Of a stretch of DNA of 64,000 nt, positions 1-64,000 are shown piece after piece. The notes under the pieces are model-generated. The model saw only the letters and a program-made list of their open reading frames with translations, was not told the origin of the DNA and made no database searches. A program made the translations under genes and the position numbers. The first letter of the stretch is position 1, and each line of letters starts with the position of its first letter. Source of the DNA: Microbacterium rhizosphaerae (GTDB lineage Bacteria; Actinomycetota; Actinomycetes; Actinomycetales; Microbacteriaceae); assembly GCF_034120055.1 (NCBI RefSeq), contig NZ_CP139368.1, positions 682,001 to 746,000 on the forward strand, written 5' to 3'.

Positions 1-720
1 GCGACGAGCGAGCTGACGGATCGGCGCATCCTGCTCGTCGAGGACGACGAGACGGTGCGCGAGGTGGTGCGCACGTATCTCGAGGACGCCGGGTACATCG
101 TCGACGAGGTCCCCGACGGCTTCAGTGCGATGGACCTCGTCGCGCGTCGGCTGCCCGATCTCATCGTGATGGACCGGATGCTGCCCGGGATCGACGGCGT
201 CGAGGTCTGCCGGCGCATCCGCGCCGAGCACGACATCCCGGTCATCATGCTGACCGCGCTCGGCGCGACCGACGACCGGATCGACGGCCTCGAGGCCGGT
301 GCCGACGACTATCTCACCAAGCCCTTCTCTCCGCGCGAGCTGGTGCTGCGGGTGACCTCGGTGCTGCGCCGCAGTCTTGCCGAGTATGCGCCGGAGGCGC
401 CGTTCGACCTCGGCGCGTTCACGCTGCATCCGTCTGCGCGATTCGTGCAGAAGGACGGCGTGCCCCTCGCGCTGTCCGCCCGCGAGTTCGACCTCTTCTC
501 GTTCCTGCTGAAGCATCCGGAGCGCGCGTTCACACGCGAGGAGCTGCTCGGCGCGGTGTGGGGATGGAGCTACGGCGACCTGTCGACGGTCACCGTGACG
601 ATGCGGCGGCTGCGGGAGAAGGTCGAGGACGACCCCACGCATCCGCTCATCCTTCAGACTGTGTGGGGCGTCGGCTACCGGCTCGTGCCGGCGCCGTCTT
701 CGACACCGGGCGTGGCATGA
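1..720 (+). CDS. OmpR/PhoB-family response regulator (5' end outside window)
   Basis: DNA-binding output half of a two-component system. The frame is open from base 1, so the true start lies to the left; 239 residues are visible. The receiver domain spans roughly residues 10-125: acidic pair in LLVEDDE, phospho-acceptor Asp in LIVMDRMLPG, Thr in MLTALG and Lys in LTKPFSP. The winged-helix domain fills about residues 145-235 (REFDLFSFLL to GVGYRLV), with the recognition-helix region STVTVTMRRLREKVED. Its TGA overlaps the ATG of the next gene (ATGA), so it is co-translated with a histidine kinase that is almost certainly its partner. The stimulus cannot be read from the sequence. Confidence 0.95.
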   Translation, partial: ATSELTDRRILLVEDDETVREVVRTYLEDAGYIVDEVPDGFSAMDLVARRLPDLIVMDRMLPGIDGVEVCRRIRAEHDIPVIMLTALGATDDRIDGLEAGADDYLTKPFSPRELVLRVTSVLRRSLAEYAPEAPFDLGAFTLHPSARFVQKDGVPLALSAREFDLFSFLLKHPERAFTREELLGAVWGWSYGDLSTVTVTMRRLREKVEDDPTHPLILQTVWGVGYRLVPAPSSTPGVA

Positions 721-1874
721 TCCGCGCCGGCGACCTCGGCGCGATCGTCGGCATCGCCGTGGTCTGCGGACTGGTGGTCGGCGCGATCGGGCTCGTCGCG
801 CTGCGGCTCGCGCGGCGCGCGCCGATGGCGGTGCAGGTGTCGATCGTCGTCCTGACCGGCACGCTCTCGGTCGCCGTCGGGATGGTCGCCGTCGCGCAGG
901 CGATGTTCCTCTCGCCCCACGACCTGGTCGTGAGCCTGTGGGTGGCCGGCATCGCCGCCCTCGTCTCGCTCGGCGTCGCCGCGGTGCTGGCCGTGACCTT
1001 CGTCCGTCAGGCCCGCAGGGTGCGCAGGCTCGCGGCATCGCTCGGCGGCGCGCGCGAGGACGGGGCGATCGTGCCGATGGATGCCTCGGGCTCCGAGCTC
1101 GCCGCCGTCGCCGAGGAGCTCGCCCGCACGAGCCTCCGGCTGGAGGAGGCCCACGCCGAAGTGGACGCGATGGACCAGTCGCGCCGCGAGTTCATCGCGT
1201 GGATCTCGCACGATCTGCGCACGCCGCTCGCGGGCCTGCGGGCCATGGCGGAGGCCCTGGAGGACGGACTCGCCGACGACCCGCAGCGGTTCCACCGCCA
1301 GATGCGCCTGCAGGTGGACCACCTCTCCGATCTCGTCGACGACCTGTTCGAACTGTCGAAGATCGAATCGGGCCGCCTGATCCTCGCGATGGACACCGTC
1401 TCGCTGCACGACCTCGTGAGCGACGCGGTCGCGGAGCTGCGCGTGCTGGCGGAGACGCGGCGCGTCACGATCCGCGAGTCGCCGGATCAGGATGCGCTGG
1501 TCCGCGGCGACGCGCGGGAGCTCGGCCGCGCCGTCTCGAACCTGCTGCTGAACGCGATCCAGTACTCGCCGCCGGGGACCGCCGTCGCCGTCGAGACGGA
1601 GGTCGACGCCGACGGCCACGCGGTGCTGAGCGTCGTCGACCAGGGCGGTGGCATCCCTCCGACCGACCTCGAGAATGTCTTCCGCGCGGGGTGGCGGGGT
1701 GCCGAGTCCCGGACCCCCGCTCCGCTCTGGGGACGCTCCAGCGGCGCCGGGCTCGGGCTCGCGATCGCCCGCGGGATCGTCGTCGCCCATGACGGCGACC
1801 TGCACGCGCGGAACGTCGACGGCGGCTGCCGGTTCGAGATGGTGCTGCCCGCGCTGCCGCATGCGGCGGCCTGA
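717..1874 (+). CDS. Sensor histidine kinase (HisKA/HATPase)
   Basis: Membrane sensor kinase, 385 residues if started at the ATG that overlaps the response-regulator stop; longer upstream readings would run inside that gene and are not credible. Three hydrophobic segments lie at about residues 7-30, 41-63 and 71-96, with almost no extracytoplasmic loop, which suggests sensing within or near the membrane. A HAMP-like helix follows, then the dimerisation/phospho-acceptor helix with His165 in ISHDLRTPLAG. The ATPase domain shows the N box LLNAIQYSPPG, the G1 box VVDQGGGIP and the G2 box GAGLGLAIARG. It should phosphorylate the Asp of the upstream regulator. The signal is unknown. Confidence 0.94.
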   Translation: MIRAGDLGAIVGIAVVCGLVVGAIGLVALRLARRAPMAVQVSIVVLTGTLSVAVGMVAVAQAMFLSPHDLVVSLWVAGIAALVSLGVAAVLAVTFVRQARRVRRLAASLGGAREDGAIVPMDASGSELAAVAEELARTSLRLEEAHAEVDAMDQSRREFIAWISHDLRTPLAGLRAMAEALEDGLADDPQRFHRQMRLQVDHLSDLVDDLFELSKIESGRLILAMDTVSLHDLVSDAVAELRVLAETRRVTIRESPDQDALVRGDARELGRAVSNLLLNAIQYSPPGTAVAVETEVDADGHAVLSVVDQGGGIPPTDLENVFRAGWRGAESRTPAPLWGRSSGAGLGLAIARGIVVAHDGDLHARNVDGGCRFEMVLPALPHAAA

Positions 1875-1904
1875 GGACACTCCCCGCCCGCCGGGCTCGG
1901 GTCG

Positions 1905-1910
1905 TACGAT
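1905..1910 (+). promoter_or_regulatory. -10 hexamer TACGAT, leaderless-type
   Basis: TACGAT ends exactly 6 nt before the ATG at 1917 and there is no ribosome binding site, so transcription should begin at or next to the start codon. No clear -35. Confidence 0.5.
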
Positions 1911-1916
1911 TCGGCC

Positions 1917-2627
1917 ATGGATCAGCAGCGCTGGCAGAAAGCCATGGAATGGCCGCTCGTGGTGGCGGCCCTCGTCTTCCTCGTCGCGTACGCCTGGGAG
2001 GTGATCGCCGACCTCCAGGGCTCCGCCCTGATCCTGGCGGAGGTCATCCAGGGGCTGACCTGGGCATTGTTCCTCCTCGACTACGGGATGAACCTCTACC
2101 TCGCGAAACCGCGTGCCGCGTGGTTCCGCAGCCACCTCTTCGACCTCGCCGTCGTCGTGCTGCCGATGCTGCGACCGCTGCGCGCGCTCCGGTTCGTGAC
2201 CCTGCTGCGGGTACTCGACCGCACCGCGGGGGTCGCGTTCCGCGGCCGCATCACGACCTACGTGGCGGGCGCCGCCTCCCTGCTGATCTTCGTGGCGGCG
2301 CTCGCGGTCCTGGATGCGGAGCGCCCGGCGCCCGGCGCCGCCATCAAGACGCTGGGCGATGCCCTGTGGTGGGCCGTCGTCACCGTGACGACGGTCGGCT
2401 ACGGCGACGAGGTGCCCATCACGCCGCAGGGCCGGCTGATCGCGGCGGCGCTGATGTTCTGCGGCATCGCCCTCCTCGGTATCGTCACGGCCACGTTCGC
2501 CGCCTGGATCATCGAGAAGATCGCGGTGCAGGATGCCGCGCAGCAGGCGGCGACCGTCGCCCACATCAAGGATCTCGAGGCCAAGATCGACACGCTGCAC
2601 GAGATGATCTCGACCCTCCGGCGGTGA
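1917..2627 (+). CDS. Voltage-gated-type potassium channel
   Basis: Integral membrane K+ channel subunit of 236 residues. The selectivity filter TVGYGD is at residues 159-164, between the pore helix ([10 protein letters not shown]) and the final transmembrane helix ([24 protein letters not shown]). Upstream hydrophobic segments at about 12-32, 38-62 and 74-84 plus an arginine-spaced helix [17 protein letters not shown] (about 87-102) look like a short S1-S4 voltage sensor, so a six-helix Kv-like layout is likely. A short coiled-coil tail ([20 protein letters not shown]) could support tetramer assembly. No RCK/TrkA nucleotide-binding domain is attached. The gene is monocistronic behind a leaderless-type promoter and converges with the gene to its right. 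Confidence 0.9.
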
Positions 2628-2633
2628 GCGGGC

Positions 2634-3773
2634 TCAGTCGGGCCGGCGGCGCATCCTGATCGCCCGCACGTCCATCTCGATCCTCGCCGATCCATCGGCC
2701 GCGAACCCGTGCCGGCGATAGAACGCCTGTGCGCGCGGGTTCGGGTCGGCGACCCACAGGATGACGTCCTCTTCCGCGGCCACGACGGCCTCGAGCAGCG
2801 CGGCGGCGGCGCCCGTGCCCTGATGCGCGGCGAGCAGGTAGAGCACGTACAGCTGGCGCTGCGCATCCGCGGTCTCGGAGGGCCCGGACAGCGCGATGCC
2901 GACGATCTCTCCGTCCACCTCTGCGACCGCGGGGCGCGCTCTGCCGGTGTCGGCGACGGCGTTCGCCCACATCCGCTCGCGACGCTCCACGAAGCCGGGG
3001 TCGTCGAGCACCGCATCGGGGAACATCCCGCGGTACGTCTCCTGCCACGACCGCACATGCACCCGGGCCATCGCCGCCACGTCCTCGGGGCGTGCCGCGC
3101 GTACGCGGAACGACGCGAGACCCAGCGCGGCGGCCGTGCGCCGACCGATCCCGTGGGCGACGGCGGTGTCGAGCTGCTCGACCGTGTCGACGTCGCGGCG
3201 GAGGGTCGAGGCATCCGGGACCGCCAGCGGCACGCAGCCCAGCGCGACGTGGCGTGCGAACGAGCCGGCGCCGAACGCGCTCGCCCACGGCGTGCCCGGG
3301 GCTGCGGTGACGAGAGTCGTGCCGGTGCCCTCGGCATCCGCGACCACGCCCCGATCGACGGAGGTCGCCTCCGCGAGCGCCGCGGCCAGATCCTCCGGGC
3401 GCAGGGCGGGGAGGTCGCCGAGGAGTGCGGCGCGGAACCCGCCGGCCGGCGCACCCGCGGCGACAGCCGCATCGATCCCGCCGCCGGGGTCGTCGACGAC
3501 GCGTGCGCCGAGCCGTGCCGCCTCGGCCGAGATCGTCTGATCCGCGGTCACCACGACGACCCGCGCTGCCTGTACGGCGGCGGCGATCGTATCCAGTGCG
3601 ATCGCTCGAGCCAGCTCGGCGCGCCCGGCACCCGGCACCGTCAGCCGGGACTTGCCGTGATCCGCGCGTTTGACGGGGATGACGACGGTCCACTCCGTCC
3701 GGAATTCAGTCTGCGTGTCGATTCCGGCACCTCGCCTTCGCCTCGGGCCGCGGGATCGGGCGCCGACGCCCAC
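2634..3773 (-). CDS. cofC: CofC/FbiD guanylyltransferase fused to a GNAT acetyltransferase
   Basis: Two-domain protein of 379 residues. About residues 25-215 match the CofC/FbiD nucleotidyltransferase of coenzyme F420 biosynthesis, which activates a phospho-C3 acid (2-phospholactate or phosphoenolpyruvate) with GTP. Visible marks are VVIPVKRADHGKSRL at the start, VVDDPGGGIDAAV, LLGDLPALRPEDL and a basic/acidic GTP pocket. About residues 218-379 are a GNAT acyltransferase (VRAARPEDVAAMARVHVRSW, LYLLAAHQGTGAAAALL, AQAFYRRHGF). The GTG start chosen is the only in-frame one with room; its Arg-rich first 20 residues look non-native, so the true start may be slightly downstream. It lies 33 bp behind fgd on the same strand and likely belongs to that operon. 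The acetyl acceptor is unknown. Confidence 0.82.
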   Translation of the reverse strand: MGVGARSRGPRRRRGAGIDTQTEFRTEWTVVIPVKRADHGKSRLTVPGAGRAELARAIALDTIAAAVQAARVVVVTADQTISAEAARLGARVVDDPGGGIDAAVAAGAPAGGFRAALLGDLPALRPEDLAAALAEATSVDRGVVADAEGTGTTLVTAAPGTPWASAFGAGSFARHVALGCVPLAVPDASTLRRDVDTVEQLDTAVAHGIGRRTAAALGLASFRVRAARPEDVAAMARVHVRSWQETYRGMFPDAVLDDPGFVERRERMWANAVADTGRARPAVAEVDGEIVGIALSGPSETADAQRQLYVLYLLAAHQGTGAAAALLEAVVAAEEDVILWVADPNPRAQAFYRRHGFAADGSARIEMDVRAIRMRRRPD

Positions 3774-3806
3774 CGTCGAGACTGAATCCCGAACGCGCCG
3801 GCGGCG

Positions 3807-4841
3807 TCACTCCCCGTACCGTGCGCGCAGACGCGGCAGGATCTCCGCCCCGTACATCCGCAGGAACTCGGGCTGATCGAAACCGGGGTCGTGGAAGACG
3901 AGGTGCCGGAAGCCGAGGTCGATGTACCGCCCGATCGCCTCGACATGCTCGTCGGGGTCGGTCGACACGATGAACCGCGAGGCGACGCGCTCGATCGGCA
4001 GCTCGGCGGCGCGCTGCTGCATGTCGATCGGGTCGTGCACGTCGCGCTTCTCCTCGGCCGACAGTGCGAGCGGCGCCCAGAACCGCGTCTTCTCGAGGGC
4101 GACCTCCTGGTCGGGATGGTGCGAGACCTTGACCTCCATCAGCGTGTCCACGGCGCCTGTGGCGCGACCGGCCTTCTCGATGCCCTCGCGCAGCGCCGGC
4201 AGCAGCGTGTCCGTGTACAGGGACGGGTCCTTGCCGCTCGTGGTGATGTAACCGTCGGCGATGCGACCGGCCAGCCGTGTCGCGGCGGGACCGGAGGCGC
4301 CGATGTAGATCGGCACGGGGTTCTCGGGGCGGTCGTAGACCGTCGCATCCTTCACCGAGTAATACGTGCCGTCGAACGTGACGCGCTCGTTCTCCCACAG
4401 TGCGCGCATGAGCGAGATGGCCTCCTTCATGCGCTGGAAGCGCTCAGGCGGCTCCGGCCAGTCGAGGCCGAGCGTGACCTCGTTGAGCGCCTCGCCGGTG
4501 CCCACACCCAGGATGATCCGGTCCGGGTACATCACGGCGAGGGTGGCGAAGGCCTGCGCGATGACCGCCGGGTGGTAGCGGAACGTGGGCGTCAGCACCG
4601 ACGTGCCGAGCAGCACGCGCGAGGTCCGCGCGCCGACGGCGCCGAGCCACGGCAGCGCGGCCGGGGCATGCCCACCGTCGTGCATCCAGGGCTGGAAGTG
4701 GTCGGACAGGAAGACCGAGTCGAAGCCCATCTCCTCGGCGAGCACCGAGAACTCGATGAGCTCGTTCGGCCCGAACTGCTCGCTCGATGCCTTGTATCCG
4801 AACCGCAGCGGTTGCTGCCGGTCAGCCTGTCGAACCATCAT
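3807..4841 (-). CDS. fgd: F420-dependent glucose-6-phosphate dehydrogenase (luciferase-like fold)
   Basis: Cytoplasmic enzyme of 344 residues, matching the mycobacterial Fgd1 family nearly end to end. It oxidises glucose 6-phosphate to 6-phosphogluconolactone and reduces F420. Diagnostic stretches are FGYKASSEQFGPNELIEF near the N-terminus, SDHFQPW, GTSVLTPTFRYHPAVIAQAF, GVGTGEALNE, the Lys/Arg-bearing TRFWAPLALSAEEK, and HLVFHDPGFDQ near the C-terminus. Two adjacent ATGs (4841 and 4838) are possible; the first overlaps the stop of the upstream monooxygenase, and AAGAGG provides a ribosome binding site. It would supply F420H2 to other enzymes, and its place in an operon with fbiC supports that the strain makes F420. 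Confidence 0.93.
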   Translation of the reverse strand: MMVRQADRQQPLRFGYKASSEQFGPNELIEFSVLAEEMGFDSVFLSDHFQPWMHDGGHAPAALPWLGAVGARTSRVLLGTSVLTPTFRYHPAVIAQAFATLAVMYPDRIILGVGTGEALNEVTLGLDWPEPPERFQRMKEAISLMRALWENERVTFDGTYYSVKDATVYDRPENPVPIYIGASGPAATRLAGRIADGYITTSGKDPSLYTDTLLPALREGIEKAGRATGAVDTLMEVKVSHHPDQEVALEKTRFWAPLALSAEEKRDVHDPIDMQQRAAELPIERVASRFIVSTDPDEHVEAIGRYIDLGFRHLVFHDPGFDQPEFLRMYGAEILPRLRARYGE

Positions 4842-6400
4842 GCGACCTCTTTCTGAAGGGGGGATGAGCCCGCACGCGTGGGCGCGGGGAGGAATTCCGA
4901 CCCCTCGGCCTGGGCCAGGCGCTGGCGGAACGCGGTGACCGTCCCCGGCCACAGCAGGGTGAGCCGGCCGGAGCGCTCGTCGACGTACCAGTTGCGGCAT
5001 CCGCCGGTGATCCAGGGAGTGGATGCCGCGGCCCGGTCGATCTCGGCGGTGTAGGCGCGCTCGGCCGCGGGGTCGACGCGCAGCACGCCGTCGAGGGTCG
5101 CCTCGTAGCGGAAAGCGAGCGTGCGCGCGAGGTAGGCGGCCTGCTCCTCGATCATCAGCACGGACGAGTTGTGTCCGAGCGACGCATTGGGGCCGTCGAG
5201 CACGAAGAGGTTCGGAAAGCCGCTCACCATCGTCGAGGCGTACGACGTCATGCCGTCCGACCAGTGCTCGGCCAGCGTGCCGTGCTCGCCCGTCACGAGG
5301 TCTGCGTAGGGCTGCTGCGTCGAGACGAACCCGGTGGCGAAGACGATGGCGTCGGCCTCGTGCCGTCGGCCCGAGGCGGCGACGAGCGTGCCGCCCTCGA
5401 CGGACGCGAGCGCCGAGGCTTCGAGCGTGACGGCGTCGGACGCGACGGCGGGGTAGAAGTCGTCGCTGAGCAGCACGCGCTTGCACCCGAAGGCGTAGCC
5501 GGGCGTGAGGCTCGCGCGCAGCGCGGGCTCGGAGACCTGGTCGTGCAGGTGGTCCAGGGCGACATCGCGGGCGAGGGCCGATGCCGCGGCATCCCCCGAT
5601 CGCGATGCGAAGCGCGCCTCGCCCTCGGTGAAGAGGTCCTCGCGCAGCGCTGCGAGCAGCTCGGGGCGCTCGCGGAAGCGGCGGCGCTCGGCGTGCGTGT
5701 ACGCACGGGCGCCGCGCGGGACGATCCACGCCGGGCTGCGCTGGAACAGGGTGACGTGGGAGGTGCGGGCGAGCTCGGGCACGAGCTGGACGGCGCTCGC
5801 GCCGGTGCCCACGACCGCGATCCGCGCGCCGTCCAGGTCGATGTCGTGCCGCCAGCGCGACGAGTGGAAGACCGGTCCGTCGAACTCCGCGAGCCCGGGA
5901 ACATCCGGGATGCGCGGCTCGGTGAGCCGCCCGCAGGCGAGGACGAGGGCGTGTGCGGTGACGTCGACGGGATGCGGTCCCCCGATGTGGAGGCGCCACA
6001 CGCCCCACTCGTCGTCCCACGCCGCGGCGGTGAGCGGGCTCTCCAGCCGCGGGACGATGCCCTCGTCAGCGGCGACGCGCTCCAGGTAGGCGCGGATCTC
6101 CCGGCCCGTCGCATAGACGCCGGACCAGTCGGGGTTCGGGTGGTCCGCGAAGCCGTACAGGTGGCTCGGAATGTCGCACGCGACTCCCGGGTACGTGTTG
6201 TCGCGCCACGTGCCGCCGAGGGATGCTGCGCGCTCGAGGACCAGCACATCGTCGATGCCCGAGTGGCGCAGCGCCATCGTGGCGGCGAGACCGGCGAAGC
6301 CGGCGCCGACCACGACCGCCTCGTAGGGGCCTACGCGCCCAGAGGCTCCGCGGGACGCGCCGGCGGCGTCCGGAGGCGGTGTGGGGAGGGTCAGGGTCAT
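4838..6400 (-). CDS. Class B flavoprotein monooxygenase (Baeyer-Villiger type)
   Basis: FAD- and NADPH-dependent monooxygenase, 520 residues, expected to insert oxygen into ketones or oxygenate soft nucleophiles. The FAD Rossmann motif VVVGAGFAGLAA is near residue 35, a second NADPH Rossmann motif AVVGTGASAVQL near 190, and between them FDGPVFHSSRW fits the FxGxxxHxxxW fingerprint of Baeyer-Villiger monooxygenases. The C-terminal part carries FATGFVSTQQPY, the usual end of the FAD domain. The substrate is unknown. The first 25 residues contain a translated copy of a dispersed repeat (6326-6385), so they may not belong to the ancestral enzyme. Both ends overlap neighbours as ATGA, so it is translationally coupled between fbiC and fgd; whether it functionally needs F420 is not shown. 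Confidence 0.88.
   Translation of the reverse strand: MTLTLPTPPPDAAGASRGASGRVGPYEAVVVGAGFAGLAATMALRHSGIDDVLVLERAASLGGTWRDNTYPGVACDIPSHLYGFADHPNPDWSGVYATGREIRAYLERVAADEGIVPRLESPLTAAAWDDEWGVWRLHIGGPHPVDVTAHALVLACGRLTEPRIPDVPGLAEFDGPVFHSSRWRHDIDLDGARIAVVGTGASAVQLVPELARTSHVTLFQRSPAWIVPRGARAYTHAERRRFRERPELLAALREDLFTEGEARFASRSGDAAASALARDVALDHLHDQVSEPALRASLTPGYAFGCKRVLLSDDFYPAVASDAVTLEASALASVEGGTLVAASGRRHEADAIVFATGFVSTQQPYADLVTGEHGTLAEHWSDGMTSYASTMVSGFPNLFVLDGPNASLGHNSSVLMIEEQAAYLARTLAFRYEATLDGVLRVDPAAERAYTAEIDRAAASTPWITGGCRNWYVDERSGRLTLLWPGTVTAFRQRLAQAEGSEFLPAPTRAGSSPLQKEVA
6326..6385 (-). repeat. Start-codon-linked dispersed repeat, copy 1
   Basis: Encodes PTPPPDAAGASRGASGRVGP directly after the monooxygenase start. 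Related copies follow the starts at 15684(-) and 23052(+), with a weaker one after 62984(+). The core is an imperfect palindrome around CGGAGCCTCTG. Confidence 0.7.
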
Positions 6401-8787
6401 CGAGCGACCCACCGGTAGTCCGTCGTGCGCAGGCGGAACGGCCGGAACATCCGGGCGGCGAGCGCCGCCGCGTCCTTCACGGGCAGCTCGAGGCCGTGCT
6501 CGATGCCCGCCGCCGGCTTCACGCGGCCGTCGAGGAGCACTCCTCCGAGGTCGTCGCCGCCCGAGCGCAGCAGCACGCCGGATGCATCGAGCCCGAGGCG
6601 GGTCCACGGAATCTGGATGTGCGGGATCGACCCGCTGAGCATGAGCCGCGCGACGGCGACCATCGCGCGGTGCTCGTCGAGCGGACTGCGTCCCGGGACG
6701 AGCGGCACGCCGCCGTCCGGACGGGGCAGGGGGATCGGCACGAACTCCGCGAACCCGCGGGTGTCGGCCTGGATGCGCAGCAGCTCGCGCAGATGCGCGA
6801 TGCGCTCGGCCGCCGTCTCGACATGGCCGTAGAACAGGACGCTCGTGGAGCGGAAGCCCGCGCGGTGGGCGGCGGTGATGCCCTCGATCCAGCGGTCGAT
6901 CTCGAGGTCGCCGGGTGCGACGAGTCTGCGGACGCGCTCGCTGAGCACCTTGACGCCGGTGCCGGGGACGGTGTTGACGCCCGCGTCGCGCAAAGCGCCA
7001 AGCGCTGCGTCGAGGCCGAGTCCGCCGCGGTCGGCGAGGTCCCACACATCCTGCGGGCGGTAGGCGTGCAGGTGCAGTGCGGGGTCCGCGGCGCGGGCGG
7101 CCCGCACGATCTCGACATATGCGGACGGGTCTTCGGATGCCGGCAGCCTGCCCTGCACGCACAGCTCGGTGGCGCCCAGGGCCGCGGCATCCATCGCGAT
7201 CGCCGTGACGTCGTCGAGGGTGAAGGTCGCCGGATCGGGATCGGAGCCCAGCGCGGCGCGGAAGCCGGTCGACGTGAGGTTGCGGTTGACGACGAGCGTG
7301 ACCGCCTCGCCGACCGTATACCGCCGGACGTCGTCCGCCGTCGCCGCGAGTGCATCGAGGTCCTCGCCGGCAGCGAGGAGCAGACTGCCCCACTCGGCGT
7401 CGTCGAGAGAGGCGGGGGATGCGGCGGCCCGCTCGATGAGCGCCTTGGCCGCGAGCCCACGCTTCATTCCCGAGCCCACATCGATTGTGCGCGAATCGGA
7501 TGAGGGCTCGGGCATCGGATGTGGGTTCGCGGATGCGGCGGGGGATGCGGCGGCGGGGGTGACTGCCGCGAGGCCGTCAGGGGCGGCCAGGGACAGCACC
7601 TGCGGACGCAGTCCCTCATCGATCCACTCCTCAGCCGACACGACGTACGGCGGCTGGGCCGTCAGGCGCTCGCGCAGCTCGAACCCCAGCTCCGCCGTCC
7701 TCGCGGCGAGGTCGTCGAGGTGCGGCCACGGTCGTTCGGGGTTCACATGATCCGCGGTGAGGGGCGACACGCCGCCCCAGTCGTCGGCGCCGGCGCGGAC
7801 GAGGAGCTCCAGCTCGGTCGGATCCGAGAGGTTCGGCGGCACCTGGATGCGCATGTCCGGTCCCATGACGACCCGGGCGACCGCGACGGCGGCCACGTAC
7901 TCCAGGGTCTCGGCATCCGCCGCCGCGCGCATCGCCGTGTGGTCCTTGGCGCGGAAGTTCTGGACGATCACCTCCTGCACATGCCCGTGCCGTTGATGCG
8001 CGTCGCGGATCGCGACGAGCGACTCCGCGCGGTCGTGCGCGGTCTCGCCGATGCCGATGAGCACACCGGTCGTGAACGGGATGCGGGCGCGACCGGCATC
8101 CTCGATCACCGCGAGGCGGACCGCCGGATCCTTGTCGGGCGAGCCGTAGTGCACCTGACCGGGCTCCTCGAACAGGCGCCGGGACGTGGTCTCGAGCATC
8201 ATGCCCATCGACGGCGCCGTCGGACGGAGGGCGACGAGCTCATCGTGCGACATCACGCCGGGGTTGAGGTGCGCGAGCAGACCCGTCTCGGCCGTGATGA
8301 GGCGGGCCATCGCGCCGACGTAGTCGAGCGTCGAGGCGTAGCCGTGCTCATCGAGCCAGGCGCGCGCCTCGGGCCAGCGCTCCTCCGGGCGGTCGCCGAG
8401 GGTGAGCAGAGCCTCCTTGCAGCCGAGCGCGGCGCCCTGGCGTGCGACGGAGAGCACCTGCTCCGACGTCATGTAGACCGGCTTGTGGAGCGTGCGCAGC
8501 TGCCCGGGCGTGTCGACGAAGATGCAGTAGTGGCAGCGGTCGCGGCACAGGGTCGTCAGCGGGATGAACACCTTGCGCGAGTACGTGATGACGTCGGGGC
8601 GGCCGGATGCGGCGGCCCCCGCATCCCTCGTCTGCGACGCGATGACGAGCAGGCGCTCCAGCCGGTCGCCGCGTGCGTGGAGCAGGATCTCGGCCTCGTC
8701 GGCCTCGACCCGTTCGCCCCGCGCGGCGGCATCCAGAACCGTTTCGATGTCGCTGTCGATGCGGTCCATGTCGGCGAACAGGGTCAC
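6397..8787 (-). CDS. fbiC: FbiC-type CofGH fusion (FO synthase) with a cysteine-less CofH half
   Basis: Two-domain homolog of 7,8-didemethyl-8-hydroxy-5-deazariboflavin (FO) synthase, 796 residues from the second of two tandem GTGs. That start is chosen because AAGACT ends 6 nt before it, the pattern of leaderless genes here. The N-terminal CofG domain (about 60-390) keeps the radical-SAM motif C81RDRC85HYC88 and HLNPGVMS, PFTTGVLIGIGE. A linker at about 405-445 contains a translated dispersed repeat. The CofH domain (about 450-796) is recognisable by VVNRNLTSTGF, ELCVQGRLP, NTVPGTGVKVL, VLFYGHVETAAERI, GSIPHIQIPWTRLG and GGDDLGGVLL. However, where other CofH domains have the CxxxCxxC cluster this one reads NRNLTSTGFRAALGSDPDPA with no cysteine. 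It may need a separate CofH or be partly inactive. Confidence 0.88.
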   Translation of the reverse strand: MTLFADMDRIDSDIETVLDAAARGERVEADEAEILLHARGDRLERLLVIASQTRDAGAAASGRPDVITYSRKVFIPLTTLCRDRCHYCIFVDTPGQLRTLHKPVYMTSEQVLSVARQGAALGCKEALLTLGDRPEERWPEARAWLDEHGYASTLDYVGAMARLITAETGLLAHLNPGVMSHDELVALRPTAPSMGMMLETTSRRLFEEPGQVHYGSPDKDPAVRLAVIEDAGRARIPFTTGVLIGIGETAHDRAESLVAIRDAHQRHGHVQEVIVQNFRAKDHTAMRAAADAETLEYVAAVAVARVVMGPDMRIQVPPNLSDPTELELLVRAGADDWGGVSPLTADHVNPERPWPHLDDLAARTAELGFELRERLTAQPPYVVSAEEWIDEGLRPQVLSLAAPDGLAAVTPAAASPAASANPHPMPEPSSDSRTIDVGSGMKRGLAAKALIERAAASPASLDDAEWGSLLLAAGEDLDALAATADDVRRYTVGEAVTLVVNRNLTSTGFRAALGSDPDPATFTLDDVTAIAMDAAALGATELCVQGRLPASEDPSAYVEIVRAARAADPALHLHAYRPQDVWDLADRGGLGLDAALGALRDAGVNTVPGTGVKVLSERVRRLVAPGDLEIDRWIEGITAAHRAGFRSTSVLFYGHVETAAERIAHLRELLRIQADTRGFAEFVPIPLPRPDGGVPLVPGRSPLDEHRAMVAVARLMLSGSIPHIQIPWTRLGLDASGVLLRSGGDDLGGVLLDGRVKPAAGIEHGLELPVKDAAALAARMFRPFRLRTTDYRWVAR
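7452..7528. repeat. Dispersed palindromic repeat inside the fbiC linker
   Basis: GAGCCCACATC (7472-7482) faces GATGTGGGTTC (7518-7528), an inverted repeat with 10 of 11 bases matching. The same building blocks, ATTCCCGAGCCCA and ATGAGGGCTCG, recur between the lysE-like gene and rlmN at about 24620-24720. Here the element is read as codons of the CofG-CofH linker. Confidence 0.55.
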
Positions 8788-8902
8788 CACCCCAGTCTTG
8801 CACCGTGCAGAGTGCGCACGGGTCGGAGGCCGGTCCAGGATCGTTGCCGCTCCGTGAGGAAACCGGGGTCCCGCCCGGGAGGAGCGCTGGCAGACTAGGG
8901 GC

Positions 8903-9304
8903 ATGGTCACGCTGCTGCTCGATTCCGCGCAGCTGGAGGTCGTGCTCTCTCGCACTGAGCGGGCGGTCGCGTTCCGTCGCCGGAATATCACCATCGAACG
9001 GTCCACGATCGCGAAGGTGCAGCTGACGGACGATGCGTGGACGTGGCTGCGCGGCGTCCCCGACCCGGGCACCTACCTGCCCGTCGCCCTGGCCGCGGGC
9101 TCGTGGAAGTCCGCGGGCGGCCGCGATTTCGTGCTGCTGCGCGGACGCAAGCCGAGTGTCGTCATCGACCTCGAGGGCCACCCGGAATTCCAGCGGATCA
9201 TGCTGACGACGCGCCACGGCATCTCGCTCGTGCAGGCACTGCGGCTCGCCACCGGCGACCTCGGCGACGAGCCGGCCGACGTCGCCGAACTCGTCGCGGA
9301 GTAA
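8903..9304 (+). CDS. Small PH-domain-like hypothetical protein
   Basis: Protein of 133 residues, cytoplasmic, with no signal peptide or membrane helix. The alternating beta pattern (VTLLLDSAQLEVVLS, AVAFRRRNITIERSTIAKVQLT, DFVLLRGRKPSVVIDL) ending in a helix (FQRIMLTTRHGISLVQALRLA) resembles bacterial pleckstrin-homology-like proteins common in actinobacteria; no biochemical role is known. CAGACT ends 6 nt before the ATG, which fits a weak leaderless promoter. It is divergent from fbiC with 115 bp between them and ends 6 bp from the convergent ABC permease. Confidence 0.75.
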   Translation: MVTLLLDSAQLEVVLSRTERAVAFRRRNITIERSTIAKVQLTDDAWTWLRGVPDPGTYLPVALAAGSWKSAGGRDFVLLRGRKPSVVIDLEGHPEFQRIMLTTRHGISLVQALRLATGDLGDEPADVAELVAE

Positions 9305-9310
9305 GCGCGC

Positions 9311-10150
9311 TCAGCTGACGTCGCGGCGCCAGCTCGCCAGGTAGCCGAGGATGAGGAAGAAGACGGCGTAGCCGAGCAGGACCAGTCCGCCGACCCACCA
9401 CTCGAGCGGGTGGCTCGCCGCGGCCTGCGTGCCGCCCGGGCTCGCGAGGGCCGAGTTGTAGATGCTCTGCCCGACGAGGGTGTCGCTCGCCGCCCCGGGA
9501 AGGAAGCGGGTGACGTCCGACAGGCCCGTGACGAAGGATGCCGCGACCCGTGCGATCGGCTCGAAGAACTGCGTGAACGCGAGCACGATGACGATCGCGG
9601 CGACCTGGTTGCGAACCAGCGTGCCGACGCCGATGCCCACGAGGGCCCACACGATGAAGGCCAGGACGATCCGGCCGAGCAGGGCCCACGTGTCCGTCTC
9701 GCCCAGCTTCGCGTCGATGCCGAAGCCCGTGAGCACGCCGGCGGCGGGACCGACGGTGGAGATCACCGCGAACACCGCGTAGAGCGCGCCGAGCAGGATG
9801 CCGACGAGGACCTTCGCGAAGAGCACGAGGCCGCGCCGAGGCGTCGCGAGGAACGTGGGGGTCAGCGTCTTGTGGCGGAACTCCGCCGTCACCATGAGGG
9901 TGCCGATCAGCAGCGGGAAGACGTATCCGACCGACGCGGCGAGGCTGTACAGCACGGGGACGATGGTGTCGGCAGGCAGCCGCGGCGCGTTCGCACCCGA
10001 GAGCTTGCCCGCGGCGGATGCGCCGAGCACGGCGCCGAGCCCCGCGGCGGTGCTGCCCACGTAGATGACGAGCACGAGTGCGAGCACCCACCACGCGGCT
10101 GTGGAGAACTGCTTCGTGATCTCGGACCGGCTGGCTGTACTCAGGCTCAT
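9311..10150 (-). CDS. ABC-2 type exporter permease
   Basis: Membrane subunit of an ABC exporter, 279 residues with about six transmembrane segments: [95 protein letters not shown] and [20 protein letters not shown]. The cytoplasmic stretch [20 protein letters not shown] is the ABC-2 family signature for coupling to the ATPase. The start overlaps the stop of the ATPase gene (ATGA). The exported substrate is not evident. Confidence 0.88.
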
Positions 10151-11964
10151 CGCTCGGCCCCTTCCTCGTCGTGGCGAACTTCGGCGGAGTGCTCGTCTGG
10201 GCTCTCGGAGTGTTCGTCTGGGCCGTCTGCCTGGGCGTCGGTGCTCTCGGAGTCTTCGTCCGGGCGCTCGGCGTGCTCGGGGGAATCGTCGCTCGGCGCG
10301 GAATCGTCGCCTGCGTCCGCCGGATCCGAGGGCATCTCACCGCGGTCGAAAGCGGCGAAGAACGCATCGGCCGCGAGATCGGATTCGGTCCGTTCGTCCT
10401 CGCCGGCGTGTGCGGAGTTCGTCACGTACGCGGACTCGACGTCGTCCGATTCCTCGTCGTCATCCTCGGGCTCGTCGCCCTCGGGCTCCTCCTCCACGGG
10501 CTCGTCGCCCTCGGAGTCCTCCTCCTCGGGCTCCTCCTCGGGCTCCTCCTCCTCGGGCTGCTCGTGGACGGGCGGCAGGGGCGTCGCGACGATGTCGATC
10601 ACGCCCGTGCCGGCCACGGCGAAGGCGGGCCGCGGTGCCGGTGCGGGTTCGGGCTCCGGCTCGGGTTCCGGCTCGGGTTCCGGCTCGGGCTCCGGCTCGG
10701 GTTCCGGCTCGGGTTCCGGCTGCGGCTCGGGTTCCGGCTCCGGCTGCGACTCGGGTTCCGGCTCGGGTTCCGGCTGCGGCTCGGGTTCCGGCTCCGTCAG
10801 CGCCGTCGGCACGTCGGCATCCTGATCCGGCGCCGGCGCATCGAATTCGGTCTGTTCGTCCGGGGTCTCGGCGGCTGCCGCGATCGTGGGGGCGACGACG
10901 ACTCCGCCGGTGATCACGGCATCGTCGGCTGCGGCGTCAGCCTCGGGGGTTTCAGCGGCTGCAGGCTCCGCGGCCGCCGGTTCGGAGGACGCGGAGGCCC
11001 GGGACACCGCCGCGGCAGCGTCCACCGACGTCGTGCGATCGTCGTGACCCGCATCGGCGCTCGGGTGCACCCGGACACCGCTCACGAGATCGAGGAAGAC
11101 CTCCTCGAGGGCCGGTCCGCGACGCTGCAGCGCGGTGAGCGGGATGCCGGCGGCAGCCGCGGCACGGCCCACCTCGGCGGGGTCGGCGGTGCGAACCGTC
11201 ACGCCCGAGCGGAGCACCTCCGATGCGATCCCGGCGTCCCGGAGGGCCGCGACGAGCCCCGCGCGGTCGCCCGAGTCGACGACCGTGACCTGCTCTTCGG
11301 GATCGACGAGGTCCGAGATCGAGCCGTTGAACACGCGCCGCCCGTCGGCGAGGATCAGCACGGCGTCCGCCGTCTGCTGCACCTCCGTGAGCAGGTGCGA
11401 GGAGACCAGAACCGTGCGGCCCTCGCGGGCGAGCTGCTGCAGGAAGCCGCGCAGCCACTTGATGCCCTCGGGGTCGAGCCCGTTCGCGGGCTCGTCGAGC
11501 ACGAGGACGCCCGGGTCGCCCAGCAGGGCGTACGCGAGTCCGAGGCGCTGGCGCATCCCGAGCGAATAGCCGCCGACTTTGCGCCCCGCCGCATCCGCGA
11601 GACCGACGAGCCCGAGTGTCTCGTCGATGCGCGAGCGCGAGAGGCCCGCCGCCTGCGCGTAGATCTTCAGGTGGTTCGCTCCGGTGCGACCGGGATGGAA
11701 GCTGGATGCTTCGAGCACCGCCCCGACCGTCTGCAGGGGCTTCTTCAGCGTCGCGTAGGGGGCGCCCCCGATGGTGGCCGTGCCGGAGGAGGGCCGGACG
11801 AGTCCGAGGAGCATGCGGAGGGTCGTCGTCTTGCCCGCGCCGTTCGGGCCGAGGAAGCCGGTGACCGCACCCGGCTCGACTCTCGCCGTCAAGTCGGAGA
11901 CCGCATGCACGGAGCCGAACCGTTTGCTGAGACGCGCGAACTCCAGCACCAGTCCTTCGGGCAT
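10147..11964 (-). CDS. ABC exporter ATPase with long acidic Glu-Pro C-terminal tail
   Basis: ATP-binding subunit partnering the downstream permease. Residues 1-235 are a normal ABC domain: Walker [10 protein letters not shown], signature [16 protein letters not shown], Walker [15 protein letters not shown]-loop SSHLL. A DUF4162-like segment follows to about 300. The remaining 300 residues are disordered and unusual: Ala-rich, then repeating Glu-Pro (about 389-441), then a Glu/Asp-rich end. Total length is 605 where about 300 is usual. The ATG is preceded by GGAGAGG. The tail might tether the complex, buffer charge or bind envelope proteins; nothing in the sequence decides this. Confidence 0.9.
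10641..10798. repeat. Degenerate hexanucleotide tandem repeat encoding (Glu-Pro)n
   Basis: About 158 bp of GGTTCC/GGCTCG-type hexamers on the plus strand, read on the minus strand as Glu-Pro with a few Gln or Ser replacements. Likely slippage-prone. Confidence 0.85.
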
Positions 11965-12137
11965 GCGGCACCTCTCCGTCGTCGCGGGCGTTCCCCCTAT
12001 CCTGCCGGAAAAGCCCCGCCCGGACAGGGTGATTCGCGCGTGACGACACGCCCCCTCCGGCGCGCCTCTCGTCGGCTTCGCGCTCGCGCTCCGAGCGGGC
12101 GAGGCAGCGCAACACGCTCGCACACAGCACCCGGCGG

Positions 12138-12143
12138 TAGCGT
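12138..12143 (+). promoter_or_regulatory. -10 hexamer TAGCGT, leaderless-type
   Basis: TAGCGT ends 6 nt before the GTG at 12150. No ribosome binding site precedes the gene. Confidence 0.5.
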
Positions 12144-12149
12144 TGCGTC

Positions 12150-13274
12150 GTGACCGACGACGAACCGACGGTCCTCGTCCGCGCCCGCGCGGGACTTGGC
12201 CGCATCACCCTGAACCGCCCGCGCGCGATCAACGCGCTGGACGTCGACATGCTCCGGACGATCGGAACCGCGCTCGAGGAGTGGCGGAACGACCCGTCGG
12301 TGGATGTCGTCCTCCTCGACGGCGCCGGCGACCGCGGCTTCTGCGCGGGCGGCGACGTCCGCAGCTTGCGCGAGATGGTCCTCGGCGGGCACGCGGATGC
12401 GACGGGCGAGTTCTTCCGCGTCGAGTACGCCGTGAACGACCTCATCGCCGAATATCCGAAGCCGGTCGTCGCCTTCGCCGACGGTGTCACGATGGGCGGC
12501 GGCATCGGCCTGGCGGGCCACGCATCCATCCGCGTCGTGACGGAACGCTCGCGCCTCGCGATGCCCGAGACCCGCATCGGCCTCACCCCCGATGTCGGCG
12601 GCAGCTGGCTGCTCGCCCACGCTCCCGGCCGCCTCGGCGAGTACCTCGCCCTGACCGGAGCGGTGATGGATGCCGCGGACGCGATCTACGCGGGACTCGC
12701 CGACACCCTCGTCCCGTCGGAGAGCCTGCCGGCCTTCCTCGACGCGCTCGAGACGCGCGCCGACCCGGGCACGTCCGAGCTCGTGCTGCTCTTCGACGAG
12801 ACGCCCGAGCCCTCGAAGCTCGAGGCGGCCCGCGCCTGGATCGACGACGCCTTCTCGGCCGACACGGTCGCCGAGATCGTCGAGCGGCTGCGTGCGCGAC
12901 CCGAGGCCGATGCATCCGCGGCCGCCGACACCCTCGCCGAGCTGTCGCCCACCTCTCTGGCCGTCACGCTCGGCGCCATCAGGAGCGCACGCGAGTTGCC
13001 GGACGTGCGTGCGGCCCTCGCCCAGGAGTACGGCCTCGTGCTGTGGTTCGCCCACACGCAGCCCGACCTGCCGGAGGGCATCCGCGCGCAGCTCGTCGAC
13101 AAGGACCGCTCGCCGCGCTGGCAGCCGGCCACGATCGAGGAGGTCGCGCCGGATATCGCCGCATCCGCCCTCGCGTACGTGCCGCACGTGCCGCTCTGGG
13201 GCCACGGGGCGACGGGCCCGGGCGGCTCCGCCCTGCGCGGCGGCGACGGGTCGAGGGGGCGCGGGGAGGGCTAG
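12150..13274 (+). CDS. 3-hydroxyisobutyryl-CoA hydrolase (crotonase family)
   Basis: 374-residue crotonase-fold enzyme of the HIBYL-CoA hydrolase branch of valine degradation. Crotonase marks are [13 protein letters not shown], the oxyanion hole [13 protein letters not shown] and [13 protein letters not shown], and [15 protein letters not shown]. The branch is decided by the long C-terminal region typical of ECH_2 proteins, ending in [18 protein letters not shown], instead of the short tail of enoyl-CoA hydratases. The last 35 residues are Gly-rich and probably disordered. The start is GTG with a leaderless-type promoter. The J-domain gene begins at the base after its stop, so the two are probably co-transcribed without an obvious functional link. 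Confidence 0.9.
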
Positions 13275-14192
13275 ATGTTCGACAGTCCGCTCTCCGCATC
13301 CGCCTACGAGATCCTCGGCGTCACGCCCGACGTCGACGACGAGGCGCTCCGGAAGGCGTATCGCCTGCGCTTGCGCGTGACGCATCCGGACACCGGGGGA
13401 GACGCCGCGCTCTTCGTGCAGGTCCAGCTCGCGTGGCAGCTGCTCGGCACGACGGATGCGCGTGCCGCCTACGATCGCGGGCACGGTTTCGCAGCGGCCG
13501 CCGCCCCGGAGTGGGGTGGATGGCGTGCGCCCGCAGCCCGCCCCGACACCCGCCCCCGTGCGCGCTCGTTCGGGCAGCCCGGCGGGTGGCGCCGCGAGCG
13601 GTACCTGACCCTCATCCGGGAGTGGGCCGGGCGCGGCGTCGAGCTCCCCGACCCGTACGATCCTGCCCTCGTCCGCACTGCTCCGTTCGAGGTGCGGCGC
13701 CTCCTCGCCGACGCGCTCGCCGAGGAGGCGACCGCTCGGACCGTGGGCGACCTCGGCATGGGCTACACCGTGTGGCACGACGTCGCGACCGACGGCGACC
13801 CCGAGGAGAAGCTCGACCACGTCGTTCTCGGGCCGAGCGGACTCTACGCCGTGATGTCGGAGGACTTCGGCGGTCCGGTCGGATTCCGCCGCGGCGAGAT
13901 CGTCGGACCGGCGGTCGTCGGTGCGCCGGTGACGCGCCTGCTCGCGCGTGCGCGGTTCATCGCCCGTGCGGGCCGCGTGAAGTTCGGTGCGGCGCTCGTC
14001 GTGCTGCCCGACGAGGATCTGCCCCAGGCCATCACGGAGCTCGGACGCATCCGTGGGGTGCCGGTCGCCGTCGTCAGCCGATCCGGCCTGTCGACGGCAC
14101 TGCGCCGGGGCATCAGCGGAGGGCGCGACATCGGCGGCAACGAGCTGTTCGACGTGCGCACGCGCCTGCAGGCCACCGTTCGCTTCGTCTGA
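13275..14192 (+). CDS. J-domain protein with NERD-like C-terminal domain
   Basis: 305-residue cytoplasmic protein. Residues 5-65 form a J domain (SAYEILGVTPDVDDEALRKAYRLR) with the HPD tripeptide in THPDTGG, so it can stimulate a DnaK ATPase. There is no Gly/Phe region or zinc finger, so it is not DnaJ itself. The C-terminal half has DHVVLGPSGLYAVMSEDFGG, which resembles the start of nuclease-related (NERD) domains, and then FGAALVVLPDEDLP; the metal-binding Asp/Glu-x-Lys nuclease triad is not obvious. The pairing may direct DnaK to particular nucleic-acid or protein clients; this is inference. It abuts the preceding hydrolase gene with no gap. Confidence 0.8.
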   Translation: MFDSPLSASAYEILGVTPDVDDEALRKAYRLRLRVTHPDTGGDAALFVQVQLAWQLLGTTDARAAYDRGHGFAAAAAPEWGGWRAPAARPDTRPRARSFGQPGGWRRERYLTLIREWAGRGVELPDPYDPALVRTAPFEVRRLLADALAEEATARTVGDLGMGYTVWHDVATDGDPEEKLDHVVLGPSGLYAVMSEDFGGPVGFRRGEIVGPAVVGAPVTRLLARARFIARAGRVKFGAALVVLPDEDLPQAITELGRIRGVPVAVVSRSGLSTALRRGISGGRDIGGNELFDVRTRLQATVRFV

Positions 14193-14205
14193 GGCAGCGT
14201 GAGGG

Positions 14206-15684
14206 TCAGCTCGCGCCGAGCAGCGCGAGCGGGTGCGTGAGCCGCCACCACAGGCTCGGGCCGTCGAGGTCCGCCGCGAGCGCCACATCCGACGACGCCT
14301 TGTCGACGGGTCCGGCGACGCTCAGCGTCCCGACCTTGTCGCCCTTGGTCGCGGCATCCTTCAGGGCGAAGTCGGTGGCGACCGTCCCCTTGGCTCCGTT
14401 CCAGAGCACGACATCCGCGTCGGACGTCGTCACGATCGGGACCGTCTCGCCCCACTTCGTCGTGACCGTTCCGACCTTCGTGCCCTTCGGCACCGACGTG
14501 AAGGGCGTCAGCTCCTTCTGCAGCTCGGCGAAGAGGGCGTTCGCCGCGGCGACGCGTGCCTTGTCGTCGGCCTGCCCCAGCGTCGTGGCGTAGAGGCGGA
14601 CCTTCGTGTCGCCGACGGTCACATCCTTCGCGGCGAGGAGGTCGTAGGTGTCCAGGGTGCCGGTCTTGATGCCGACGACTCCCGGCTCCGCCAGGAGTTC
14701 GTTCGTGTTCTGCACGAGACCCGCGCCGGGGAGGGTGACCGATCTCGTGCCGACGATCTCGGCGATCACGGGATTGGCCATCGCGAGCTTGCCGAGGGGG
14801 ATGAGGGATGCCGGGTCCGCCTTGTTGAGCTTGCTGATGCCCGTCGGCCCGACCAGGCTGATGCCGCTCAGGCCGTGCTGGCCGAGCCACACGCCGGCCG
14901 CGCCGGCGAAGTCGGAGTCGTTCGCCCAGATCGATCCGGCGAGCTTGGCCGCATAGTTCCCCGCGGAGCCGATGAGCATCCCCTGCAGCAGCTGGTACTC
15001 GCTCAGCGAGCTGCCCACGGGGACCTTGAGGACCGACTCGCCGGCGTTCAGCATGCGGCGGTAGGTGGCGGCATCCGCCGACGTCATCCGATAGGACGGA
15101 CCCTGCTCACCGACCTTGAGCGGCTTCTGGTCGAGCACCATGAGGGCCGTGACGACCTTGGTGATGCTCGCGATGGTGGTCGCATTCTGCGTCGAGGCGA
15201 GGGGTGCGCCGAATCCGTCCACCGCGACGGCGGCGCTGCCCTGCGTCGGCCATGCCGGGGCGGCGGCCGCGGCAGCGACGCCGTCGACGGCCGCGGGCGA
15301 GACCTGCGGGCGGAGGGCGTCCAGCGGCCACGCGGCCGCGGCGCCGACGTAGGCGAGCACGAGGAGCAGCACGACCACGATCGGCAGCACCGTGACGGGA
15401 CGCAGCGCGGAGCGTCGCGGACGCTCGGCCAGGAGGTCGCCGTCGGATTCGGCCAGCCAGCTGGTCGAGCTCGAGCGGCCTGCGGCGAAGACGCGCTCAT
15501 CCACCCACGCGAGCGCCGTCGGCGAGGGCGCCGGCACCGTCGTCGACGTCGTGGACACGGGCGAGGGCGCGAGCAGCGGCATCGTCGACGCCGTGACGTC
15601 CCCGTCCCCCCCGGCGGAGGAAGCCGCACGCCCGGAGGCGCCGGGCACTGCACCGGCGGCGTCGGGAGAGGGCGTGGGAAGCAC
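14206..15684 (-). CDS. D-alanyl-D-alanine carboxypeptidase (low-mass PBP)
   Basis: Membrane-anchored serine peptidase that trims peptidoglycan stem peptides, 492 residues. A long, Ser/Pro-rich cytoplasmic N-terminus (about 1-95) precedes one transmembrane helix VLPIVVVLLLVLAYVGAAAA, leaving the catalytic domain outside. All three penicillin-binding motifs are present: SITK (nucleophile Ser), SAGN and KTGT. The N-terminal helper start is a GTG with TAGGTT ending 6 nt upstream and no ribosome binding site. Residues 3-19 are a copy of the start-linked dispersed repeat. It is divergent from the thiamine-transport riboswitch operon. Confidence 0.92.
   Translation of the reverse strand: MLPTPSPDAAGAVPGASGRAASSAGGDGDVTASTMPLLAPSPVSTTSTTVPAPSPTALAWVDERVFAAGRSSSTSWLAESDGDLLAERPRRSALRPVTVLPIVVVLLLVLAYVGAAAAWPLDALRPQVSPAAVDGVAAAAAAPAWPTQGSAAVAVDGFGAPLASTQNATTIASITKVVTALMVLDQKPLKVGEQGPSYRMTSADAATYRRMLNAGESVLKVPVGSSLSEYQLLQGMLIGSAGNYAAKLAGSIWANDSDFAGAAGVWLGQHGLSGISLVGPTGISKLNKADPASLIPLGKLAMANPVIAEIVGTRSVTLPGAGLVQNTNELLAEPGVVGIKTGTLDTYDLLAAKDVTVGDTKVRLYATTLGQADDKARVAAANALFAELQKELTPFTSVPKGTKVGTVTTKWGETVPIVTTSDADVVLWNGAKGTVATDFALKDAATKGDKVGTLSVAGPVDKASSDVALAADLDGPSLWWRLTHPLALLGAS
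15628..15678 (-). repeat. Start-codon-linked dispersed repeat, copy 2
   Basis: Encodes PTPSPDAAGAVPGASGR immediately after the GTG at 15684. It aligns with the copies at 6326-6385(-) and 23058-23117(+) in the same reading frame and the same position relative to the start. Confidence 0.7.
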
Positions 15685-15690
15685 GACCCA

Positions 15691-15696
15691 AACCTA
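15691..15696 (-). promoter_or_regulatory. -10 hexamer TAGGTT, leaderless-type
   Basis: On the minus strand TAGGTT ends 6 nt before the GTG of the carboxypeptidase gene. Only 14 bp separate it from the opposing TATACT of the riboswitch transcript. Confidence 0.5.
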
Positions 15697-15710
15697 CTGG
15701 ACAGGCGGGT

Positions 15711-15716
15711 TATACT
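15711..15716 (+). promoter_or_regulatory. -10 hexamer TATACT of the thiamine-transport operon
   Basis: TATACT lies just before the TPP aptamer, placing the transcript start near 15723. No good -35 is seen. Confidence 0.5.
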
Positions 15717-15721
15717 CTCCC

Positions 15722-15812
15722 CACACACACGGGAGCCCGCTTGGGCTGAGAGGAAGCACCCGGCTTCGACCGTCGAACCTGATCTGGATAATGCCAGCGC
15801 AGGGAGGAGAGG
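15722..15812 (+). promoter_or_regulatory. TPP riboswitch (THI element)
   Basis: Conserved thiamine pyrophosphate aptamer landmarks occur in order: the hairpin AGCCC-GCTT-GGGCT, the invariant CTGAGA (15746-15751), then ACCTGATCTGGATAATGCCA and GCGCAGGGA (15797-15805). The ribosome binding site AGGAGAGG (about 15805-15812) sits immediately after the 3' aptamer strand and 4 nt before the ATG at 15816. TPP binding therefore most likely blocks translation initiation rather than acting through a terminator, and no terminator hairpin is visible. Confidence 0.96.
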
Positions 15813-15815
15813 AAT

Positions 15816-16454
15816 ATGCACGCGTCCGCGCCTGCCGAAACGTCCGCCGCCACAGCCCGCCCCGGGCGACTCCGCTGGAGAGTCGTCGACATCGTCGTCG
15901 CCGCCGTGCTCGGCGTCGCGATCGGGCTGATCTTCTGGGCATGGAACACCATCGGCTATGCCTGGTTCACCGCGATGGATGCCCTGACCCCGGGGCTCGG
16001 CGGCATCGCCGTCGGCATCTGGCTGCTCGGCGGAGTGATGGGCGGCCTCGTCATCCGCAAACCCGGGGCCGCGATCCTCGTCGAGGTGATCGCGTCGGTC
16101 GTGTCGATGCTCATCGGCAACGTGTGGGGCGTCTCGACGGTGTTCGAGGGCTTCGTCCAGGGCGTGGGGGCGGAGCTCGTCTTCGCGATCTTCCTGTACG
16201 CCCGGTTCACGCTGCCGGTCTCGATGCTGGCGGGCGCCGTCGCCGGCGTCGGCTCGTGGGTCTTCGAGCTCTTCTACGGCCCCGGCGCGAACATCCAGAA
16301 GTCGCTCGAGTTCAACCTCATCTACCTCGGCACGATCCTCGTCTCCGGCGCACTGCTTGCCGGACTCGTCGGGTGGCTGCTCGTCCGGGCGCTCGCCGCC
16401 ACGGGGGCCCTCAGCCGCTTCGCCGCCGGGCGGGAAGCGCGCCGCGAGGTCTGA
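15816..16454 (+). CDS. ykoE: YkoE-type ECF transporter S component (thiamine/HMP)
   Basis: Substrate-binding membrane subunit of an energy-coupling-factor importer, 212 residues with about five to six helices (IVVAAVLGVAIGLIFWAWNTI, ALTPGLGGIAVGIWLLGGVMGG, AAILVEVIASVVSMLIGNVWG, GAELVFAIFLY, MLAGAVAGVGSWVFELF, IYLGTILVSGALLAGLVGWLL). The motif FWAWNTIGYAWF near residue 45 is typical of the YkoE family. It is the first gene behind the TPP riboswitch, which ties it to thiamine or its pyrimidine precursor. The ATPase gene starts 2 bp after its stop. Confidence 0.92.
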   Translation: MHASAPAETSAATARPGRLRWRVVDIVVAAVLGVAIGLIFWAWNTIGYAWFTAMDALTPGLGGIAVGIWLLGGVMGGLVIRKPGAAILVEVIASVVSMLIGNVWGVSTVFEGFVQGVGAELVFAIFLYARFTLPVSMLAGAVAGVGSWVFELFYGPGANIQKSLEFNLIYLGTILVSGALLAGLVGWLLVRALAATGALSRFAAGREARREV

Positions 16455-16455
16455 C

Positions 16456-17919
16456 ATGACCCGCATCCCTGCGGGACGGCTGACCGCGGAGGGCTGGGGC
16501 TGGCGGTACGCCGGCCGCCGCGCGCCCGCCGTCCGCGATGTCACCTTCACCGTCGAGCCCGGCGAGCGGGTGCTGCTTCTCGGAGCCTCCGGCTCCGGGA
16601 AGTCGACCCTGCTCGCCGGGATCGCAGGCCTGCTCGGCGGTGCCGACGAGGGCGAGGAGACCGGCGCTCTGCTGGTCGACGGCGAACGGCCCGAAGCCCA
16701 TCGCGGGCGGGTGGGACTCGTGCTCCAGGACCCCGACACCGGGATCGTCCTGTCCAAGGTCGGCGACGACGTCGCCTTCGGATGCGAGAACCTCGGGGTG
16801 CCGGCATCCGATATCCCCGCCCGTGTCGCCGAGGCGCTCGAGGCGGTCGGACTCGACGTGCCGCCCTCCCGCGCCACCAACGCGCTGTCGGGTGGCCAGA
16901 AGCAGCGGCTCGCGATCGCGGGCGTGCTCGCGATGCGGCCGGGAGTGCTGCTGCTCGACGAGCCCACGGCGAACCTCGACCCCGACGGCGTCCACGAGGT
17001 CCGGCGGTCGGTCGAGCATGCGGTCGGCGAGTCCGGCGCGACCCTCGTCGTGATCGAGCACCGCACGGAGGCGTGGGTCGACCTGATGACGCGGGTGATC
17101 GTGCTCGATGCCGGGGGAGGCCTCGTGGCCGACGGCACTCCGGACGCGGTCTTCGCGCGGCACGGCGCCGCGCTCGCGGCGGCGGGGGTCTGGGTGCCGG
17201 GGCACGCGATCGAGCTTCCTGTGCTCGATCCGGTGCCGAGCGGGACGGATGCCGTGCTCTCCGCCGAGGACCTCGCCATCAGCCGCGACGGCCGGACCGT
17301 CGTACGCGGCGGCATCCATCTGCGGGTCCCCCGCGCCGCAGCCACCGTGGTCACGGGTCCGAACGGCGTCGGCAAGTCCACTCTTGCGCTGACCCTCGCC
17401 GGGCTCCTGCCCGAGGCCGCAGGCGAGATCCAGTCCGCGCCCGATCTCGCCGGACGGTCGGGCCGGCGCCCCATCCGCTGGACATCCCGCGAGCTGCTCA
17501 CCCGCATCGGCACGGTGTTCCAGGAGCCCGAGCATCAGTTCCTCGCCCAGACGGTGCGCGACGAGCTCGCGGTGGGTCCGCGGGCGCTGAAGCGCCCCGC
17601 GGCGGAGGTCGACCGCATCGTCGACGAGCTGCTCGAGCGCCTGCACCTCGCACCGCTCGCCCTGGTCAACCCCTTCACCCTGTCCGGCGGGCAGAAGCGG
17701 CGGCTGTCCGTGGCGACGGTGCTCGCCGCATCCCCGCCCGTCGTCGTCCTGGACGAGCCGACGTTCGGCCAGGATCGGACCGGATGGATCGAGCTCGTGC
17801 GCCTGCTGCAGGACGAGATCGCGCGGGGCACGTCGATCGTCGCCGTGACGCACGACGGCGGGGTCGTCCACCACCTCGGCGGGCAGCGGGTCGCCTTCGA
17901 GGCCGAGGTCCACGCATGA
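16456..17919 (+). CDS. ykoD: ECF transporter dual ATPase (YkoD-type)
   Basis: Cytoplasmic energising subunit with two fused ABC domains, 487 residues, so it replaces the EcfA/EcfA' pair. First domain: Walker A GASGSGKST, signature ALSGGQKQRLAIAG, Walker B VLLLDEPTANLDP. Second domain: Walker A GPNGVGKST, Q-loop VFQEPEHQF, signature TLSGGQKRRLSVATVL, Walker B VVVLDEPTFGQD. Both nucleotide sites look complete. It starts at the ATG at 16456 right after ykoE and overlaps the permease gene (ATGA). Confidence 0.94.
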   Translation: MTRIPAGRLTAEGWGWRYAGRRAPAVRDVTFTVEPGERVLLLGASGSGKSTLLAGIAGLLGGADEGEETGALLVDGERPEAHRGRVGLVLQDPDTGIVLSKVGDDVAFGCENLGVPASDIPARVAEALEAVGLDVPPSRATNALSGGQKQRLAIAGVLAMRPGVLLLDEPTANLDPDGVHEVRRSVEHAVGESGATLVVIEHRTEAWVDLMTRVIVLDAGGGLVADGTPDAVFARHGAALAAAGVWVPGHAIELPVLDPVPSGTDAVLSAEDLAISRDGRTVVRGGIHLRVPRAAATVVTGPNGVGKSTLALTLAGLLPEAAGEIQSAPDLAGRSGRRPIRWTSRELLTRIGTVFQEPEHQFLAQTVRDELAVGPRALKRPAAEVDRIVDELLERLHLAPLALVNPFTLSGGQKRRLSVATVLAASPPVVVLDEPTFGQDRTGWIELVRLLQDEIARGTSIVAVTHDGGVVHHLGGQRVAFEAEVHA

Positions 17920-18698
17920 CCCTCGTCGAGGCTCCCGCGCGCCGCGCCTGGCTCGACGGGGTCAATCCCGTCACCAAGGTCGTGGCCGCGCTCATCCTGG
18001 CCGTTCCGCTCATGGCGTCGATCGACGCGACCAGCGCGGCGCTCGTCATCGTGCTCGAGCTGCTCTGCATCCCGCTCACCGGCCTCGCTCCGGCGGCCGT
18101 CGCGCGTCGCATCCTGCCGGTCGTCCTCTTCGCCCCGATCGCCGGCGTGAGCATGCTGCTCTACGCGCAGCCGTCCGGCGAGGTCTACTGGAGCTTCGGC
18201 TACGCCACCATCAGCAGCGGCTCGATCGTCCTCGCGATCGCCGTGAGCCTGCGCGTCTTCGCGCTCGCCCTTCCGACGATCCTCCTGTTCGGCCGTACGG
18301 ATCCGACCGAGCTCGCGGACGGTCTGGCGCAGGTCGCGCATCTGCCCAGCCGCTTCGTGCTCGGTGTGCTCGCCGGGGCCCGCACTCTCGGGCTGTTCCT
18401 CGACGACTGGCGAAGCATGGGTCTTGCACGTCGCGCGCGCGGCGTCGGCGATCGCGGAGCGCTCCGACGTCTCGTCTCGATGGCCTTCGTGCTGCTCGTG
18501 TTCGCGGTCCGGCGCGGCACCAAACTCGCGACGGCGATGGAGGCGCGCGGGTTCGGCTCTGGCATCCCGCGCACATGGGCGCGGCGGTCCACGGTGGGGC
18601 ACCGGGATGCGGTCGCCCTCACAGGCGCCGTCGCGATCATCGTCGTCGCGCTGAGCGTCGCCGTCGCCCTCGGCACCTTCCGCTTCGTCTGGAGCTGA
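17916..18698 (+). CDS. ykoC: ECF transporter T component (YkoC-type permease)
   Basis: Membrane coupling subunit of the thiamine-precursor importer, 260 residues. Hydrophobic segments include VVAALILAVPLMASI, SAALVIVLELLCIPLTGL, RILPVVLFAPIAGVSMLLYA, GSIVLAIAVSLRVFALALPTILL and AVALTGAVAIIVVALSVAVAL. The EcfT coupling helices show conserved Ala-Arg-Gly-type triplets: MGLARRARGVGDRG and ATAMEARGFG, which contact the ATPases. The start is the ATG overlapping the ATPase stop. It is the last gene of the riboswitch operon. Confidence 0.92.
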   Translation: MTLVEAPARRAWLDGVNPVTKVVAALILAVPLMASIDATSAALVIVLELLCIPLTGLAPAAVARRILPVVLFAPIAGVSMLLYAQPSGEVYWSFGYATISSGSIVLAIAVSLRVFALALPTILLFGRTDPTELADGLAQVAHLPSRFVLGVLAGARTLGLFLDDWRSMGLARRARGVGDRGALRRLVSMAFVLLVFAVRRGTKLATAMEARGFGSGIPRTWARRSTVGHRDAVALTGAVAIIVVALSVAVALGTFRFVWS

Positions 18699-18777
18699 CG
18701 GCGGCGGCGTTTAGGCCGCTTCCAGGTGCTTCGCAACCCCCTTCCAGGCTGACCGGATCGGCGTAGCATCCCGGGGC

Positions 18778-20232
18778 ATGGAGAACACGAAGGCCGGGCT
18801 CCTGGAGGCGCTCGACACACGCGACATCGGCCGGTTCTACATCTACCTGGCGGTTCTGGCCACCATCGGCGGATTCCTGTTCGGGTTCGATTCCGCGAAC
18901 ATCGGCTCCGCCCTCGTCTTCCTCCCGTTCACCCTCAGTCCGCTCGCCATCGGCGTCATCGTCGCCGGCGCGTCGCTCGGCTCGTTCGTGGGGGCTCTCG
19001 CGGCGGGGCCGCTCACCGACCGCTTCGGTCGCAAGTCCCTGCTGCTCATCGACTCCGGCCTGTTCGCGCTCGGGTCGCTCATCTCGGCGTTCGCGTTCGA
19101 GCCGGTCACGCTCATCATCGGGCGGCTGATCATCGGCATCGCGATCGGCGCCGACTCCGCGATCGCGACGGCCTACATCTCGGAGTTCGCGCCGAAGCGC
19201 AGGCGCGGCTCGCTCGCGATCATCCAGCAGTGGATGATCACGATCGGCATCCTGGCCGCCTACGTGATCGCGCTCATCGTGCTGTGGATCGCGCCCGGTG
19301 CCGCGAAGAGCGTGGACTGGCGCATCCTCCTCGGCGTCGGATTCATCCCCGCGATCATCTCGCTCGCGATGCGCGCCAGGATGCCGGAGTCCCCGCGCTG
19401 GCTGCTGGAACGGGGCAAGGAGGACAAGGCGCTCAAGGCGTTCCAGACCCTCGGAATGGACGTCACCCCGGCACAGGTCCACGCCGAGGCGGTGGCGGCG
19501 CACGAGGCGAAGACGCGGGCCGAGCACCAGACGACGTGGACCCGTCCGGTCAAGCGCGCCCTCCTCGTCGTGTGCGTCTTCTTCGTCCTCCAGCAGATCA
19601 CCGGCATCAACGTCGCGTTCTACTACGGCCCCCACCTGCTCACGCCGTACTTCGCCGGTCACGGGACGTCCGCGATCCAGTCGGAGATCTCCGGGGTGGT
19701 CGCGGCGGGCATCCTCGCCGTGGTCAACGTCATCGCGACGTATTTCGCGTTCCGCTTCATCGACACCGTCGGACGCCGCCGGCTCGCGATCGGCGCCTAC
19801 ATCGGCATGGCGGTCTTCCTCGTCATCGGAGCGTGGGGCGCCTCGTTCCTCTCCGGTGTCGCTCAGCTCGTCGTCATCATGATCGGCTTCGCGCTGTTCA
19901 TCTCGTGCTTCGCGATCGGCATCGGCGGAACCGGATGGCTCCTGCAGGGAGAGGTCTTCCCGACCGGGGTGCGCGGCCGCGCATCCGGGATCGGGGCGGC
20001 GGTGGACTGGCTGGCGAACTACGGGCTCGTGCTCGCCTTCCCGCTCATGCAGGTGGGCATCGGCCTCGGCTGGACGATGATCGTGTTCGCGATCCTGTGC
20101 GTCGTCGGCATCTTCTTCGTCTACTTCTTCCTGCCGGAGACGAAGGGAAAGTCGGTCGAAGAGGTCGTGCAGCTCTTCGAGGGGCCGGTCAACCGGAAGG
20201 ATCCCTCGACGCCGTCCGTGGTCCGCCGCTGA
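18778..20232 (+). CDS. MFS sugar porter
   Basis: Proton-coupled sugar/polyol transporter of the major facilitator superfamily, 484 residues, 12 helices. Family signatures are the G-R-[KR] loop DRFGRKSLLL after helix 2, PESPRWLLERGKEDKAL after helix 6, QQITGINVAFYYGP in helix 7, DTVGRRRL after helix 8 and the C-terminal PETKGKSVEEV. It resembles the XylE/IolT/GalP group; the exact sugar cannot be assigned. The promoter TAGCAT (18764-18769) ends 8 nt before the ATG and there is no ribosome binding site. It stands alone, convergent with the next gene. Confidence 0.93.
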   Translation: MENTKAGLLEALDTRDIGRFYIYLAVLATIGGFLFGFDSANIGSALVFLPFTLSPLAIGVIVAGASLGSFVGALAAGPLTDRFGRKSLLLIDSGLFALGSLISAFAFEPVTLIIGRLIIGIAIGADSAIATAYISEFAPKRRRGSLAIIQQWMITIGILAAYVIALIVLWIAPGAAKSVDWRILLGVGFIPAIISLAMRARMPESPRWLLERGKEDKALKAFQTLGMDVTPAQVHAEAVAAHEAKTRAEHQTTWTRPVKRALLVVCVFFVLQQITGINVAFYYGPHLLTPYFAGHGTSAIQSEISGVVAAGILAVVNVIATYFAFRFIDTVGRRRLAIGAYIGMAVFLVIGAWGASFLSGVAQLVVIMIGFALFISCFAIGIGGTGWLLQGEVFPTGVRGRASGIGAAVDWLANYGLVLAFPLMQVGIGLGWTMIVFAILCVVGIFFVYFFLPETKGKSVEEVVQLFEGPVNRKDPSTPSVVRR

Positions 20233-20247
20233 GCGGGCCTCGCCGGA

Positions 20248-20973
20248 TCACATGGCGTTCCACAGGTCGCGGTAATACGCGAGGCGCTCGCGGTCGGGCG
20301 GGATTCCGTATGCCTCGATGAGCGCGTCGGCCCAGCCCGGCCCGTAATTCCATTCGGTGCTCATGGATGCGACGGCGATGTCCGCCCACCGATCGGCGAC
20401 GCCGAGCGAGCCGAGGTCGACGTGCGCCGTCCATCGGCCGTCGTCGCCGAGGAGCGTGTTCGGGCAGCACGCATCCCCGTGGCACACGACGAGGCGGTCG
20501 ATCGCGGGCGGGTCGCGCAGCGTCTCGGGGATCGGGATGCCGCGGCCCTCCGCGCCGCGGATGCGCGTCGCCACGCTCCAGTCGAAGGGGCACTCGTCGA
20601 CGGGGAGCGCGTCGTGAAGCGCGCGCAGGCCCTCGCCGACGGCGCGAACGGCGACGGCGGGCTCCGCGATCCACAGCGGCGCGACCGCGGACTCCCCGCG
20701 GATCGCCTGCGTCACGAGCCACTCGTGCTCGTGGTCGGCGCCGACCTCGAGCACGCGCGGCACGGGCGTGAACGCACGCGCCCATTCGAGCCGCTGCACC
20801 TCGTCGATCACCGACGTCTCGACGTTGTACGGCTGCCACTTGACGTAGCGGCCGTCGCCGATGCGGAACGTCCTCCCGCCGAGCTCGTTGAGCCAGACGG
20901 CATCCACCGGCGCCGCGCCGGCGAGTTCGCGCACGGCGGCCGGCACGGCGACCGGCTCGATCGGGATCGTCAC
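20248..20973 (-). CDS. APH(3')-like aminoglycoside phosphotransferase family kinase
   Basis: Small-molecule kinase of 241 residues with the aminoglycoside phosphotransferase fold. The catalytic loop VVCHGDACCPNTLL (HGDxxxxN) and the metal-binding DLGSLGVADRWADIAVA closely follow the APH(3') pattern; the nucleotide-binding lobe shows RTFRIGDGRYVKWQPY. Whether it inactivates aminoglycosides or acts on another hydroxyl compound is unproven, as chromosomal relatives without resistance are common. The GTG start overlaps the stop of the DUF488 gene (GTGA), so the two are coupled. Confidence 0.82.
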   Translation of the reverse strand: MTIPIEPVAVPAAVRELAGAAPVDAVWLNELGGRTFRIGDGRYVKWQPYNVETSVIDEVQRLEWARAFTPVPRVLEVGADHEHEWLVTQAIRGESAVAPLWIAEPAVAVRAVGEGLRALHDALPVDECPFDWSVATRIRGAEGRGIPIPETLRDPPAIDRLVVCHGDACCPNTLLGDDGRWTAHVDLGSLGVADRWADIAVASMSTEWNYGPGWADALIEAYGIPPDRERLAYYRDLWNAM

Positions 20974-21344
20974 TCGGTCGCGGCTCCAGGCTCGAGGGCA
21001 CGGTCGATGAGAGCCTCGCGCAGCAGCACGGCGTGGTTGTGCTCGGCGTCGTGGACGCTGTGCAGCAGCGTCACGACGCCGTGCCCATCCAGCTCTTCCC
21101 GCAGCCCGGGGACCGCGGGGTTCTCGGCGAGTTCTGCGCGGTAGGCGGCGGCGAAGGCGTCCCACGACATGTCGTCGTGGTGGAACGCCTTGCGCAGCTC
21201 CGTCGAGGGCGCCACCTCCTTGGCCCAGAGGTCGAGGGCGGCCCGCTCCTTCGAGAGACCCCGCGGCCACAGCCGGTCGACGAGGACGCGGAATCCGTCC
21301 GAGGGCGACGCATCCTCGTACACGCGCTCGATCCGGATCTCCAT
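20970..21344 (-). CDS. DUF488 family protein
   Basis: 124-residue soluble protein of the DUF488 family, whose function is unknown. Family stretches visible are RIERVYEDASPSDGFRVLVD, DRLWPRGLSKERAALDLWAK, a conserved basic/aromatic core, and VTLLHSVHDAEHNHAVLL near the end. The ATG at 21344 is chosen because family members begin at this point; a longer reading to 21404 adds an atypical tail. It is coupled to the downstream phosphotransferase gene. Divergent from the SDR operon. Confidence 0.85.
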   Translation of the reverse strand: MEIRIERVYEDASPSDGFRVLVDRLWPRGLSKERAALDLWAKEVAPSTELRKAFHHDDMSWDAFAAAYRAELAENPAVPGLREELDGHGVVTLLHSVHDAEHNHAVLLREALIDRALEPGAATE

Positions 21345-21460
21345 ACGTTCCAGTGAACACCCATCGGTAGCCTGGTGGGGATCGGATGCGGTCCGCGGTG
21401 ACACCGAGTCTCGCCTAGACTGACACGCGATCCCAACCCTGGCAGTTCGAAGGAGAGCGC

Positions 21461-22222
21461 ATGGACATCGCAGGAGCCGCAGCCCTCGTCACGGGCGGCG
21501 CGAGCGGACTCGGCAAGGCCACGGCGGAGCGCCTCGCAGCCGCCGGCGCCCGGGTCACGATCGTCGACCTCCCCACCTCGACGGGCTTCGAGGTCGCCGG
21601 CGAACTGGGCGGCATCTGGGCCCCCGCCGACGTCACGAGCCCCGAAGAGATCGCACTCGCGGTGGATGCCGCATCCACCGCCGGCCCCCTCCGTGCCGTC
21701 GTCAACTGCGCGGGCATCGCCCCGCCCGCCAAGGTGCTCGACCGCGACGGCAAGCCCTCGTCGCTCGCGGACTTCGAGCGGATCATCCGCATCAACCTCG
21801 TCGGCACGTTCAACGTCATCGCCCAGGCGGCCGCGTACATGTCGCGCACCGAGCCGACCGCGGACGGCGACCGTGGCGTCATCGTCAACACCGCGAGCGT
21901 CGCCGCGTTCGACGGCCAGATCGGCCAGCCGGCGTACTCGGCGAGCAAGGGCGGCGTGCACGCGATGACGCTGCCGATCGCGCGCGAGCTCGCCCGCTAC
22001 GGCATCCGTGTGTGCACGATCGCCCCCGGCATCATGGAGACGCCGATGCTCATGGGCCTCCCCCAGGCGGCGCAGGATTCGCTCGGCCAGCAGGTGCCGC
22101 ACCCCGCACGCCTCGGCCGGCCCGACGAATACGCGCGCATGGTCATGGCGATCGTCGACAACGGCTACCTCAACGGCGAGACGATCCGCCTCGACGGCGC
22201 GATCCGGATGGCACCGCGATGA
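21461..22222 (+). CDS. SDR, 3-hydroxyacyl-CoA dehydrogenase type (HSD10-like)
   Basis: NAD(P)-dependent short-chain dehydrogenase of 253 residues. Cofactor motif TGGASGLGKAT, the NCAG segment VVNCAGIAPP, catalytic Ser in NTASVAAFDG and YSASK (Tyr/Lys). The stretches FERIIRINLVGTFNVI and APGIMETPMLMGLPQ are typical of type-2 3-hydroxyacyl-CoA dehydrogenases (HSD17B10 group), which act in isoleucine and branched fatty-acid breakdown. It has a good ribosome binding site GAAGGAGAG. It overlaps the following enoyl-CoA hydratase gene (ATGA), which supports an acyl-CoA role. Confidence 0.9.
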   Translation: MDIAGAAALVTGGASGLGKATAERLAAAGARVTIVDLPTSTGFEVAGELGGIWAPADVTSPEEIALAVDAASTAGPLRAVVNCAGIAPPAKVLDRDGKPSSLADFERIIRINLVGTFNVIAQAAAYMSRTEPTADGDRGVIVNTASVAAFDGQIGQPAYSASKGGVHAMTLPIARELARYGIRVCTIAPGIMETPMLMGLPQAAQDSLGQQVPHPARLGRPDEYARMVMAIVDNGYLNGETIRLDGAIRMAPR

Positions 22223-23055
22223 GTGACAGCCCGATCCTCTTCTCCGTCGAGGACGGCTTGGCCCGGCTCACCCTGAACCGGCCGACGCGACTGAACGCGT
22301 TCAACGCCGAGCTCGCGCACGCGTGGGCCGAGGTCACGGTCGCGGCCACGAGTCGCGACGACGTCGGTGCGATCGTGCTGGATGCCGCGGGCCCCGCGTT
22401 CTGCGCGGGCGGCGACGTCCTCGACATGGCCCAGACGATGGGCTCCGGCAGCCAGATCGAGGAGCTCGCCGGCGTCATCAACCGCGGCATCCGGGCGCTC
22501 ACCGAGTCGTCCATCCCGGTCGTCGCGGCCGCGCACGGCACGACCGCCGGCGGCGGACTCGGCATCCTGATGTGCTCGGACTATGCGATCATCGGCGCCG
22601 ACTCACGCATCGGCAGCCTGTACGCGAACATCGGCCTGACGCCCGACCTCTCGGTGTCGGCGCAGCTCGCGCACGCCGTGGGCCAGCGCCGAGCGCTCCA
22701 GCTCGTGCTGCAGGATCGCCTGCTCACCGCGCAGGAAGCGCTCGACTGGGGGCTCGTCGCGGAGGTCGTCGGCGCAGACGGTGCGGCGTCCACCGCCGCC
22801 GACATCGCCGCCGCGGTGAAGGCCCGTGCCGAGGAAGTCGCCCGCTTCTGGCTGTCCAACGCATACGCCGCGTACGGCCAGGCGAAGCGCCTCGTGCGCT
22901 CGCAGCCCGCCCGCTCCTTCGAGGAGCAGCTCGCCGAGGAGGCGCGCTCGATCGGGGCGGCCTTCGAGACGGCCGACGCGAAGGCGCGGGTCGCGGCGTT
23001 CGCCGCCGCATCCTCCCGACGACCTCAGCGCCCGAAGACCGAGGAGACACCATGA
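22219..23055 (+). CDS. Enoyl-CoA hydratase/isomerase family protein
   Basis: 278-residue crotonase-fold enzyme. LTLNRPTRLNAFN, oxyanion-hole stretches FCAGGDVLDMAQ and GTTAGGGLGILMCSD, and YANIGLTPDLSVSAQLAH. The residue after the oxyanion region reads Asp-Leu-Ser where classic hydratases have Gly-Gly, so isomerase or another acyl-CoA activity is possible. It lies between two short-chain dehydrogenases, with ATGA overlaps on both sides, so the three probably act on successive acyl-CoA intermediates. Confidence 0.87.
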   Translation: MSDSPILFSVEDGLARLTLNRPTRLNAFNAELAHAWAEVTVAATSRDDVGAIVLDAAGPAFCAGGDVLDMAQTMGSGSQIEELAGVINRGIRALTESSIPVVAAAHGTTAGGGLGILMCSDYAIIGADSRIGSLYANIGLTPDLSVSAQLAHAVGQRRALQLVLQDRLLTAQEALDWGLVAEVVGADGAASTAADIAAAVKARAEEVARFWLSNAYAAYGQAKRLVRSQPARSFEEQLAEEARSIGAAFETADAKARVAAFAAASSRRPQRPKTEETP

Positions 23056-23939
23056 TCCCCACGCCCCCTCCAGCCGCCGCCGGCGCGTCGCCCGGAGCCT
23101 CCGGGCGCGTGGGCCCGCTTGCCGGCAAGACCATCCTGATGTCCGGCGGAAGCCGCGGCATCGGCCTCGCGATCGCCCTCCGCGCGGCGCGGGACGGCGC
23201 GAACGTCGCGCTCCTCGCGAAGACCGATACCCCGCACCCGAAGCTCGAAGGCACGGTGCACACGGCCGCCCAGCAGATCCGGGATGCGGGCGGCAACGCC
23301 CTCGCGATCGTCGGCGACGTGCGCGAGGACGACGACATCACCCGCGCCGTGCTCGAGACGAAGGGCGAGTTCGGCAGCATCGACATCGTCGTGAACAACG
23401 CCTCGGTGATCGACCTCTCCGGCTCGCTCGACCTCGCCGCGAAGAAGTACGACCTCATGCAGGACGTCAATGTCCGCGGCACCTTCATGCTCAGCCGCGC
23501 GGCGCTGCCGGTGCTGAAGGAGGCGCCGAACCCGCACATTCTGTCGCTGTCGCCGCCGCTGAACATCACACCGCGCTGGCTGGGCGCGCACACCGGCTAC
23601 ACGCTGGCGAAGTTCGGCATGACGATGGCGACCCTCGGCATCGCCGCCGAGTTCGCGAACGACGGCATCGCCGCCAACACGCTGTGGCCACGGACCACGA
23701 TCGCGACGGCGGCCGTGCAGTTCGCGCTCGGCGGCGACCGGATGATGAAGGTCAGCCGCACGCCGGAGATCTACGCCGACGCTGCATACGAGGTGCTGCA
23801 GCAGCCGGCGCGCGAGTACACGGGGCAGACGCTGATCGTCGAGGACGTGCTGGAGGCGGCCGGAATCACGGACTTCTCGGGCTACGCGGCTGCGCCGGGC
23901 ACACCCGACGACGAGCTGTTCCCGGACATCTTCCTGTAG
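23052..23939 (+). CDS. SDR, HSDL2-like
   Basis: Short-chain dehydrogenase of 295 residues. Cofactor motif MSGGSRGIGLAIAL, VVNNASVIDL, SLSPPLNIT and the YTLAK catalytic pair. The stretch HTGYTLAKFGMTMATLG followed by NTLWPRTTIATAAV is typical of the HSDL2 group (SDR lacking the sterol-carrier domain here). The first 22 residues are a translated dispersed repeat and precede the true Rossmann start (LAGKTILMSGG). ATG at 23052 overlaps the stop of the preceding gene, with GAGGAG upstream. A hairpin after its stop separates it from the convergent exporter gene. Confidence 0.87.
   Translation: MIPTPPPAAAGASPGASGRVGPLAGKTILMSGGSRGIGLAIALRAARDGANVALLAKTDTPHPKLEGTVHTAAQQIRDAGGNALAIVGDVREDDDITRAVLETKGEFGSIDIVVNNASVIDLSGSLDLAAKKYDLMQDVNVRGTFMLSRAALPVLKEAPNPHILSLSPPLNITPRWLGAHTGYTLAKFGMTMATLGIAAEFANDGIAANTLWPRTTIATAAVQFALGGDRMMKVSRTPEIYADAAYEVLQQPAREYTGQTLIVEDVLEAAGITDFSGYAAAPGTPDDELFPDIFL
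23058..23117 (+). repeat. Start-codon-linked dispersed repeat, copy 3
   Basis: Encodes PTPPPAAAGASPGASGRVGP directly after the start. The core GCCCGGAG-C-CTCCGGGC is a perfect 8-bp inverted repeat around one base. Copies 1 and 2 lie at 6326-6385(-) and 15628-15678(-). Confidence 0.75.
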
Positions 23940-23940
23940 C

Positions 23941-23959
23941 AGCCGGGCGCACACCGGCT
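23941..23959. terminator. Putative bidirectional hairpin between convergent genes
   Basis: AGCCGG (23941-23946) pairs with CCGGCT (23954-23959) over a 7-nt loop, in the 27-bp gap between convergent stops. No U-tract. Confidence 0.45.
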
Positions 23960-23966
23960 CGGAGGC

Positions 23967-24599
23967 TCAGGACTTCGAGCCGGTGAAGAGCAGGATGCCG
24001 CCGAGTCCGATCATCATCCCGCCGCCGGTCGCGGTCAGTCGCTCCATGCGCCGCGGGGAGCGGCCGAACCAGTCCCGCGCCCCAGACGCGATGAGGGCCC
24101 ACGTGCCGTCGGACAGCAGCGCGAGAACGAAGAAGACCAGGCCGAGCTCGATCATCTGCGTCGGGACCATGCCGGCGTTCAGATCGACGAACTGCGGCAG
24201 CACGGCGACGAAGAAGGCGATCGTCTTCGGGTTCGTGATGCCGACGACGAAGCCCTGACCCAGCTGCTTCCCGTGCGACCGCGGCATCTCCGCGGCGGCG
24301 GCCGCGCGCTCCTTGCGGTGCCGGATCGCCTGCACGCCGAGATAGGCGAGGTAGAGCGCGCCGACCACTTTGAGGATCGTGAACAGCACAACCGACTCGG
24401 CGACGATGCCGCCGATGCCGAAGGCGACCGCCGCGATGATGGGCAGCAGCCCGAGGGCGTTGCCGAGCACGCTCAGCAGGCCGCCGATGCGGCCGAGGGC
24501 GAGGGAGCGGCCGATCGTGAAGAGCACGCTCGGGCCCGGGATCACGATCAGCACGAGCGCCGCGGCGGTGAAGGCGAGGAGGTGGTCGGTGGGCACCAT
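23967..24599 (-). CDS. LysE/RhtB family amino-acid exporter
   Basis: Inner-membrane exporter of 210 residues with about six helices. N-terminal LAFTAAALVLIVIPGPSVLFTIG carries the Pro-Gly-Pro motif of the LysE/RhtB family, followed by AGALYLAYLG-like ALYLAYLGVQAIR and the conserved GFVVGITNPKTIAFFVAVLPQF. The substrate (basic amino acid, homoserine or other) is unclear. On the minus strand TATCCT ends 6 nt before the ATG, indicating leaderless transcription. Confidence 0.9.
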   Translation of the reverse strand: MVPTDHLLAFTAAALVLIVIPGPSVLFTIGRSLALGRIGGLLSVLGNALGLLPIIAAVAFGIGGIVAESVVLFTILKVVGALYLAYLGVQAIRHRKERAAAAAEMPRSHGKQLGQGFVVGITNPKTIAFFVAVLPQFVDLNAGMVPTQMIELGLVFFVLALLSDGTWALIASGARDWFGRSPRRMERLTATGGGMMIGLGGILLFTGSKS

Positions 24600-24605
24600 C
24601 GCGCC

Positions 24606-24611
24606 AGGATA
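24606..24611 (-). promoter_or_regulatory. -10 hexamer TATCCT, leaderless-type
   Basis: Minus-strand TATCCT, 6 nt from the exporter ATG. Confidence 0.5.
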
Positions 24612-24619
24612 GTACCGTC

Positions 24620-24720
24620 GCGAGCCCACCCCCGATTCCCGAGCCCATACCCGATCGACCTCATTCGAGTGAGGGTTCGGGAAACGAATGAGGGCTCGCG
24701 CAAGGGGGATGAGGGCACCC
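24620..24720. repeat. Intergenic palindromic repeat related to the fbiC linker
   Basis: Contains ATTCCCGAGCCCA and ATGAGGGCTCG, both also found at 7465-7510, arranged in inverted fashion around GATCGACCTCATTCGAGTGA. It fills most of the spacer between the divergent exporter and rlmN genes. Confidence 0.5.
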
Positions 24721-24743
24721 GGCACTCGTCCAGTGGCCGCCGG

Positions 24744-24749
24744 TAGCCT
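24744..24749 (+). promoter_or_regulatory. -10 hexamer TAGCCT, leaderless-type
   Basis: TAGCCT ends 6 nt before the rlmN ATG at 24756; no ribosome binding site. Confidence 0.55.
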
Positions 24750-24755
24750 GGACGT

Positions 24756-26012
24756 ATGACCGACACCCCTCCCGTCCGCCCCACGAAGGCCCGCCCGGCG
24801 GATGCGGCTGCACCCCAGGTGCGGCCGAAGACGGAGGGCTGGTCGCAGAAGAAGGATGCCGACGGCCGGCCGCTGCTGCAGTTCGCGAGTCCCCGCCGAG
24901 GCAAGCCGCCGGTGCACCTCGCCGACCTCACGCCCGACGAGCGCGTCGCGAAGGTGATGGAGCTCGGGATGCCCGGCTTCCGCGCGAAGCAGCTCGAGAA
25001 GCACTATCTGAACCACTACACGTCGGATGCCGCGGACATGACCGACCTGCCGGCATCCGGTCGCGACGAGCTGGTCGCGGGACTGCTGCCGCTCCTGCTC
25101 ACCGAGGTGCGACGGCTCGAGACCGATCGCGGCGACACCATCAAGTTCCTCTGGCGCCTGCACGACGGAGCGCTCGTCGAGTCGGTGCTCATGCGCTACC
25201 CCGGGCGCATCACCCTGTGCGTGTCGTCCCAGGCCGGTTGCGGCATGAACTGCCCGTTCTGCGCGACCGGCCAGGCGGGGCTCACCCGCAACATGTCGGC
25301 CGCCGAGATCATCGAGCAGGTCGTGCGTGCCAACGCGCTCATCCGCGCCGGCGGGCTCGGCGATCCCCGCGGCGTGGGGCACGACGAGGAGCGCGTGACC
25401 AACATCGTCTTCATGGGCATGGGCGAGCCTCTCGCCAATTACGCCCGCGTGATGCAGGCCGTCCGCGTGATGACCGACAAGAAGCACGGCATGGGGATGA
25501 GCGCCCGCGGCATCACGGTCTCGACCGTCGGTCTCGTACCCGCCATCAAGAAGCTCGCCGACGAGGACATCCCGGTGACCTTCGCGCTCTCGCTGCACGC
25601 CCCCGACGACGAGCTGCGCGACGAGCTCATCCCGGTGAACTCGCGCTGGAAGGTCGACGAGGCGCTGGATGCCGCGCGCGGCTACTTCGAGCGCACCGGC
25701 CGCCGCGTCTCGATCGAGTACGCGCTCATCAAGGACATGAACGACCACGCCTGGCGCGCCGACCTCCTCGCGGACAAGCTCAACGCCCGCGGCCGCGGCT
25801 GGGTGCACGTGAACCCGATCCCACTGAACCCGACTCCGGGTTCGATCTGGACGGCGTCCGAGAAGCACGTTCAGGACGAGTTCGTCCGCCGCCTCAACGA
25901 CGCGGGCATACCGACGACGCTGCGCGACACGCGCGGCAAGGAGATCGACGGCGCCTGCGGTCAGCTGGTCGCGACCACGGAGGACGAGGCTGCGGCGGCC
26001 GCGCTCGCCTGA
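24756..26012 (+). CDS. rlmN: 23S rRNA (adenine-2503-C2)-methyltransferase RlmN
   Basis: Radical-SAM methyltransferase of 418 residues that methylates A2503 of 23S rRNA and A37 of some tRNAs. The cluster motif CGMNCPFC is at about residues 163-170. Also seen: [40 protein letters not shown] and [11 protein letters not shown]. The second catalytic cysteine (resolving the methylated intermediate) is in EIDGACGQL near the end. The N-terminal 40 residues are an actinobacterial extension. Monocistronic with a leaderless-type promoter. Confidence 0.96.
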
Positions 26013-26063
26013 CGCGCCCCAGAGGATGTCCCGCTGAGCGGACGTGCGCGTGAACGCGCGGTG

Positions 26064-26083
26064 GATGTGCAGCTTTGCACATC
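26064..26083. promoter_or_regulatory. Inverted repeat, candidate operator
   Basis: GATGTGCA-GCTT-TGCACATC, a perfect 8-bp inverted repeat 35 bp before the SDR start at 26118 and just upstream of its -10. It may be bound by an unidentified regulator. Confidence 0.5.
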
Positions 26084-26105
26084 GCCCCTGCCTCCGACCC
26101 TGCAT

Positions 26106-26111
26106 TAGTGT
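26106..26111 (+). promoter_or_regulatory. -10 hexamer TAGTGT, leaderless-type
   Basis: Ends 6 nt before the ATG at 26118. Confidence 0.45.
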
Positions 26112-26117
26112 GCAGAC

Positions 26118-26891
26118 ATGGCGACGGGGCTGGGGACCGCAGTGGGGGCCGAGTTGGAGGGCCGTACCGCACTCGTGACGGGTGGGGGAAGCGGCATCGG
26201 CGCCGCGTGCGCGGTCGCACTCGCGCGTGCGGGAGCGCACGTGGTCGTCGTGGACCGCGACGCCGATTCGGCAGCCCGGGTCGCCGCGGAGATCGGTGGC
26301 GAGGACGTCACACTGGACCTCAGCGATGTCGACGCTCTGGCGGAGCGGTCGTTCGACGCCGACATCCTGGTGAACAATGCCGGCATCCAGACGGTCGCCC
26401 CGATCGTCGAGTTCGACCCGGCCGTCTTCCGGCGCATGCTCGATCTCATGGTCGTCGCGCCGTTCCTTCTCACCCGAGCGGTCCTGCCGGGAATGTACGA
26501 GCGCGGCTGGGGCCGCATCGTCAACATCAGCTCGCTGCACGGCCTGCGCGCGAGTCCCTACAAGGTGGCGTATGTGACCGCCAAGCACGCGCTGGAGGGC
26601 CTGTCCAAGGTCACCGCGCTCGAGGGCGGGCCGCGCGGCGTGACCAGCAACTGCATCAATCCCGGCTACGTGCGCACGCCGCTCGTGGAGAAGCAGATCG
26701 CCGATCAGGCGCGGGTGCACGGCATCCCCGAATCCGACGTCGTCGAGAAGGTCATGCTCGTGGAAGCCGCGATCAAGCGCCTGCTGGAACCCGAGGAGGT
26801 CGCAGACCTCGCTCTCTGGCTCTGCGGGCCCACCGCGTCCTCGGTCACCGGTTCGTCGTACACGATGGACGGCGGGTGGAGCGCCAAATGA
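26118..26891 (+). CDS. 3-hydroxybutyrate dehydrogenase-type SDR
   Basis: NAD-dependent short-chain dehydrogenase of 257 residues, resembling D-3-hydroxybutyrate dehydrogenase (3-hydroxybutyrate to acetoacetate). Cofactor motif TGGGSGIGAAC, NNAG in ILVNNAGIQTV, SSLHG, catalytic YVTAK. The segment GVTSNCINPGYVRTPLVEKQIADQA is close to that of known BdhA enzymes and includes the substrate-lid residues. It may start at the ATG at 26118 with a leaderless-type promoter. It overlaps the following hydrolase gene (ATGA), so the pair could hydrolyse a hydroxybutyrate ester or lactone and then oxidise it; that is inference. Confidence 0.87.
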   Translation: MATGLGTAVGAELEGRTALVTGGGSGIGAACAVALARAGAHVVVVDRDADSAARVAAEIGGEDVTLDLSDVDALAERSFDADILVNNAGIQTVAPIVEFDPAVFRRMLDLMVVAPFLLTRAVLPGMYERGWGRIVNISSLHGLRASPYKVAYVTAKHALEGLSKVTALEGGPRGVTSNCINPGYVRTPLVEKQIADQARVHGIPESDVVEKVMLVEAAIKRLLEPEEVADLALWLCGPTASSVTGSSYTMDGGWSAK

Positions 26892-27721
26892 GTCTCGCCG
26901 TCACGACCTTCGGTCCGGAGTCCGGGGGACCGGCCATGCTCGCCGTACACGGGATCACGGCGAACGGACGCTGCTGGGACACCGTGGCGGCCCACCTGCC
27001 GGATCAGCGGATCATCGCGCCGGATCTGCGTGGCCGCGGACGCAGCAACAGGATGCCCGGTCCCTACGGACTCCGCCGGCATGCAGCCGACCTCGCCGAG
27101 CTGATCGACGCCGACGCAGGCGGAGGGAGGACGGTGATCGGGCACTCGATGGGTGCCTTCGCCGTGGTGATGCTCGCGGCCCAGAGGCCCGACCTCGTCG
27201 ACAGGCTCGTGCTCGTCGACGGCGGCTTCCCGCTCGAGCTGCCGCCCGGCGCCACGAGCGTGGACGACCTCGACCCCGGCGTGCTGCTGGGTCCGGCGGC
27301 CGCCCGGCTCGCCATGGAATTCTCCGACCCGGAGGCCTACCTCGACTTCTGGCGCGCGCATCCGTCGTTCGCGCGGGACATGACGCCCGCGGTCGAGGCG
27401 TACGCCCTGTACGACCTGGAGGGCGAGCCGCCTCACCTGCGGCCCTCCACCGTGGCCGCAGCCATGATGCAGGACGCCCTCGAGCTGTACGGACCGGAGT
27501 GGTACCTCGACGCCCTGCGCGGGCTGCGCATGCCCGTCACCGTGCTGCGCGCTCCACGCGGTCTCCTGGATGCCGAGCCCATCTACGCGCCCGGCGTTCT
27601 CGAGTCGTTCCGCGACCTGATTCCCCAGCTCGAGATCGTCGAGGTCGACGACGTCAACCACTACACGATCCTCTTCGCGGACCGCGGCGCCGAGCGCGTG
27701 GCCGAAGCCGCATCCCGCTGA
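26888..27721 (+). CDS. Alpha/beta hydrolase
   Basis: Serine hydrolase of 277 residues, cytoplasmic. HG motif AVHGITANGRCWD (oxyanion hole), Asp-containing IAPDLRGRGRS, nucleophile elbow GHSMGAF, and late DDVNHYTILF with the catalytic His. No signal peptide. The substrate is unknown. Start is the ATG overlapping the stop of the dehydrogenase. The stop codon lies in the first unit of a 16-bp tandem repeat. Confidence 0.85.
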   Translation: MSLAVTTFGPESGGPAMLAVHGITANGRCWDTVAAHLPDQRIIAPDLRGRGRSNRMPGPYGLRRHAADLAELIDADAGGGRTVIGHSMGAFAVVMLAAQRPDLVDRLVLVDGGFPLELPPGATSVDDLDPGVLLGPAAARLAMEFSDPEAYLDFWRAHPSFARDMTPAVEAYALYDLEGEPPHLRPSTVAAAMMQDALELYGPEWYLDALRGLRMPVTVLRAPRGLLDAEPIYAPGVLESFRDLIPQLEIVEVDDVNHYTILFADRGAERVAEAASR

Positions 27722-27752
27722 AGCCGCATCCCGCTGAACCCGCATCCCGCTG
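27705..27752. repeat. 16-bp tandem repeat, three units
   Basis: AAGCCGCATCCCGCTG twice, then AACCCGCATCCCGCTG. The first unit contains the last codons and stop of the upstream hydrolase gene; the third ends 22 bp before the next ATG. Confidence 0.85.
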
Positions 27753-27774
27753 AACCCGAGCCGAAGGAGCCGAC

Positions 27775-28842
27775 ATGACGGAGCTGTTCGAGGGCATCAC
27801 CGTCTACCGCATCGAGACGGACCGCTATACGGCCAACGTCCTCGAGCGGCCGGCATCCGATCCCTCCGCGCCCGACACGACGGTCGTGTTCGTGCACGGC
27901 AACGTCTCGTCGTCGCTCTTCTACCAGCCGACGATGCTCGCACTTCCCGCGGCGGTCCGCGCGCTCGCGATCGACCTGCGCGGCTTCGGCGACAGTGAGA
28001 CGAAGCCGGTGGATGCGACGCGAGGCCTCCGTGACTTCGCGGACGACGTCCGTGCTGTGCTCGACGCCCTCGACCTCGACGCCGTGCACCTGGTGGGCTG
28101 GAGCATGGGCGGGGGAGTCGTGCTGCAGGTTGCGCTCGATGAGCCGGAGCGCGTGCTGTCGCTCGTCCTCGAGTCGCCGGTCTCGCCGTACGGCTTCGGC
28201 GGCACTCATGGACCCCACGGTGAGCGCAACGACGCCGAGGGAGCGGGCACGGGCGGCGGCGGAGCCAACCCGGACTTCGTCGCGCGGCTGGAGGCCGGGG
28301 ACACCTCTGCCGACGCCCAGACCTCTCCGCGCACGGTATACCGCACGGCGTACGTCGCCAAGCCCGAACTGCAGGATGCGTACGAGGACGCGTGGGTCGC
28401 CTCGATGCTCACCACGAAGACGGGCGTGGACAACTACCCGGGCGACGCGGCCGTCTCGGAGAAGTGGCCGGGCTTCGCCGCAGGAACGAGGGGCGTGCTC
28501 AACACCATGACCCCCCAGCACCTGAATCTCTCCGGGATCGTCGAGCTGGAGGTGAAGCCGCCGATCCTCTGGATCCGCGGCGAGAAGGACGCGATCGTCT
28601 CCGATGCCTCGTTCTTCGACCTCAACCAGCTCGGCCTGCTCGGCGTCATCCCGGGATGGCCGGGAGCCGAGGTCGCGCCGCCTCAGCCGATGGTCACGCA
28701 GACGCGCGCGGTGCTCGAACGCTACGCGGCGAGCGGCGGCACGTACCGTGAGGTCGCGCTGCCGGACGCCGGTCACGCGCCGCACCTCGACGAGGCCGAG
28801 ACGTTCGATCGGGAGCTCGCCTCGCACATCGGCGCCGCCTGA
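27775..28842 (+). CDS. Alpha/beta hydrolase
   Basis: Second serine hydrolase, 355 residues, not closely similar to the one before. VVFVHGNVSSSLFYQP (oxyanion hole), IDLRGFGDSETKPVD, nucleophile elbow GWSMGGGV, acid in LWIRGEKDAIVSD, catalytic His in PDAGHAPHLDEAE. A Gly-rich insertion (GTHGPHGERNDAEGAGTGGGG) enlarges the cap. GAAGGAG lies 8 nt before the ATG. It could be a haloalkane/epoxide or ester hydrolase; substrate unknown. Confidence 0.85.
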   Translation: MTELFEGITVYRIETDRYTANVLERPASDPSAPDTTVVFVHGNVSSSLFYQPTMLALPAAVRALAIDLRGFGDSETKPVDATRGLRDFADDVRAVLDALDLDAVHLVGWSMGGGVVLQVALDEPERVLSLVLESPVSPYGFGGTHGPHGERNDAEGAGTGGGGANPDFVARLEAGDTSADAQTSPRTVYRTAYVAKPELQDAYEDAWVASMLTTKTGVDNYPGDAAVSEKWPGFAAGTRGVLNTMTPQHLNLSGIVELEVKPPILWIRGEKDAIVSDASFFDLNQLGLLGVIPGWPGAEVAPPQPMVTQTRAVLERYAASGGTYREVALPDAGHAPHLDEAETFDRELASHIGAA

Positions 28843-28927
28843 CGCCGAGCGCACAGCGGGGGCCCCGGGGCGGTCGCCCATAGGCGGCGTCCAGGGGACG
28901 CCCACGAGATGCCCAGGCGGGCTTCTC

Positions 28928-28933
28928 TAGCGT
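28928..28933 (+). promoter_or_regulatory. -10 hexamer TAGCGT, leaderless-type
   Basis: Ends 6 nt before the ATG at 28940. Confidence 0.5.
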
Positions 28934-28939
28934 GGTGGG

Positions 28940-30394
28940 ATGTCGTTCTCCGCGCACCGCCCCGGCCGCATGGACTCCCAGGGACGGATCTCGTTCGAAC
29001 TCGACGAACCCGGCAGCGGCGAGGACGCAGATGAGTGGGCGTTCCTGAGGGAGTTCGAGCCGGACGCGACGCAGGCCACCGAGCCGGTCGAGCCGATCGC
29101 GGTCGAGCCGCAGGCTGCCCCGCATCCCGAGCCCCGCGCGCCGCGCCCGCCGCGCGAGAAGCGGGAGCGCATGCCGCTGCGGCCCGCGCGCACCCTCGCG
29201 ATCCTCGGCGGCGCGGAGGGTGCGATCCTCGACCGCGTGCCGGGCGAGACCCCCAAGTTCGTGCAGATGTTCTTCGTGCTGCTGGGCACGGCGGTCGTCG
29301 CCGCGATCTCGATGCTGTTCGCGCTGACCACCGGCGCGCAGGCGTGGCTCTGGATCGCGATCCCGCTCGCCCTCCTCTGGGCGCTCCTGATCTTCAACCT
29401 CGACCGCTTCCTCACGTCGACGATGTCGTCGACCCGCAGCATCCCGAAGCTCATCGCCCTCGCCATCCCTCGTGTGCTGATGGCCGCGCTGATCGGATTC
29501 GTGGTCGCCGAGCCCGTCGTCCTGCAGGTCTTCCACAACGACATCGCCCGGGAGGTCGCCTCGACCAACATCGTGCAGGCGCAGTCCGACCAGAACGCGC
29601 TGGAGCGAGGCCCGGAGAAGAAGGCGATGGATGCCGCCGCCCAGCGGGTCTCGGCACTCCAGCAGCAGGCCAAGACCGGCATCGTCGCGGGCACATCGGG
29701 CAACTCCGCATCCCAGTCCGCCGCCCAGAGCACGGTCGACGACCTGACCGCGAAGCTCGCTGCCCAGCAGAAGGTCATCGACGCGGCCCGTGCGCTCTAC
29801 CAGTGCGAACTGACCGGGCAGGGCGTCGGCACCGTCCCGGGCTGCACCGGAGTGAAGGGTCAGGGCGCGAGCTCGTCGGCCGCCCAGGCTCAGCTCGCTC
29901 AGGCCCAGCAGACCTACGACGCGCTCGCCGCCCAGCTGCGCGATGCGAACTCGCAGCTCGGCGCGGCGACCGCGGCCGAGAAGAGCCAGACCACGGCATC
30001 CGAGTCGACCAACCGCGCCGCGGCCAAGAGCGAGCTCCCCGCCGCGCAGAGGCAGTACGACGCTGCGCTCGCGGCCTACAACGCGAGAGCGGATGCGGTG
30101 GCCCAGGGCAACGCCGGCGCGGTCGGTCTGCTGAGCCAGATCACGGCGCTGGGCACGCTGGGCGAGAAGCAGCCGGCGATCCTCTGGGCGCACTGGCTGA
30201 TCGCGGGGCTGTTCTTCATGATCGAGCTGCTGCCGGTTCTCGTGAAGGTGCTGACGAGCTACGGCGAGCCCAGCCTGTACGAGCGCACGGCGGCCATCCG
30301 CAAGAGCGTCGAGCTCGACCGGGTGAGCGCGGAAGGGTTCCGCGACAGGGCGGCCATCGTGACGACCGCCGCCCAGGAGGCGGAGCCCGCCTGA
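28940..30394 (+). CDS. DUF4407 membrane protein with long coiled coil
   Basis: 484-residue membrane protein of the DUF4407 family, function unknown. An acidic, Pro-rich cytoplasmic N-terminus (about 1-90) is followed by helices FVQMFFVLLGTAVVAAISML, LWIAIPLALLWALLIFNLD and IPRVLMAALIGFVVAEPVVL. The stretch LLIFNLDRFLTSTMSS is typical of the family. A Gln/Ala-rich coiled coil of nearly 190 residues (about 205-395), presumably outside the cytoplasm, precedes a last helix HWLIAGLFFMIELLPVLVKVL. It contains two cysteines (YQCELTGQG, VPGCTG) that could form a disulfide. Confidence 0.85.
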   Translation: MSFSAHRPGRMDSQGRISFELDEPGSGEDADEWAFLREFEPDATQATEPVEPIAVEPQAAPHPEPRAPRPPREKRERMPLRPARTLAILGGAEGAILDRVPGETPKFVQMFFVLLGTAVVAAISMLFALTTGAQAWLWIAIPLALLWALLIFNLDRFLTSTMSSTRSIPKLIALAIPRVLMAALIGFVVAEPVVLQVFHNDIAREVASTNIVQAQSDQNALERGPEKKAMDAAAQRVSALQQQAKTGIVAGTSGNSASQSAAQSTVDDLTAKLAAQQKVIDAARALYQCELTGQGVGTVPGCTGVKGQGASSSAAQAQLAQAQQTYDALAAQLRDANSQLGAATAAEKSQTTASESTNRAAAKSELPAAQRQYDAALAAYNARADAVAQGNAGAVGLLSQITALGTLGEKQPAILWAHWLIAGLFFMIELLPVLVKVLTSYGEPSLYERTAAIRKSVELDRVSAEGFRDRAAIVTTAAQEAEPA

Positions 30395-30465
30395 GGACCG
30401 AGCCCGCGCCCGGAACGCGCTCTGGGAGGTGTCGTCGACACGGTTCGAGGGTGCAGGATGTCCGC

Positions 30466-31026
30466 ATGGAGACCTGGGACGCGATGAGATCACGGCGCAA
30501 TGTCCGGCAGTTCACGGATCAGCCCGTCAGCGACGACGCGCTCGACAGGATCCTCGAGGCCGGAAGGCGCGCACCGTCTGCGGGCAATTGGCAGCCCTGG
30601 GATTTCGTGCTCGTGACGGACGGGGCGCAGCTGGGCGAGCTGTCCAAGGTCTGGCGAGGAGCGGGGCATGTCGCGCGAGCCGCCGCGGCGATCGCGATCG
30701 TCGCGCCCGAGCCGAAGGACGCCCAGCAGGCGGCCCTGCTGCATTACGACCTGGGTCAGGCGACATACGCCATGATGGTCGCGGCCGCGGACCTCGGCGT
30801 CGGAACCGGTCATGCCGCGGTCGCCGATCAGGAGCAGGCGAAGCGGGTGCTCGGCTTCCCGGAGGGACGATTCCTCGCCTATGTGCTGTCCGCCGGCTAT
30901 CCCGCCGACAAGCCGCTGACCGTCATCAAGCGGCTTGACAGGCGCCCGTTCGACGAGGTCGTCCACCGCGGGACCTGGAACGCCGCATCCTCCGATGCGG
31001 CGGCCGAGCCCGCCGATCGGGCCTGA
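30466..31026 (+). CDS. Nitroreductase family protein
   Basis: FMN-dependent oxidoreductase of 186 residues. The N-terminal RSRRNVRQFTDQPV binds the FMN phosphate, with APSAGNWQPWDFVLV next and GQATYAMMVAAADLGVGTGHA in the dimer core. The C-terminus RVLGFPEGRFLAYVLSAGYP is typical. Physiological substrate unknown. CAGGAT ends 6 nt before the ATG, a weak leaderless-type promoter. Confidence 0.9.
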   Translation: METWDAMRSRRNVRQFTDQPVSDDALDRILEAGRRAPSAGNWQPWDFVLVTDGAQLGELSKVWRGAGHVARAAAAIAIVAPEPKDAQQAALLHYDLGQATYAMMVAAADLGVGTGHAAVADQEQAKRVLGFPEGRFLAYVLSAGYPADKPLTVIKRLDRRPFDEVVHRGTWNAASSDAAAEPADRA

Positions 31027-31051
31027 GGCCCGACCCCGCTCCCGGGCGCAT

Positions 31052-31057
31052 TAGCGT
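31052..31057 (+). promoter_or_regulatory. -10 hexamer TAGCGT, leaderless-type
   Basis: Ends 6 nt before the ATG at 31064. Confidence 0.5.
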
Positions 31058-31063
31058 GGAGAC

Positions 31064-32071
31064 ATGAAGTATCGCTACCTCGGAAACAGCGGCCTGAAGG
31101 TCTCGGAGATCACGTACGGAAACTGGGTGACGCACGCGTCCCAAGTCGACGACAGCGCGGCGATCGCCACCGTGCACGCGGCCCTCGACGCCGGCATCAC
31201 GACGTTCGACACCGCCGACACCTACGCCAACACCGCCGCCGAGGTCGTGCTCGGCAAGGCGCTCGCCGGTCAGCGCCGGGAGTCGCTGGAGATCTTCACG
31301 AAGGTCTACTGGCCGATCGGACCGAAGGGCGCGAACGACGTCGGCCTCAGCCGCAAGCACATCTTCGAGGGCATCGACGGGTCGCTGAAGCGGCTCGGCG
31401 TGGATTACGTCGACCTGTACCAGGCGCACCGCTTCGACTACGAGACCCCGCTCGAGGAGACCTTCCTCGCCTTCGCCGACATCGTCCGCCAGGGCAAGGC
31501 GCTCTACATCGGCGTCTCGGAGTGGACGGCCGACCAGCTGGTCGCCGGCGCCGAGCTCGCACGCGAGCTGAAGGTCCCGTTCATCTCGAACCAGCCGCAG
31601 TACTCCATGCTGTGGCGCGTGATCGAGGAGAAGGTCGTCCCCACGAGTGAGGAGCTCGGCCTCTCGCAGATCGTGTGGTCCCCCATCGCGCAGGGCGTGC
31701 TCTCGGGCAAGTACCTGCCGGGCCAGCCGCTGCCCGAGGGCTCGCGCGCGACCGACGAGAAGAGCGGCGCGGCCTTCATCCAGCGCTTCATGACGGACGA
31801 GGTCCTCACCGCGGTCCAACGCCTGCAGCCGATCGCCGAGGACCTCGGCCTCGCGATGCCGCAGCTCGCGATCGCGTGGGTGCTGCAGAACCCGAACGTC
31901 GCGGCGGCCCTCGTGGGCGCCTCGCGGCCGGAGCAGATCGCCTCGAACGTCGCCGCATCCGGAATCGTCCTCGACGGCGACGTCATGTCGGCCATCGACG
32001 AGGCGCTCGGCGACGTCGTGGTGCGCGACCCGAAGCTGACCGACGAGGTCTCGCCGCGGACCCGTCCGTGA
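31064..32071 (+). CDS. Aldo/keto reductase (Kv-beta-like, AKR6 type)
   Basis: NADPH-dependent reductase of 335 residues with a TIM barrel. MKYRYLGNSGLKVSEI at the start, catalytic Asp/Tyr in FDTADTYANTAAE, Lys in IFTKVYWP, His in YQAHRFDY, and the NADPH site VGASRPEQIASN. The stretch NQPQYSMLWRVIEEKVVP is characteristic of the Kv-beta/YghZ group. Probably a detoxifying aldehyde or ketone reductase. Leaderless-type promoter. Confidence 0.92.
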   Translation: MKYRYLGNSGLKVSEITYGNWVTHASQVDDSAAIATVHAALDAGITTFDTADTYANTAAEVVLGKALAGQRRESLEIFTKVYWPIGPKGANDVGLSRKHIFEGIDGSLKRLGVDYVDLYQAHRFDYETPLEETFLAFADIVRQGKALYIGVSEWTADQLVAGAELARELKVPFISNQPQYSMLWRVIEEKVVPTSEELGLSQIVWSPIAQGVLSGKYLPGQPLPEGSRATDEKSGAAFIQRFMTDEVLTAVQRLQPIAEDLGLAMPQLAIAWVLQNPNVAAALVGASRPEQIASNVAASGIVLDGDVMSAIDEALGDVVVRDPKLTDEVSPRTRP

Positions 32072-32095
32072 CGGCGCCGTCGCGGCCCTGATCGG

Positions 32096-32554
32096 ATGAT
32101 CACCAGCGCCGGCATCCTCCTGTACCGGCGTGCGCCGGCGCTGGAGGTGTTCATCGCGCACATGGGCGGGCCGTTCTGGGCCCGCAAGGACGCCGGCGCG
32201 TGGTCGATCCCGAAGGGCGAGTACGACGCGGCGACCGAAGACGCGTGGGATGCGGCGACCCGCGAGTTCCGAGAGGAGCTCGGGGTCGCCCCTCCCGACG
32301 CGCACGTGCTCGACCTCGGAGCGTTCACGGTCACGTCGGGCAAGCGGCTCGCCGTGTTCGCACAGGACGGCACGGACTGGGGCCCCGGTCCGTTCGAGTT
32401 CGGCGAGTTCGAGCTCGAATGGCCGCCCCGTTCCGGCAAGCTGCAGAGCTTTCCCGAGGTCGACCGCGCGGAGTGGGCGACGACGGATGCGGCGCGCCTG
32501 CGCCTCGTCAAGGGCCAGGTGCCGATCCTGGACGTCTTGCAGCGCCTCGTCTGA
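32096..32554 (+). CDS. NUDIX hydrolase
   Basis: 152-residue pyrophosphohydrolase-fold protein. SAGILLYRRAPALEVFIAH opens the fold; the nudix box is GEYDAATEDAWDAATREF then REELGV, with the metal-binding glutamates in REELG. It resembles the group acting on NTPs or dinucleoside polyphosphates, but the substrate is unknown. It follows the aldo/keto reductase by 24 bp and ends 2 bp from the convergent SRPBCC gene. Confidence 0.9.
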   Translation: MITSAGILLYRRAPALEVFIAHMGGPFWARKDAGAWSIPKGEYDAATEDAWDAATREFREELGVAPPDAHVLDLGAFTVTSGKRLAVFAQDGTDWGPGPFEFGEFELEWPPRSGKLQSFPEVDRAEWATTDAARLRLVKGQVPILDVLQRLV

Positions 32555-32556
32555 CG

Positions 32557-33015
32557 TCAGGCGACGGACCGGTCTGCGCGCTCGCCGGCGGCCCTCCGTT
32601 CGATCGCGTCCCGCACGAGCAGAAGCCGGGCCGCCGCATCCTTCTGGAACTTCTTCGCGAACAGCGGGAAGAGCACCTTGAACGCCCCGTGCGGCGTCGC
32701 GTCGAAGACCGACGTGAAGCGCGTGCCACCGTCGGCCGGCTCCACGGCGAACGTCACCGTCACTTCGAGCGTCCCGCCGTTATGGCGGACGATGCGGTTC
32801 GGCCGATCGAACTCCACCGTGTCGACCCGCACTCGCTCGGGCGCGCTCTTCCACTTCGCGAAGTAGGACGTTCCCGCACCGGGGTCTCCCTCGGTGATCA
32901 GCTCGAGCGATTCCAGGTCCTCGTTCCATTCGCGCTCGTTCCGCGGATCCGCGGCGAAGTCGAAGACGACCTCTGGTGCGGCGTTGATGACGACCGAGTT
33001 GGTGAAGACGGGCAT
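32557..33015 (-). CDS. SRPBCC (START-like) family protein
   Basis: 152-residue protein with a hydrophobic-ligand-binding fold. VFTNSVVINAAPEVVFDFAADPRNEREWNEDLE is the typical opening strand and helices; the C-terminal amphipathic helix (FPLFAKKFQKDAAARLLLVRDAIE) would close the pocket. Ligand unknown. The ATG has a strong ribosome binding site (AAAGGAG). Divergent from the tetR gene across a 62-bp region holding a palindromic operator. Confidence 0.88.
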   Translation of the reverse strand: MPVFTNSVVINAAPEVVFDFAADPRNEREWNEDLESLELITEGDPGAGTSYFAKWKSAPERVRVDTVEFDRPNRIVRHNGGTLEVTVTFAVEPADGGTRFTSVFDATPHGAFKVLFPLFAKKFQKDAAARLLLVRDAIERRAAGERADRSVA

Positions 33016-33033
33016 GGCGACTCCTTTCCCCAG

Positions 33034-33057
33034 TTCGCTAGTGGTGTCACTAGTGAA
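33034..33057. promoter_or_regulatory. Palindromic operator, likely TetR target
   Basis: TTCGCTAGTG-GTGT-CACTAGTGAA, with 9 of 10 arm positions complementary, lies between the divergent SRPBCC and tetR genes and overlaps the tetR -35 region. Confidence 0.7.
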
Positions 33058-33065
33058 GTCATCAA

Positions 33066-33071
33066 TAGAAT
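33066..33071 (+). promoter_or_regulatory. -10 hexamer TAGAAT of tetR, leaderless-type
   Basis: Ends 6 nt before the GTG at 33078. Confidence 0.6.
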
Positions 33072-33077
33072 GAACCC

Positions 33078-33770
33078 GTGAACGCCGCACGTCAAGACCC
33101 GGTCGCGCGCAAACCCTCGCGCGCCGAGAGGGCGCGCGGGACGAGGCATCGCATCGTCGAGGCGGCGGCGGCGCTGTTCGCAGCCCCCGGCTATCCCGCG
33201 ACCACGATGGAGCGCATCGCGCAGGACGCCGGGGTCGCGGTCCAGACCGTCTACTACACGTTCGGCACGAAGGGTGCGCTGCTGTGCGCCGCGATGGACT
33301 ACGCATCCGCGGGGCAGCATGATCCGGATCCCGTGATGCAGCGTGCGTGGATCGCCCGCGTGATGAACGCTCCCACTGGCGGGCGCGCGCTCGCCATCGC
33401 CCTGTCCAACGGTGTGGACATCTACGCGCGCGCTGCGCCGCTCTGGCCCGCGATCCGCGCCGCGTCGAGCGACCCCACCGTGGTGTCGTACTGGGAGGGC
33501 GTCGGGCGCGGCCGGCGCATCGGCATGCAGCAGGTCGTCGACCGCCTGGCCCGCATGGGCGCCCTCCGCGAGGACGTCGATGCGGCACGGGCAGGCGACA
33601 TCCTGTTCACGCTGCACAGCCATGACTCGTACACGACGCTCGTGACGGATGCGTCGTGGCCGCTGCCCGAGTACAAGTCGTGGCTGCACGGTGTCTGCGT
33701 CCAGCAGCTGCTCCGGCTGGATGCGGTAGGCCCGCTCGATCTCGACGGCTTGGGTTACGCCTCGAGCTGA
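33078..33770 (+). CDS. TetR/AcrR family transcriptional regulator
   Basis: 230-residue repressor-type regulator. Residues 15-70 form the TetR helix-turn-helix: RIVEAAAALFAAPGYPATTMERIAQDAGVAVQTVYYTFGTKGALL. The C-terminal ligand domain is all-helical with no recognisable subfamily. GTG start, leaderless-type promoter. It most likely represses itself and the divergent SRPBCC gene through the palindrome between them. Its last 16 bases overlap the convergent marR-like gene. Confidence 0.92.
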   Translation: MNAARQDPVARKPSRAERARGTRHRIVEAAAALFAAPGYPATTMERIAQDAGVAVQTVYYTFGTKGALLCAAMDYASAGQHDPDPVMQRAWIARVMNAPTGGRALAIALSNGVDIYARAAPLWPAIRAASSDPTVVSYWEGVGRGRRIGMQQVVDRLARMGALREDVDAARAGDILFTLHSHDSYTTLVTDASWPLPEYKSWLHGVCVQQLLRLDAVGPLDLDGLGYASS

Positions 33771-34228
33771 GCGTCGGCCGCGCGCTGCTCCTCCCACTCG
33801 GAGACGATCTCGGGGAGGCGCTTCGCCATGAAGCGCAGGAACGCCGCCATCTCGGAGGAGCGGGTCGTGATGGCGGGGTCATCGGCCGCCGACGCGCCGA
33901 TCCGCTCGATGTAGTCGGCCATCCGCTCGTACACGGGCGTGTTGCTCATGAGCACCGTGTGCCACGTGTCCGCCGCGAGGTCGTACCGGTCGCGCCGATC
34001 GCCGGGCACCGACCGGCGGAGGATGAAGTGGGTGGTCAGCAGGTAGCGCACCGCGCCGGAGACAGCGCCGGCGCTGATGCCGAGGCGGTCGGACAGCTCG
34101 GCCGCGGTGTAGCCCCCCTCGGGCGCGGCGATGAGCGCCATCATGACCCGGGCGGGCATGCGTGGCATGCCCGCCGCCGTCATGACGGTCGCGGCCTGTT
34201 CGGCCGGCTCGATGCCCCGGTGCTCCAT
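33755..34228 (-). CDS. MarR/GbsR-like transcriptional regulator
   Basis: 157-residue winged-helix protein. The HTH AAELSDRLGISAGAVSGAVRYL followed by the wing LRRSVPGDRRDRYDL fits the GbsR-type branch of MarR regulators. It is the third gene of an ABC exporter operon and probably controls it; a candidate operator lies upstream of the operon at 36841-36854. ATG at 34228 is preferred (GGGGGA upstream); a GTG at 34246, right after the permease stop, is the alternative. Convergent overlap of 16 bp with tetR. Confidence 0.87.
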   Translation of the reverse strand: MEHRGIEPAEQAATVMTAAGMPRMPARVMMALIAAPEGGYTAAELSDRLGISAGAVSGAVRYLLTTHFILRRSVPGDRRDRYDLAADTWHTVLMSNTPVYERMADYIERIGASAADDPAITTRSSEMAAFLRFMAKRLPEIVSEWEEQRAADAQLEA

Positions 34229-34247
34229 GCTGTCCCCCGGCTCCACG

Positions 34248-35855
34248 CTAGCCGTCGCTCGCGAGCTCGCGCCGCCGCATGAGCAGGAGGGATGCCGCGG
34301 CCCCCGCCGCGATGATCAGGATGAGCCACCAGAGGCCCTGGATGTCCACGTTCCCGTTGGACACGATCGGCGACACGGCGAACGGCGAGAACTTCGTCGT
34401 CCACTCGGGAAGGCCGAACAGCGGGCCGAAGAGCCCGAACACCGTGGCGAGGAACACCAGCCCCCACGCCACGGGGATCGTCGCCCGCGGCAGGAGGACG
34501 AACACGACCGCCGCGAGCACCGCGAAGACGAGCGCGGCGACACCCTGCCCGAGCCCGACGATCGCGACGACCTTGAACAGGTCCGACTTCGGGTGTCCGG
34601 CGAGCCCGAGCCACCCCGTCGCCACCGCGGCGGCGACGATGATCAGGATGGCGAACAGCGCGACAAGCAGGTAGTCGGCGAGCCATCGCACCCGGTCGAC
34701 GGGACGGGCGAGCACGTTCTCGGCGGTGCCGTGGGCCTCCTCCTGCCGCGCGCGTGCGATGGTCTGCACGGCCGCACAGGCGGCGAGGATGCCGAGCATC
34801 GTGAAGAAGACCGTCACCACGGTCTCGTCGAGCGAGCCCGCCTTGGCGATCTTGTTCAGGATCTGCTCCACCGCAGGATTCTGGCCCGAGATCTGCCCCG
34901 CGAGCCCGCTGAGGGTCGTGGCGAGGATGCCGGTCAGTGCGCCGCCGATCGCCCATCCGATGATCGACCCGGATGTCAGCCGCCAGACCAGCGCGTGCGG
35001 CGTCCCCAGTGCCGGGCGCGCGTGGGCGCGTCCGCGCCGCTCCGGGATGAAGCCTGCGCCCATGTCGCGGATCGACTGGAGAGCGGTCGCCGCGATGGCG
35101 AGCACGAGGCCGAAGACGAGACCGAGCAGCGCCGGCCGGTAGTCGTTCGTGTCGTACGGCCGTGCCTGCTCCGCCCACCCGAACGGCGAGAGCCAGACGA
35201 GCCACGAGCTCGTGATGCGGGTCAGGTCGTTGCTGGGTGTCCCGGCGGCGTTGCCGATGCCGTTGATGAGGAACGTCGCGACGAGGATCCACACCGTGAG
35301 CGAGTTCGCTCCCCGTGACGTGCGCATGAGCTGCGCCGCCATGAGCCCGATGCCGAGGAAGGCGATGCCTGTGGTCCCGGTGACGACGCCCATGACGACC
35401 GAGCCCTGGGCGTCGACCTTGGATGCGATGAGGGCGAGAGTGACGAGCACGCCGAGCACCACGTTGGCCCCCGCGCCATGGATGATCGTCGCCACCGTCG
35501 GCCGCGTGCGGCCCGTGGGAGTGGCGGCCACCAGCTCGGAGCGCCCGGCCTCCTCGTCGCCGCGCGTGTGGCGCACCGCCAGGAAGGTGCTCATGAGCGC
35601 CGCGAGCATCGTCAGCCAGGGCAGGATCTCGAACGCCATGAACTGGCCCTCGGATGCGCCCGACGGCAGGCCGCGGAACATCATGATGACCGGGTTGGCC
35701 ATGACCGCCGCGAGCACCTCGACGCGGTCGGCGTGGGTGCCGTAGGACTGCGTGACGCCCGCATAGCCCGAGAATGCCAGGAGCACGATGGCGAGGATCC
35801 ACAGCAGAAGCTGAAGCCAGTCCCGCCGCAGCCGCTGTCGGAGCAGGGCGCCCAT
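34248..35855 (-). CDS. ABC exporter permease, 12-helix type
   Basis: Membrane subunit of 535 residues with about 12 helices, apparently a duplicated ABC-2 unit as in polyketide/tetronasin-type exporters. It starts with LLRQRLRRDWLQLLLWILAIVLLAFSGYA; each half has a family-typical TRGDEEAGRSELVAATPTGR or QEEAHGTAENVLARPVDR segment (Glu-rich coupling motif, then an Arg-Pro/Thr end). It overlaps the ATPase stop by one base (TGATG). Likely exports an antibiotic-like or other hydrophobic compound; substrate unknown. Confidence 0.9.
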   Translation of the reverse strand: MGALLRQRLRRDWLQLLLWILAIVLLAFSGYAGVTQSYGTHADRVEVLAAVMANPVIMMFRGLPSGASEGQFMAFEILPWLTMLAALMSTFLAVRHTRGDEEAGRSELVAATPTGRTRPTVATIIHGAGANVVLGVLVTLALIASKVDAQGSVVMGVVTGTTGIAFLGIGLMAAQLMRTSRGANSLTVWILVATFLINGIGNAAGTPSNDLTRITSSWLVWLSPFGWAEQARPYDTNDYRPALLGLVFGLVLAIAATALQSIRDMGAGFIPERRGRAHARPALGTPHALVWRLTSGSIIGWAIGGALTGILATTLSGLAGQISGQNPAVEQILNKIAKAGSLDETVVTVFFTMLGILAACAAVQTIARARQEEAHGTAENVLARPVDRVRWLADYLLVALFAILIIVAAAVATGWLGLAGHPKSDLFKVVAIVGLGQGVAALVFAVLAAVVFVLLPRATIPVAWGLVFLATVFGLFGPLFGLPEWTTKFSPFAVSPIVSNGNVDIQGLWWLILIIAAGAAASLLLMRRRELASDG

Positions 35856-36823
35856 CAGGACTCCCGGGCGGCGGCCCGCCGCGATGCACGCGTGTCGCCG
35901 TTGTCTTCGGCGCGCCGCAGCGCTGCGACGTCGTCGCCGTAATGCCGCAGGAACAGCTCCTCGAGCGACGGCGGCTCGATGCGGAGCCCCGCCACGTTGT
36001 GCTGCGCGAGCAGCGGCAGCACGCCCGTGACCTCGTCGCTGTCCACGGTGAAGCGCGCGCGGCCCTCCGCCACCGAGCCGTCGTGCGCCTGCGGGATGCC
36101 GGCGAGGGCCGAGACATCCGTCGCCTCGAAGGAGACCTGCGTGCGCGTGAGGTGCCGCAGATCCGCGAGCGTGCCCGTCTCCACGACGGTGCCGGCCCGG
36201 ATGATGCTGACGCGATCGCACAGCAGCTCGACCTCGGACAGGATGTGGCTCGACAGCAGGATGGTGGCGCCGGCGCTGCGCAGCAGCTCGACCTCGTCGC
36301 GGAACACGACCTCCATCAGCGGATCGAGGCCGCTCGTCGGCTCGTCGAGGATGTAGAGGTCCGCCGGAACGGCGAGCGCGGCGATCAGGGCGACCTTCTG
36401 CCGGTTGCCCTTCGAGTACGCGCGGCCCTTCTTGCGCGGGTCGAACTGGAAGACGCTCATGAGGCGTTCCCGCTCGGACCGGTAGGCGGCATCCTTCGTC
36501 TTCGCCCCGCGCAGACGCGCGAGGAAGTCGATCGCCTCGCCGCCGGAGAGGTTCGGCCAGACGCTGACATCGCCGGGAACGTACGCGATGCGCGTGTGCA
36601 GGGCCGCCGCATTGTGCCACGGCTCCTCGCCGAGGACGCTCACGTCGCCCGCCGTCTTGCGAGCGAGGCCGAGGAGGATGCGGATGGTGGTCGTCTTGCC
36701 CGCCCCGTTGGGGCCGAGGAAGCCGTGGACCTGCCCCTCCTCGACGGTGAGGTCTAGGCCGTCGAGGGCGTGCACGGCGCCGTAGTGCTTCGTGAGTCCG
36801 CTCGTGCGGATGACTTCGCTCAT
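35855..36823 (-). CDS. ABC exporter ATPase
   Basis: ATP-binding subunit of 322 residues. Walker [12 protein letters not shown]-loop near YVPGDVSVWP, a signature that reads YSKGNRQKVALIAAL (SKGNRQK in place of LSGGQ), Walker B LYILDEPTSGLDP and H-loop SSHILSE. The non-canonical signature is typical of the tetronasin/bacitracin-type exporter branch. First gene of the operon with the permease and MarR-like regulator. AGCGTA on the plus strand (TACGCT on the minus) lies 7 nt before the ATG, so it is near-leaderless. Confidence 0.92.
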   Translation of the reverse strand: MSEVIRTSGLTKHYGAVHALDGLDLTVEEGQVHGFLGPNGAGKTTTIRILLGLARKTAGDVSVLGEEPWHNAAALHTRIAYVPGDVSVWPNLSGGEAIDFLARLRGAKTKDAAYRSERERLMSVFQFDPRKKGRAYSKGNRQKVALIAALAVPADLYILDEPTSGLDPLMEVVFRDEVELLRSAGATILLSSHILSEVELLCDRVSIIRAGTVVETGTLADLRHLTRTQVSFEATDVSALAGIPQAHDGSVAEGRARFTVDSDEVTGVLPLLAQHNVAGLRIEPPSLEELFLRHYGDDVAALRRAEDNGDTRASRRAAARES

Positions 36824-36840
36824 GGGCGAGAGCGTACGCC

Positions 36841-36854
36841 GATTTCAGGAAATC
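36841..36854. promoter_or_regulatory. Palindrome upstream of the ABC exporter operon
   Basis: GATTTC-AG-GAAATC, in an AT-richer 174-bp divergent spacer. It sits upstream of the exporter -10 region and is a candidate site for the operon's own MarR/GbsR-like regulator. Confidence 0.45.
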
Positions 36855-36997
36855 GTGAAACTTCTAAACGAAATCCATACGGCGGGTCTCGGGATCCCCG
36901 GCTCAGGGGCCCGACGACAGGTGGTCGTGGCGCGGTACAAGCGGTGCCGCTTTCCGTTGCGCGGTCGAAGAGGGCATCATCGAACAGGAGTGGAACC

Positions 36998-37819
36998 ATG
37001 ACCCGGATCGCCTGCTGCCAGCTCGCACCCGTCTTCGGCGACGTCGACGGCAACGTCGCGCGTTCCGTCGAGGCTGTCCGGGATGCGGCGGCCCGCGGCG
37101 CGCGCATCATCGTGCTGCCGGAGCTCATGACCACCGGGTATGTCTTCGCCGACGCCGACGAGGCGCGCAGCCTGGCCGAGCCCGTGGACGGTCCGTCGGT
37201 GACCGCGTGGCGCCGGCTCGCAGACGAGCTCGACGTCGTCGTCGTGGGTGGGTTCTGCGAACTCGGCGACGACGGCCGGGTGTACAACAGCGCCGCCGTG
37301 CTCGTTCCGCAGAAGCCCGCCGTCGTGCACCGCAAGACGCATCTGTGGGACCGCGAGCGCCTGGTCTTCACCGCCGGCGACGCGGCACCGCCGGTCGTGG
37401 AGACGCTGCACGGGCGGATCGCGCCGCTGATCTGCTACGAGCTCGAGTTCCCCGAGTGGGTCCGGATCCCCGCCCTCGCGGGCGCGGACCTCATCGTCGC
37501 TCCCGGGAACTGGCCGGACCTCCCACGGCCCGACGGCGAGCGGCCGGGAGAGGTGATCCGCGTGCAGGCGGACGCATCCATCAACCGCGTCGCGATCGCC
37601 GTCTGCGACCGTGTCGGAACCGAGCGAGGCGTCGACTGGACGTCCGGATCCCTCATCGTGGATGCCGACGGCTGGCCGCTCGCCATGGCCGACTACACAT
37701 CGTCCGAGGTCACGACGCTCGTCGCCGACGTCGACCTGCTCGACAGTCGCACCAAGAAGCTGGCCGGGCTGAGTGATGCCTTCGCGGACCGGCGCACCGA
37801 CCTGTACCCCGGAGGCTGA
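36998..37819 (+). CDS. Nitrilase/carbon-nitrogen hydrolase family
   Basis: 273-residue amidase-fold enzyme. Catalytic triad visible: Glu in VLPELMTTGY, Lys in VHRKTHLWDRE, Cys in LICYELEFPEW. The acid-after-Cys context and length fit an aliphatic amidase/omega-amidase-like carbon-nitrogen hydrolase more than a true nitrilase. Substrate unknown. CAGGAG precedes the ATG. It lies between an exporter operon and the Lrp regulator and may supply a related amide-hydrolysing step to the neighbouring catabolic operon; that is a guess. Confidence 0.9.
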   Translation: MTRIACCQLAPVFGDVDGNVARSVEAVRDAAARGARIIVLPELMTTGYVFADADEARSLAEPVDGPSVTAWRRLADELDVVVVGGFCELGDDGRVYNSAAVLVPQKPAVVHRKTHLWDRERLVFTAGDAAPPVVETLHGRIAPLICYELEFPEWVRIPALAGADLIVAPGNWPDLPRPDGERPGEVIRVQADASINRVAIAVCDRVGTERGVDWTSGSLIVDADGWPLAMADYTSSEVTTLVADVDLLDSRTKKLAGLSDAFADRRTDLYPGG

Positions 37820-37843
37820 CGACAGCTCCTGGAATCGCGTCGC

Positions 37844-38770
37844 TCACGCGACGGCGGTCTCGCGGGCGGCTCGAATCCGATGGAGGCTGTTCTGATAGCG
37901 CTCCTGGTGGATGCGGGCATGCATCCACTCGTCGACATGCCGGACGCCCGGACTGGTGCGCAGGCGGGCCAGCAGGTCGCTGAACTCGGCGAGGGTGTGG
38001 AACGTGATGGTCGCGACCATGTCGTAGCGCCCGACGCCGGAGGCGAGGAATTCGAGCGTCGGCTCGGCCAGCAGCACCTCGAGGGCGGGGGCGTCGTCGC
38101 CGTGCAGCACGATGCCGAAGCCGAAGGCGAGGCCCTCGGCATCCGCCTCCTCGCGCTGCAGGATGGCGCCGATCTGCATGGCGCCGGATTCGATGAGCCG
38201 AGCGACCCGGATGCGGCACCCGCTGATCGAGAGCCCGACCTGCGTGCTCATCTCGGCGTAGCCGAGGCGGCCGTCCGCCTGCAGCAGCTCCATGATCTGC
38301 AGATCCGCCTCGTCGAGCGAGTGCGGGATCAGCCGGGGCTCCTCGCCGAGGAAGAAGCTGCGCAGCATCCGCTCGTACAGCATCACGGCGACCTCCGTGA
38401 CACCCGGGAGAGCGCGTACCTCGCGCACCGCGCTCTGCAGCTCGGTGAGCGTGGTCAGATGCAGCTCCGCGACGATCTGCATCACGCCGGTGATCTCCGA
38501 GATGAAGACGGTCGAGTCGATCTGCGCGATCCGCTTCGCGAGTGCGCTGACGTCGCCCTCGGCGCGCACCATCAGGTGGGCGAGGACATCCAGTCCGAGC
38601 AGGCGCGGATGCACCGCTGCCACGATCCGCAGCGACCCGTCCTCGAGCAGCGGCCCGATGCGGCGCGTCACGTTGGCGCGCGTCGTGCCGAGGCGGCGGG
38701 CCAGATCGCTGAAGGAGGCGCGACCGTCGCGGCGCAGCAGAGCGATGGCGCGTTCGGTGAGCTCATCCAC
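37844..38770 (-). CDS. Lrp/AsnC family regulator, tandem-duplicated
   Basis: 308-residue regulator made of two Lrp/AsnC units in tandem, about twice the usual length. Unit 1: HTH with FSDLARRLGTTRANVTRRIGPL (about 20-45) and ligand-type RAM domain to about 145. Unit 2: LDEADLQIMELLQADGRLGYAEMSTQVG onwards (about 160-185), then a second RAM domain. GTG start with TACGTT ending 6 nt upstream. It is divergent from the amino-acid ABC operon and probably controls it; palindromes of the Lrp type lie between them. Confidence 0.9.
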   Translation of the reverse strand: MDELTERAIALLRRDGRASFSDLARRLGTTRANVTRRIGPLLEDGSLRIVAAVHPRLLGLDVLAHLMVRAEGDVSALAKRIAQIDSTVFISEITGVMQIVAELHLTTLTELQSAVREVRALPGVTEVAVMLYERMLRSFFLGEEPRLIPHSLDEADLQIMELLQADGRLGYAEMSTQVGLSISGCRIRVARLIESGAMQIGAILQREEADAEGLAFGFGIVLHGDDAPALEVLLAEPTLEFLASGVGRYDMVATITFHTLAEFSDLLARLRTSPGVRHVDEWMHARIHQERYQNSLHRIRAARETAVA

Positions 38771-38776
38771 GGTCCA

Positions 38777-38782
38777 AACGTA
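38777..38782 (-). promoter_or_regulatory. -10 hexamer TACGTT of the Lrp-type gene, leaderless-type
   Basis: Minus-strand TACGTT, 6 nt from the GTG at 38770. Confidence 0.5.
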
Positions 38783-38804
38783 TCGCACGGGCGCCGTCTG
38801 TGGT

Positions 38805-38816
38805 AGCAACTTTGCT
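38805..38816. promoter_or_regulatory. Palindrome AGCAACTTTGCT, candidate Lrp site
   Basis: AGCAA-CT-TTGCT (5-2-5), in the divergent spacer upstream of the Lrp-type gene. Confidence 0.45.
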
Positions 38817-38896
38817 CCATTCCGCATCGTCGGTGGTGCGATGAGCCACCGTATCAGCTCCAAAGCAAAAGAAAACGCACGAAACAGTCTCCAAAA

Positions 38897-38910
38897 ATGC
38901 AAAACTGCAT
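38897..38910. promoter_or_regulatory. Palindrome ATGCA-AAAC-TGCAT overlapping the -35
   Basis: Perfect 5-4-5 palindrome that touches the first base of TTGACA (38910). A factor bound here would block the operon promoter. The surrounding 80 bp are unusually AT-rich for this genome. Confidence 0.6.
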
Positions 38911-38938
38911 TGACAGACCGCATCCCAGCAGGCATGAT
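38910..38938 (+). promoter_or_regulatory. Strong sigma-70-type promoter TTGACA-17-CATGAT
   Basis: Consensus -35 TTGACA (38910-38915), 17-bp spacer, -10 CATGAT (38933-38938). Start near 38945, giving a leader of about 37 nt with AGGGAGAAG before the ATG at 38982. The only promoter in the window with a consensus -35. Confidence 0.75.
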
Positions 38939-38981
38939 CGATCTCACCCGCCCCCGCTTACCTCTTCAAGGGAGAAGAACC

Positions 38982-39842
38982 ATGAACCAGCGTGTCCTCG
39001 GTCTCGCAGCGGTCGCCGCTGCTGCCCTGCTCCTGAGCGCGTGCTCGAGCGGAGCGTCCGACAGCGGCGCCTCCCACCCGACCGCCGCGGCCGCCAAGGC
39101 TCCGGCCGGCCTCATGCAGGCAGGCACCCTCTCGGTCTGCATCGACCCGGAGTACGCCCCGCTCGAGTACTACAAGAACGGCTCCAGCGGCGATGTCGTC
39201 GGGTTCGACGCCGACGGCGCCCGCGCTCTCGCGACCTACTGGGGGGTGACGCCGAAGTTCGACGTCACCTCGTTCGACGGCCTCATGCCGGCTCTGAATG
39301 CGAGCCGCTGCGACATCGTGTGGAGCGGCCTCTACCAGAGCGAGGCGCGCAAGGCCATCGCCGACTCGTCCGCCTATATGCAGGCCGGCCCGACCGTCGT
39401 CGCAGCGCCCGCGCTCGCCGCCAAGCTCAAGGCGAAGGACGACCTGTGCGGTCTGCGCGTGGTCACGCAGTCGGCATCCGCGAACTCGGACGACGTCGCC
39501 GCGCTCTCGAAGGCCTGCGAGGCCGGCGGCAAGAAGCCGATCACCCAGAGCAACTACCCCCAGACTGCGCAGACCGTGCTGGCGCTGATCAACGGCAAGG
39601 CCGACGCGCTCGTCGAGACCAACGTCGGCGCGGCGTACATCGTGTCGCAGAACGAGGGCAAGCTCGCCGTCGCCAAGAACGTCTTCCCCTCCGAGACGAC
39701 CTTCGGCGTCTTCACGCGCAAGGGCGACAAGCTCAGCGAGCCGGTCGCCGCCGCGCTCAAGGCCCTCTACACCGACGGCACGTTCGCGAAGATCGCCGCG
39801 CAGTACAAGCTCGACCCCGCGTCGCTCGACGTCTCCCAGTGA
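38982..39842 (+). CDS. Polar amino-acid-type ABC transporter substrate-binding lipoprotein
   Basis: Secreted lipoprotein of 286 residues. Signal peptide with lipobox LLLSACSSG (Cys21 lipidated). The mature part is a family 3 solute-binding protein: GTLSVCIDPEYAPLEYYKNG, VGFDADGARALATYWGVTP, LNASRCDIVWSGLYQSEARK. Family 3 usually binds amino acids, including arginine-type ligands. It heads an operon with a permease and ATPase and the enzymes that follow, with the Lrp-type regulator opposite. Confidence 0.93.
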   Translation: MNQRVLGLAAVAAAALLLSACSSGASDSGASHPTAAAAKAPAGLMQAGTLSVCIDPEYAPLEYYKNGSSGDVVGFDADGARALATYWGVTPKFDVTSFDGLMPALNASRCDIVWSGLYQSEARKAIADSSAYMQAGPTVVAAPALAAKLKAKDDLCGLRVVTQSASANSDDVAALSKACEAGGKKPITQSNYPQTAQTVLALINGKADALVETNVGAAYIVSQNEGKLAVAKNVFPSETTFGVFTRKGDKLSEPVAAALKALYTDGTFAKIAAQYKLDPASLDVSQ

Positions 39843-39874
39843 CGGTCGACCGGCTCGAATACGGAGGTTGAGAC

Positions 39875-40645
39875 ATGGGTTTCGATCCGCAGATCTTCTT
39901 GGGGCAGTTGCTCAATCCGCAGTACCTCTGGGGAGCGCTCTTGTCCATCGGCGTCGCCGTGGTTGCCCTGGTCATCGCCACGGTCCTCGGGTTCTTCCTG
40001 GCCCTCGGGCGGACGTCGCCGAACCGGTGGGGCAGCGCCGCATCCGGCGCGTACATCTGGCTGTTCCGGGCGATCCCGGCGCTCCTCGTGCTGCTGATCA
40101 TGTGGAACGCCCTCCCGCAGCTGCTGCCGATCTTCAAGGCCGACTGGTACACGCCGTTCATCGCGGCATCCGTCGGACTGGGTCTGGTCGAAGCCGCGTT
40201 CATGGCGGAGATCATCCGATCCGCACTCAACAGCGTGGACGAAGGCCAGGGTCTCGCGGGACGCGCGCTCGGGATGACGCCCGCATCGGTGATGCGCAAG
40301 GTGATCCTTCCGCAGGCGATCCGCACCGCACTGCCCCCGACCGGCAACGAGTTCATCGGACTCGTGAAGTACTCGTCCCTCGCCTCCGTCATCTCGTTGC
40401 AGGAGCTGCTGACCACCGCCCAGGTGGGCGTGAACACGACCTTCCGCTACGCGGAGTACTACGCGGTCGCGATCATCTACTACCTCGTGATCGTCAGCAT
40501 CATCACGCTGATCCAGGGGCGCATCGAGAAGCGGTTCGCCTGGAGCTCGCGCGGCACCAGGAAGCAGCTGTCCGCGACGGCGACCGACACCCAGCTCATC
40601 GCGGTGGGCACGTCTCGCGGCACACGAAAGGGCGTGAACGCATGA
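39875..40645 (+). CDS. Polar amino-acid-type ABC transporter permease
   Basis: Inner-membrane permease of 256 residues (HisM/ArtQ-type). YLWGALLSIGVAVVALVIATVLGFFLAL, EAAFMAEIIRSALNSVDEGQ and the conserved EAA loop AGRALGMTPASVMRKVILPQAI. Only one permease gene is present, so it should act as a homodimer. The C-terminal 30 residues extend beyond the family. It overlaps the ATPase gene (ATGA). Confidence 0.93.
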   Translation: MGFDPQIFLGQLLNPQYLWGALLSIGVAVVALVIATVLGFFLALGRTSPNRWGSAASGAYIWLFRAIPALLVLLIMWNALPQLLPIFKADWYTPFIAASVGLGLVEAAFMAEIIRSALNSVDEGQGLAGRALGMTPASVMRKVILPQAIRTALPPTGNEFIGLVKYSSLASVISLQELLTTAQVGVNTTFRYAEYYAVAIIYYLVIVSIITLIQGRIEKRFAWSSRGTRKQLSATATDTQLIAVGTSRGTRKGVNA

Positions 40646-41424
40646 CCGCCATCCCAGACGCGGCCACCCCGACCCTCCAGGTCAGGGGGCTGCACAAGAG
40701 GTACGAAGGCCTCGAGGTGCTCAAGGGCGTCGAGTTCCAGATCCACCGCGGCGAGGTGAAGGCGGTGCTGGGCCCGAGCGGCTCCGGCAAGTCGACGATG
40801 CTCCGCCTGATGGCCCTGCTCGAGCCGGCCGACCAGGGCGAGGTGCTGCTCAACGGCACCCGCATCGGAGCCACGGGCACGGCCGACAAGCCGCATCACC
40901 ACCACGAGCGCAAGCTGGCGATCGAACGGCGGCAGATCGGGATGGTGTTCCAGCGGTTCAACCTGTTCCCCCATATGAACGCCCTGGACAATGTCGCGCT
41001 CGCGCTCGTCAACGTCCAGAAGGTCGACAAGGGACAGGCGCGGGAGCGGGCGTACGCCATGCTCGAGCGCGTCGGACTGGGGGAGCGCGACGGCCACTTC
41101 CCGTCCGAGCTGTCCGGCGGTCAGCAGCAGCGTGTGGCCATCGCCCGTGCGCTGGTGCTCAACCCGCAGGTCATGCTGTTCGACGAGCCCACCTCTGCGC
41201 TCGACCCGGAGCTCGTGGGCGAGGTCCTCGATGTGATGGAGCAGCTGGCCGCGGACGGCATGACGATGATCGTCGTCACGCACGAGGTGCGCTTCGCTCG
41301 CCGCGCCGCCGACGAGGTGTCGCTGTTCGATTCGGGCGTCCTGGTCGAACAGGCCGCCCCGGACGAGTTCTTCGACAACCCGCAGCACGATCGCACGAAG
41401 AGGTTCCTCAGCCATGTCCACTGA
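40642..41424 (+). CDS. Polar amino-acid-type ABC transporter ATPase
   Basis: 260-residue ATPase. Walker A GPSGSGKST, signature LSGGQQQRVAIARAL, Walker B VMLFDEPTSALDPE, H-loop VVTHE. The Q-loop stretch GMVFQRFNLFPHMNAL is diagnostic of GlnQ/HisP-type ATPases. An unusual His-rich insertion DKPHHHHERK after the first strands could bind a metal. It overlaps the next gene by 11 bp. Confidence 0.94.
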   Translation: MTAIPDAATPTLQVRGLHKRYEGLEVLKGVEFQIHRGEVKAVLGPSGSGKSTMLRLMALLEPADQGEVLLNGTRIGATGTADKPHHHHERKLAIERRQIGMVFQRFNLFPHMNALDNVALALVNVQKVDKGQARERAYAMLERVGLGERDGHFPSELSGGQQQRVAIARALVLNPQVMLFDEPTSALDPELVGEVLDVMEQLAADGMTMIVVTHEVRFARRAADEVSLFDSGVLVEQAAPDEFFDNPQHDRTKRFLSHVH

Positions 41425-42409
41425 ACGCCCCCTGGCCCTCTATCTCGACACCGACGACATCGACCCGACACCGGGCGTCGACATGCTCGAGGCCGCCGGG
41501 TTCCGCGTGGAACGTGTCAAGAGCCACGACCCGGACGAGATCGTGGCCGCCGCCGCCGAGGCGGAGGCCCTCCTCATCGGATACGACCCGATCACCGCCG
41601 ACATGATCGAGCGGATGCCGCGGCTGCGCATCATCGCGACGCTATCGATGGGCGTCGACGGCGTCGACGTGCAGGCGGCGACGGATGCCGGCGTCTGGGT
41701 GTCGAACGTCCTGGGTGCCGCCACCGACGAGGTGGCCGCGCACGCCCTGGGCCTCGTGCTCGCGGCCCGCTCGATCGACCGGGCCGCGCGGGCCACGCGC
41801 TCGGGCGCCTGGCGCGCGGAGGATGCCCCGCGGGCGACCACCGAGTGCACCGTGGGCGTCGTCGGCCTGGGCCGGATCGGGCGTCGGTTCGCCGAGTTCG
41901 CCGCGCCCCTGTTCCGCGAGGTGATCGGCACCGACCCGATGCTTCCGGACGACGCCGACACCCGCGACATGCTCCGTCGCGCCGGCATCCGTCGGGTGGA
42001 CCTCGACGAGCTGATCGCGAGCTCGGACGTCCTGTCGCTGCATGTCCCGCTCACCGACGAGACCGCCGGCATGGTCGACGCGGACGTCCTCGCGGCGATG
42101 CCCGACGGCGCCGTGCTCGTGAACGTCAGCCGCGGCGGCCTGATCGATGAGGATGCGCTGCTGGCGGCCCTCGACTCGGGGCACATCGCCGGAGCAGGTC
42201 TCGATGTGCTGGCGACCGAGCCGGCTGCCGCCGACCATCCCTTCCGCACCCACCCCCGCGTGGTGCTGACCCCGCACATGGCCTATCTGTCCTCGCGGAC
42301 CGGACGCGAATACGCCACGCGTCAGGCGCAGAACGTGGTCTCCCTGTTCACCGACGGCGTTCCGGCCACGCCGGTCAACCGTCCGGCGTCGCCGGCCCTC
42401 ACCTCCTGA
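41414..42409 (+). CDS. D-2-hydroxyacid dehydrogenase
   Basis: NAD-dependent dehydrogenase of 331 residues. Rossmann motif VGVVGLGRIGRRFA, then catalytic Arg in NVSRGGLIDEDALL, Glu in VLATEPAAADHPF and His in LTPHMAYLS. It resembles the C-terminal-binding/phosphoglycerate-dehydrogenase-like group. In this operon it could interconvert a 2-oxo acid, such as 2-ketoarginine, with its D-hydroxy acid. The start overlaps the ABC ATPase gene; the substrate is inference. Confidence 0.9.
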   Translation: MSTERPLALYLDTDDIDPTPGVDMLEAAGFRVERVKSHDPDEIVAAAAEAEALLIGYDPITADMIERMPRLRIIATLSMGVDGVDVQAATDAGVWVSNVLGAATDEVAAHALGLVLAARSIDRAARATRSGAWRAEDAPRATTECTVGVVGLGRIGRRFAEFAAPLFREVIGTDPMLPDDADTRDMLRRAGIRRVDLDELIASSDVLSLHVPLTDETAGMVDADVLAAMPDGAVLVNVSRGGLIDEDALLAALDSGHIAGAGLDVLATEPAAADHPFRTHPRVVLTPHMAYLSSRTGREYATRQAQNVVSLFTDGVPATPVNRPASPALTS

Positions 42410-42422
42410 TCCAAGGTCTCCC

Positions 42423-44117
42423 ATGCGCAAGCTCTCCCTTCCCGATCGCCCGCTCGACGAGCAGGGCGCGAAGATCGTCGTCGCCCGCCGCATCCGCACG
42501 CTGGACGACGCGGACACCGTCGTGACCGCGATGCTCATCGTGAACGGCCTCATCGCGGCCACCGGCACACTCGACGAGTGCCTGGATGCTGCCGAACGCC
42601 GCGTCGCGGCCGTGCCCGAGGTGCACGATCTCGGCGATGCCGTGGTCGTGCCGGGGTTCGTCGACGCGCATGCGCATCCGCTCATGCTGGGTCAGATGAT
42701 GAGCTGGGTGGACTGCGGACCCGACAGGGCCGGCAGCATCCCGGAGATCGTCGCCCTGCTGCGCAAGGCCGCCGAGCGGACGCCCGACGACCTGCCGGTG
42801 CGCGGCTACGGATACGAGCAGCGCAACCTGGTCGAGCGGCGGCACCCCACCCGGTTCGAACTCGACGAGGTCGCCACCGACCGCGAGGTCTACCTCATGA
42901 ACGCGTCCGGTCACGGCGGCGTCGTGAACAGCTTCACGTTCGAGAAGTACGGCGTGACCCGCGACACCCCCGATCCCCAGGGCGGCGAGTTCTTCCGCAG
43001 CGCCGACGGGGAGCTCACCGGGGAGCTGTCGGATGCCGCGTGCAACATCCTCACCGGGCTGAGCGGCGTGAAGATCGGCCACCACGGCCCGAACTTCCAC
43101 CTCGGCGATGCCCCCGAGGAGCACGTCCGCCAGCTGGCCGCTGCGCAGCGCAACTTCCTCGAGGGCGGCGTCACCACGATCGGGGATGCGCAGGTGTCGA
43201 GCCGCGAGTTCGACACCTATCTGCGCCTGGCCGAGCGTCGGGGCCTCCACCTGCGCGTCTCGATGTACCTCCTGTCGCACCTGCTCGACGATGCCCTCGA
43301 CATGGGGCTGCGGGGACAGTTCGGCAACGCGCAGCTCAGCTTCGCGGGCATCAAGCTGTACGCCGACGGCACGCTCGGCGGTTGGACGGCCTACTTCCCC
43401 GACGGGTACGTCGGCGACCCGTGCCGCACCGGCCAGCTGTACCACGAGCCCGCCGAATACCGGGCGCTGATCGCCCGGGCGCACGAGGCGGGCCTGCAGA
43501 CCGCGACCCACGCGCAGTCGCCCACCGCCATCGAGATGGTCGTGGCGGCCATCGAGGCGGCCCAGGCCGCCGACTCGCGGCCGGATGCCCGTCACCGCAT
43601 CGAGCACTGCGGTCTACCCACCCCCGAGCAGATCGAGCGGATGGCGGCCGCCGGCATCCGGCCGGTGAACCAGCCCCAGCACTACTACAACTGGGGCGAG
43701 GGCGTGGAGCAGGCCATCGGCACGCCCGGTGAGCGCTTCAACCCGCTCGGCGAGTTCGTGCGCGCCGGCGTCCCGGTGACGATCTCCTCGGATGCCCCCG
43801 TCGCCGAGCCGCGCCCGCTCGAGGCGATCCAGGCATCCGTGACCCGGGTGACGCGCCGGGGCCGCAAGCTCGGTCCCGACGACCTGGCCATCGATGCGAT
43901 GACGGCGCTGCGCGGCCACACGATCGAGGCCGCCCGCACGATCGGCCGCGAGGACGACCTCGGCACCCTCGAGGTCGGCAAGCGCGCGGACTTCGCGGTG
44001 CTGGCGGCCGATGTCGACGAGGTCGCCCCCGAGACCATCGGCGAGATCGCCGTGCTGCAGACGTGGATCGACGGAACCCGCCACCACATCGCGGCGACGG
44101 CAGAGGGAGAGAACTGA
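42423..44117 (+). CDS. YtcJ-like amidohydrolase
   Basis: Metal-dependent amidohydrolase (family 3) of 564 residues. Metal ligands: VDAHAHPLMLG (HxH), IKLYADGTLGG (carboxylated-lysine site), THAQSP, HRIEHCG and SSDAPVAEPRP (final Asp). The exact substrate is not evident; relatives hydrolyse cyclic or linear C-N bonds. In this operon it follows the hydroxyacid dehydrogenase by 13 bp and ends 3 bp from the ThDP enzyme, so it belongs to one transcript. Confidence 0.87.
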   Translation: MRKLSLPDRPLDEQGAKIVVARRIRTLDDADTVVTAMLIVNGLIAATGTLDECLDAAERRVAAVPEVHDLGDAVVVPGFVDAHAHPLMLGQMMSWVDCGPDRAGSIPEIVALLRKAAERTPDDLPVRGYGYEQRNLVERRHPTRFELDEVATDREVYLMNASGHGGVVNSFTFEKYGVTRDTPDPQGGEFFRSADGELTGELSDAACNILTGLSGVKIGHHGPNFHLGDAPEEHVRQLAAAQRNFLEGGVTTIGDAQVSSREFDTYLRLAERRGLHLRVSMYLLSHLLDDALDMGLRGQFGNAQLSFAGIKLYADGTLGGWTAYFPDGYVGDPCRTGQLYHEPAEYRALIARAHEAGLQTATHAQSPTAIEMVVAAIEAAQAADSRPDARHRIEHCGLPTPEQIERMAAAGIRPVNQPQHYYNWGEGVEQAIGTPGERFNPLGEFVRAGVPVTISSDAPVAEPRPLEAIQASVTRVTRRGRKLGPDDLAIDAMTALRGHTIEAARTIGREDDLGTLEVGKRADFAVLAADVDEVAPETIGEIAVLQTWIDGTRHHIAATAEGEN

Positions 44118-44120
44118 GCC

Positions 44121-45806
44121 ATGACCCTGACCACGTACTTCGACGCTGTCGACGCGGCCGAGGCCGAGGCCGCCGGCGCCGCGGGCGTCGCGATCGACAA
44201 CACCGGTCTCGCGGTGCTGCAGACGCTGCGCGGCTACGGGGTGGACACCGTCTTCGGCATCCCCGGCACGCACAACCTCGAGTTCTACCGGCACCTCTCG
44301 CGCCTCGGCATCCACGCGGTGACCTCTCGGCACGAGCAGGGGGCCGGCTATGCGGCCGACGGGTGGGCCCAGCGCACGGGTCTGCCCGGGGTCGTCATCA
44401 CGACCTCCGGACCGGGGCTGCTGAACGCCCTCTCCGCCGCAGGCACGGCGTACTGCGAGTCGCGACCGCTCATCATCCTCTCTCCGGGTGTTGCGCTCGG
44501 CGCGGAGTTCGCGGACGTCGGAACGCTGCACGAGACGAAGGATGCGACGGCGGCCAGCGGAGCGATCGTCGAGTGGAGCCGGCGGGTCGCCACCGCCGCG
44601 GAGGCCGTGCAGGCGGTGCACGACGCCTTCGCCATGTTCCGCACGGGGCGCCCGCGTCCCGTCCACATCGAGGTGCCGCTGGACGTGCTCGAGGGCGCGG
44701 CGGATGTGCCGGCCGCGGACCGCGAACCGCGTCCGCACCCGGGCTTCACTCTGGCCGACGACGCGCTCATCGCTCAGGCCGCGCAGATCCTGGCGGGCGC
44801 GTCCCGGCCGGCGATCATCGCCGGTGGCGGCTCGACCAGGGCCGCGGCGTCCCTGACGGCCCTCGCCGAGCGCCTCGGCGCGCCCGTCGTCACGACCCTG
44901 AACGGCAAGGGCGTCGTACCCGAGTCGCACCCGCTCGCCGTCGGCGCCGAGCTGCGGCTGGAAGCCGCACGCGATGTCGTCAACGGCTGCGACGCACTGC
45001 TGATCGTCGGCGCGAAGATCGGCGAGGCCGAGCTCTGGGGCGGTGTGATCCAGCCGGACGCACCCGTCATCCGGATCGACATCCTCGCCAGCCAGGGTCA
45101 CAAGAACGTCGCGTCCGACCTCGTCCTTGTCGGTCACGCGCAAGCCGTCGTGCCTCAGCTCCTCCAGGCCGTCGGCGCCGGATCGACGCCCGCGTGGGCA
45201 GACCTCGACGCCGTGCGCCTCGCCTGCGCCGAGGAGGCGGCCGAGTTCAACGCGCTCACGGCCCTGGCCGCACGCGCGATCGCGGCGACCCTGCCGCGCG
45301 ATGCCGTCGTGGCGGGCGACTCCTCGCAGATCACGTACCTCGGCATGGCGAGCGCCGTGCGCCAGGATGAGCCGCACGCCTTCCTGTACACGCCGGCCTA
45401 TGCCACCCTCGGCTACGGCCTGCCCGCTGCGATCGGCGCCGCCGTCGCGGAGTCCTCCCGGGGCGCCGCGGCCAGGCCCGTGGTCTGCGTCGTCGGGGAC
45501 GGCGCGCTCATGTTCGCGGTGCAGGAGTTCGCCACCGCCGTCGAGCAGCGCCTCGATCTGATGGTCGTCTGCTACGACAACGGAGGCTACGCGGAGATCC
45601 AGCAGAACGAGCTCGATCGCGGCATCCCGGCGATCGGCGTGCAGCTGGCACAGCCGGACTGGGCCGCGCTGGCCGATGCGTTCGGCGCGCGTGGCTGGCG
45701 CGTGCGATCGGCCGACGAGCTCGACGGTGTCGTGTCGCGGGCCGCGCGCGCGGGCGGAGTGAACCTCGTCCACGTGCCGTCGCACCTGTTCGAGCCGCAC
45801 ATCTGA
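44121..45806 (+). CDS. ThDP-dependent enzyme, acetolactate-synthase-like (AruI-type decarboxylase candidate)
   Basis: 561-residue three-domain ThDP enzyme. Catalytic Glu in [17 protein letters not shown]; ThDP/Mg motif [14 protein letters not shown] through CYDNGGY; central FAD-fold domain about 200-330 with [15 protein letters not shown] [10 protein letters not shown]. The start [17 protein letters not shown] resembles AruI, the 2-ketoarginine decarboxylase of the arginine transaminase pathway, but true acetolactate synthases are hard to exclude by eye. No regulatory subunit gene lies nearby, which argues against branched-chain synthesis. In the operon with a ureohydrolase, 2-ketoarginine to 4-guanidinobutyraldehyde is a reasonable reading; it is inference. 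Confidence 0.85.
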
Positions 45807-45846
45807 AACGGTTCGCCGTCGCCTCACGACGGCAGGAAGGGACACC

Positions 45847-46800
45847 ATGACGACCCCGGTCGGCCCCATCGACAGCTCCCGCACCCCCCGCTATGCCGGG
45901 CGCGACGGGTTCGCCCGCCTGCCGCGGCTCGACCAGGTCGCCCGCGCCGACATCGTCGTGGCCGGCGTGCCGTTCGACAGCGGCGTCTCCTACCGCTCCG
46001 GCGCACGGTTCGGCCCCAACCACGTGCGCGAGGCATCGCGGCTCCTGCGTCCCTACAACCCCGCGCTCGACGTCTCGCCGTTCGAGATCGCCCAGGTCGC
46101 CGACGCCGGCGACATCGCCGTGAACCCTTTCGACATCGGCGAGGCGATCGAGACGATCGAGCAGGCGGCGCTCGACCTGACCGCGGGCGACACGCGCCTG
46201 GTCACCCTCGGCGGCGACCACACGATCGCCCTGCCGCTGCTGCGCGCGGCGGCCCAGCGACACGGGCCGGTCGCCCTGCTCCACTTCGATGCCCACCTGG
46301 ACACGTGGGACACGTACTTCGGGGCGGAGTACACGCACGGCACCCCGTTCCGCCGCGCGTTCGAAGAGGGCATCATCGACACCGAGGCGCTCTGCCACGT
46401 CGGCACGCGGGGTCCGCTGTACGGGAAGCGCGACCTCGAGGACGACCGCCGATTCGGCTTCGGAATCGTGACCAGCGCCGACGTCTACCACCAGGGGGTG
46501 AACGAGGTCGTGGCCAAGCTGCGAGATCGCATCGGCGCTCGTCCGCTGTACATCTCGATCGACATCGACGTCCTCGATCCCGCGCATGCGCCCGGTACGG
46601 GCACGCCGGAGGCCGGCGGCATCACGAGCCGCGAGCTGCTCGAGATCCTCCGGGGTTTCCAGGGCCTGAACCTCATCGGCGCGGACGTCGTCGAGGTCGC
46701 ACCCCCGTACGACCACGCGGAGATCACCGGGGTCGCCGCATCCCACGTCGCCTACGACCTCGTCTCGCTCCTCGCCCTCCGGCGCGGGCAGCAGAGGTAG
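45847..46800 (+). CDS. Ureohydrolase family (agmatinase/guanidinobutyrase-like)
   Basis: Binuclear Mn enzyme of 317 residues that releases urea from a guanidino compound. All metal ligands are present: His in GGDHTIALP, Asp/His/Asp in [10 protein letters not shown] and Asp/Asp in [12 protein letters not shown]. The loop [13 protein letters not shown] and length fit agmatinase, guanidinobutyrase or guanidinopropionase, not arginase. Candidate product: 4-aminobutyrate plus urea from 4-guanidinobutyrate. Ribosome binding site AAGGG is 8-9 nt before the ATG. Last gene of the operon. Confidence 0.92.
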
Positions 46801-46833
46801 CCCGACACGTCAGGCGCCGACGAGGTCGCCCTC

Positions 46834-46894
46834 TGTATACCTTCGACCACCCTCAAGCCCCTGAGTAGCGCAATCTGTCCTGTTGTGTATACAC
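46834..46894. promoter_or_regulatory. Two TGTATAC sites upstream of the GntR/prp operon
   Basis: TGTATAC at 46834-46840 and the palindrome GTGTATACAC at 46885-46894. GntR/FadR-type regulators often bind TGTATACA-like palindromes, so this is a candidate autoregulatory site for the gene at 46925. Confidence 0.6.
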
Positions 46895-46924
46895 TGACCT
46901 CGGCGTGATCCGAGGGGGGTGCGT

Positions 46925-47626
46925 ATGAGAGCGAGCGACCGCACGTACCGGGCGCTCCTCGACGAGATCCAGTCCGGCGCGCTCGCGCCGGGGACGGCGC
47001 TCGCCGAGGCCGAGCTCGCGACCCGGTTCGGGGTCAGTCGCACGCCGGTGCGCGAAGCGCTCGGACGCCTGGCCGCCGACGGCCTCGTGATCGAGGTGTC
47101 GCCCCGGCTGACCGTCGTGGCCGATCTCGCTCCGGACGACATCCGAGCGCTGTTCGAGCTGCGCCGGGCGCTCGAGGAGACGGCCGTCCGCATCGCCGCG
47201 ATGCGGGGGGATGCCTCTGCCTTCGCCACGCTGGCGGACGCGTTCGAGGCGACGGATGCCGCGTCCGGCCAGGGCATGGACGACTACTACGCCCTGATCG
47301 CCGACTTCGACGCGGAGGTGGATGCCGCGGCATCCAACGCGTATCTCGCCGCCGCCCTGCGGACCGTGCGCACGCACTTGGTCAGGGTGCGCAGACTCGC
47401 CCGTGACAAGCCGGCGCGGCTCGCCGCATCCGTCGCGGAGCACCGCCTCATTGCGCACGCGATCGCGACGCGCGACGCTGATCTCGCGGCCCATGCCACG
47501 CACGTGCACCTCCACAACGCCCTGGCGAGCATTCTGGACGGCACGCTGCTCGGCTCCGGCGACGCGGCCGGGGTCCACTCCACGAACCACACGCGACCGA
47601 CAGGCTCGAGAGAAGGAGCACCATGA
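46925..47626 (+). CDS. GntR/FCD family regulator of the prp operon
   Basis: 233-residue regulator. GntR winged helix at about 5-65: [27 protein letters not shown] ligand-binding domain follows, with [18 protein letters not shown] and [28 protein letters not shown], including metal-coordinating His residues. ATG at 46925 has GAGGGGGG upstream; a GTG six bases earlier is possible. It overlaps the prpD start (ATGA), so it is co-transcribed with the methylcitrate genes and probably responds to a propionate-pathway intermediate. Confidence 0.93.
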
Positions 47627-49179
47627 CCGTCACGCACCACCTCCGTGTGCACCGCAGCGACGAGAACCTCGCGCGCGAGGGACAGCTCGCGTGGGCGATC
47701 GCCCGCGTCGCCGCCGATCCGGTGGAGGTCGACTCCGACGTCGTCGACATGATCGTCAACCGCATCATCGACAACGCGGCGGTGGCCGCCGCATCCCTCA
47801 CCCGCGCACCGGTGAGCGCCGCGCGCCAGCAAGCGCTCGACCACCCGGTGTCGGTGGGCGGTGAGGGCTCGACGATCTTCGGGTGCGCGCTCGAGCGCCG
47901 CACGAGCCCGGAGTGGGCGGCGTGGGCGAACGGCGTCGCCGTGCGCGAGCTCGACTACCACGACACGTTCCTCGCCGCGGAGTACTCGCACCCCGGCGAC
48001 AACATCCCGCCGATCCTGGCGGTCGCCCAGCACGTCGGATGCGACGGCACCGCGCTCGTGCGCGGCATCGCGACGGGCTACGAGATCCAGATGGACCTCG
48101 TGCGCGCCATCAGTCTGCACAAGCACAAGATCGACCACGTGGCCCACCTCGGCCCGTCGGCCGCTGCCGGCATCGGCACGCTTCTCGGGCTCGACGTCGA
48201 GACGATCTACCAGGCGATCGGTCAGGCGCTGCACACGACCACCGCCACACGGCAGAGCCGCAAGGGCGAGATCTCGACGTGGAAGGCCTTCGCCCCCGCC
48301 TTCGCCGGCAAGATGGCCGTCGAGGCCGTCGACCGCGCGATGCGCGGCGAGACGAGCCCCTCGCCGATCTACGAAGGCGAGGACGGCGTCATCGCGTGGA
48401 TGCTCGACGGCCCGGACGCGTCGTACGACGTGCCGCTGCCCGGCGAGGGCGAGCCGAAGCGGGCGATCCTCGACTCGTACACGAAGGAGCACTCCGCCGA
48501 GTACCAGGCGCAGGCGTGGATCGACCTCGCCCGCAAGCTGCACAACGAGCGGCCCGAACTGAGGTCGGTCCCTGAGCCTGTCGAAGGGCAGGGACCGGGA
48601 TCCCAGATCGAGTCGATCGTGCTGCACACGAGCCACCACACGCACTACGTGATCGGCTCCGGAGCGGGCGACCCGCAGAAGTACGACCCGCACGCCTCGC
48701 GCGAGACGCTCGACCACTCGATCCCGTACATCTTCGCGGTCGCGCTCCAGGACGGCACGTGGCACCACGTCGACTCGTACCTGCCCGAGCGCGCCCAGCG
48801 CCCCGACACGGTCGAGCTCTGGAAGAAGATCACCACCGCCGAGGACGAGGAGTGGACGCGCCGCTACCACTCCGAGGACCCCGACGAGAAGGCGTTCGGC
48901 GGGCGCGTCGTCATCCGCTTCGCCGACGGCTCGGAGCTCGTCGACGAGATCGCCGTCGCCGACGCCCACCCGCTCGGCGCCCGCCCGTTCGCGCGGGAGG
49001 ATTACATCCGCAAGTTCCGCACGCTCGCCGAGCCCGTGCTGGAGCCCGCGGAGATCGAGCGGTTCCTCGAGCTCGTGCAGCGCCTCCCCGCACTGAGCCC
49101 CGACGAGGTGCGCGAGCTGTCGATCGTGGCGAAGCTCGGCGTGCTCGCCCTCGCCCCGGCCCCCAAGGGACTCTTCTGA
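47623..49179 (+). CDS. prpD: 2-methylcitrate dehydratase (MmgE/PrpD)
   Basis: 518-residue dehydratase of the propionate 2-methylcitrate cycle, converting 2-methylcitrate to cis-aconitate-type product. [24 protein letters not shown] carries the conserved catalytic region; [19 protein letters not shown] and [19 protein letters not shown] follow. Between ERPEL and IESI there is an insertion of about ten residues ([15 protein letters not shown]) encoded by a palindromic repeat at 48567-48596; the frame and flanks are intact, so the enzyme is probably active. Strong ribosome binding site AAGGAG. Confidence 0.94.
48567..48596 (+). repeat. Hairpin repeat (type A) inside prpD
   Basis: GGTCCCTGAGCCTGTCGAAGGG followed by CAGGGACC. 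Arms GGTCCCT and AGGG(ACC) flank the loop GAGCCTGTCGA. Read as [11 protein letters not shown] in frame. Same family as the 7 type A copies at 61202-61822. Confidence 0.85.
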
Positions 49180-50081
49180 TGCTGTACTCGCAGGTTCCGG
49201 CGCACGAGAAGCGCCGGGCATTCCGCGAGCGCCTCGCCTCCGGTGAGCTGCTCCGGTTCCCCGGCGCCTTCAATCCGCTGTCCGCGCGGCTCATCGAGCG
49301 GAAGGGCTTCGAGGGCGTGTACATCTCCGGCGCCGTGCTGTCCGCCGACCTCGGCCTGCCCGACATCGGCCTGACGACGCTCACCGAGGTCGCCGGCCGC
49401 GGGCAGCAGATCGCACGGATGACGGATCTCCCGACCCTCATCGACGCCGACACCGGCTTCGGCGAGCCGATGAACGTCGCCCGCACGATCCAGACGCTCG
49501 AGGACGCGGGACTGTCCGGCATGCACATCGAGGACCAGGTCAACCCGAAGCGGTGCGGTCACCTCGACGGCAAGGCCGTGGTCGACGAGGACACCGCGGT
49601 CAAGCGCATCCGCGCCGCCGTCGATGCCCGTCGCGATCCGGACTTCCTCGTCATGGCCCGCACCGACATCCGCGCCGTCGAGGGCCTGTCGGCCGCGAAG
49701 GACCGCGCACGGGCGCTCGTCGACGCGGGGGCGGATGCGATCTTCCCCGAGGCGATGCGCACGCTCGACGAGTTCGCCGCCATCCGAGAGGCGGTGGATG
49801 TGCCGATCCTCGCGAACATGACCGAGTTCGGCAAGTCCGACCTGTTCACGGTCGACCAGCTGCGCGACGTCGGCGTCAACATCGTCATCTGGCCGGTCTC
49901 GCTCCTGCGCATCGCGATGGGGGCGGCGGGCCGTGCCCTCGACACGCTCCGGGATGAGGGGCACCTCACGGGACTGCTCGATCAGATGCAGCACCGTGCG
50001 GACCTGTACGACCTGCTCGACTACGAGCGGTACAACCACTTCGACACCAGCGTCTTCAACTTCACCATTGCGAAGGACTGA
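49179..50081 (+). CDS. prpB: Methylisocitrate lyase
   Basis: 300-residue enzyme of the isocitrate lyase/PEP mutase superfamily; cleaves 2-methylisocitrate to pyruvate and succinate. Substrate/metal motifs: GVYISGAVLSADLGLPD, DADTGFGEP, IEDQVNPKRCGHLDGK (catalytic Cys in KRCGH), ARTDIRAVEGL. Start ATG overlaps the prpD stop by one base (TGATG). Confidence 0.96.
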   Translation: MLYSQVPAHEKRRAFRERLASGELLRFPGAFNPLSARLIERKGFEGVYISGAVLSADLGLPDIGLTTLTEVAGRGQQIARMTDLPTLIDADTGFGEPMNVARTIQTLEDAGLSGMHIEDQVNPKRCGHLDGKAVVDEDTAVKRIRAAVDARRDPDFLVMARTDIRAVEGLSAAKDRARALVDAGADAIFPEAMRTLDEFAAIREAVDVPILANMTEFGKSDLFTVDQLRDVGVNIVIWPVSLLRIAMGAAGRALDTLRDEGHLTGLLDQMQHRADLYDLLDYERYNHFDTSVFNFTIAKD

Positions 50082-50082
50082 T

Positions 50083-51249
50083 ATGACCGACATCAAGAAG
50101 GGCCTCGCCGGGGTCGTCGTCGATTACACGGCGATCAGCAAGGTCAACCCCGAGACCAACTCGCTGCTGTACCGCGGTTACCCCGTGCAGGAGCTCGCCG
50201 CGACCCAGCCGTTCGAGGCCGTGGCGTACCTCCTGTGGCACGGCGAGCTGCCGACCGAGGAGCAGCTGGCGGACCTCGTCGCCTTCGAGCGGGCGAACCG
50301 CACGCTCGACCCCGCCGTCAAGACGGCCATCGATCTCCTGCCCCTCGAGGCGCACCCGATGGATGTCGTGCGCACCGCCGTCTCGGTGCTCGGCGCCGCC
50401 GACCCCGCAGCCTTCGACAACTCGCGCGAGTCGGACGTCGAGAAGTCGCGCCTGCTGCTGGCGAAGATCCCGGCCATGGTGGCGTACGACCAGCGACGCC
50501 GGCGCGGTCAGGGCCTCGTCGAGCCGCGCGACGACCTCGACTACGCGCACAACTTCTTGTGGATGACGTTCGACGAAGAGCCGGACCCGGTCGTGGCCGC
50601 GGCGTTCAACGTGTCGATGATCCTGTACGCCGAGCACTCGTTCAACGCGTCCACGTTCACGGCTCGGGTCATCACGAGCACGATGGCCGATCTGTACTCG
50701 GCCGTCGTGGGGGCGATCGGTGCGCTGAAGGGCCCGCTGCACGGCGGCGCGAACGAAGCCGTGATGCACATCCTCGACGAGATCGGAACGGCGCAGAACG
50801 TCGGCCCGTGGCTCGACGAGGCCCTCGCCTCGAAGCGCAAGATCATGGGCTTCGGCCACCGCGTGTACAAGAGCGGCGACTCCCGTGTGCCGACGATGAA
50901 GGCCGCGCTCGACACCCTCGTGGAGCACTACGACGCCGACGAGCTCGCCGAGCTCTACGACGCTCTGGAGTCCGACTTCGTCTCCCGCAAGGGCATCTAC
51001 CCCAATCTCGACTACCCTTCGGGTCCCTCGTACCACCTGATGGGCTTCGACACCCTCACGTTCACGCCGCTGTTCGTCGCGGCGCGGGTCGCGGGGTGGA
51101 CCGCGCACATCATGGAGCAGGCGGCATCCAACGCCCTCATCCGCCCGCTGTCGGAGTACAACGGTCCCGACGAGCGGCACCTCGACGGGCATGTGCCGGA
51201 TGCCGCGACCGCCGCCACTGCGGACCGTCCGGAGGAAGCCGCGGGCTGA
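50083..51249 (+). CDS. prpC: 2-methylcitrate synthase
   Basis: 388-residue citrate-synthase-fold enzyme; condenses propionyl-CoA with oxaloacetate. Catalytic His residues in GPLHGGANEAVM and GFGHRVYKSGD, and an Asp in the FVSRKGIYPNLDYPSGPSY region. Methylcitrate rather than citrate synthase is inferred from the operon and from the short, prokaryotic length. It is the last prp gene, followed by a strong terminator. Confidence 0.93.
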   Translation: MTDIKKGLAGVVVDYTAISKVNPETNSLLYRGYPVQELAATQPFEAVAYLLWHGELPTEEQLADLVAFERANRTLDPAVKTAIDLLPLEAHPMDVVRTAVSVLGAADPAAFDNSRESDVEKSRLLLAKIPAMVAYDQRRRRGQGLVEPRDDLDYAHNFLWMTFDEEPDPVVAAAFNVSMILYAEHSFNASTFTARVITSTMADLYSAVVGAIGALKGPLHGGANEAVMHILDEIGTAQNVGPWLDEALASKRKIMGFGHRVYKSGDSRVPTMKAALDTLVEHYDADELAELYDALESDFVSRKGIYPNLDYPSGPSYHLMGFDTLTFTPLFVAARVAGWTAHIMEQAASNALIRPLSEYNGPDERHLDGHVPDAATAATADRPEEAAG

Positions 51250-51262
51250 GTCCCCCGACACG

Positions 51263-51298
51263 AAGTCCGCCCCGTCGCGCCGGCGCCGGGGCGGACTT
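51263..51298 (+). terminator. Strong hairpin terminator of the prp operon
   Basis: AAGTCCGCCCC (51263-51273) pairs perfectly with GGGGCGGACTT (51288-51298) around a GC-rich loop, followed by CTGCATTTCTGC. A similar AGTCCG-based terminator follows the amylopullulanase (57338). Confidence 0.85.
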
Positions 51299-51390
51299 CT
51301 GCATTTCTGCGGACGGGACGGGATGCGGGGGTCCGCTGCAATGCGAATCTCCGTCGTTATCGTGGCGGTCCGCGGGAGCTCCTCCCCACT

Positions 51391-51480
51391 GAAAGCGCTT
51401 GCGTTTCTATGCATCCCTGAACGCGACTTCCGTCGAGAACGCAGGAACCGTGAGGAGATTCTCATGTAAGCGCTTGCGGT
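51391..51480. promoter_or_regulatory. Two LacI-type operators and promoter before the amylopullulanase
   Basis: AAGCGCTTGCG occurs at 51393-51403 and 51468-51478, each with the GCGC palindrome of LacI/GalR sites. The second overlaps a -35-like TTGCGG (51474-51479), 18 bp from TAGCTT (51498-51503). This suggests maltose/maltodextrin-type repression by a LacI-family regulator located elsewhere. Confidence 0.7.
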
Positions 51481-51533
51481 CAGAGCCGCGCCGCTGTTAG
51501 CTTCCTGAGAAACCGAACCTCTCAGGAGCACCC

Positions 51534-54500
51534 GTGTCGAAGACGACCCGCGCCTGGCGCGCACTCGCTCTGTCCCTCACCGCGGCCCTCGTCGCCGTCG
51601 GCGGCATCGTCGCAGTGACCACCCCGGCCACCGCCGCCGCGCGGACCTTCACCCTCGTCGGCGATCTGCAGAGCGAGCTCGGCTGCGCCTCCGACTGGGC
51701 TCCCGACTGCGCCCAGACCGCCCTCGTGTCCACCGACAAGCCGGGCATCTACGCCGCGGACTTCACGGTTCCCGCCGGCACCTGGAACTACAAGGTCGCC
51801 GTCAACGGCACGTGGGACGAGTCGTACGGCCTGAACGGCGGGGGCGACAACATCCCTCTGACGGTCGCGGGGCCGACGCAGCTGCGCTTCGAGTTCGACG
51901 ACAACGCGCACAAGGTGGGCGTCGAGGTCGCTCCGGCGGCGCTGCGCGCCGGCTACACGTCCGACGACGACGCGCTCGTCGCCGCTCCCGCGCGTCAGAA
52001 GGGCGCCGACCAGCAGTTCTACTTCGTGATGACCGATCGGTTCGCGAACGGCGACACGTCGAACGACACCGGCGGTCTCACCGGCGACCGGATGACCACC
52101 GGGTTCGACCCGACCGACAAGGGCTTCTACGAGGGCGGCGACCTCGCCGGCCTCCACTCGAAGCTCGACTACATCCAGGGTCTCGGCACGACCGCGATCT
52201 GGCTCACGCCGAGCTTCAAGAACAAGCCCGTGCAGGGCACCGGCGCCGACGCGAGCGCCGGCTACCACGGCTACTGGATCACCGACTTCACGCAGATCGA
52301 CCCGCACCTCGGCACGAACGACGAGCTCAAGTCGCTGATCGCCGACGCGCACGCGCGGGGCATCAAGGTCTACTTCGACATCATCGTGAACCACACCGCC
52401 GACGTCATCTCCTACGCCGAGAACCAGTACTCGTACATCGACCAGGCGACCAAGCCGTACAAGGATGCATCCGGCAAGGCGTTCGACCCGGCCGACTATG
52501 CGGGCGGTGACACCTTCCCGACCATGGATCCGGCCACGTCGTTCCCCTATACACCGGTCGTGTCCGATGCCGAGAAGGACATCAAGGTGCCGTCGTGGCT
52601 GAACGACGTGACGCTGTACCACAACCGCGGCGACTCGACGTATACCGGGGAGTCCACGACATACGGCGACTTCAGCGGCCTCGACGACCTCATGACGGAG
52701 AACCCGAAAGTCGTCAACGGATTCGCCGACGTCTACGACACCTGGATCGACACGGGCATCGACGGATTCCGCATCGACACGGCCAAGCACGTGAACTTCG
52801 AGTTCTGGCAGAAGTGGACCACGAAGGTCCTCGACTACGCGCACAGCCACGGCAAGCCCGACTTCTTCATGTTCGGCGAGGTCTACGACGCCGACCCGGT
52901 GAAACTCTCGCCGTACGTCCGCAAGACCGACATGAACTCGGTGCTCGACTTCACCTTCCAGTCGTCGGCGACCAGCTACGCCTCCGGCAACTCGGCGAAG
53001 GGTCTGCGGACGCTCTTCGCCGGCGACGACCACTACACGACGTCCACGACCTCGGCCACGGCGCTGCCGACGTTCCTCGGCAACCACGACATGGGTCGCA
53101 TCGGATACTTCCTGCGCAACACGTCCCAGCCGCTGCAGCGCGACCTGCTCGCCCACGACCTCATGTTCCTGAGCCGTGGCCAGCCCGTCGTCTACTACGG
53201 CGACGAGCAGGGCTACGCGGGCGCGGATCCGGGCAACGACAAGAGCGCACGCCAGTCGCTGTTCCCGACCCAGGTGGCGGAGTACGCGAACCAGAGCCTC
53301 GTCGACGGAACGCCGCTCGGCACCGGTGCGCACTACGGCACGAGCACGCCCGAGTACACGCAGATCGCCGCGCTCTCCGCCCTGCGCAAGGCGAACCCCG
53401 CGCTGCAGGACGGTGCGCAGATCGAGCGGTACGCCGCCGACGGCGCGGGCGTCTACGCCTTCTCGCGCGTGGACCGCTCGGACAAGCTCGAGTACCTCGT
53501 CGCGCTGAACAACGCGACCACGCCGCAGACGGTGAGCCTCGCGACCCTGACGGCCGGCGCGCACTACGCGTCGATCTACGGCGGGGGAGCGGCGCTCACG
53601 ACGGATGGCGCCGCCAAGACGTCCGTCACCGTGCCGGCGCTGTCCGCCGTGGTGTACAAGGCCGACCGCTCGGTGAGCGCGCCGGATGCGGCATCCGCCG
53701 TCACGATCTCGGCGCCCGCCGCCGGGGCCGCCATGACCGGATCGGCCGCCGTCTCGGCGACGGTCGACGACGCCTGGCGCGAGACGAGCTTCGCGTGGCG
53801 TGTGGTCGGATCGAGCGACTGGCACGCGCTCGGCACGTCCGAGACGACCACGCCGCGCGTCTTCCACGACGTCAACACGCTCGCGAAGGGCACGCTGGTC
53901 GAGTACCGCGCGGTGTCGACGGATGCCGCGGGCCACCGCTCCGCCGCCTCGACCTACGCCTCGGTCGGCAATGCGGTGAACCTCGGCGCCGCCGACCAGC
54001 CGACGGCCGGGTACGGCTCGGTCAGCATCCCGGGAGATCTCGACACCGAGATGGGATGCGCCGGCGACTGGCAGCCCGACTGCGCCGCGGCTCACCTCAC
54101 CAAGCGCGCCGACGGCATCTGGGCCGGCACGTTCGACCTGCCCGCGGGCGACTACCAGTACAAGGTCGCCATCGACGACAGCTGGACCCTCAACTTCGGG
54201 GCGAACGGCGTGAAGGACGGACCGAACATCTCGCTGCACCACCCGGGCGGCACGGTGACGTTCTACTTCGACCCGCGCTCGAACCAGGTGCAGACGACGG
54301 ACGACGGTCCGATCGTGACGCTGCCCGGCTCGTTCCAGGCCGCGATCGGATGCCCCGGCGACTGGGCGCCGGACTGCCTCGCCTCGCTCATGAGCGACGG
54401 CGACCGCGACGGTGTGTACGAGTTCTCGACCGACCGGATCCCGACCGGCGCCTACGAGGTCAAGGTCGCGCACAACCTCGGCTGGGACGTCAACTACGGC

Positions 54501-57314
54501 GCGAACGGCGTGCCGGGCGGAGCGAACATGTCGTTCAGCGCCACCACCGGCAAGCAGGTGCTGTTCCGCTACACCCTGGCGACCCACATCCTGGAGATCA
54601 TCGTCACCGACCCGCCGCTGGCCGGACTCGGGGAGTCGCGTGCGCAGTGGATCGACGCATCCACCATCGCGTGGCCCGCCGATCTCGGATCGAAGGATGC
54701 CGCGGCCACGTGGCAGCTGTACGGCTCCGCCGACGCGAGCCTCGAGGTGAAGGACGGCGCCGTCACGGGCGGCGGCGACCCGATCGCCCTCACGAAGGTC
54801 GCCGGTGGCCTGACCGACGCGCAGAAGGCGAGGTTCCCGGCGCTCGCGGGGTACACGGCCCTGCACGTCGAGGGTCAGGACCGCGCTGGGGTCGCCACCC
54901 TGCTGAAGGGACAGCTGCGCGTCGCGCAGCGCGACGGCGCGGATGCGCTGAGCGCGTTCACCGGTGTGCAGATCCCCGGCGTCCTCGATGACCTGTATGC
55001 GAAGGCCGTCGGTGCGGTGCCCCTCGGCGTCGCCTTCCAGGGTGCGCAGCCCACGTTCCGCGTGTGGGCGCCGACGGCGCAGACGGCGACGCTGCTGACG
55101 TGGGACCCTTCGACGGGCTCAGGGACCGCCGCCGCCGGTGATCCCGTCCGTCGCGAGGCGACGTGGGATGCGGCATCCGGTGTCTGGACGGTCAAGGGCG
55201 GTGCTGCGCTCAAGGGCTCCGAGTTCCTGTGGGAGGTGAAGGTCTACGCCCCGACCACGGGCAGGATCGAGACGAACCGCGTCACCGACCCGTACTCCGT
55301 CGCGCTCACGACGAACTCGACGCGCTCGGTCGCCGTCGACCTCGACGACCAGAAGTGGCGGCCGGACCAGTGGCGCAAGACGGCGTCGCCGGTCGTGGCG
55401 AAGCCCGTGGACCACACCATCTACGAGCTGCACATCCGCGACTTCTCGATCTCGGACACGACGGTTCCTGCCGCCCTGCGCGGCACGTACTCGGCCTTCA
55501 CCCGAGACAGCGCGGGAACGAAGCACCTGCGCGAGCTCGCCGACGCCGGCATCAACACCGTGCACCTGCTGCCGTCGTTCGACCTCGCGACGATCCAGGA
55601 GGATCGCTCGAAGCAGAGCACCCCGGACTGCGACCTCACGACGATGGGGGCGGCATCCCCCGACCAGCAGGCGTGCGTGATGGCCCAGGCCGACACGGAC
55701 GGCTACAACTGGGGCTACGACCCGTTCCACTACTCGACTCCCGAGGGCTCGTACGCGGTGGACCCGAACGGTGGATCCCGCGTCTCGGAGTTCCGGCAGA
55801 TGGTCGGCGCGCTGCACGGCATGGGGCTGCAGGTCGTCCTCGACCAGGTCTTCAACCACACCACGGCCTCCGGCCAGGCCGACACCTCGGTGCTCGACCA
55901 GGTCGTGCCGGGCTACTACCAGCGGCTCAATGCGGCGGGGGCGGTCGAGACCTCGACCTGCTGCCAGAACGTCGCCACCGAGCACGCCGTCGCGCAGAAG
56001 CTCATGGTCGACTCGATCGTCACGTGGGCCAAGGAGTACAAGGTCGACGGCTTCCGGTTCGACCTCATGGGACACGCATCCAAGGCGAACATGCTGGCGA
56101 TCCGGTCGGCGCTCGACGCCCTGACCCTCAAGAAGGACGGCGTCGACGGCAAGGCCGTCTATCTGTACGGCGAGGGATGGAACTTCGGCGAGGTCGCGAA
56201 CAACGCGCTGTTCGAGCAGGCCACGCAAGGTCAGCTGGGCGGGACGGGCATCGGCACGTTCAACGACCGGCTCCGTGACGCGGTGCACGGCGGCAGCCCG
56301 GTCGACGGCGGATCCACGTTCGTGCAGGGCTTCGGCACCGGGCTGGCGACGGACCCGAACGGCGACGCGATCAACGGGTCGGGCGCCCAGCAGCTCGCGG
56401 CCCTCGGGCACGACACCGACCTCGTGAAGCTCGGCCTCGCCGGCAACCTGCGGTCGTACTCGTTCCTGACGTCGGACGGCACGGTGAAGCAGGGCTCGCA
56501 GATCGACTACAACGGCCAGGCCGCCGGTTACGCCGACCAGCCTGACGAGGTGATCAACTACGTCGACGCCCACGACAACGAGACGCTGTACGACCTGTCG
56601 GTGTTCAAGCTGCCGCGTGGCACGTCGATGGCCGACCGCGTGCGGATGAACACGCTGCAGCTGGCGACCGTCACGCTGTCGCAGACGCCGTCGTTCTGGC
56701 AGGCCGGCACGGAGCTCCTGCGCTCGAAGTCGCTCGACCGCAACAGCTACAACTCGGGCGACTGGTTCAACCGCATCGACTGGACCGGAAAGCAGAACAC
56801 GTTCGGCTCCGGTCTGCCGCCCGCCGCCGACAACAGCGGCAAATGGTCGATCATGGCGCCGCTGCTCGCCGACCCGACGCTGAAGCCGAAGGCGGCCGAC
56901 ATGGCCGCCGCCGACGCCGCCGCGATGGACCTGCTGAAGGTGCGCTCGCAGGTGGGCCTCCTGCGGCTCGGCTCCGCCGATCTGATCTCGCAGAAGGTGT
57001 CGTTCCCGAACGGCGGCGCGCAGGCGACGCCGGGAGTCCTCGTGATGCTCGTCGACGACGAGGCCGGTGCCGACGTCGACCCGGCGCTGGATGGCGCGCT
57101 CGTCGTCTTCAACGCGTCGCCCCAGGCGACCACGCAGACGATCGGCTCCCTCACCGGGCGCGACTTCCGGCTCGTCGCCGCCCAGGCGAACGGTTCGGAT
57201 GCGGTTGTGAGGACGACGACGTGGGACACCGCGACCGGTACGGTCACCGTCCCCGCTCGCAGCGTCGCGGTGCTCGTGCAGAAGGAGGCGCCGCTGCGGG
57301 GCAGCCTGCGCTGA
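51534..57314 (+). CDS. Secreted amylopullulanase with two GH13 catalytic domains
   Basis: 1926-residue extracellular enzyme for alpha-1,4 and alpha-1,6 glucan breakdown, ApuB-like. Signal peptide with a Sec-type ATAAAR cleavage site (about 37). X25/SusEF-like starch-binding modules at about 40-135, 828-925 and 928-1025. First GH13 (about 158-690): catalytic Asp in GFRIDTAKH (409), Glu in FFMFGEVYD (443), Asp in FLGNHDMGR (517). Pullulanase part: accessory and CBM48 modules (about 1030-1275), then second GH13: YNWGYDP, Asp in GFRFDLMGH (1505), Glu in YLYGEGWNF (1543), Asp in YVDAHDNETL (1675). No cell-wall anchor is seen. A palindromic repeat is translated within CBM48 (55103-55127). GTG start with AGGAG; LacI-type operators upstream. 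Confidence 0.95.
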   Translation: MSKTTRAWRALALSLTAALVAVGGIVAVTTPATAAARTFTLVGDLQSELGCASDWAPDCAQTALVSTDKPGIYAADFTVPAGTWNYKVAVNGTWDESYGLNGGGDNIPLTVAGPTQLRFEFDDNAHKVGVEVAPAALRAGYTSDDDALVAAPARQKGADQQFYFVMTDRFANGDTSNDTGGLTGDRMTTGFDPTDKGFYEGGDLAGLHSKLDYIQGLGTTAIWLTPSFKNKPVQGTGADASAGYHGYWITDFTQIDPHLGTNDELKSLIADAHARGIKVYFDIIVNHTADVISYAENQYSYIDQATKPYKDASGKAFDPADYAGGDTFPTMDPATSFPYTPVVSDAEKDIKVPSWLNDVTLYHNRGDSTYTGESTTYGDFSGLDDLMTENPKVVNGFADVYDTWIDTGIDGFRIDTAKHVNFEFWQKWTTKVLDYAHSHGKPDFFMFGEVYDADPVKLSPYVRKTDMNSVLDFTFQSSATSYASGNSAKGLRTLFAGDDHYTTSTTSATALPTFLGNHDMGRIGYFLRNTSQPLQRDLLAHDLMFLSRGQPVVYYGDEQGYAGADPGNDKSARQSLFPTQVAEYANQSLVDGTPLGTGAHYGTSTPEYTQIAALSALRKANPALQDGAQIERYAADGAGVYAFSRVDRSDKLEYLVALNNATTPQTVSLATLTAGAHYASIYGGGAALTTDGAAKTSVTVPALSAVVYKADRSVSAPDAASAVTISAPAAGAAMTGSAAVSATVDDAWRETSFAWRVVGSSDWHALGTSETTTPRVFHDVNTLAKGTLVEYRAVSTDAAGHRSAASTYASVGNAVNLGAADQPTAGYGSVSIPGDLDTEMGCAGDWQPDCAAAHLTKRADGIWAGTFDLPAGDYQYKVAIDDSWTLNFGANGVKDGPNISLHHPGGTVTFYFDPRSNQVQTTDDGPIVTLPGSFQAAIGCPGDWAPDCLASLMSDGDRDGVYEFSTDRIPTGAYEVKVAHNLGWDVNYGANGVPGGANMSFSATTGKQVLFRYTLATHILEIIVTDPPLAGLGESRAQWIDASTIAWPADLGSKDAAATWQLYGSADASLEVKDGAVTGGGDPIALTKVAGGLTDAQKARFPALAGYTALHVEGQDRAGVATLLKGQLRVAQRDGADALSAFTGVQIPGVLDDLYAKAVGAVPLGVAFQGAQPTFRVWAPTAQTATLLTWDPSTGSGTAAAGDPVRREATWDAASGVWTVKGGAALKGSEFLWEVKVYAPTTGRIETNRVTDPYSVALTTNSTRSVAVDLDDQKWRPDQWRKTASPVVAKPVDHTIYELHIRDFSISDTTVPAALRGTYSAFTRDSAGTKHLRELADAGINTVHLLPSFDLATIQEDRSKQSTPDCDLTTMGAASPDQQACVMAQADTDGYNWGYDPFHYSTPEGSYAVDPNGGSRVSEFRQMVGALHGMGLQVVLDQVFNHTTASGQADTSVLDQVVPGYYQRLNAAGAVETSTCCQNVATEHAVAQKLMVDSIVTWAKEYKVDGFRFDLMGHASKANMLAIRSALDALTLKKDGVDGKAVYLYGEGWNFGEVANNALFEQATQGQLGGTGIGTFNDRLRDAVHGGSPVDGGSTFVQGFGTGLATDPNGDAINGSGAQQLAALGHDTDLVKLGLAGNLRSYSFLTSDGTVKQGSQIDYNGQAAGYADQPDEVINYVDAHDNETLYDLSVFKLPRGTSMADRVRMNTLQLATVTLSQTPSFWQAGTELLRSKSLDRNSYNSGDWFNRIDWTGKQNTFGSGLPPAADNSGKWSIMAPLLADPTLKPKAADMAAADAAAMDLLKVRSQVGLLRLGSADLISQKVSFPNGGAQATPGVLVMLVDDEAGADVDPALDGALVVFNASPQATTQTIGSLTGRDFRLVAAQANGSDAVVRTTTWDTATGTVTVPARSVAVLVQKEAPLRGSLR
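55103..55127 (-). repeat. Hairpin repeat (type A variant) inside the amylopullulanase
   Basis: Minus strand: GGTCCCTGAGCCCGTCGAAG then GGTCC, arms CCCT/AGGG with loop GAGCCCGTCGA. It is read in frame as DPSTGSGT in the CBM48 region. Confidence 0.75.
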
Positions 57315-57337
57315 CACCGCATCCCCGCGGGATCGAG

Positions 57338-57370
57338 AGTCCGTCGCACTGCCGCGCAGTGCGGCGGACT
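57338..57370 (+). terminator. Hairpin terminator after the amylopullulanase
   Basis: AGTCCGTCGCACTG (57338-57351) pairs with CAGTGCGGCGGACT (57357-57370), 13 pairs plus one G-U, with a 5-nt loop, followed by TTCCC. Confidence 0.85.
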
Positions 57371-57443
57371 TTCCCGTGAACAGCTCGTGAACGCTCGATG
57401 CGATGGCCGTTCCGGGCGTCGCGGAGCGGACAGAGTGGTTCCG

Positions 57444-58178
57444 ATGAAGACCACGCCGGCTCCGCTGTCGCGGTTCTCGGCCCGACTCGAGCCGGCTGCG
57501 ACCGCGATGGTGTGGTGGGAGCCGGGGCGGCGCCTCGAGCCGATGGCGGTGCTCGAGGTTCCGCTGCGGCCCGGAGATTCGCTGGTCACCGTGGAGCTGT
57601 CCACCATCTGCCGCTCAGACCTGGCGATGATCCACGGCGACCTCTCCGCCTCGGCGCCCCTCGTCCTCGGGCACGAGAGCGTCGGGCGCGTCGTCACGGC
57701 GGGATCGGAGGCCGTCGACGTCGACGGTGAGCCGCTGCGCTGCGGCGATCGCGTCGTGTGGTCGATCGCCGCTCCGTGTGGCGCGTGCGCGGACTGCGCC
57801 CGCGGTGCGTGGCACGACTGCCTCTCGGCACGCGAGTACGGCCATGAGCGCGTGCGTGCGGGATGGGAGCTGAGCGGCGCCTTCGCGACGCACATCCATC
57901 TGCGCGCGGGAACGGACATCGTGAAGTCGGATGCGGCCGTGCCCGCCGTGCTGCTCGCTCCGCTGGGGTGCAACGTCGCCGCCGGCCGGCCGGCGCTTCC
58001 CGGCACGGAGCCCGCGAGCGATCTGCGGTCCGCCGTGCGCCAGGTCGAGCGCGCGTGGCGCCACCTCCCCTCGCGCGAGCTGACCGCGGCGACGCTTCCC
58101 CTGTCGCGCGTCGACGAGGCGTTGGCCCTCGCCGAGACCGACGACCGCGCACGGGTGGGCGTCGACCCGCGAAGCTAG
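57444..58178 (+). pseudogene. Zinc-type alcohol dehydrogenase missing its Rossmann domain
   Basis: 244-residue reading frame in which the N-terminal GroES-like domain of a medium-chain dehydrogenase is intact (SRSDLAMIHGD-type ICRSDLAMIHGD, GHESVGRVV, the structural-zinc set CGACADCARGAWHDC) and then jumps from [11 protein letters not shown] directly to the C-terminal substrate-domain helix [16 protein letters not shown] and [14 protein letters not shown]. About 110 residues with the NAD-binding GxGxxG are gone, in frame. It most resembles the phosphonate-catabolism-associated dehydrogenase subgroup. It cannot bind NAD in the usual way, so it is probably a pseudogene, although a cofactor-free role is not excluded. 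Confidence 0.8.
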
Positions 58179-58237
58179 GGTGGGAGCGGCGGGCGAGACC
58201 CCTGCCCGTGCGATCGAGCACCAGTGAGCGGAGAAGC

Positions 58238-59014
58238 ATGACCGATTACGAGACGATCCTCATCGAGATCCGGGGGCGCGTGGGGTGGATCACGCTGAAC
58301 CGCCCCGAGGCGCTGAACGCACTGAACTCGCAGGTCATGGCCGACGTCGTCGATGCGGCGACCCGCTTCGACGCCGACGACGGCATCGGCGCGATCGTGG
58401 TGACCGGGTCGGAGCGGGCGTTCGCCGCCGGTGCCGACATCAAGGAGATGGAGTCCAAGAGCGGCCTCGACATGCTCATGGGTGACCATTTCGGCGGGTG
58501 GGCGCGGTTCGCTGCGGTCCGCACGCCGGTGATCGCGGCGGTGTCCGGCTACGCGCTGGGCGGTGGATGCGAGCTCGCGATGATGTGCGACATCATCCTT
58601 GCCGCCGACACGGCGAAGTTCGGGCAGCCCGAGATCAACCTCGGCGTGATCCCCGGCATGGGCGGCACACAGCGCCTCGTGCGGGCGGTCGGCTACTACA
58701 AGGCCGCGGAGCTCGTGCTCACCGGACGGCTGATGGATGCCTCGGAGGCCGAACGTGCCGGCCTCGTCTCGCGGGTGGTGCCGGCATCCGAACTGCTCGA
58801 GGAGGCCGGGAGGGTCGCCGACACGATCGCCGCGAAGTCGCTGCCGTCGCTCTACGCGGCGAAGGCGGCGATGGATGCGGCGCTGGAGACGACGCAGGCC
58901 GAGGGGCTGCGCTTCGAGCGGCAGGCGTTCGCCGCGCTGTTCGACACCGAGGACCAGAAGGAGGGCATGGCGGCCTTCCGTGAGAAGCGCGCGCCGGCCT
59001 TCGGCAATCACTGA
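58238..59014 (+). CDS. Enoyl-CoA hydratase
   Basis: 258-residue crotonase of the classic hydratase type. [13 protein letters not shown], oxyanion stretches [10 protein letters not shown] and [14 protein letters not shown], and both catalytic glutamates in [18 protein letters not shown]. The C-terminal [23 protein letters not shown] is typical. Fatty acid or amino acid beta-oxidation; neighbours etfB-etfA, on the same strand, would take the electrons of the matching acyl-CoA dehydrogenase. GGAGAAG ribosome binding site. Confidence 0.93.
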
Positions 59015-59081
59015 TACTCAGGTTCACGTATTCTGAGACTGAGGTTCAATCGCACGGCCCATGTCAGGCCCGAGAACCGTT

Positions 59082-59087
59082 TATAGA
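59082..59087 (+). promoter_or_regulatory. -10 hexamer TATAGA of etfBA
   Basis: TATAGA with a start near 59094, giving a short leader with GAAGGAG before the ATG at 59111. Upstream, CTCAGGTTCA and CTGAGGTTCA (59016-59048) form a near-direct repeat that could be an operator. Confidence 0.5.
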
Positions 59088-59110
59088 CTCGTCACGACGA
59101 AGGAGTGCTC

Positions 59111-59887
59111 ATGAGGATCGTCGTCCTGGTCAAGGAAGTGCCGGACACCTATGGTGACCGCAAGCTCGACCTCGAGACCGGTCTCGCCGACCGCGGGGCC
59201 AGTGAGACCGTGCTGGATGAGATCGGCGAGCGCGCCCTCGAGGTCGCGCTCTCGCACGCCGACGCGCATCCCGGGACCGAGGTCGTCGTGCTGTCGATGT
59301 CGCCGGAGTCGGCGGCCGCGACGGTCCGCAAGGGGCTCGCGATGGGCGCGGCGTCGGCGGTGCATGTGGTCGACGAGCGTCTGGCGGGCGCGGATCTGGG
59401 TCTGACGGCGGAGGTTCTCGCAGCGGCAGCCCAGCGCACGGGCTTCGACCTGATCCTGGCGGGCAACCAGTCGACCGACGGAACGGGCGGGGTGATCCCG
59501 GCGATGGTGGCGGAGGTGCTCGGCATCCCGCATGCGACGAGCCTGAACACCGTCGAGCTGACCGACACGGCAGTGGCGGGCGAGCGGGCGACGGATGGCG
59601 GCACGATGCGGGTGGAAGCGACGCTGCCGGCGATCATCTCGATCACCGAGCGCCTCCCCGATGCCCGGTTCCCGAACTTCAAGGGCATCATGGCCGCGAA
59701 GAAGAAGCCGTTCGAGACAGTGTCGCTGGACGACCTCGACATCGACCCGGACGACGCGTCGGCGGCGCGGTCGATCATGATCGCGATCGCCGAGAAGCCG
59801 CCGCGCGCGGCGGGCGTGAAGATCGTCGACGAGGGGGATGCCGGGCAGCAGCTGGCCGACTTCCTCGTGCAGAACCGGCTGGCGTGA
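59111..59887 (+). CDS. etfB: Electron transfer flavoprotein beta subunit
   Basis: 258-residue AMP-binding subunit of ETF, which passes electrons from acyl-CoA dehydrogenases to the quinone pool through ETF dehydrogenase. [19 protein letters not shown] at the start, [34 protein letters not shown], and the C-terminal [22 protein letters not shown] at 59111 with GAAGGAG upstream. etfA follows 13 bp later. Confidence 0.96.
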
Positions 59888-59900
59888 GAAGGGGATGACG

Positions 59901-60872
59901 ATGGCCTACGCAGACGACTCGATCCTGGTGCTCCTGGATGTCACCCCGACCGGTGAGCTCGCGAAGTCGACCGCCGGGCTGCTCGGCGCGGCGGCCTCGG
60001 TCGGTACGCCGGTCGCGTTGATCGCCGGCCCGCATGCGGCGTCGCTGGCCGGCGCCGCCGGCGAGCTCGGCGCCGCGCAGGTGCTGGTGGCGGAGGCGGA
60101 TGATTCGTCGCTGACCGTGCCGGCCGTGGACGCCCTGACCGCGGCGGCCGCGCTGGTGCGGCCGGACGCGGTGCTGGCGTCGCACTCGGTCGAGGGGCGT
60201 GAGATCGCGGGCCGGTTCGCCGCCCGCACCCGCTGCGCCCTTGCCGTGGACGCGGTCGGTGTCTCGCGGGACGCGGAGGGCGTGGTGGCGCATCACTCCG
60301 TCTACGGCGGCGCGTACAGCGTCGACTCCGCCGCGACCTTCGGCGCGCCCGTGATCACCGTCCGCCAGGGCGCGATCGACGACCGGGCCCAGGCGCGCAC
60401 CCCCGAGGTCGAGACTCTCGACGTCGAGGCTTCGGGCAGGGCCGCGGCATCCGTCTCCCACGTGCAGGCGGCCGAGGCGACGTCCTCCCGCCCGGAGCTG
60501 CGCGGAGCGGCCAAGGTCGTCTCCGGCGGGCGGGGACTCGGGTCGGGGGAGAAGTTCGAGCTCGTCGACCAGCTCGCCGACGTGCTCGGCGCGGCGGTGG
60601 GCGCGTCGCGGGCGGCGGTGGATGCGGGGTACGTCCCGCAGTCGTACCAGGTCGGGCAGACCGGTGTGTCCGTGTCGCCGCAGCTGTACATCGCGATCGG
60701 GATCTCGGGTGCGATCCAGCACCGGGCGGGGATGCAGACGGCCAAGACGATCGTCGCGATCAACAAGGACGGCGATGCCCCGATCTTCGACATCGCCGAC
60801 TTCGGCGTCGTGGGCGACCTGTTCACGGTCGTCCCGCAGCTGATCGAGGCGCTCAAGGCGCGGAAGGCCTGA
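59901..60872 (+). CDS. etfA: Electron transfer flavoprotein alpha subunit
   Basis: 323-residue FAD-binding subunit. The C-terminal FAD domain is unmistakable: [55 protein letters not shown] and [24 protein letters not shown] at 59901 preferred (AAGGGG spaced 7-8 nt); 59895 is possible. The following gene starts 4 bp after its stop. Confidence 0.96.
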
Positions 60873-60875
60873 GCG

Positions 60876-62894
60876 TTGGCGACGTTCGGAGCAGTGGTGC
60901 GCCGCGGTCTGCCGCGCACTCGCGGCGGCGAGCCCTGGCCCGCCGGCGGCGACGCCCCGCCCGCTGCCCCCGCTGCTCCGGTCGCCTCCCCGGCAACCCC
61001 GGTCGCCGCCCCCGCTGCTCCGGTCGCCGAGCTTGTCGAGGCGTCGTCCGCCGCCCCGGTCGCCGCCCCCGCCGCTCCGGTCGCCGAGCTTGTCGAGGCG
61101 TCGCCCGCCGCCCCCGCCGCCCCGGTCGCCGAGCTTGTCGAGGCGTCGTCCGTGCGTCGGGGTCTGCCGCGGGTGAAGGGTGGGGAGCCGTGGCCGCCCG
61201 CGGCCCTTCGACAGGCTCAGGGACCGGCTTCCGCCGCCGCCGTTACCCCGGTCGCCGAGCTTGTCGAGGCGTCGCCCGCCGAGCCCGCCGCCCCGGTCGC
61301 CGAGCTTGTCGAGGCGTCGCCCGCCGCCCCCGTTACCCCGGTCGCCGAGCTTGTCGAGGCGTCGTCCGCCGAGCCCGCCGCCCCCGTTATGCCGGTCGCC
61401 GAGCTTGTCGAGGCGTCGCCCGTGCGTCGGGGTCTGCCGCGGGTGAAGGGCGGGGAGCCGTGGCCGCCCGCGGCCCTTCGACAGGCTCAGGGACCGGGTT
61501 CCGCTGCCGCGGCCCTTCGACAGGCTCAGGGACCGGCTTCCGCCGCCCCCGTTACCCCGGTCGCCGAGCTTGTCGAGGCGTCGTCCGCCGGGCCCGCTAC
61601 CCCGGTCGCCGAGCTTGTCGAGGCGTCGTCCGTGCGTCGGGGTCTGCCGCGGGTGAAGGGTGGGGAGCCGTGGCCGCCCGCGGCCCTTCGACAGGCTCAG
61701 GGACCGGCTTCTGCTGCCGCGGCCCTTCGACAGGCTCAGGGACCGGGTTCTGGTGCCGCGGCCCTTCGACAGGCTCAGGGACCGGCTTCCGCTGCCCCGG
61801 CCCTTCGACAGGCTCAGGGACCGGCTTCCGCGGCCGCATCCACCCCCGCGGCGACCACTGCCCTCGCGGAGCCGACCGGCCCGCTCGAGCCCCTCCCATT
61901 CCCGCGGACGGTGTTCCCCGGTGCGGCGGCTCTCCGCTGGAACGCGGACCGCCGCACTCGCAAGGCCCCGATCGCCGCTCCCGAGCCGCAGCGCATCGGC
62001 CCGTTCACCCGCCTGCAGTGGGCGGGTGCCGTCATCGTCGGCGGCGCCGCGCTGCTGTTCGCCGCCGGTATGGCGGTGCTATTCGTGCGCTGGTTCCTGT
62101 CGCTGACGTTCATGCAGGACTTCCTGCACACCTACCCCGGCGCCTACCCGCTGCCGGCCACGGCGCCGGTCGGGTTCCCGGCATGGCTGAACTGGCAGCA
62201 CTTCTTCAACGTCTTCTTCATGGTGCTGATCATCCGCACCGGCCTGACGGTCCGGGGCGAGAAGCGCCCGAGCGTGTTCTGGTCGCCGAAGGGCAACCCG
62301 AAGCGCAAGATCAGCCTGACCCTGTGGTTCCACCAGTCGCTCGACCTGCTGTGGATCATCAACGGCGTCATCTTCATCGTGCTGCTGTTCGTCACCGGAC
62401 AGTGGATGCGGATCATCCCGACGTCCTGGACCGTGATCCCGAACGCGATCTCCGCGGCCCTGCAGTACGTGTCGCTGAACTGGCCGACCGAGGACGGCTG
62501 GGTCAACTACAACAGTCTGCAGCAGCTGGCGTACTTCGCCACCGTCTTCATCGCCGCCCCGCTCGCGATCGCCACCGGCGTGCGGATGTCCGGGGTGTGG
62601 CCGAAGAACGCGAAGCGCCTCAGCCAGGCCTACCCCGTCGAGTGGGCTCGGGCGGTGCACTTCCCGGTGATGCTCTACTTCGTGCTGTTCATCATCGTGC
62701 ACGTCGCGCTCGTCTTCGCGACCGGGGCACTGCGCAACCTGAACCACATGTACGCCGCCTCCGACGCCGTCAACTGGGTCGGGTTCTGGATCTTCGTCGC
62801 CTCCCTCGTCGTCATCGCCGCCGCCTGGGTCGCCGCCCGGCCGCTCGTCCTCGCCCCCATCGCGCGCCTGTTCGGCAAGGTCAGCGGCCGCTGA
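60876..62894 (+). CDS. Cytochrome-b-like membrane protein with repeat-built N-terminus
   Basis: 672-residue protein starting at TTG. Residues from about 360 on are a membrane domain with four to five helices and histidines placed for heme b ([57 protein letters not shown]). It matches the cytochrome b/b6 domain proteins of actinobacteria, probable electron-transfer anchors. The first 330 residues are low complexity: 9 units of PVAELVEAS, 7 of ALRQAQGP and 4 of VRRGLPRxxGGEPWP, all DNA-encoded by repeats at 60897-61822. It follows etfA by 4 bp. Its redox partner is unknown. Confidence 0.87.
60897..61676 (+). repeat. Four VRRGLPRxxGGEPWP modules
   Basis: 45-bp modules at 60897-60941, 61152-61196, 61422-61466 and 61632-61676. 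The last three are almost identical, with 270- and 210-bp spacing, implying segmental duplications. Confidence 0.85.
61022..61822 (+). repeat. Amplified hairpin-repeat array inside a CDS (types A and B)
   Basis: Type B, GGTCGCCGAGCTTGTCGAGG plus CGTC, at 61022, 61079, 61124, 61250, 61295, 61340, 61394, 61559 and 61604. Type A on the opposite strand (GGTCCCTGAGCCTGTCGAAG plus GGCC) at 61202, 61472, 61511, 61682, 61721, 61760 and 61799. Every copy is 24 bp. They share the loop GAGCYTGTCGA with stems CGCC/GGCG or CCCT/AGGG. All stay in frame. Confidence 0.9.
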
Positions 62895-62971
62895 CGCGGG
62901 GGGAGGCCCCCGGGGGATAACCGGAAGAGAACTGTCCGGATGCCTCAGGGGCGCGGTGGGATGCGCCGTCC

Positions 62972-62977
62972 TACCTT
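62972..62977 (+). promoter_or_regulatory. -10 hexamer TACCTT, leaderless-type
   Basis: Ends 6 nt before the ATG at 62984. Confidence 0.45.
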
Positions 62978-62983
62978 TGAGGC

Positions 62984-64000
62984 ATGACGACGACTCCTCA
63001 TCCCGCGGGCCCACTGCCTGCCGCCTCAGGGCGCATGGGCCCGACGGCCTCGGCGCCCGCCCGGTCCCGCATCGCGACGCCCGGGCGCATCGCCGGCTCA
63101 GCGCTCCAGCTCGCCGCGATGGGCGCCATCGGCTCCGCCTACTTCGGCATCATGTTCGCCGTGCTCGCGACAGGCATCGGCCTGCTGGTCGTGTTCGGCA
63201 TCGGCATCCTCCTGCTCATCGCCCTCGAGTACCTGCTGTTCGCACTCGGGTGGGTCGAGGTCGCGCGCGTCGAGGGGCTGTACGGATTCGGGCTGGCGCC
63301 GCGCCGGCCCCGCACGAGCGGGCGGCCCGGCTTCACCGGGTTCCTCCGCACGCTGTGGCTGCAATTCATCGACCTCTCGATGTGGCGCGCCGTCGCGAGC
63401 GCCGCGATCGCCACCGTGTTCGGTGTCATCGTCCTCGCCCAAGTGCGCAGCATCGCCGCGGGAATCTCGATGCTGTTCCTGCCGTTGACGGCCACATCGG
63501 ACCAGGTCGGCATCGGCGGCACGGGCATCAGCGTCCCCGTCGCCTGGGCCGTACCCGTCGGCATCGGCCAGATCATCATCGGCGTGGCGATCATCATCGG
63601 CCTGGCGTGGCTCGCCGGACTGCTGGCTCGTGTGATCCTCGTGCCGTCGCGCGAGGCGGTGCTCGCCGAGCAGGCCCGCACGTCGCAGGCCCAGCGCGCC
63701 GGAGCGGTGCGCGCGGCCGACGTGGAGCGCACCCGCATCGAGCGCGACCTGCACGACGGCGTCCAGCCGCGTCTCGTCTCGGTGGGGATGACTCTCGGGC
63801 TCGCGCAGCAGAAGATCGACGACGACCCCGAGGCGGCGAAGGCTCTCATCGCCGAGGCGCACACCTCGACCAAGGCCGCCATCACGGAGCTCCGGCAGCT
63901 GGCCCGCGGCATCCACACGTCCGTCCTGACCGATCGCGGACTCGACGCCGCGCTCTCCGCGCTCGCCGCGCGCTCGCCCGTGCCCGTCGTGCTCGACGTG
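62984..64000 (+). CDS. NarL-partner-type sensor histidine kinase (3' end outside window)
   Basis: The frame stays open to the right edge; 339 residues visible. N-terminal membrane region with helices at about 45-90 (YFGIMFAVLATGIGLLVVFGIGILLLIALEYLLFAL) and further segments around 145-170 and 190-220. The HisKA_3 phospho-acceptor ERDLHDGVQPRLVSVGMTLG is at about 255, followed by ELRQLARGIHTSVLTDRGLDAALSAL leading into the ATPase domain, which is cut. The partner regulator is probably beyond the window. The first 20 residues resemble the start-linked dispersed repeat. Confidence 0.9.
   Translation, partial: MTTTPHPAGPLPAASGRMGPTASAPARSRIATPGRIAGSALQLAAMGAIGSAYFGIMFAVLATGIGLLVVFGIGILLLIALEYLLFALGWVEVARVEGLYGFGLAPRRPRTSGRPGFTGFLRTLWLQFIDLSMWRAVASAAIATVFGVIVLAQVRSIAAGISMLFLPLTATSDQVGIGGTGISVPVAWAVPVGIGQIIIGVAIIIGLAWLAGLLARVILVPSREAVLAEQARTSQAQRAGAVRAADVERTRIERDLHDGVQPRLVSVGMTLGLAQQKIDDDPEAAKALIAEAHTSTKAAITELRQLARGIHTSVLTDRGLDAALSALAARSPVPVVLDV
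62996..63043 (+). repeat. Start-linked dispersed repeat, diverged copy 4
   Basis: Encodes PHPAGPLPAASGRMGP after the ATG at 62984; it matches the SGRxGP end of copies 1 and 3 but is shorter. Confidence 0.4.

Follow-up and report, generated by a model that had tools for sequence, protein, structure and literature searches.

The window analysed here is a stretch of 64,000 nucleotides of the genome of Microbacterium rhizosphaerae. Near its end lies a gene whose product is a membrane protein of the cytochrome b561 type; the long N-terminus of this protein is predicted to be disordered. This host gene is located directly downstream of etfB-etfA, and the features of this part of the window are as follows.

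59105..59887, + strand: etfB, electron transfer flavoprotein (ETF) beta, neighbour of the host gene
59901..60872, + strand: etfA, electron transfer flavoprotein alpha, neighbour of the host gene (start chosen by eye)
60876..62894, + strand: host gene (TTG start, 672 aa), membrane protein of the cytochrome b561 type, long N-terminus predicted to be disordered
62175..62735, + strand: membrane cytochrome domain, PF01292 match at aa 434-620, helices mostly confident in the AlphaFold2 model

The membrane part of the protein matched PF01292 (prokaryotic cytochrome b561) with 32 bits. This agrees with the cytochrome-b-like gene of the initial annotation, but only just, the gathering score being 30.1. 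In the AlphaFold2 model, 314 of the residues 1-347 have a pLDDT below 50, followed by a helical membrane domain that was modelled mostly with confidence. The linker region comprises about half of the protein and not its N-terminal third, as had been stated. A Foldseek search with the host model yielded no match with E ≤ 0.001; the cytochrome b of E. coli hydrogenase-1 was matched at E 3.4 (TMt 0.56). No match was obtained with the host protein in a sequence search of the PDB.

The host gene was matched in 56 of the 59 genomes of a genus sample and in all 52 of those of good quality. A C-terminal motif of EtfA was present upstream in 65 of the 66 loci that bear the host motif described below and offer enough DNA. 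This gene order may point to a functional tie of the host cytochrome to ETF. In the accessible parts of PMC8593149 and PMC13083937, EtfD is described as an ETF-linked membrane oxidoreductase of mycobacteria, hence as a membrane partner of EtfBA, and the gene studied here likewise places a membrane cytochrome downstream of etfBA. The functional parallel to EtfD is a guess based on gene order.

Sixteen perfect copies of a palindromic repeat are located at 61022-61822, nine on the + strand (type B, GGTCGCCGAGCTTGTCGAGGCG) and seven on the - strand (type A, GGTCCCTGAGCCTGTCGAAGGG). All of them are in the single reading frame of the 672-aa ORF 60876-62894, in which type B reads PVAELVEAS and type A reads LRQAQGP. 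In these points, namely, number, coordinates, orientation and a preserved frame with VAELVEAS and LRQAQGP, the initial annotation was confirmed. The region had also been described as almost wholly built from repeats, which was an overstatement: the 22-bp cores fill 352 of the 801 bp, and the remainder consists of spacers rich in GCC and of a host motif that is present three times. The whole array spans 267 residues. Its units and the host motifs, all repeat copies being perfect matches, are arranged as follows.

60897..60950, + strand: host motif 1
61022..61043, + strand: type B copy 1
61079..61100, + strand: type B copy 2
61124..61145, + strand: type B copy 3
61152..61205, + strand: host motif 2, flanked by B and A copies, its final 2 nt overlapping the A copy
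61204..61225, - strand: type A copy 1
61250..61271, + strand: type B copy 4
61295..61316, + strand: type B copy 5
61340..61361, + strand: type B copy 6
61394..61415, + strand: type B copy 7
61422..61475, + strand: host motif 3, B-motif-A as for motif 2, 1 of 54 nt different from motifs 2 and 4
61474..61495, - strand: type A copy 2
61513..61534, - strand: type A copy 3
61559..61580, + strand: type B copy 8
61604..61625, + strand: type B copy 9
61632..61685, + strand: host motif 4, B-motif-A as for motif 2
61684..61705, - strand: type A copy 4
61723..61744, - strand: type A copy 5
61762..61783, - strand: type A copy 6
61801..61822, - strand: type A copy 7

Host motifs 2-4 (54 nt each) thus each have a B copy on one side and an A copy on the other, and the resulting B-motif-A blocks are near-identical. 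The cores are identical throughout the 16 copies, and the spacers differ between the units.

The host motif, RRGLPRVxGGEPWPP, was studied in related loci. Of 97 relatives, 80 were kept in one search and 30 loci were added from another, so that the set of 110 orthologs (L031-L140) is incomplete. Six of them were duplicates and 34 contained no motif in the available DNA (four being truncated 5'), leaving 70 distinct N-termini. The motif was strongly conserved over 201 copies in these N-termini. Exactly three motifs were found in 55 of them, some others being cut, and the gene studied here has four. Its motifs are 85, 90 and 70 residues apart, with 85 residues from the last one to the domain; the 55 three-motif orthologs showed median distances of 88, 78 and 78 residues. 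The usual Microbacterium linkers between the motifs comprise about 80 residues and have a high content of Ala, Pro and Val. The start context of the host protein, ATFG-RRGLPR, lies upstream of the array and is conserved in the relatives. The motif is possibly a docking motif.

A genome-wide search for the repeats, as proposed in the initial annotation, was carried out with the 14-nt core YGAGCNTGTCGARG. It occurs at 134 sites of the 4.06-Mb genome, compared to 6 sites for the reversed control. The subsequent census covered 132 of the 134 sites, and 108 of these qualified as strict copies, deviating from a 22-bp consensus at no more than two positions outside the core; 92 of the strict copies are outside the array. 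Types A and B are variants of one dispersed family, designated REP1. They had been presented as two repeat types; two forms are indeed present, but they differ at only 5 of 22 positions, four of which constitute two compensatory stem pairs and one of which is a loop base. Apart from this loop base, the differences are the same kind of compensatory change as the stem covariation in the genome. Among the 92 copies outside the array, the core pair 0/12 was CG in 70, TA in 20 and otherwise in 2 copies, and the pair -2/14 was CG in 85, GC in 4 and otherwise in 3 copies.

An inner stem of 4 bp with an 11-nt loop is predicted for types A and B, with three more outer pairs in type A; the commonest genomic REP1 form is predicted to fold otherwise. 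As single-unit DNA hairpins were no more stable than shuffled sequences (z -1.36, 0.31 and -0.09), the case for a REP1 stem rests on covariation. The idea of a structured RNA was rejected: the region 59000-64000 gave no Rfam match at the gathering score and the array RNA folded no better than shuffles (z -0.43).

REP1 was frequently found inside genes. Of the 92 strict copies outside the array, 56 are within ORFs with a coding score above 60, as called by a home-made gene finder trained on this 64-kb window, and for 37 of these 56 the distance exceeds 40 aa to the called start and 20 aa to the stop. The claim that such palindromes are normally intergenic does not apply here; in this high-GC actinobacterium, such elements occur well beyond the intergenic regions. 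A Pfam scan covered 20 of the 42 REP1-bearing ORF calls and detected a domain in 19 of them. By domain content, the REP1-bearing genes include RecQ, MetH, Lhr, ThrRS, a Clp-type ATPase, peptidases M1 and M13 and MmgE/PrpD. The MmgE/PrpD gene lies in the window (47623-49176) and carries one in-frame copy at 48567-48588 that reads VPEPVEG. Its MmgE/PrpD match exceeds by 30 bp that of 21 of 28 other genomes, and in an alignment with 2 of 11 fetched relatives the copy is placed within a length-variable loop.

Further REP1 copies were noted in other contexts. A REP1-like element with one core mismatch, TGAGCCCGTCGAAG, is located on the - strand of the window at approx. 55106-55127. An ABC transporter ATPase (L193:2252-3271) has a VPEP-rich N-terminal stretch with three REP1 copies, its start being putative. 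In a MetH-type gene (L179) and an Lhr-type gene (L182), REP1 copies are followed by short repeated tails of the GSGTGA type, which look as though REP1 had seeded a microsatellite-like expansion.

Palindromes within genes are known from other bacteria, and the initial annotation was wrong in kind when it regarded an array of this type as not described. Di Nocera 2013 (PMC3733652), as far as its accessible sections go, reports intragenic GTAG/CGTC REPs that keep the frame of many genes, those of helicases and tRNA synthetases among them, with translated clusters encoding 43-82 aa, and its authors suggest that REPs are tolerated in linkers or loops. REP1 resembles these elements as a short palindrome that is in frame in many genes and translated in clusters. 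It differs from them in sequence and predicted shape. GTAG occurs within 12 nt of only 3 of the 108 strict copies, and CGTC is present at the 5' edge of 3 and at the 3' edge of 13 of the 108 (4 of the 92 outside the array). According to Table 1 of that paper, CGTC REPs have a stem of 8-9 bp and a loop of 4-5 bp, in contrast to the predicted 4-bp inner stem and 11-nt loop of types A and B. The main text of PMC3733652 contains no occurrence of "Microbacter-" or "Actinobact-".

Rickettsia palindromic elements (Ogata 2000, 2002) are translated in frame inside unrelated genes, as described in the available part of PMC10969869. REP1 is comparable to them in mode, being a palindrome in frame in unrelated conserved genes, but it is much shorter with about 22-27 bp compared to about 150 bp. 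The accessible parts of PMC10969869 and PMC3733652 hold no mention of tandem amplification in one linker. REPINs are dispersed palindromes, some of them inverted pairs, according to the portion of PMC3116915 at hand. REP1 shares with them the dispersal of a short palindrome and the conserved stem pairing. Neighbouring copies within 100 bp outside the array (n=31) include five +- pairs; unlike in REPINs, however, direct pairs (17 ++ and 9 --) outnumber inverted ones and many copies are intragenic. Four of the five +- pairs are 26-27 bp apart. By eye, the four inverted pairs with this distance (L190, L149, L179 and L183) have dissimilar spacers.

The Y1 transposase of RAYT type (PF01797) was not detected in the genome of M. 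rhizosphaerae, in a search whose control responded in 5 of 14 known genomes, and it was found in 1 of the 59 genomes of the genus sample. Membership of REP1 among the RAYT-driven REPs was rejected, since this transposase and the end tags are lacking. By these tests, REP1 falls outside the RAYT-linked, GTAG and CGTC families. It is also not a phylum-wide family, as the strict A-type pattern was present in 1 of 296 sampled genomes, that of M. rhizosphaerae itself. Within a family sample it occurred in 13 of 150 genomes (9 of 85 genera). An exact-sequence search of the literature for the REP1 core gave no result, and no account of amplified translated REPs in Microbacterium was found in the open literature, which is weak evidence. 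Intragenic REPs, translated clusters and in-frame Rickettsia palindromes are already known. What is unusual here is the size of the array, 16 REP1 copies over 267 residues compared to 43-82 residues in print, together with the recurrence of palindromes in one set of linkers.

The spacing of the copies provides information on how the array grew. Neighbouring copies of the same direction are spaced by a multiple of three in all 10 cases within the array and in all 8 within other genes; where copies lie outside genes or close to starts, this holds for 2 of 19. Arrays thus form inside and outside genes, and the reading frame filters the genic ones. Two clusters in DNA scoring as non-coding, one of nine copies (L153, G000:C1:1648650-1649170) and one of five (L155, 1736880-1737074), likewise have spacings that are mostly not divisible by three.

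Variable columns are distributed unevenly, with 0 of 44 in the cores and 10 of 40 in the short spacers (P=0.0003). This test was carried out with all four 23-bp B-B spacers and all four 17-bp A-A spacers; two longer B-B, two A-B and three motif-bearing spacers were left out, of which by eye the A-B (1 of 24 columns) and the motif-bearing spacers (2 of 58 columns) hardly vary. Plain duplication of whole units is not sufficient for uniform cores next to varied spacers, and the pattern suggests conversion or short template switching between the cores, or constraint on them.

The same pattern could also result from 16 separate insertions of REP1 into a hot spot, all the more as REP1 is numerous in the genome. 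Local amplification is supported by other properties of the array. It uses two frames (9 + 7 copies) and two forms, whereas all six frames are represented among the 56 copies in likely coding DNA elsewhere; the exact B form is nearly private to it, with one occurrence among the 92 copies outside; and its units resemble one another in their spacers and in the motif block, host motifs 2-4 being near-identical. Separate insertions are accordingly considered quite improbable, and multiplication in place is preferred.

In the linkers of the relatives, REP1 (at most 3 mismatches of 22) was found in 16 of the 70 N-termini including this gene, with 53 copies, 16 of them here. Codon-shuffled sequences of all 70 contained 0.1 copies on average, and a chance origin of the REP1 copies in the N-termini is excluded. 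A second palindrome, REP2 (at most 6 mismatches of 26), was present in 9 N-termini with 15 copies (shuffled 0.0); 24 of the 70, this gene included, contain either one or the other. Tandem repeats are prone to assembly errors, and it was therefore considered that the array is an artefact or, with a misjudged start, not translated. This is very hard to reconcile with palindrome copies in the same gene of other assemblies, with array units that are not identical in their spacers, with a genome of one contig that is 99.95% complete and with the motifs and the start upstream of the array being conserved.

In 29 genomes with the locus and a readable N-terminus, the linkers hold 24 REP1 cores, compared to 0.19 expected from whole-genome density, and 2 REP2 cores, compared to 0.14. 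The 24 cores are divided between M. rhizosphaerae (16) and three other genomes (8); the remaining 25 genomes have none, which counts against the explanation preferred below. Palindromes are not the sole source of linker repeats, as internal 16-mer repeats occurred in 33 of the 70 N-termini compared to 2.25 when shuffled. No linker was seen before and after insertion at the DNA level. A quick tree was built from the membrane domains of 69 of the 70 loci (one was too short). It requires at least 12 changes in REP1 presence (mean of 14.6 with shuffled labels) and at least 8 in REP2 presence (mean of 8.6). Since this hardly differs from shuffled labels, gains and losses are not exactly countable.

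The relatives compared do not share the array; no other strain of the same species was found. In the sister row L031 (SH-aLRT 94, unstarred), REP1 is absent and REP2 is present in five copies. The partial protein P0001 (94% identity over the membrane part) covers a single linker, the last one, in which no peptide of REP1 type occurs, and P0002 (91% identical) has a REP2-like peptide; the protein searches took in 120 of 2025 and 120 of 242 matches. An ordinary conserved linker, with which the initial annotation had contrasted its proposal, is ruled out among the relatives compared, given the REP2 copies of L031 and the last linker of P0001. The public protein of L031, P0003 from Microbacterium sp. 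ASV49, starts at an internal Met, and its ORF extends upstream through more motifs and REP2.

The codon phase of the copies was also compared. All 26 REP1 linker copies on the + strand (13 orthologs including this one) are in the same phase and encode peptides of the V-A-E-x-V-E-A type, and all 14 REP2 copies on the + strand share one phase; the 27 REP1 copies on the - strand are divided into 18 in one phase and 9 in another. The shared phases and the uniformity of the 16 cores would suit a functional repeat domain in which VAELVEAS and LRQAQGP are selected as peptides and the similarity to REP1 DNA is merely their origin. This explanation is rated as unlikely. The same linkers hold other peptides in other species (PSTSSGT, VERAERDET) or none of these, and the lack of a REP1-type peptide in the last linker of P0001 is also at odds with it. 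Moreover, the cores are free of synonymous differences as well, which selection on the peptide alone would not yield, and the shared phase may stem from base composition and from stop codons, one of which is present in one frame of the TGAG form.

Taken together, it is quite likely that REP1 copies entered tolerant linkers and then multiplied in place in steps of three, while the motifs, their spacing and the membrane domain were kept. REP1 is a palindromic element that is dispersed in this Microbacterium and in related species. Presumably by insertion, it would have entered the disordered linkers of the membrane cytochrome, which is putatively linked to ETF; in such linkers, in-frame inserts may do little harm. 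One founder per orientation, B and A, would have multiplied locally together with the intervening host motif, probably by slippage or unequal recombination between the repeats, and only steps divisible by three would have survived. Selection would have retained the membrane domain and the RRGLPR..GGEPWPP motifs at intervals of about 80 residues, while the linker sequence, presumably neutral, would have turned over between species. The initial proposal that repeats became protein sequence agrees with the data in that a dispersed palindrome was amplified in frame. A further, rather speculative possibility is that palindromes act as carriers that multiply the host motif: B-motif-A blocks might be copied as units, giving a disordered linker of the usual length plus extra working motifs, and linkers might be rebuilt throughout the genus from whichever palindrome is abundant.

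Intragenic palindromic elements of this kind matter for gene annotation. Beyond this, one gene in one genus offers a natural series in which dispersed palindromes become a disordered linker and short motifs and their spacing are kept. Many species and two element families are available, and the non-genic arrays of the same genome can serve to control for frame selection, so that it becomes directly testable how disordered regions originate and turn over.
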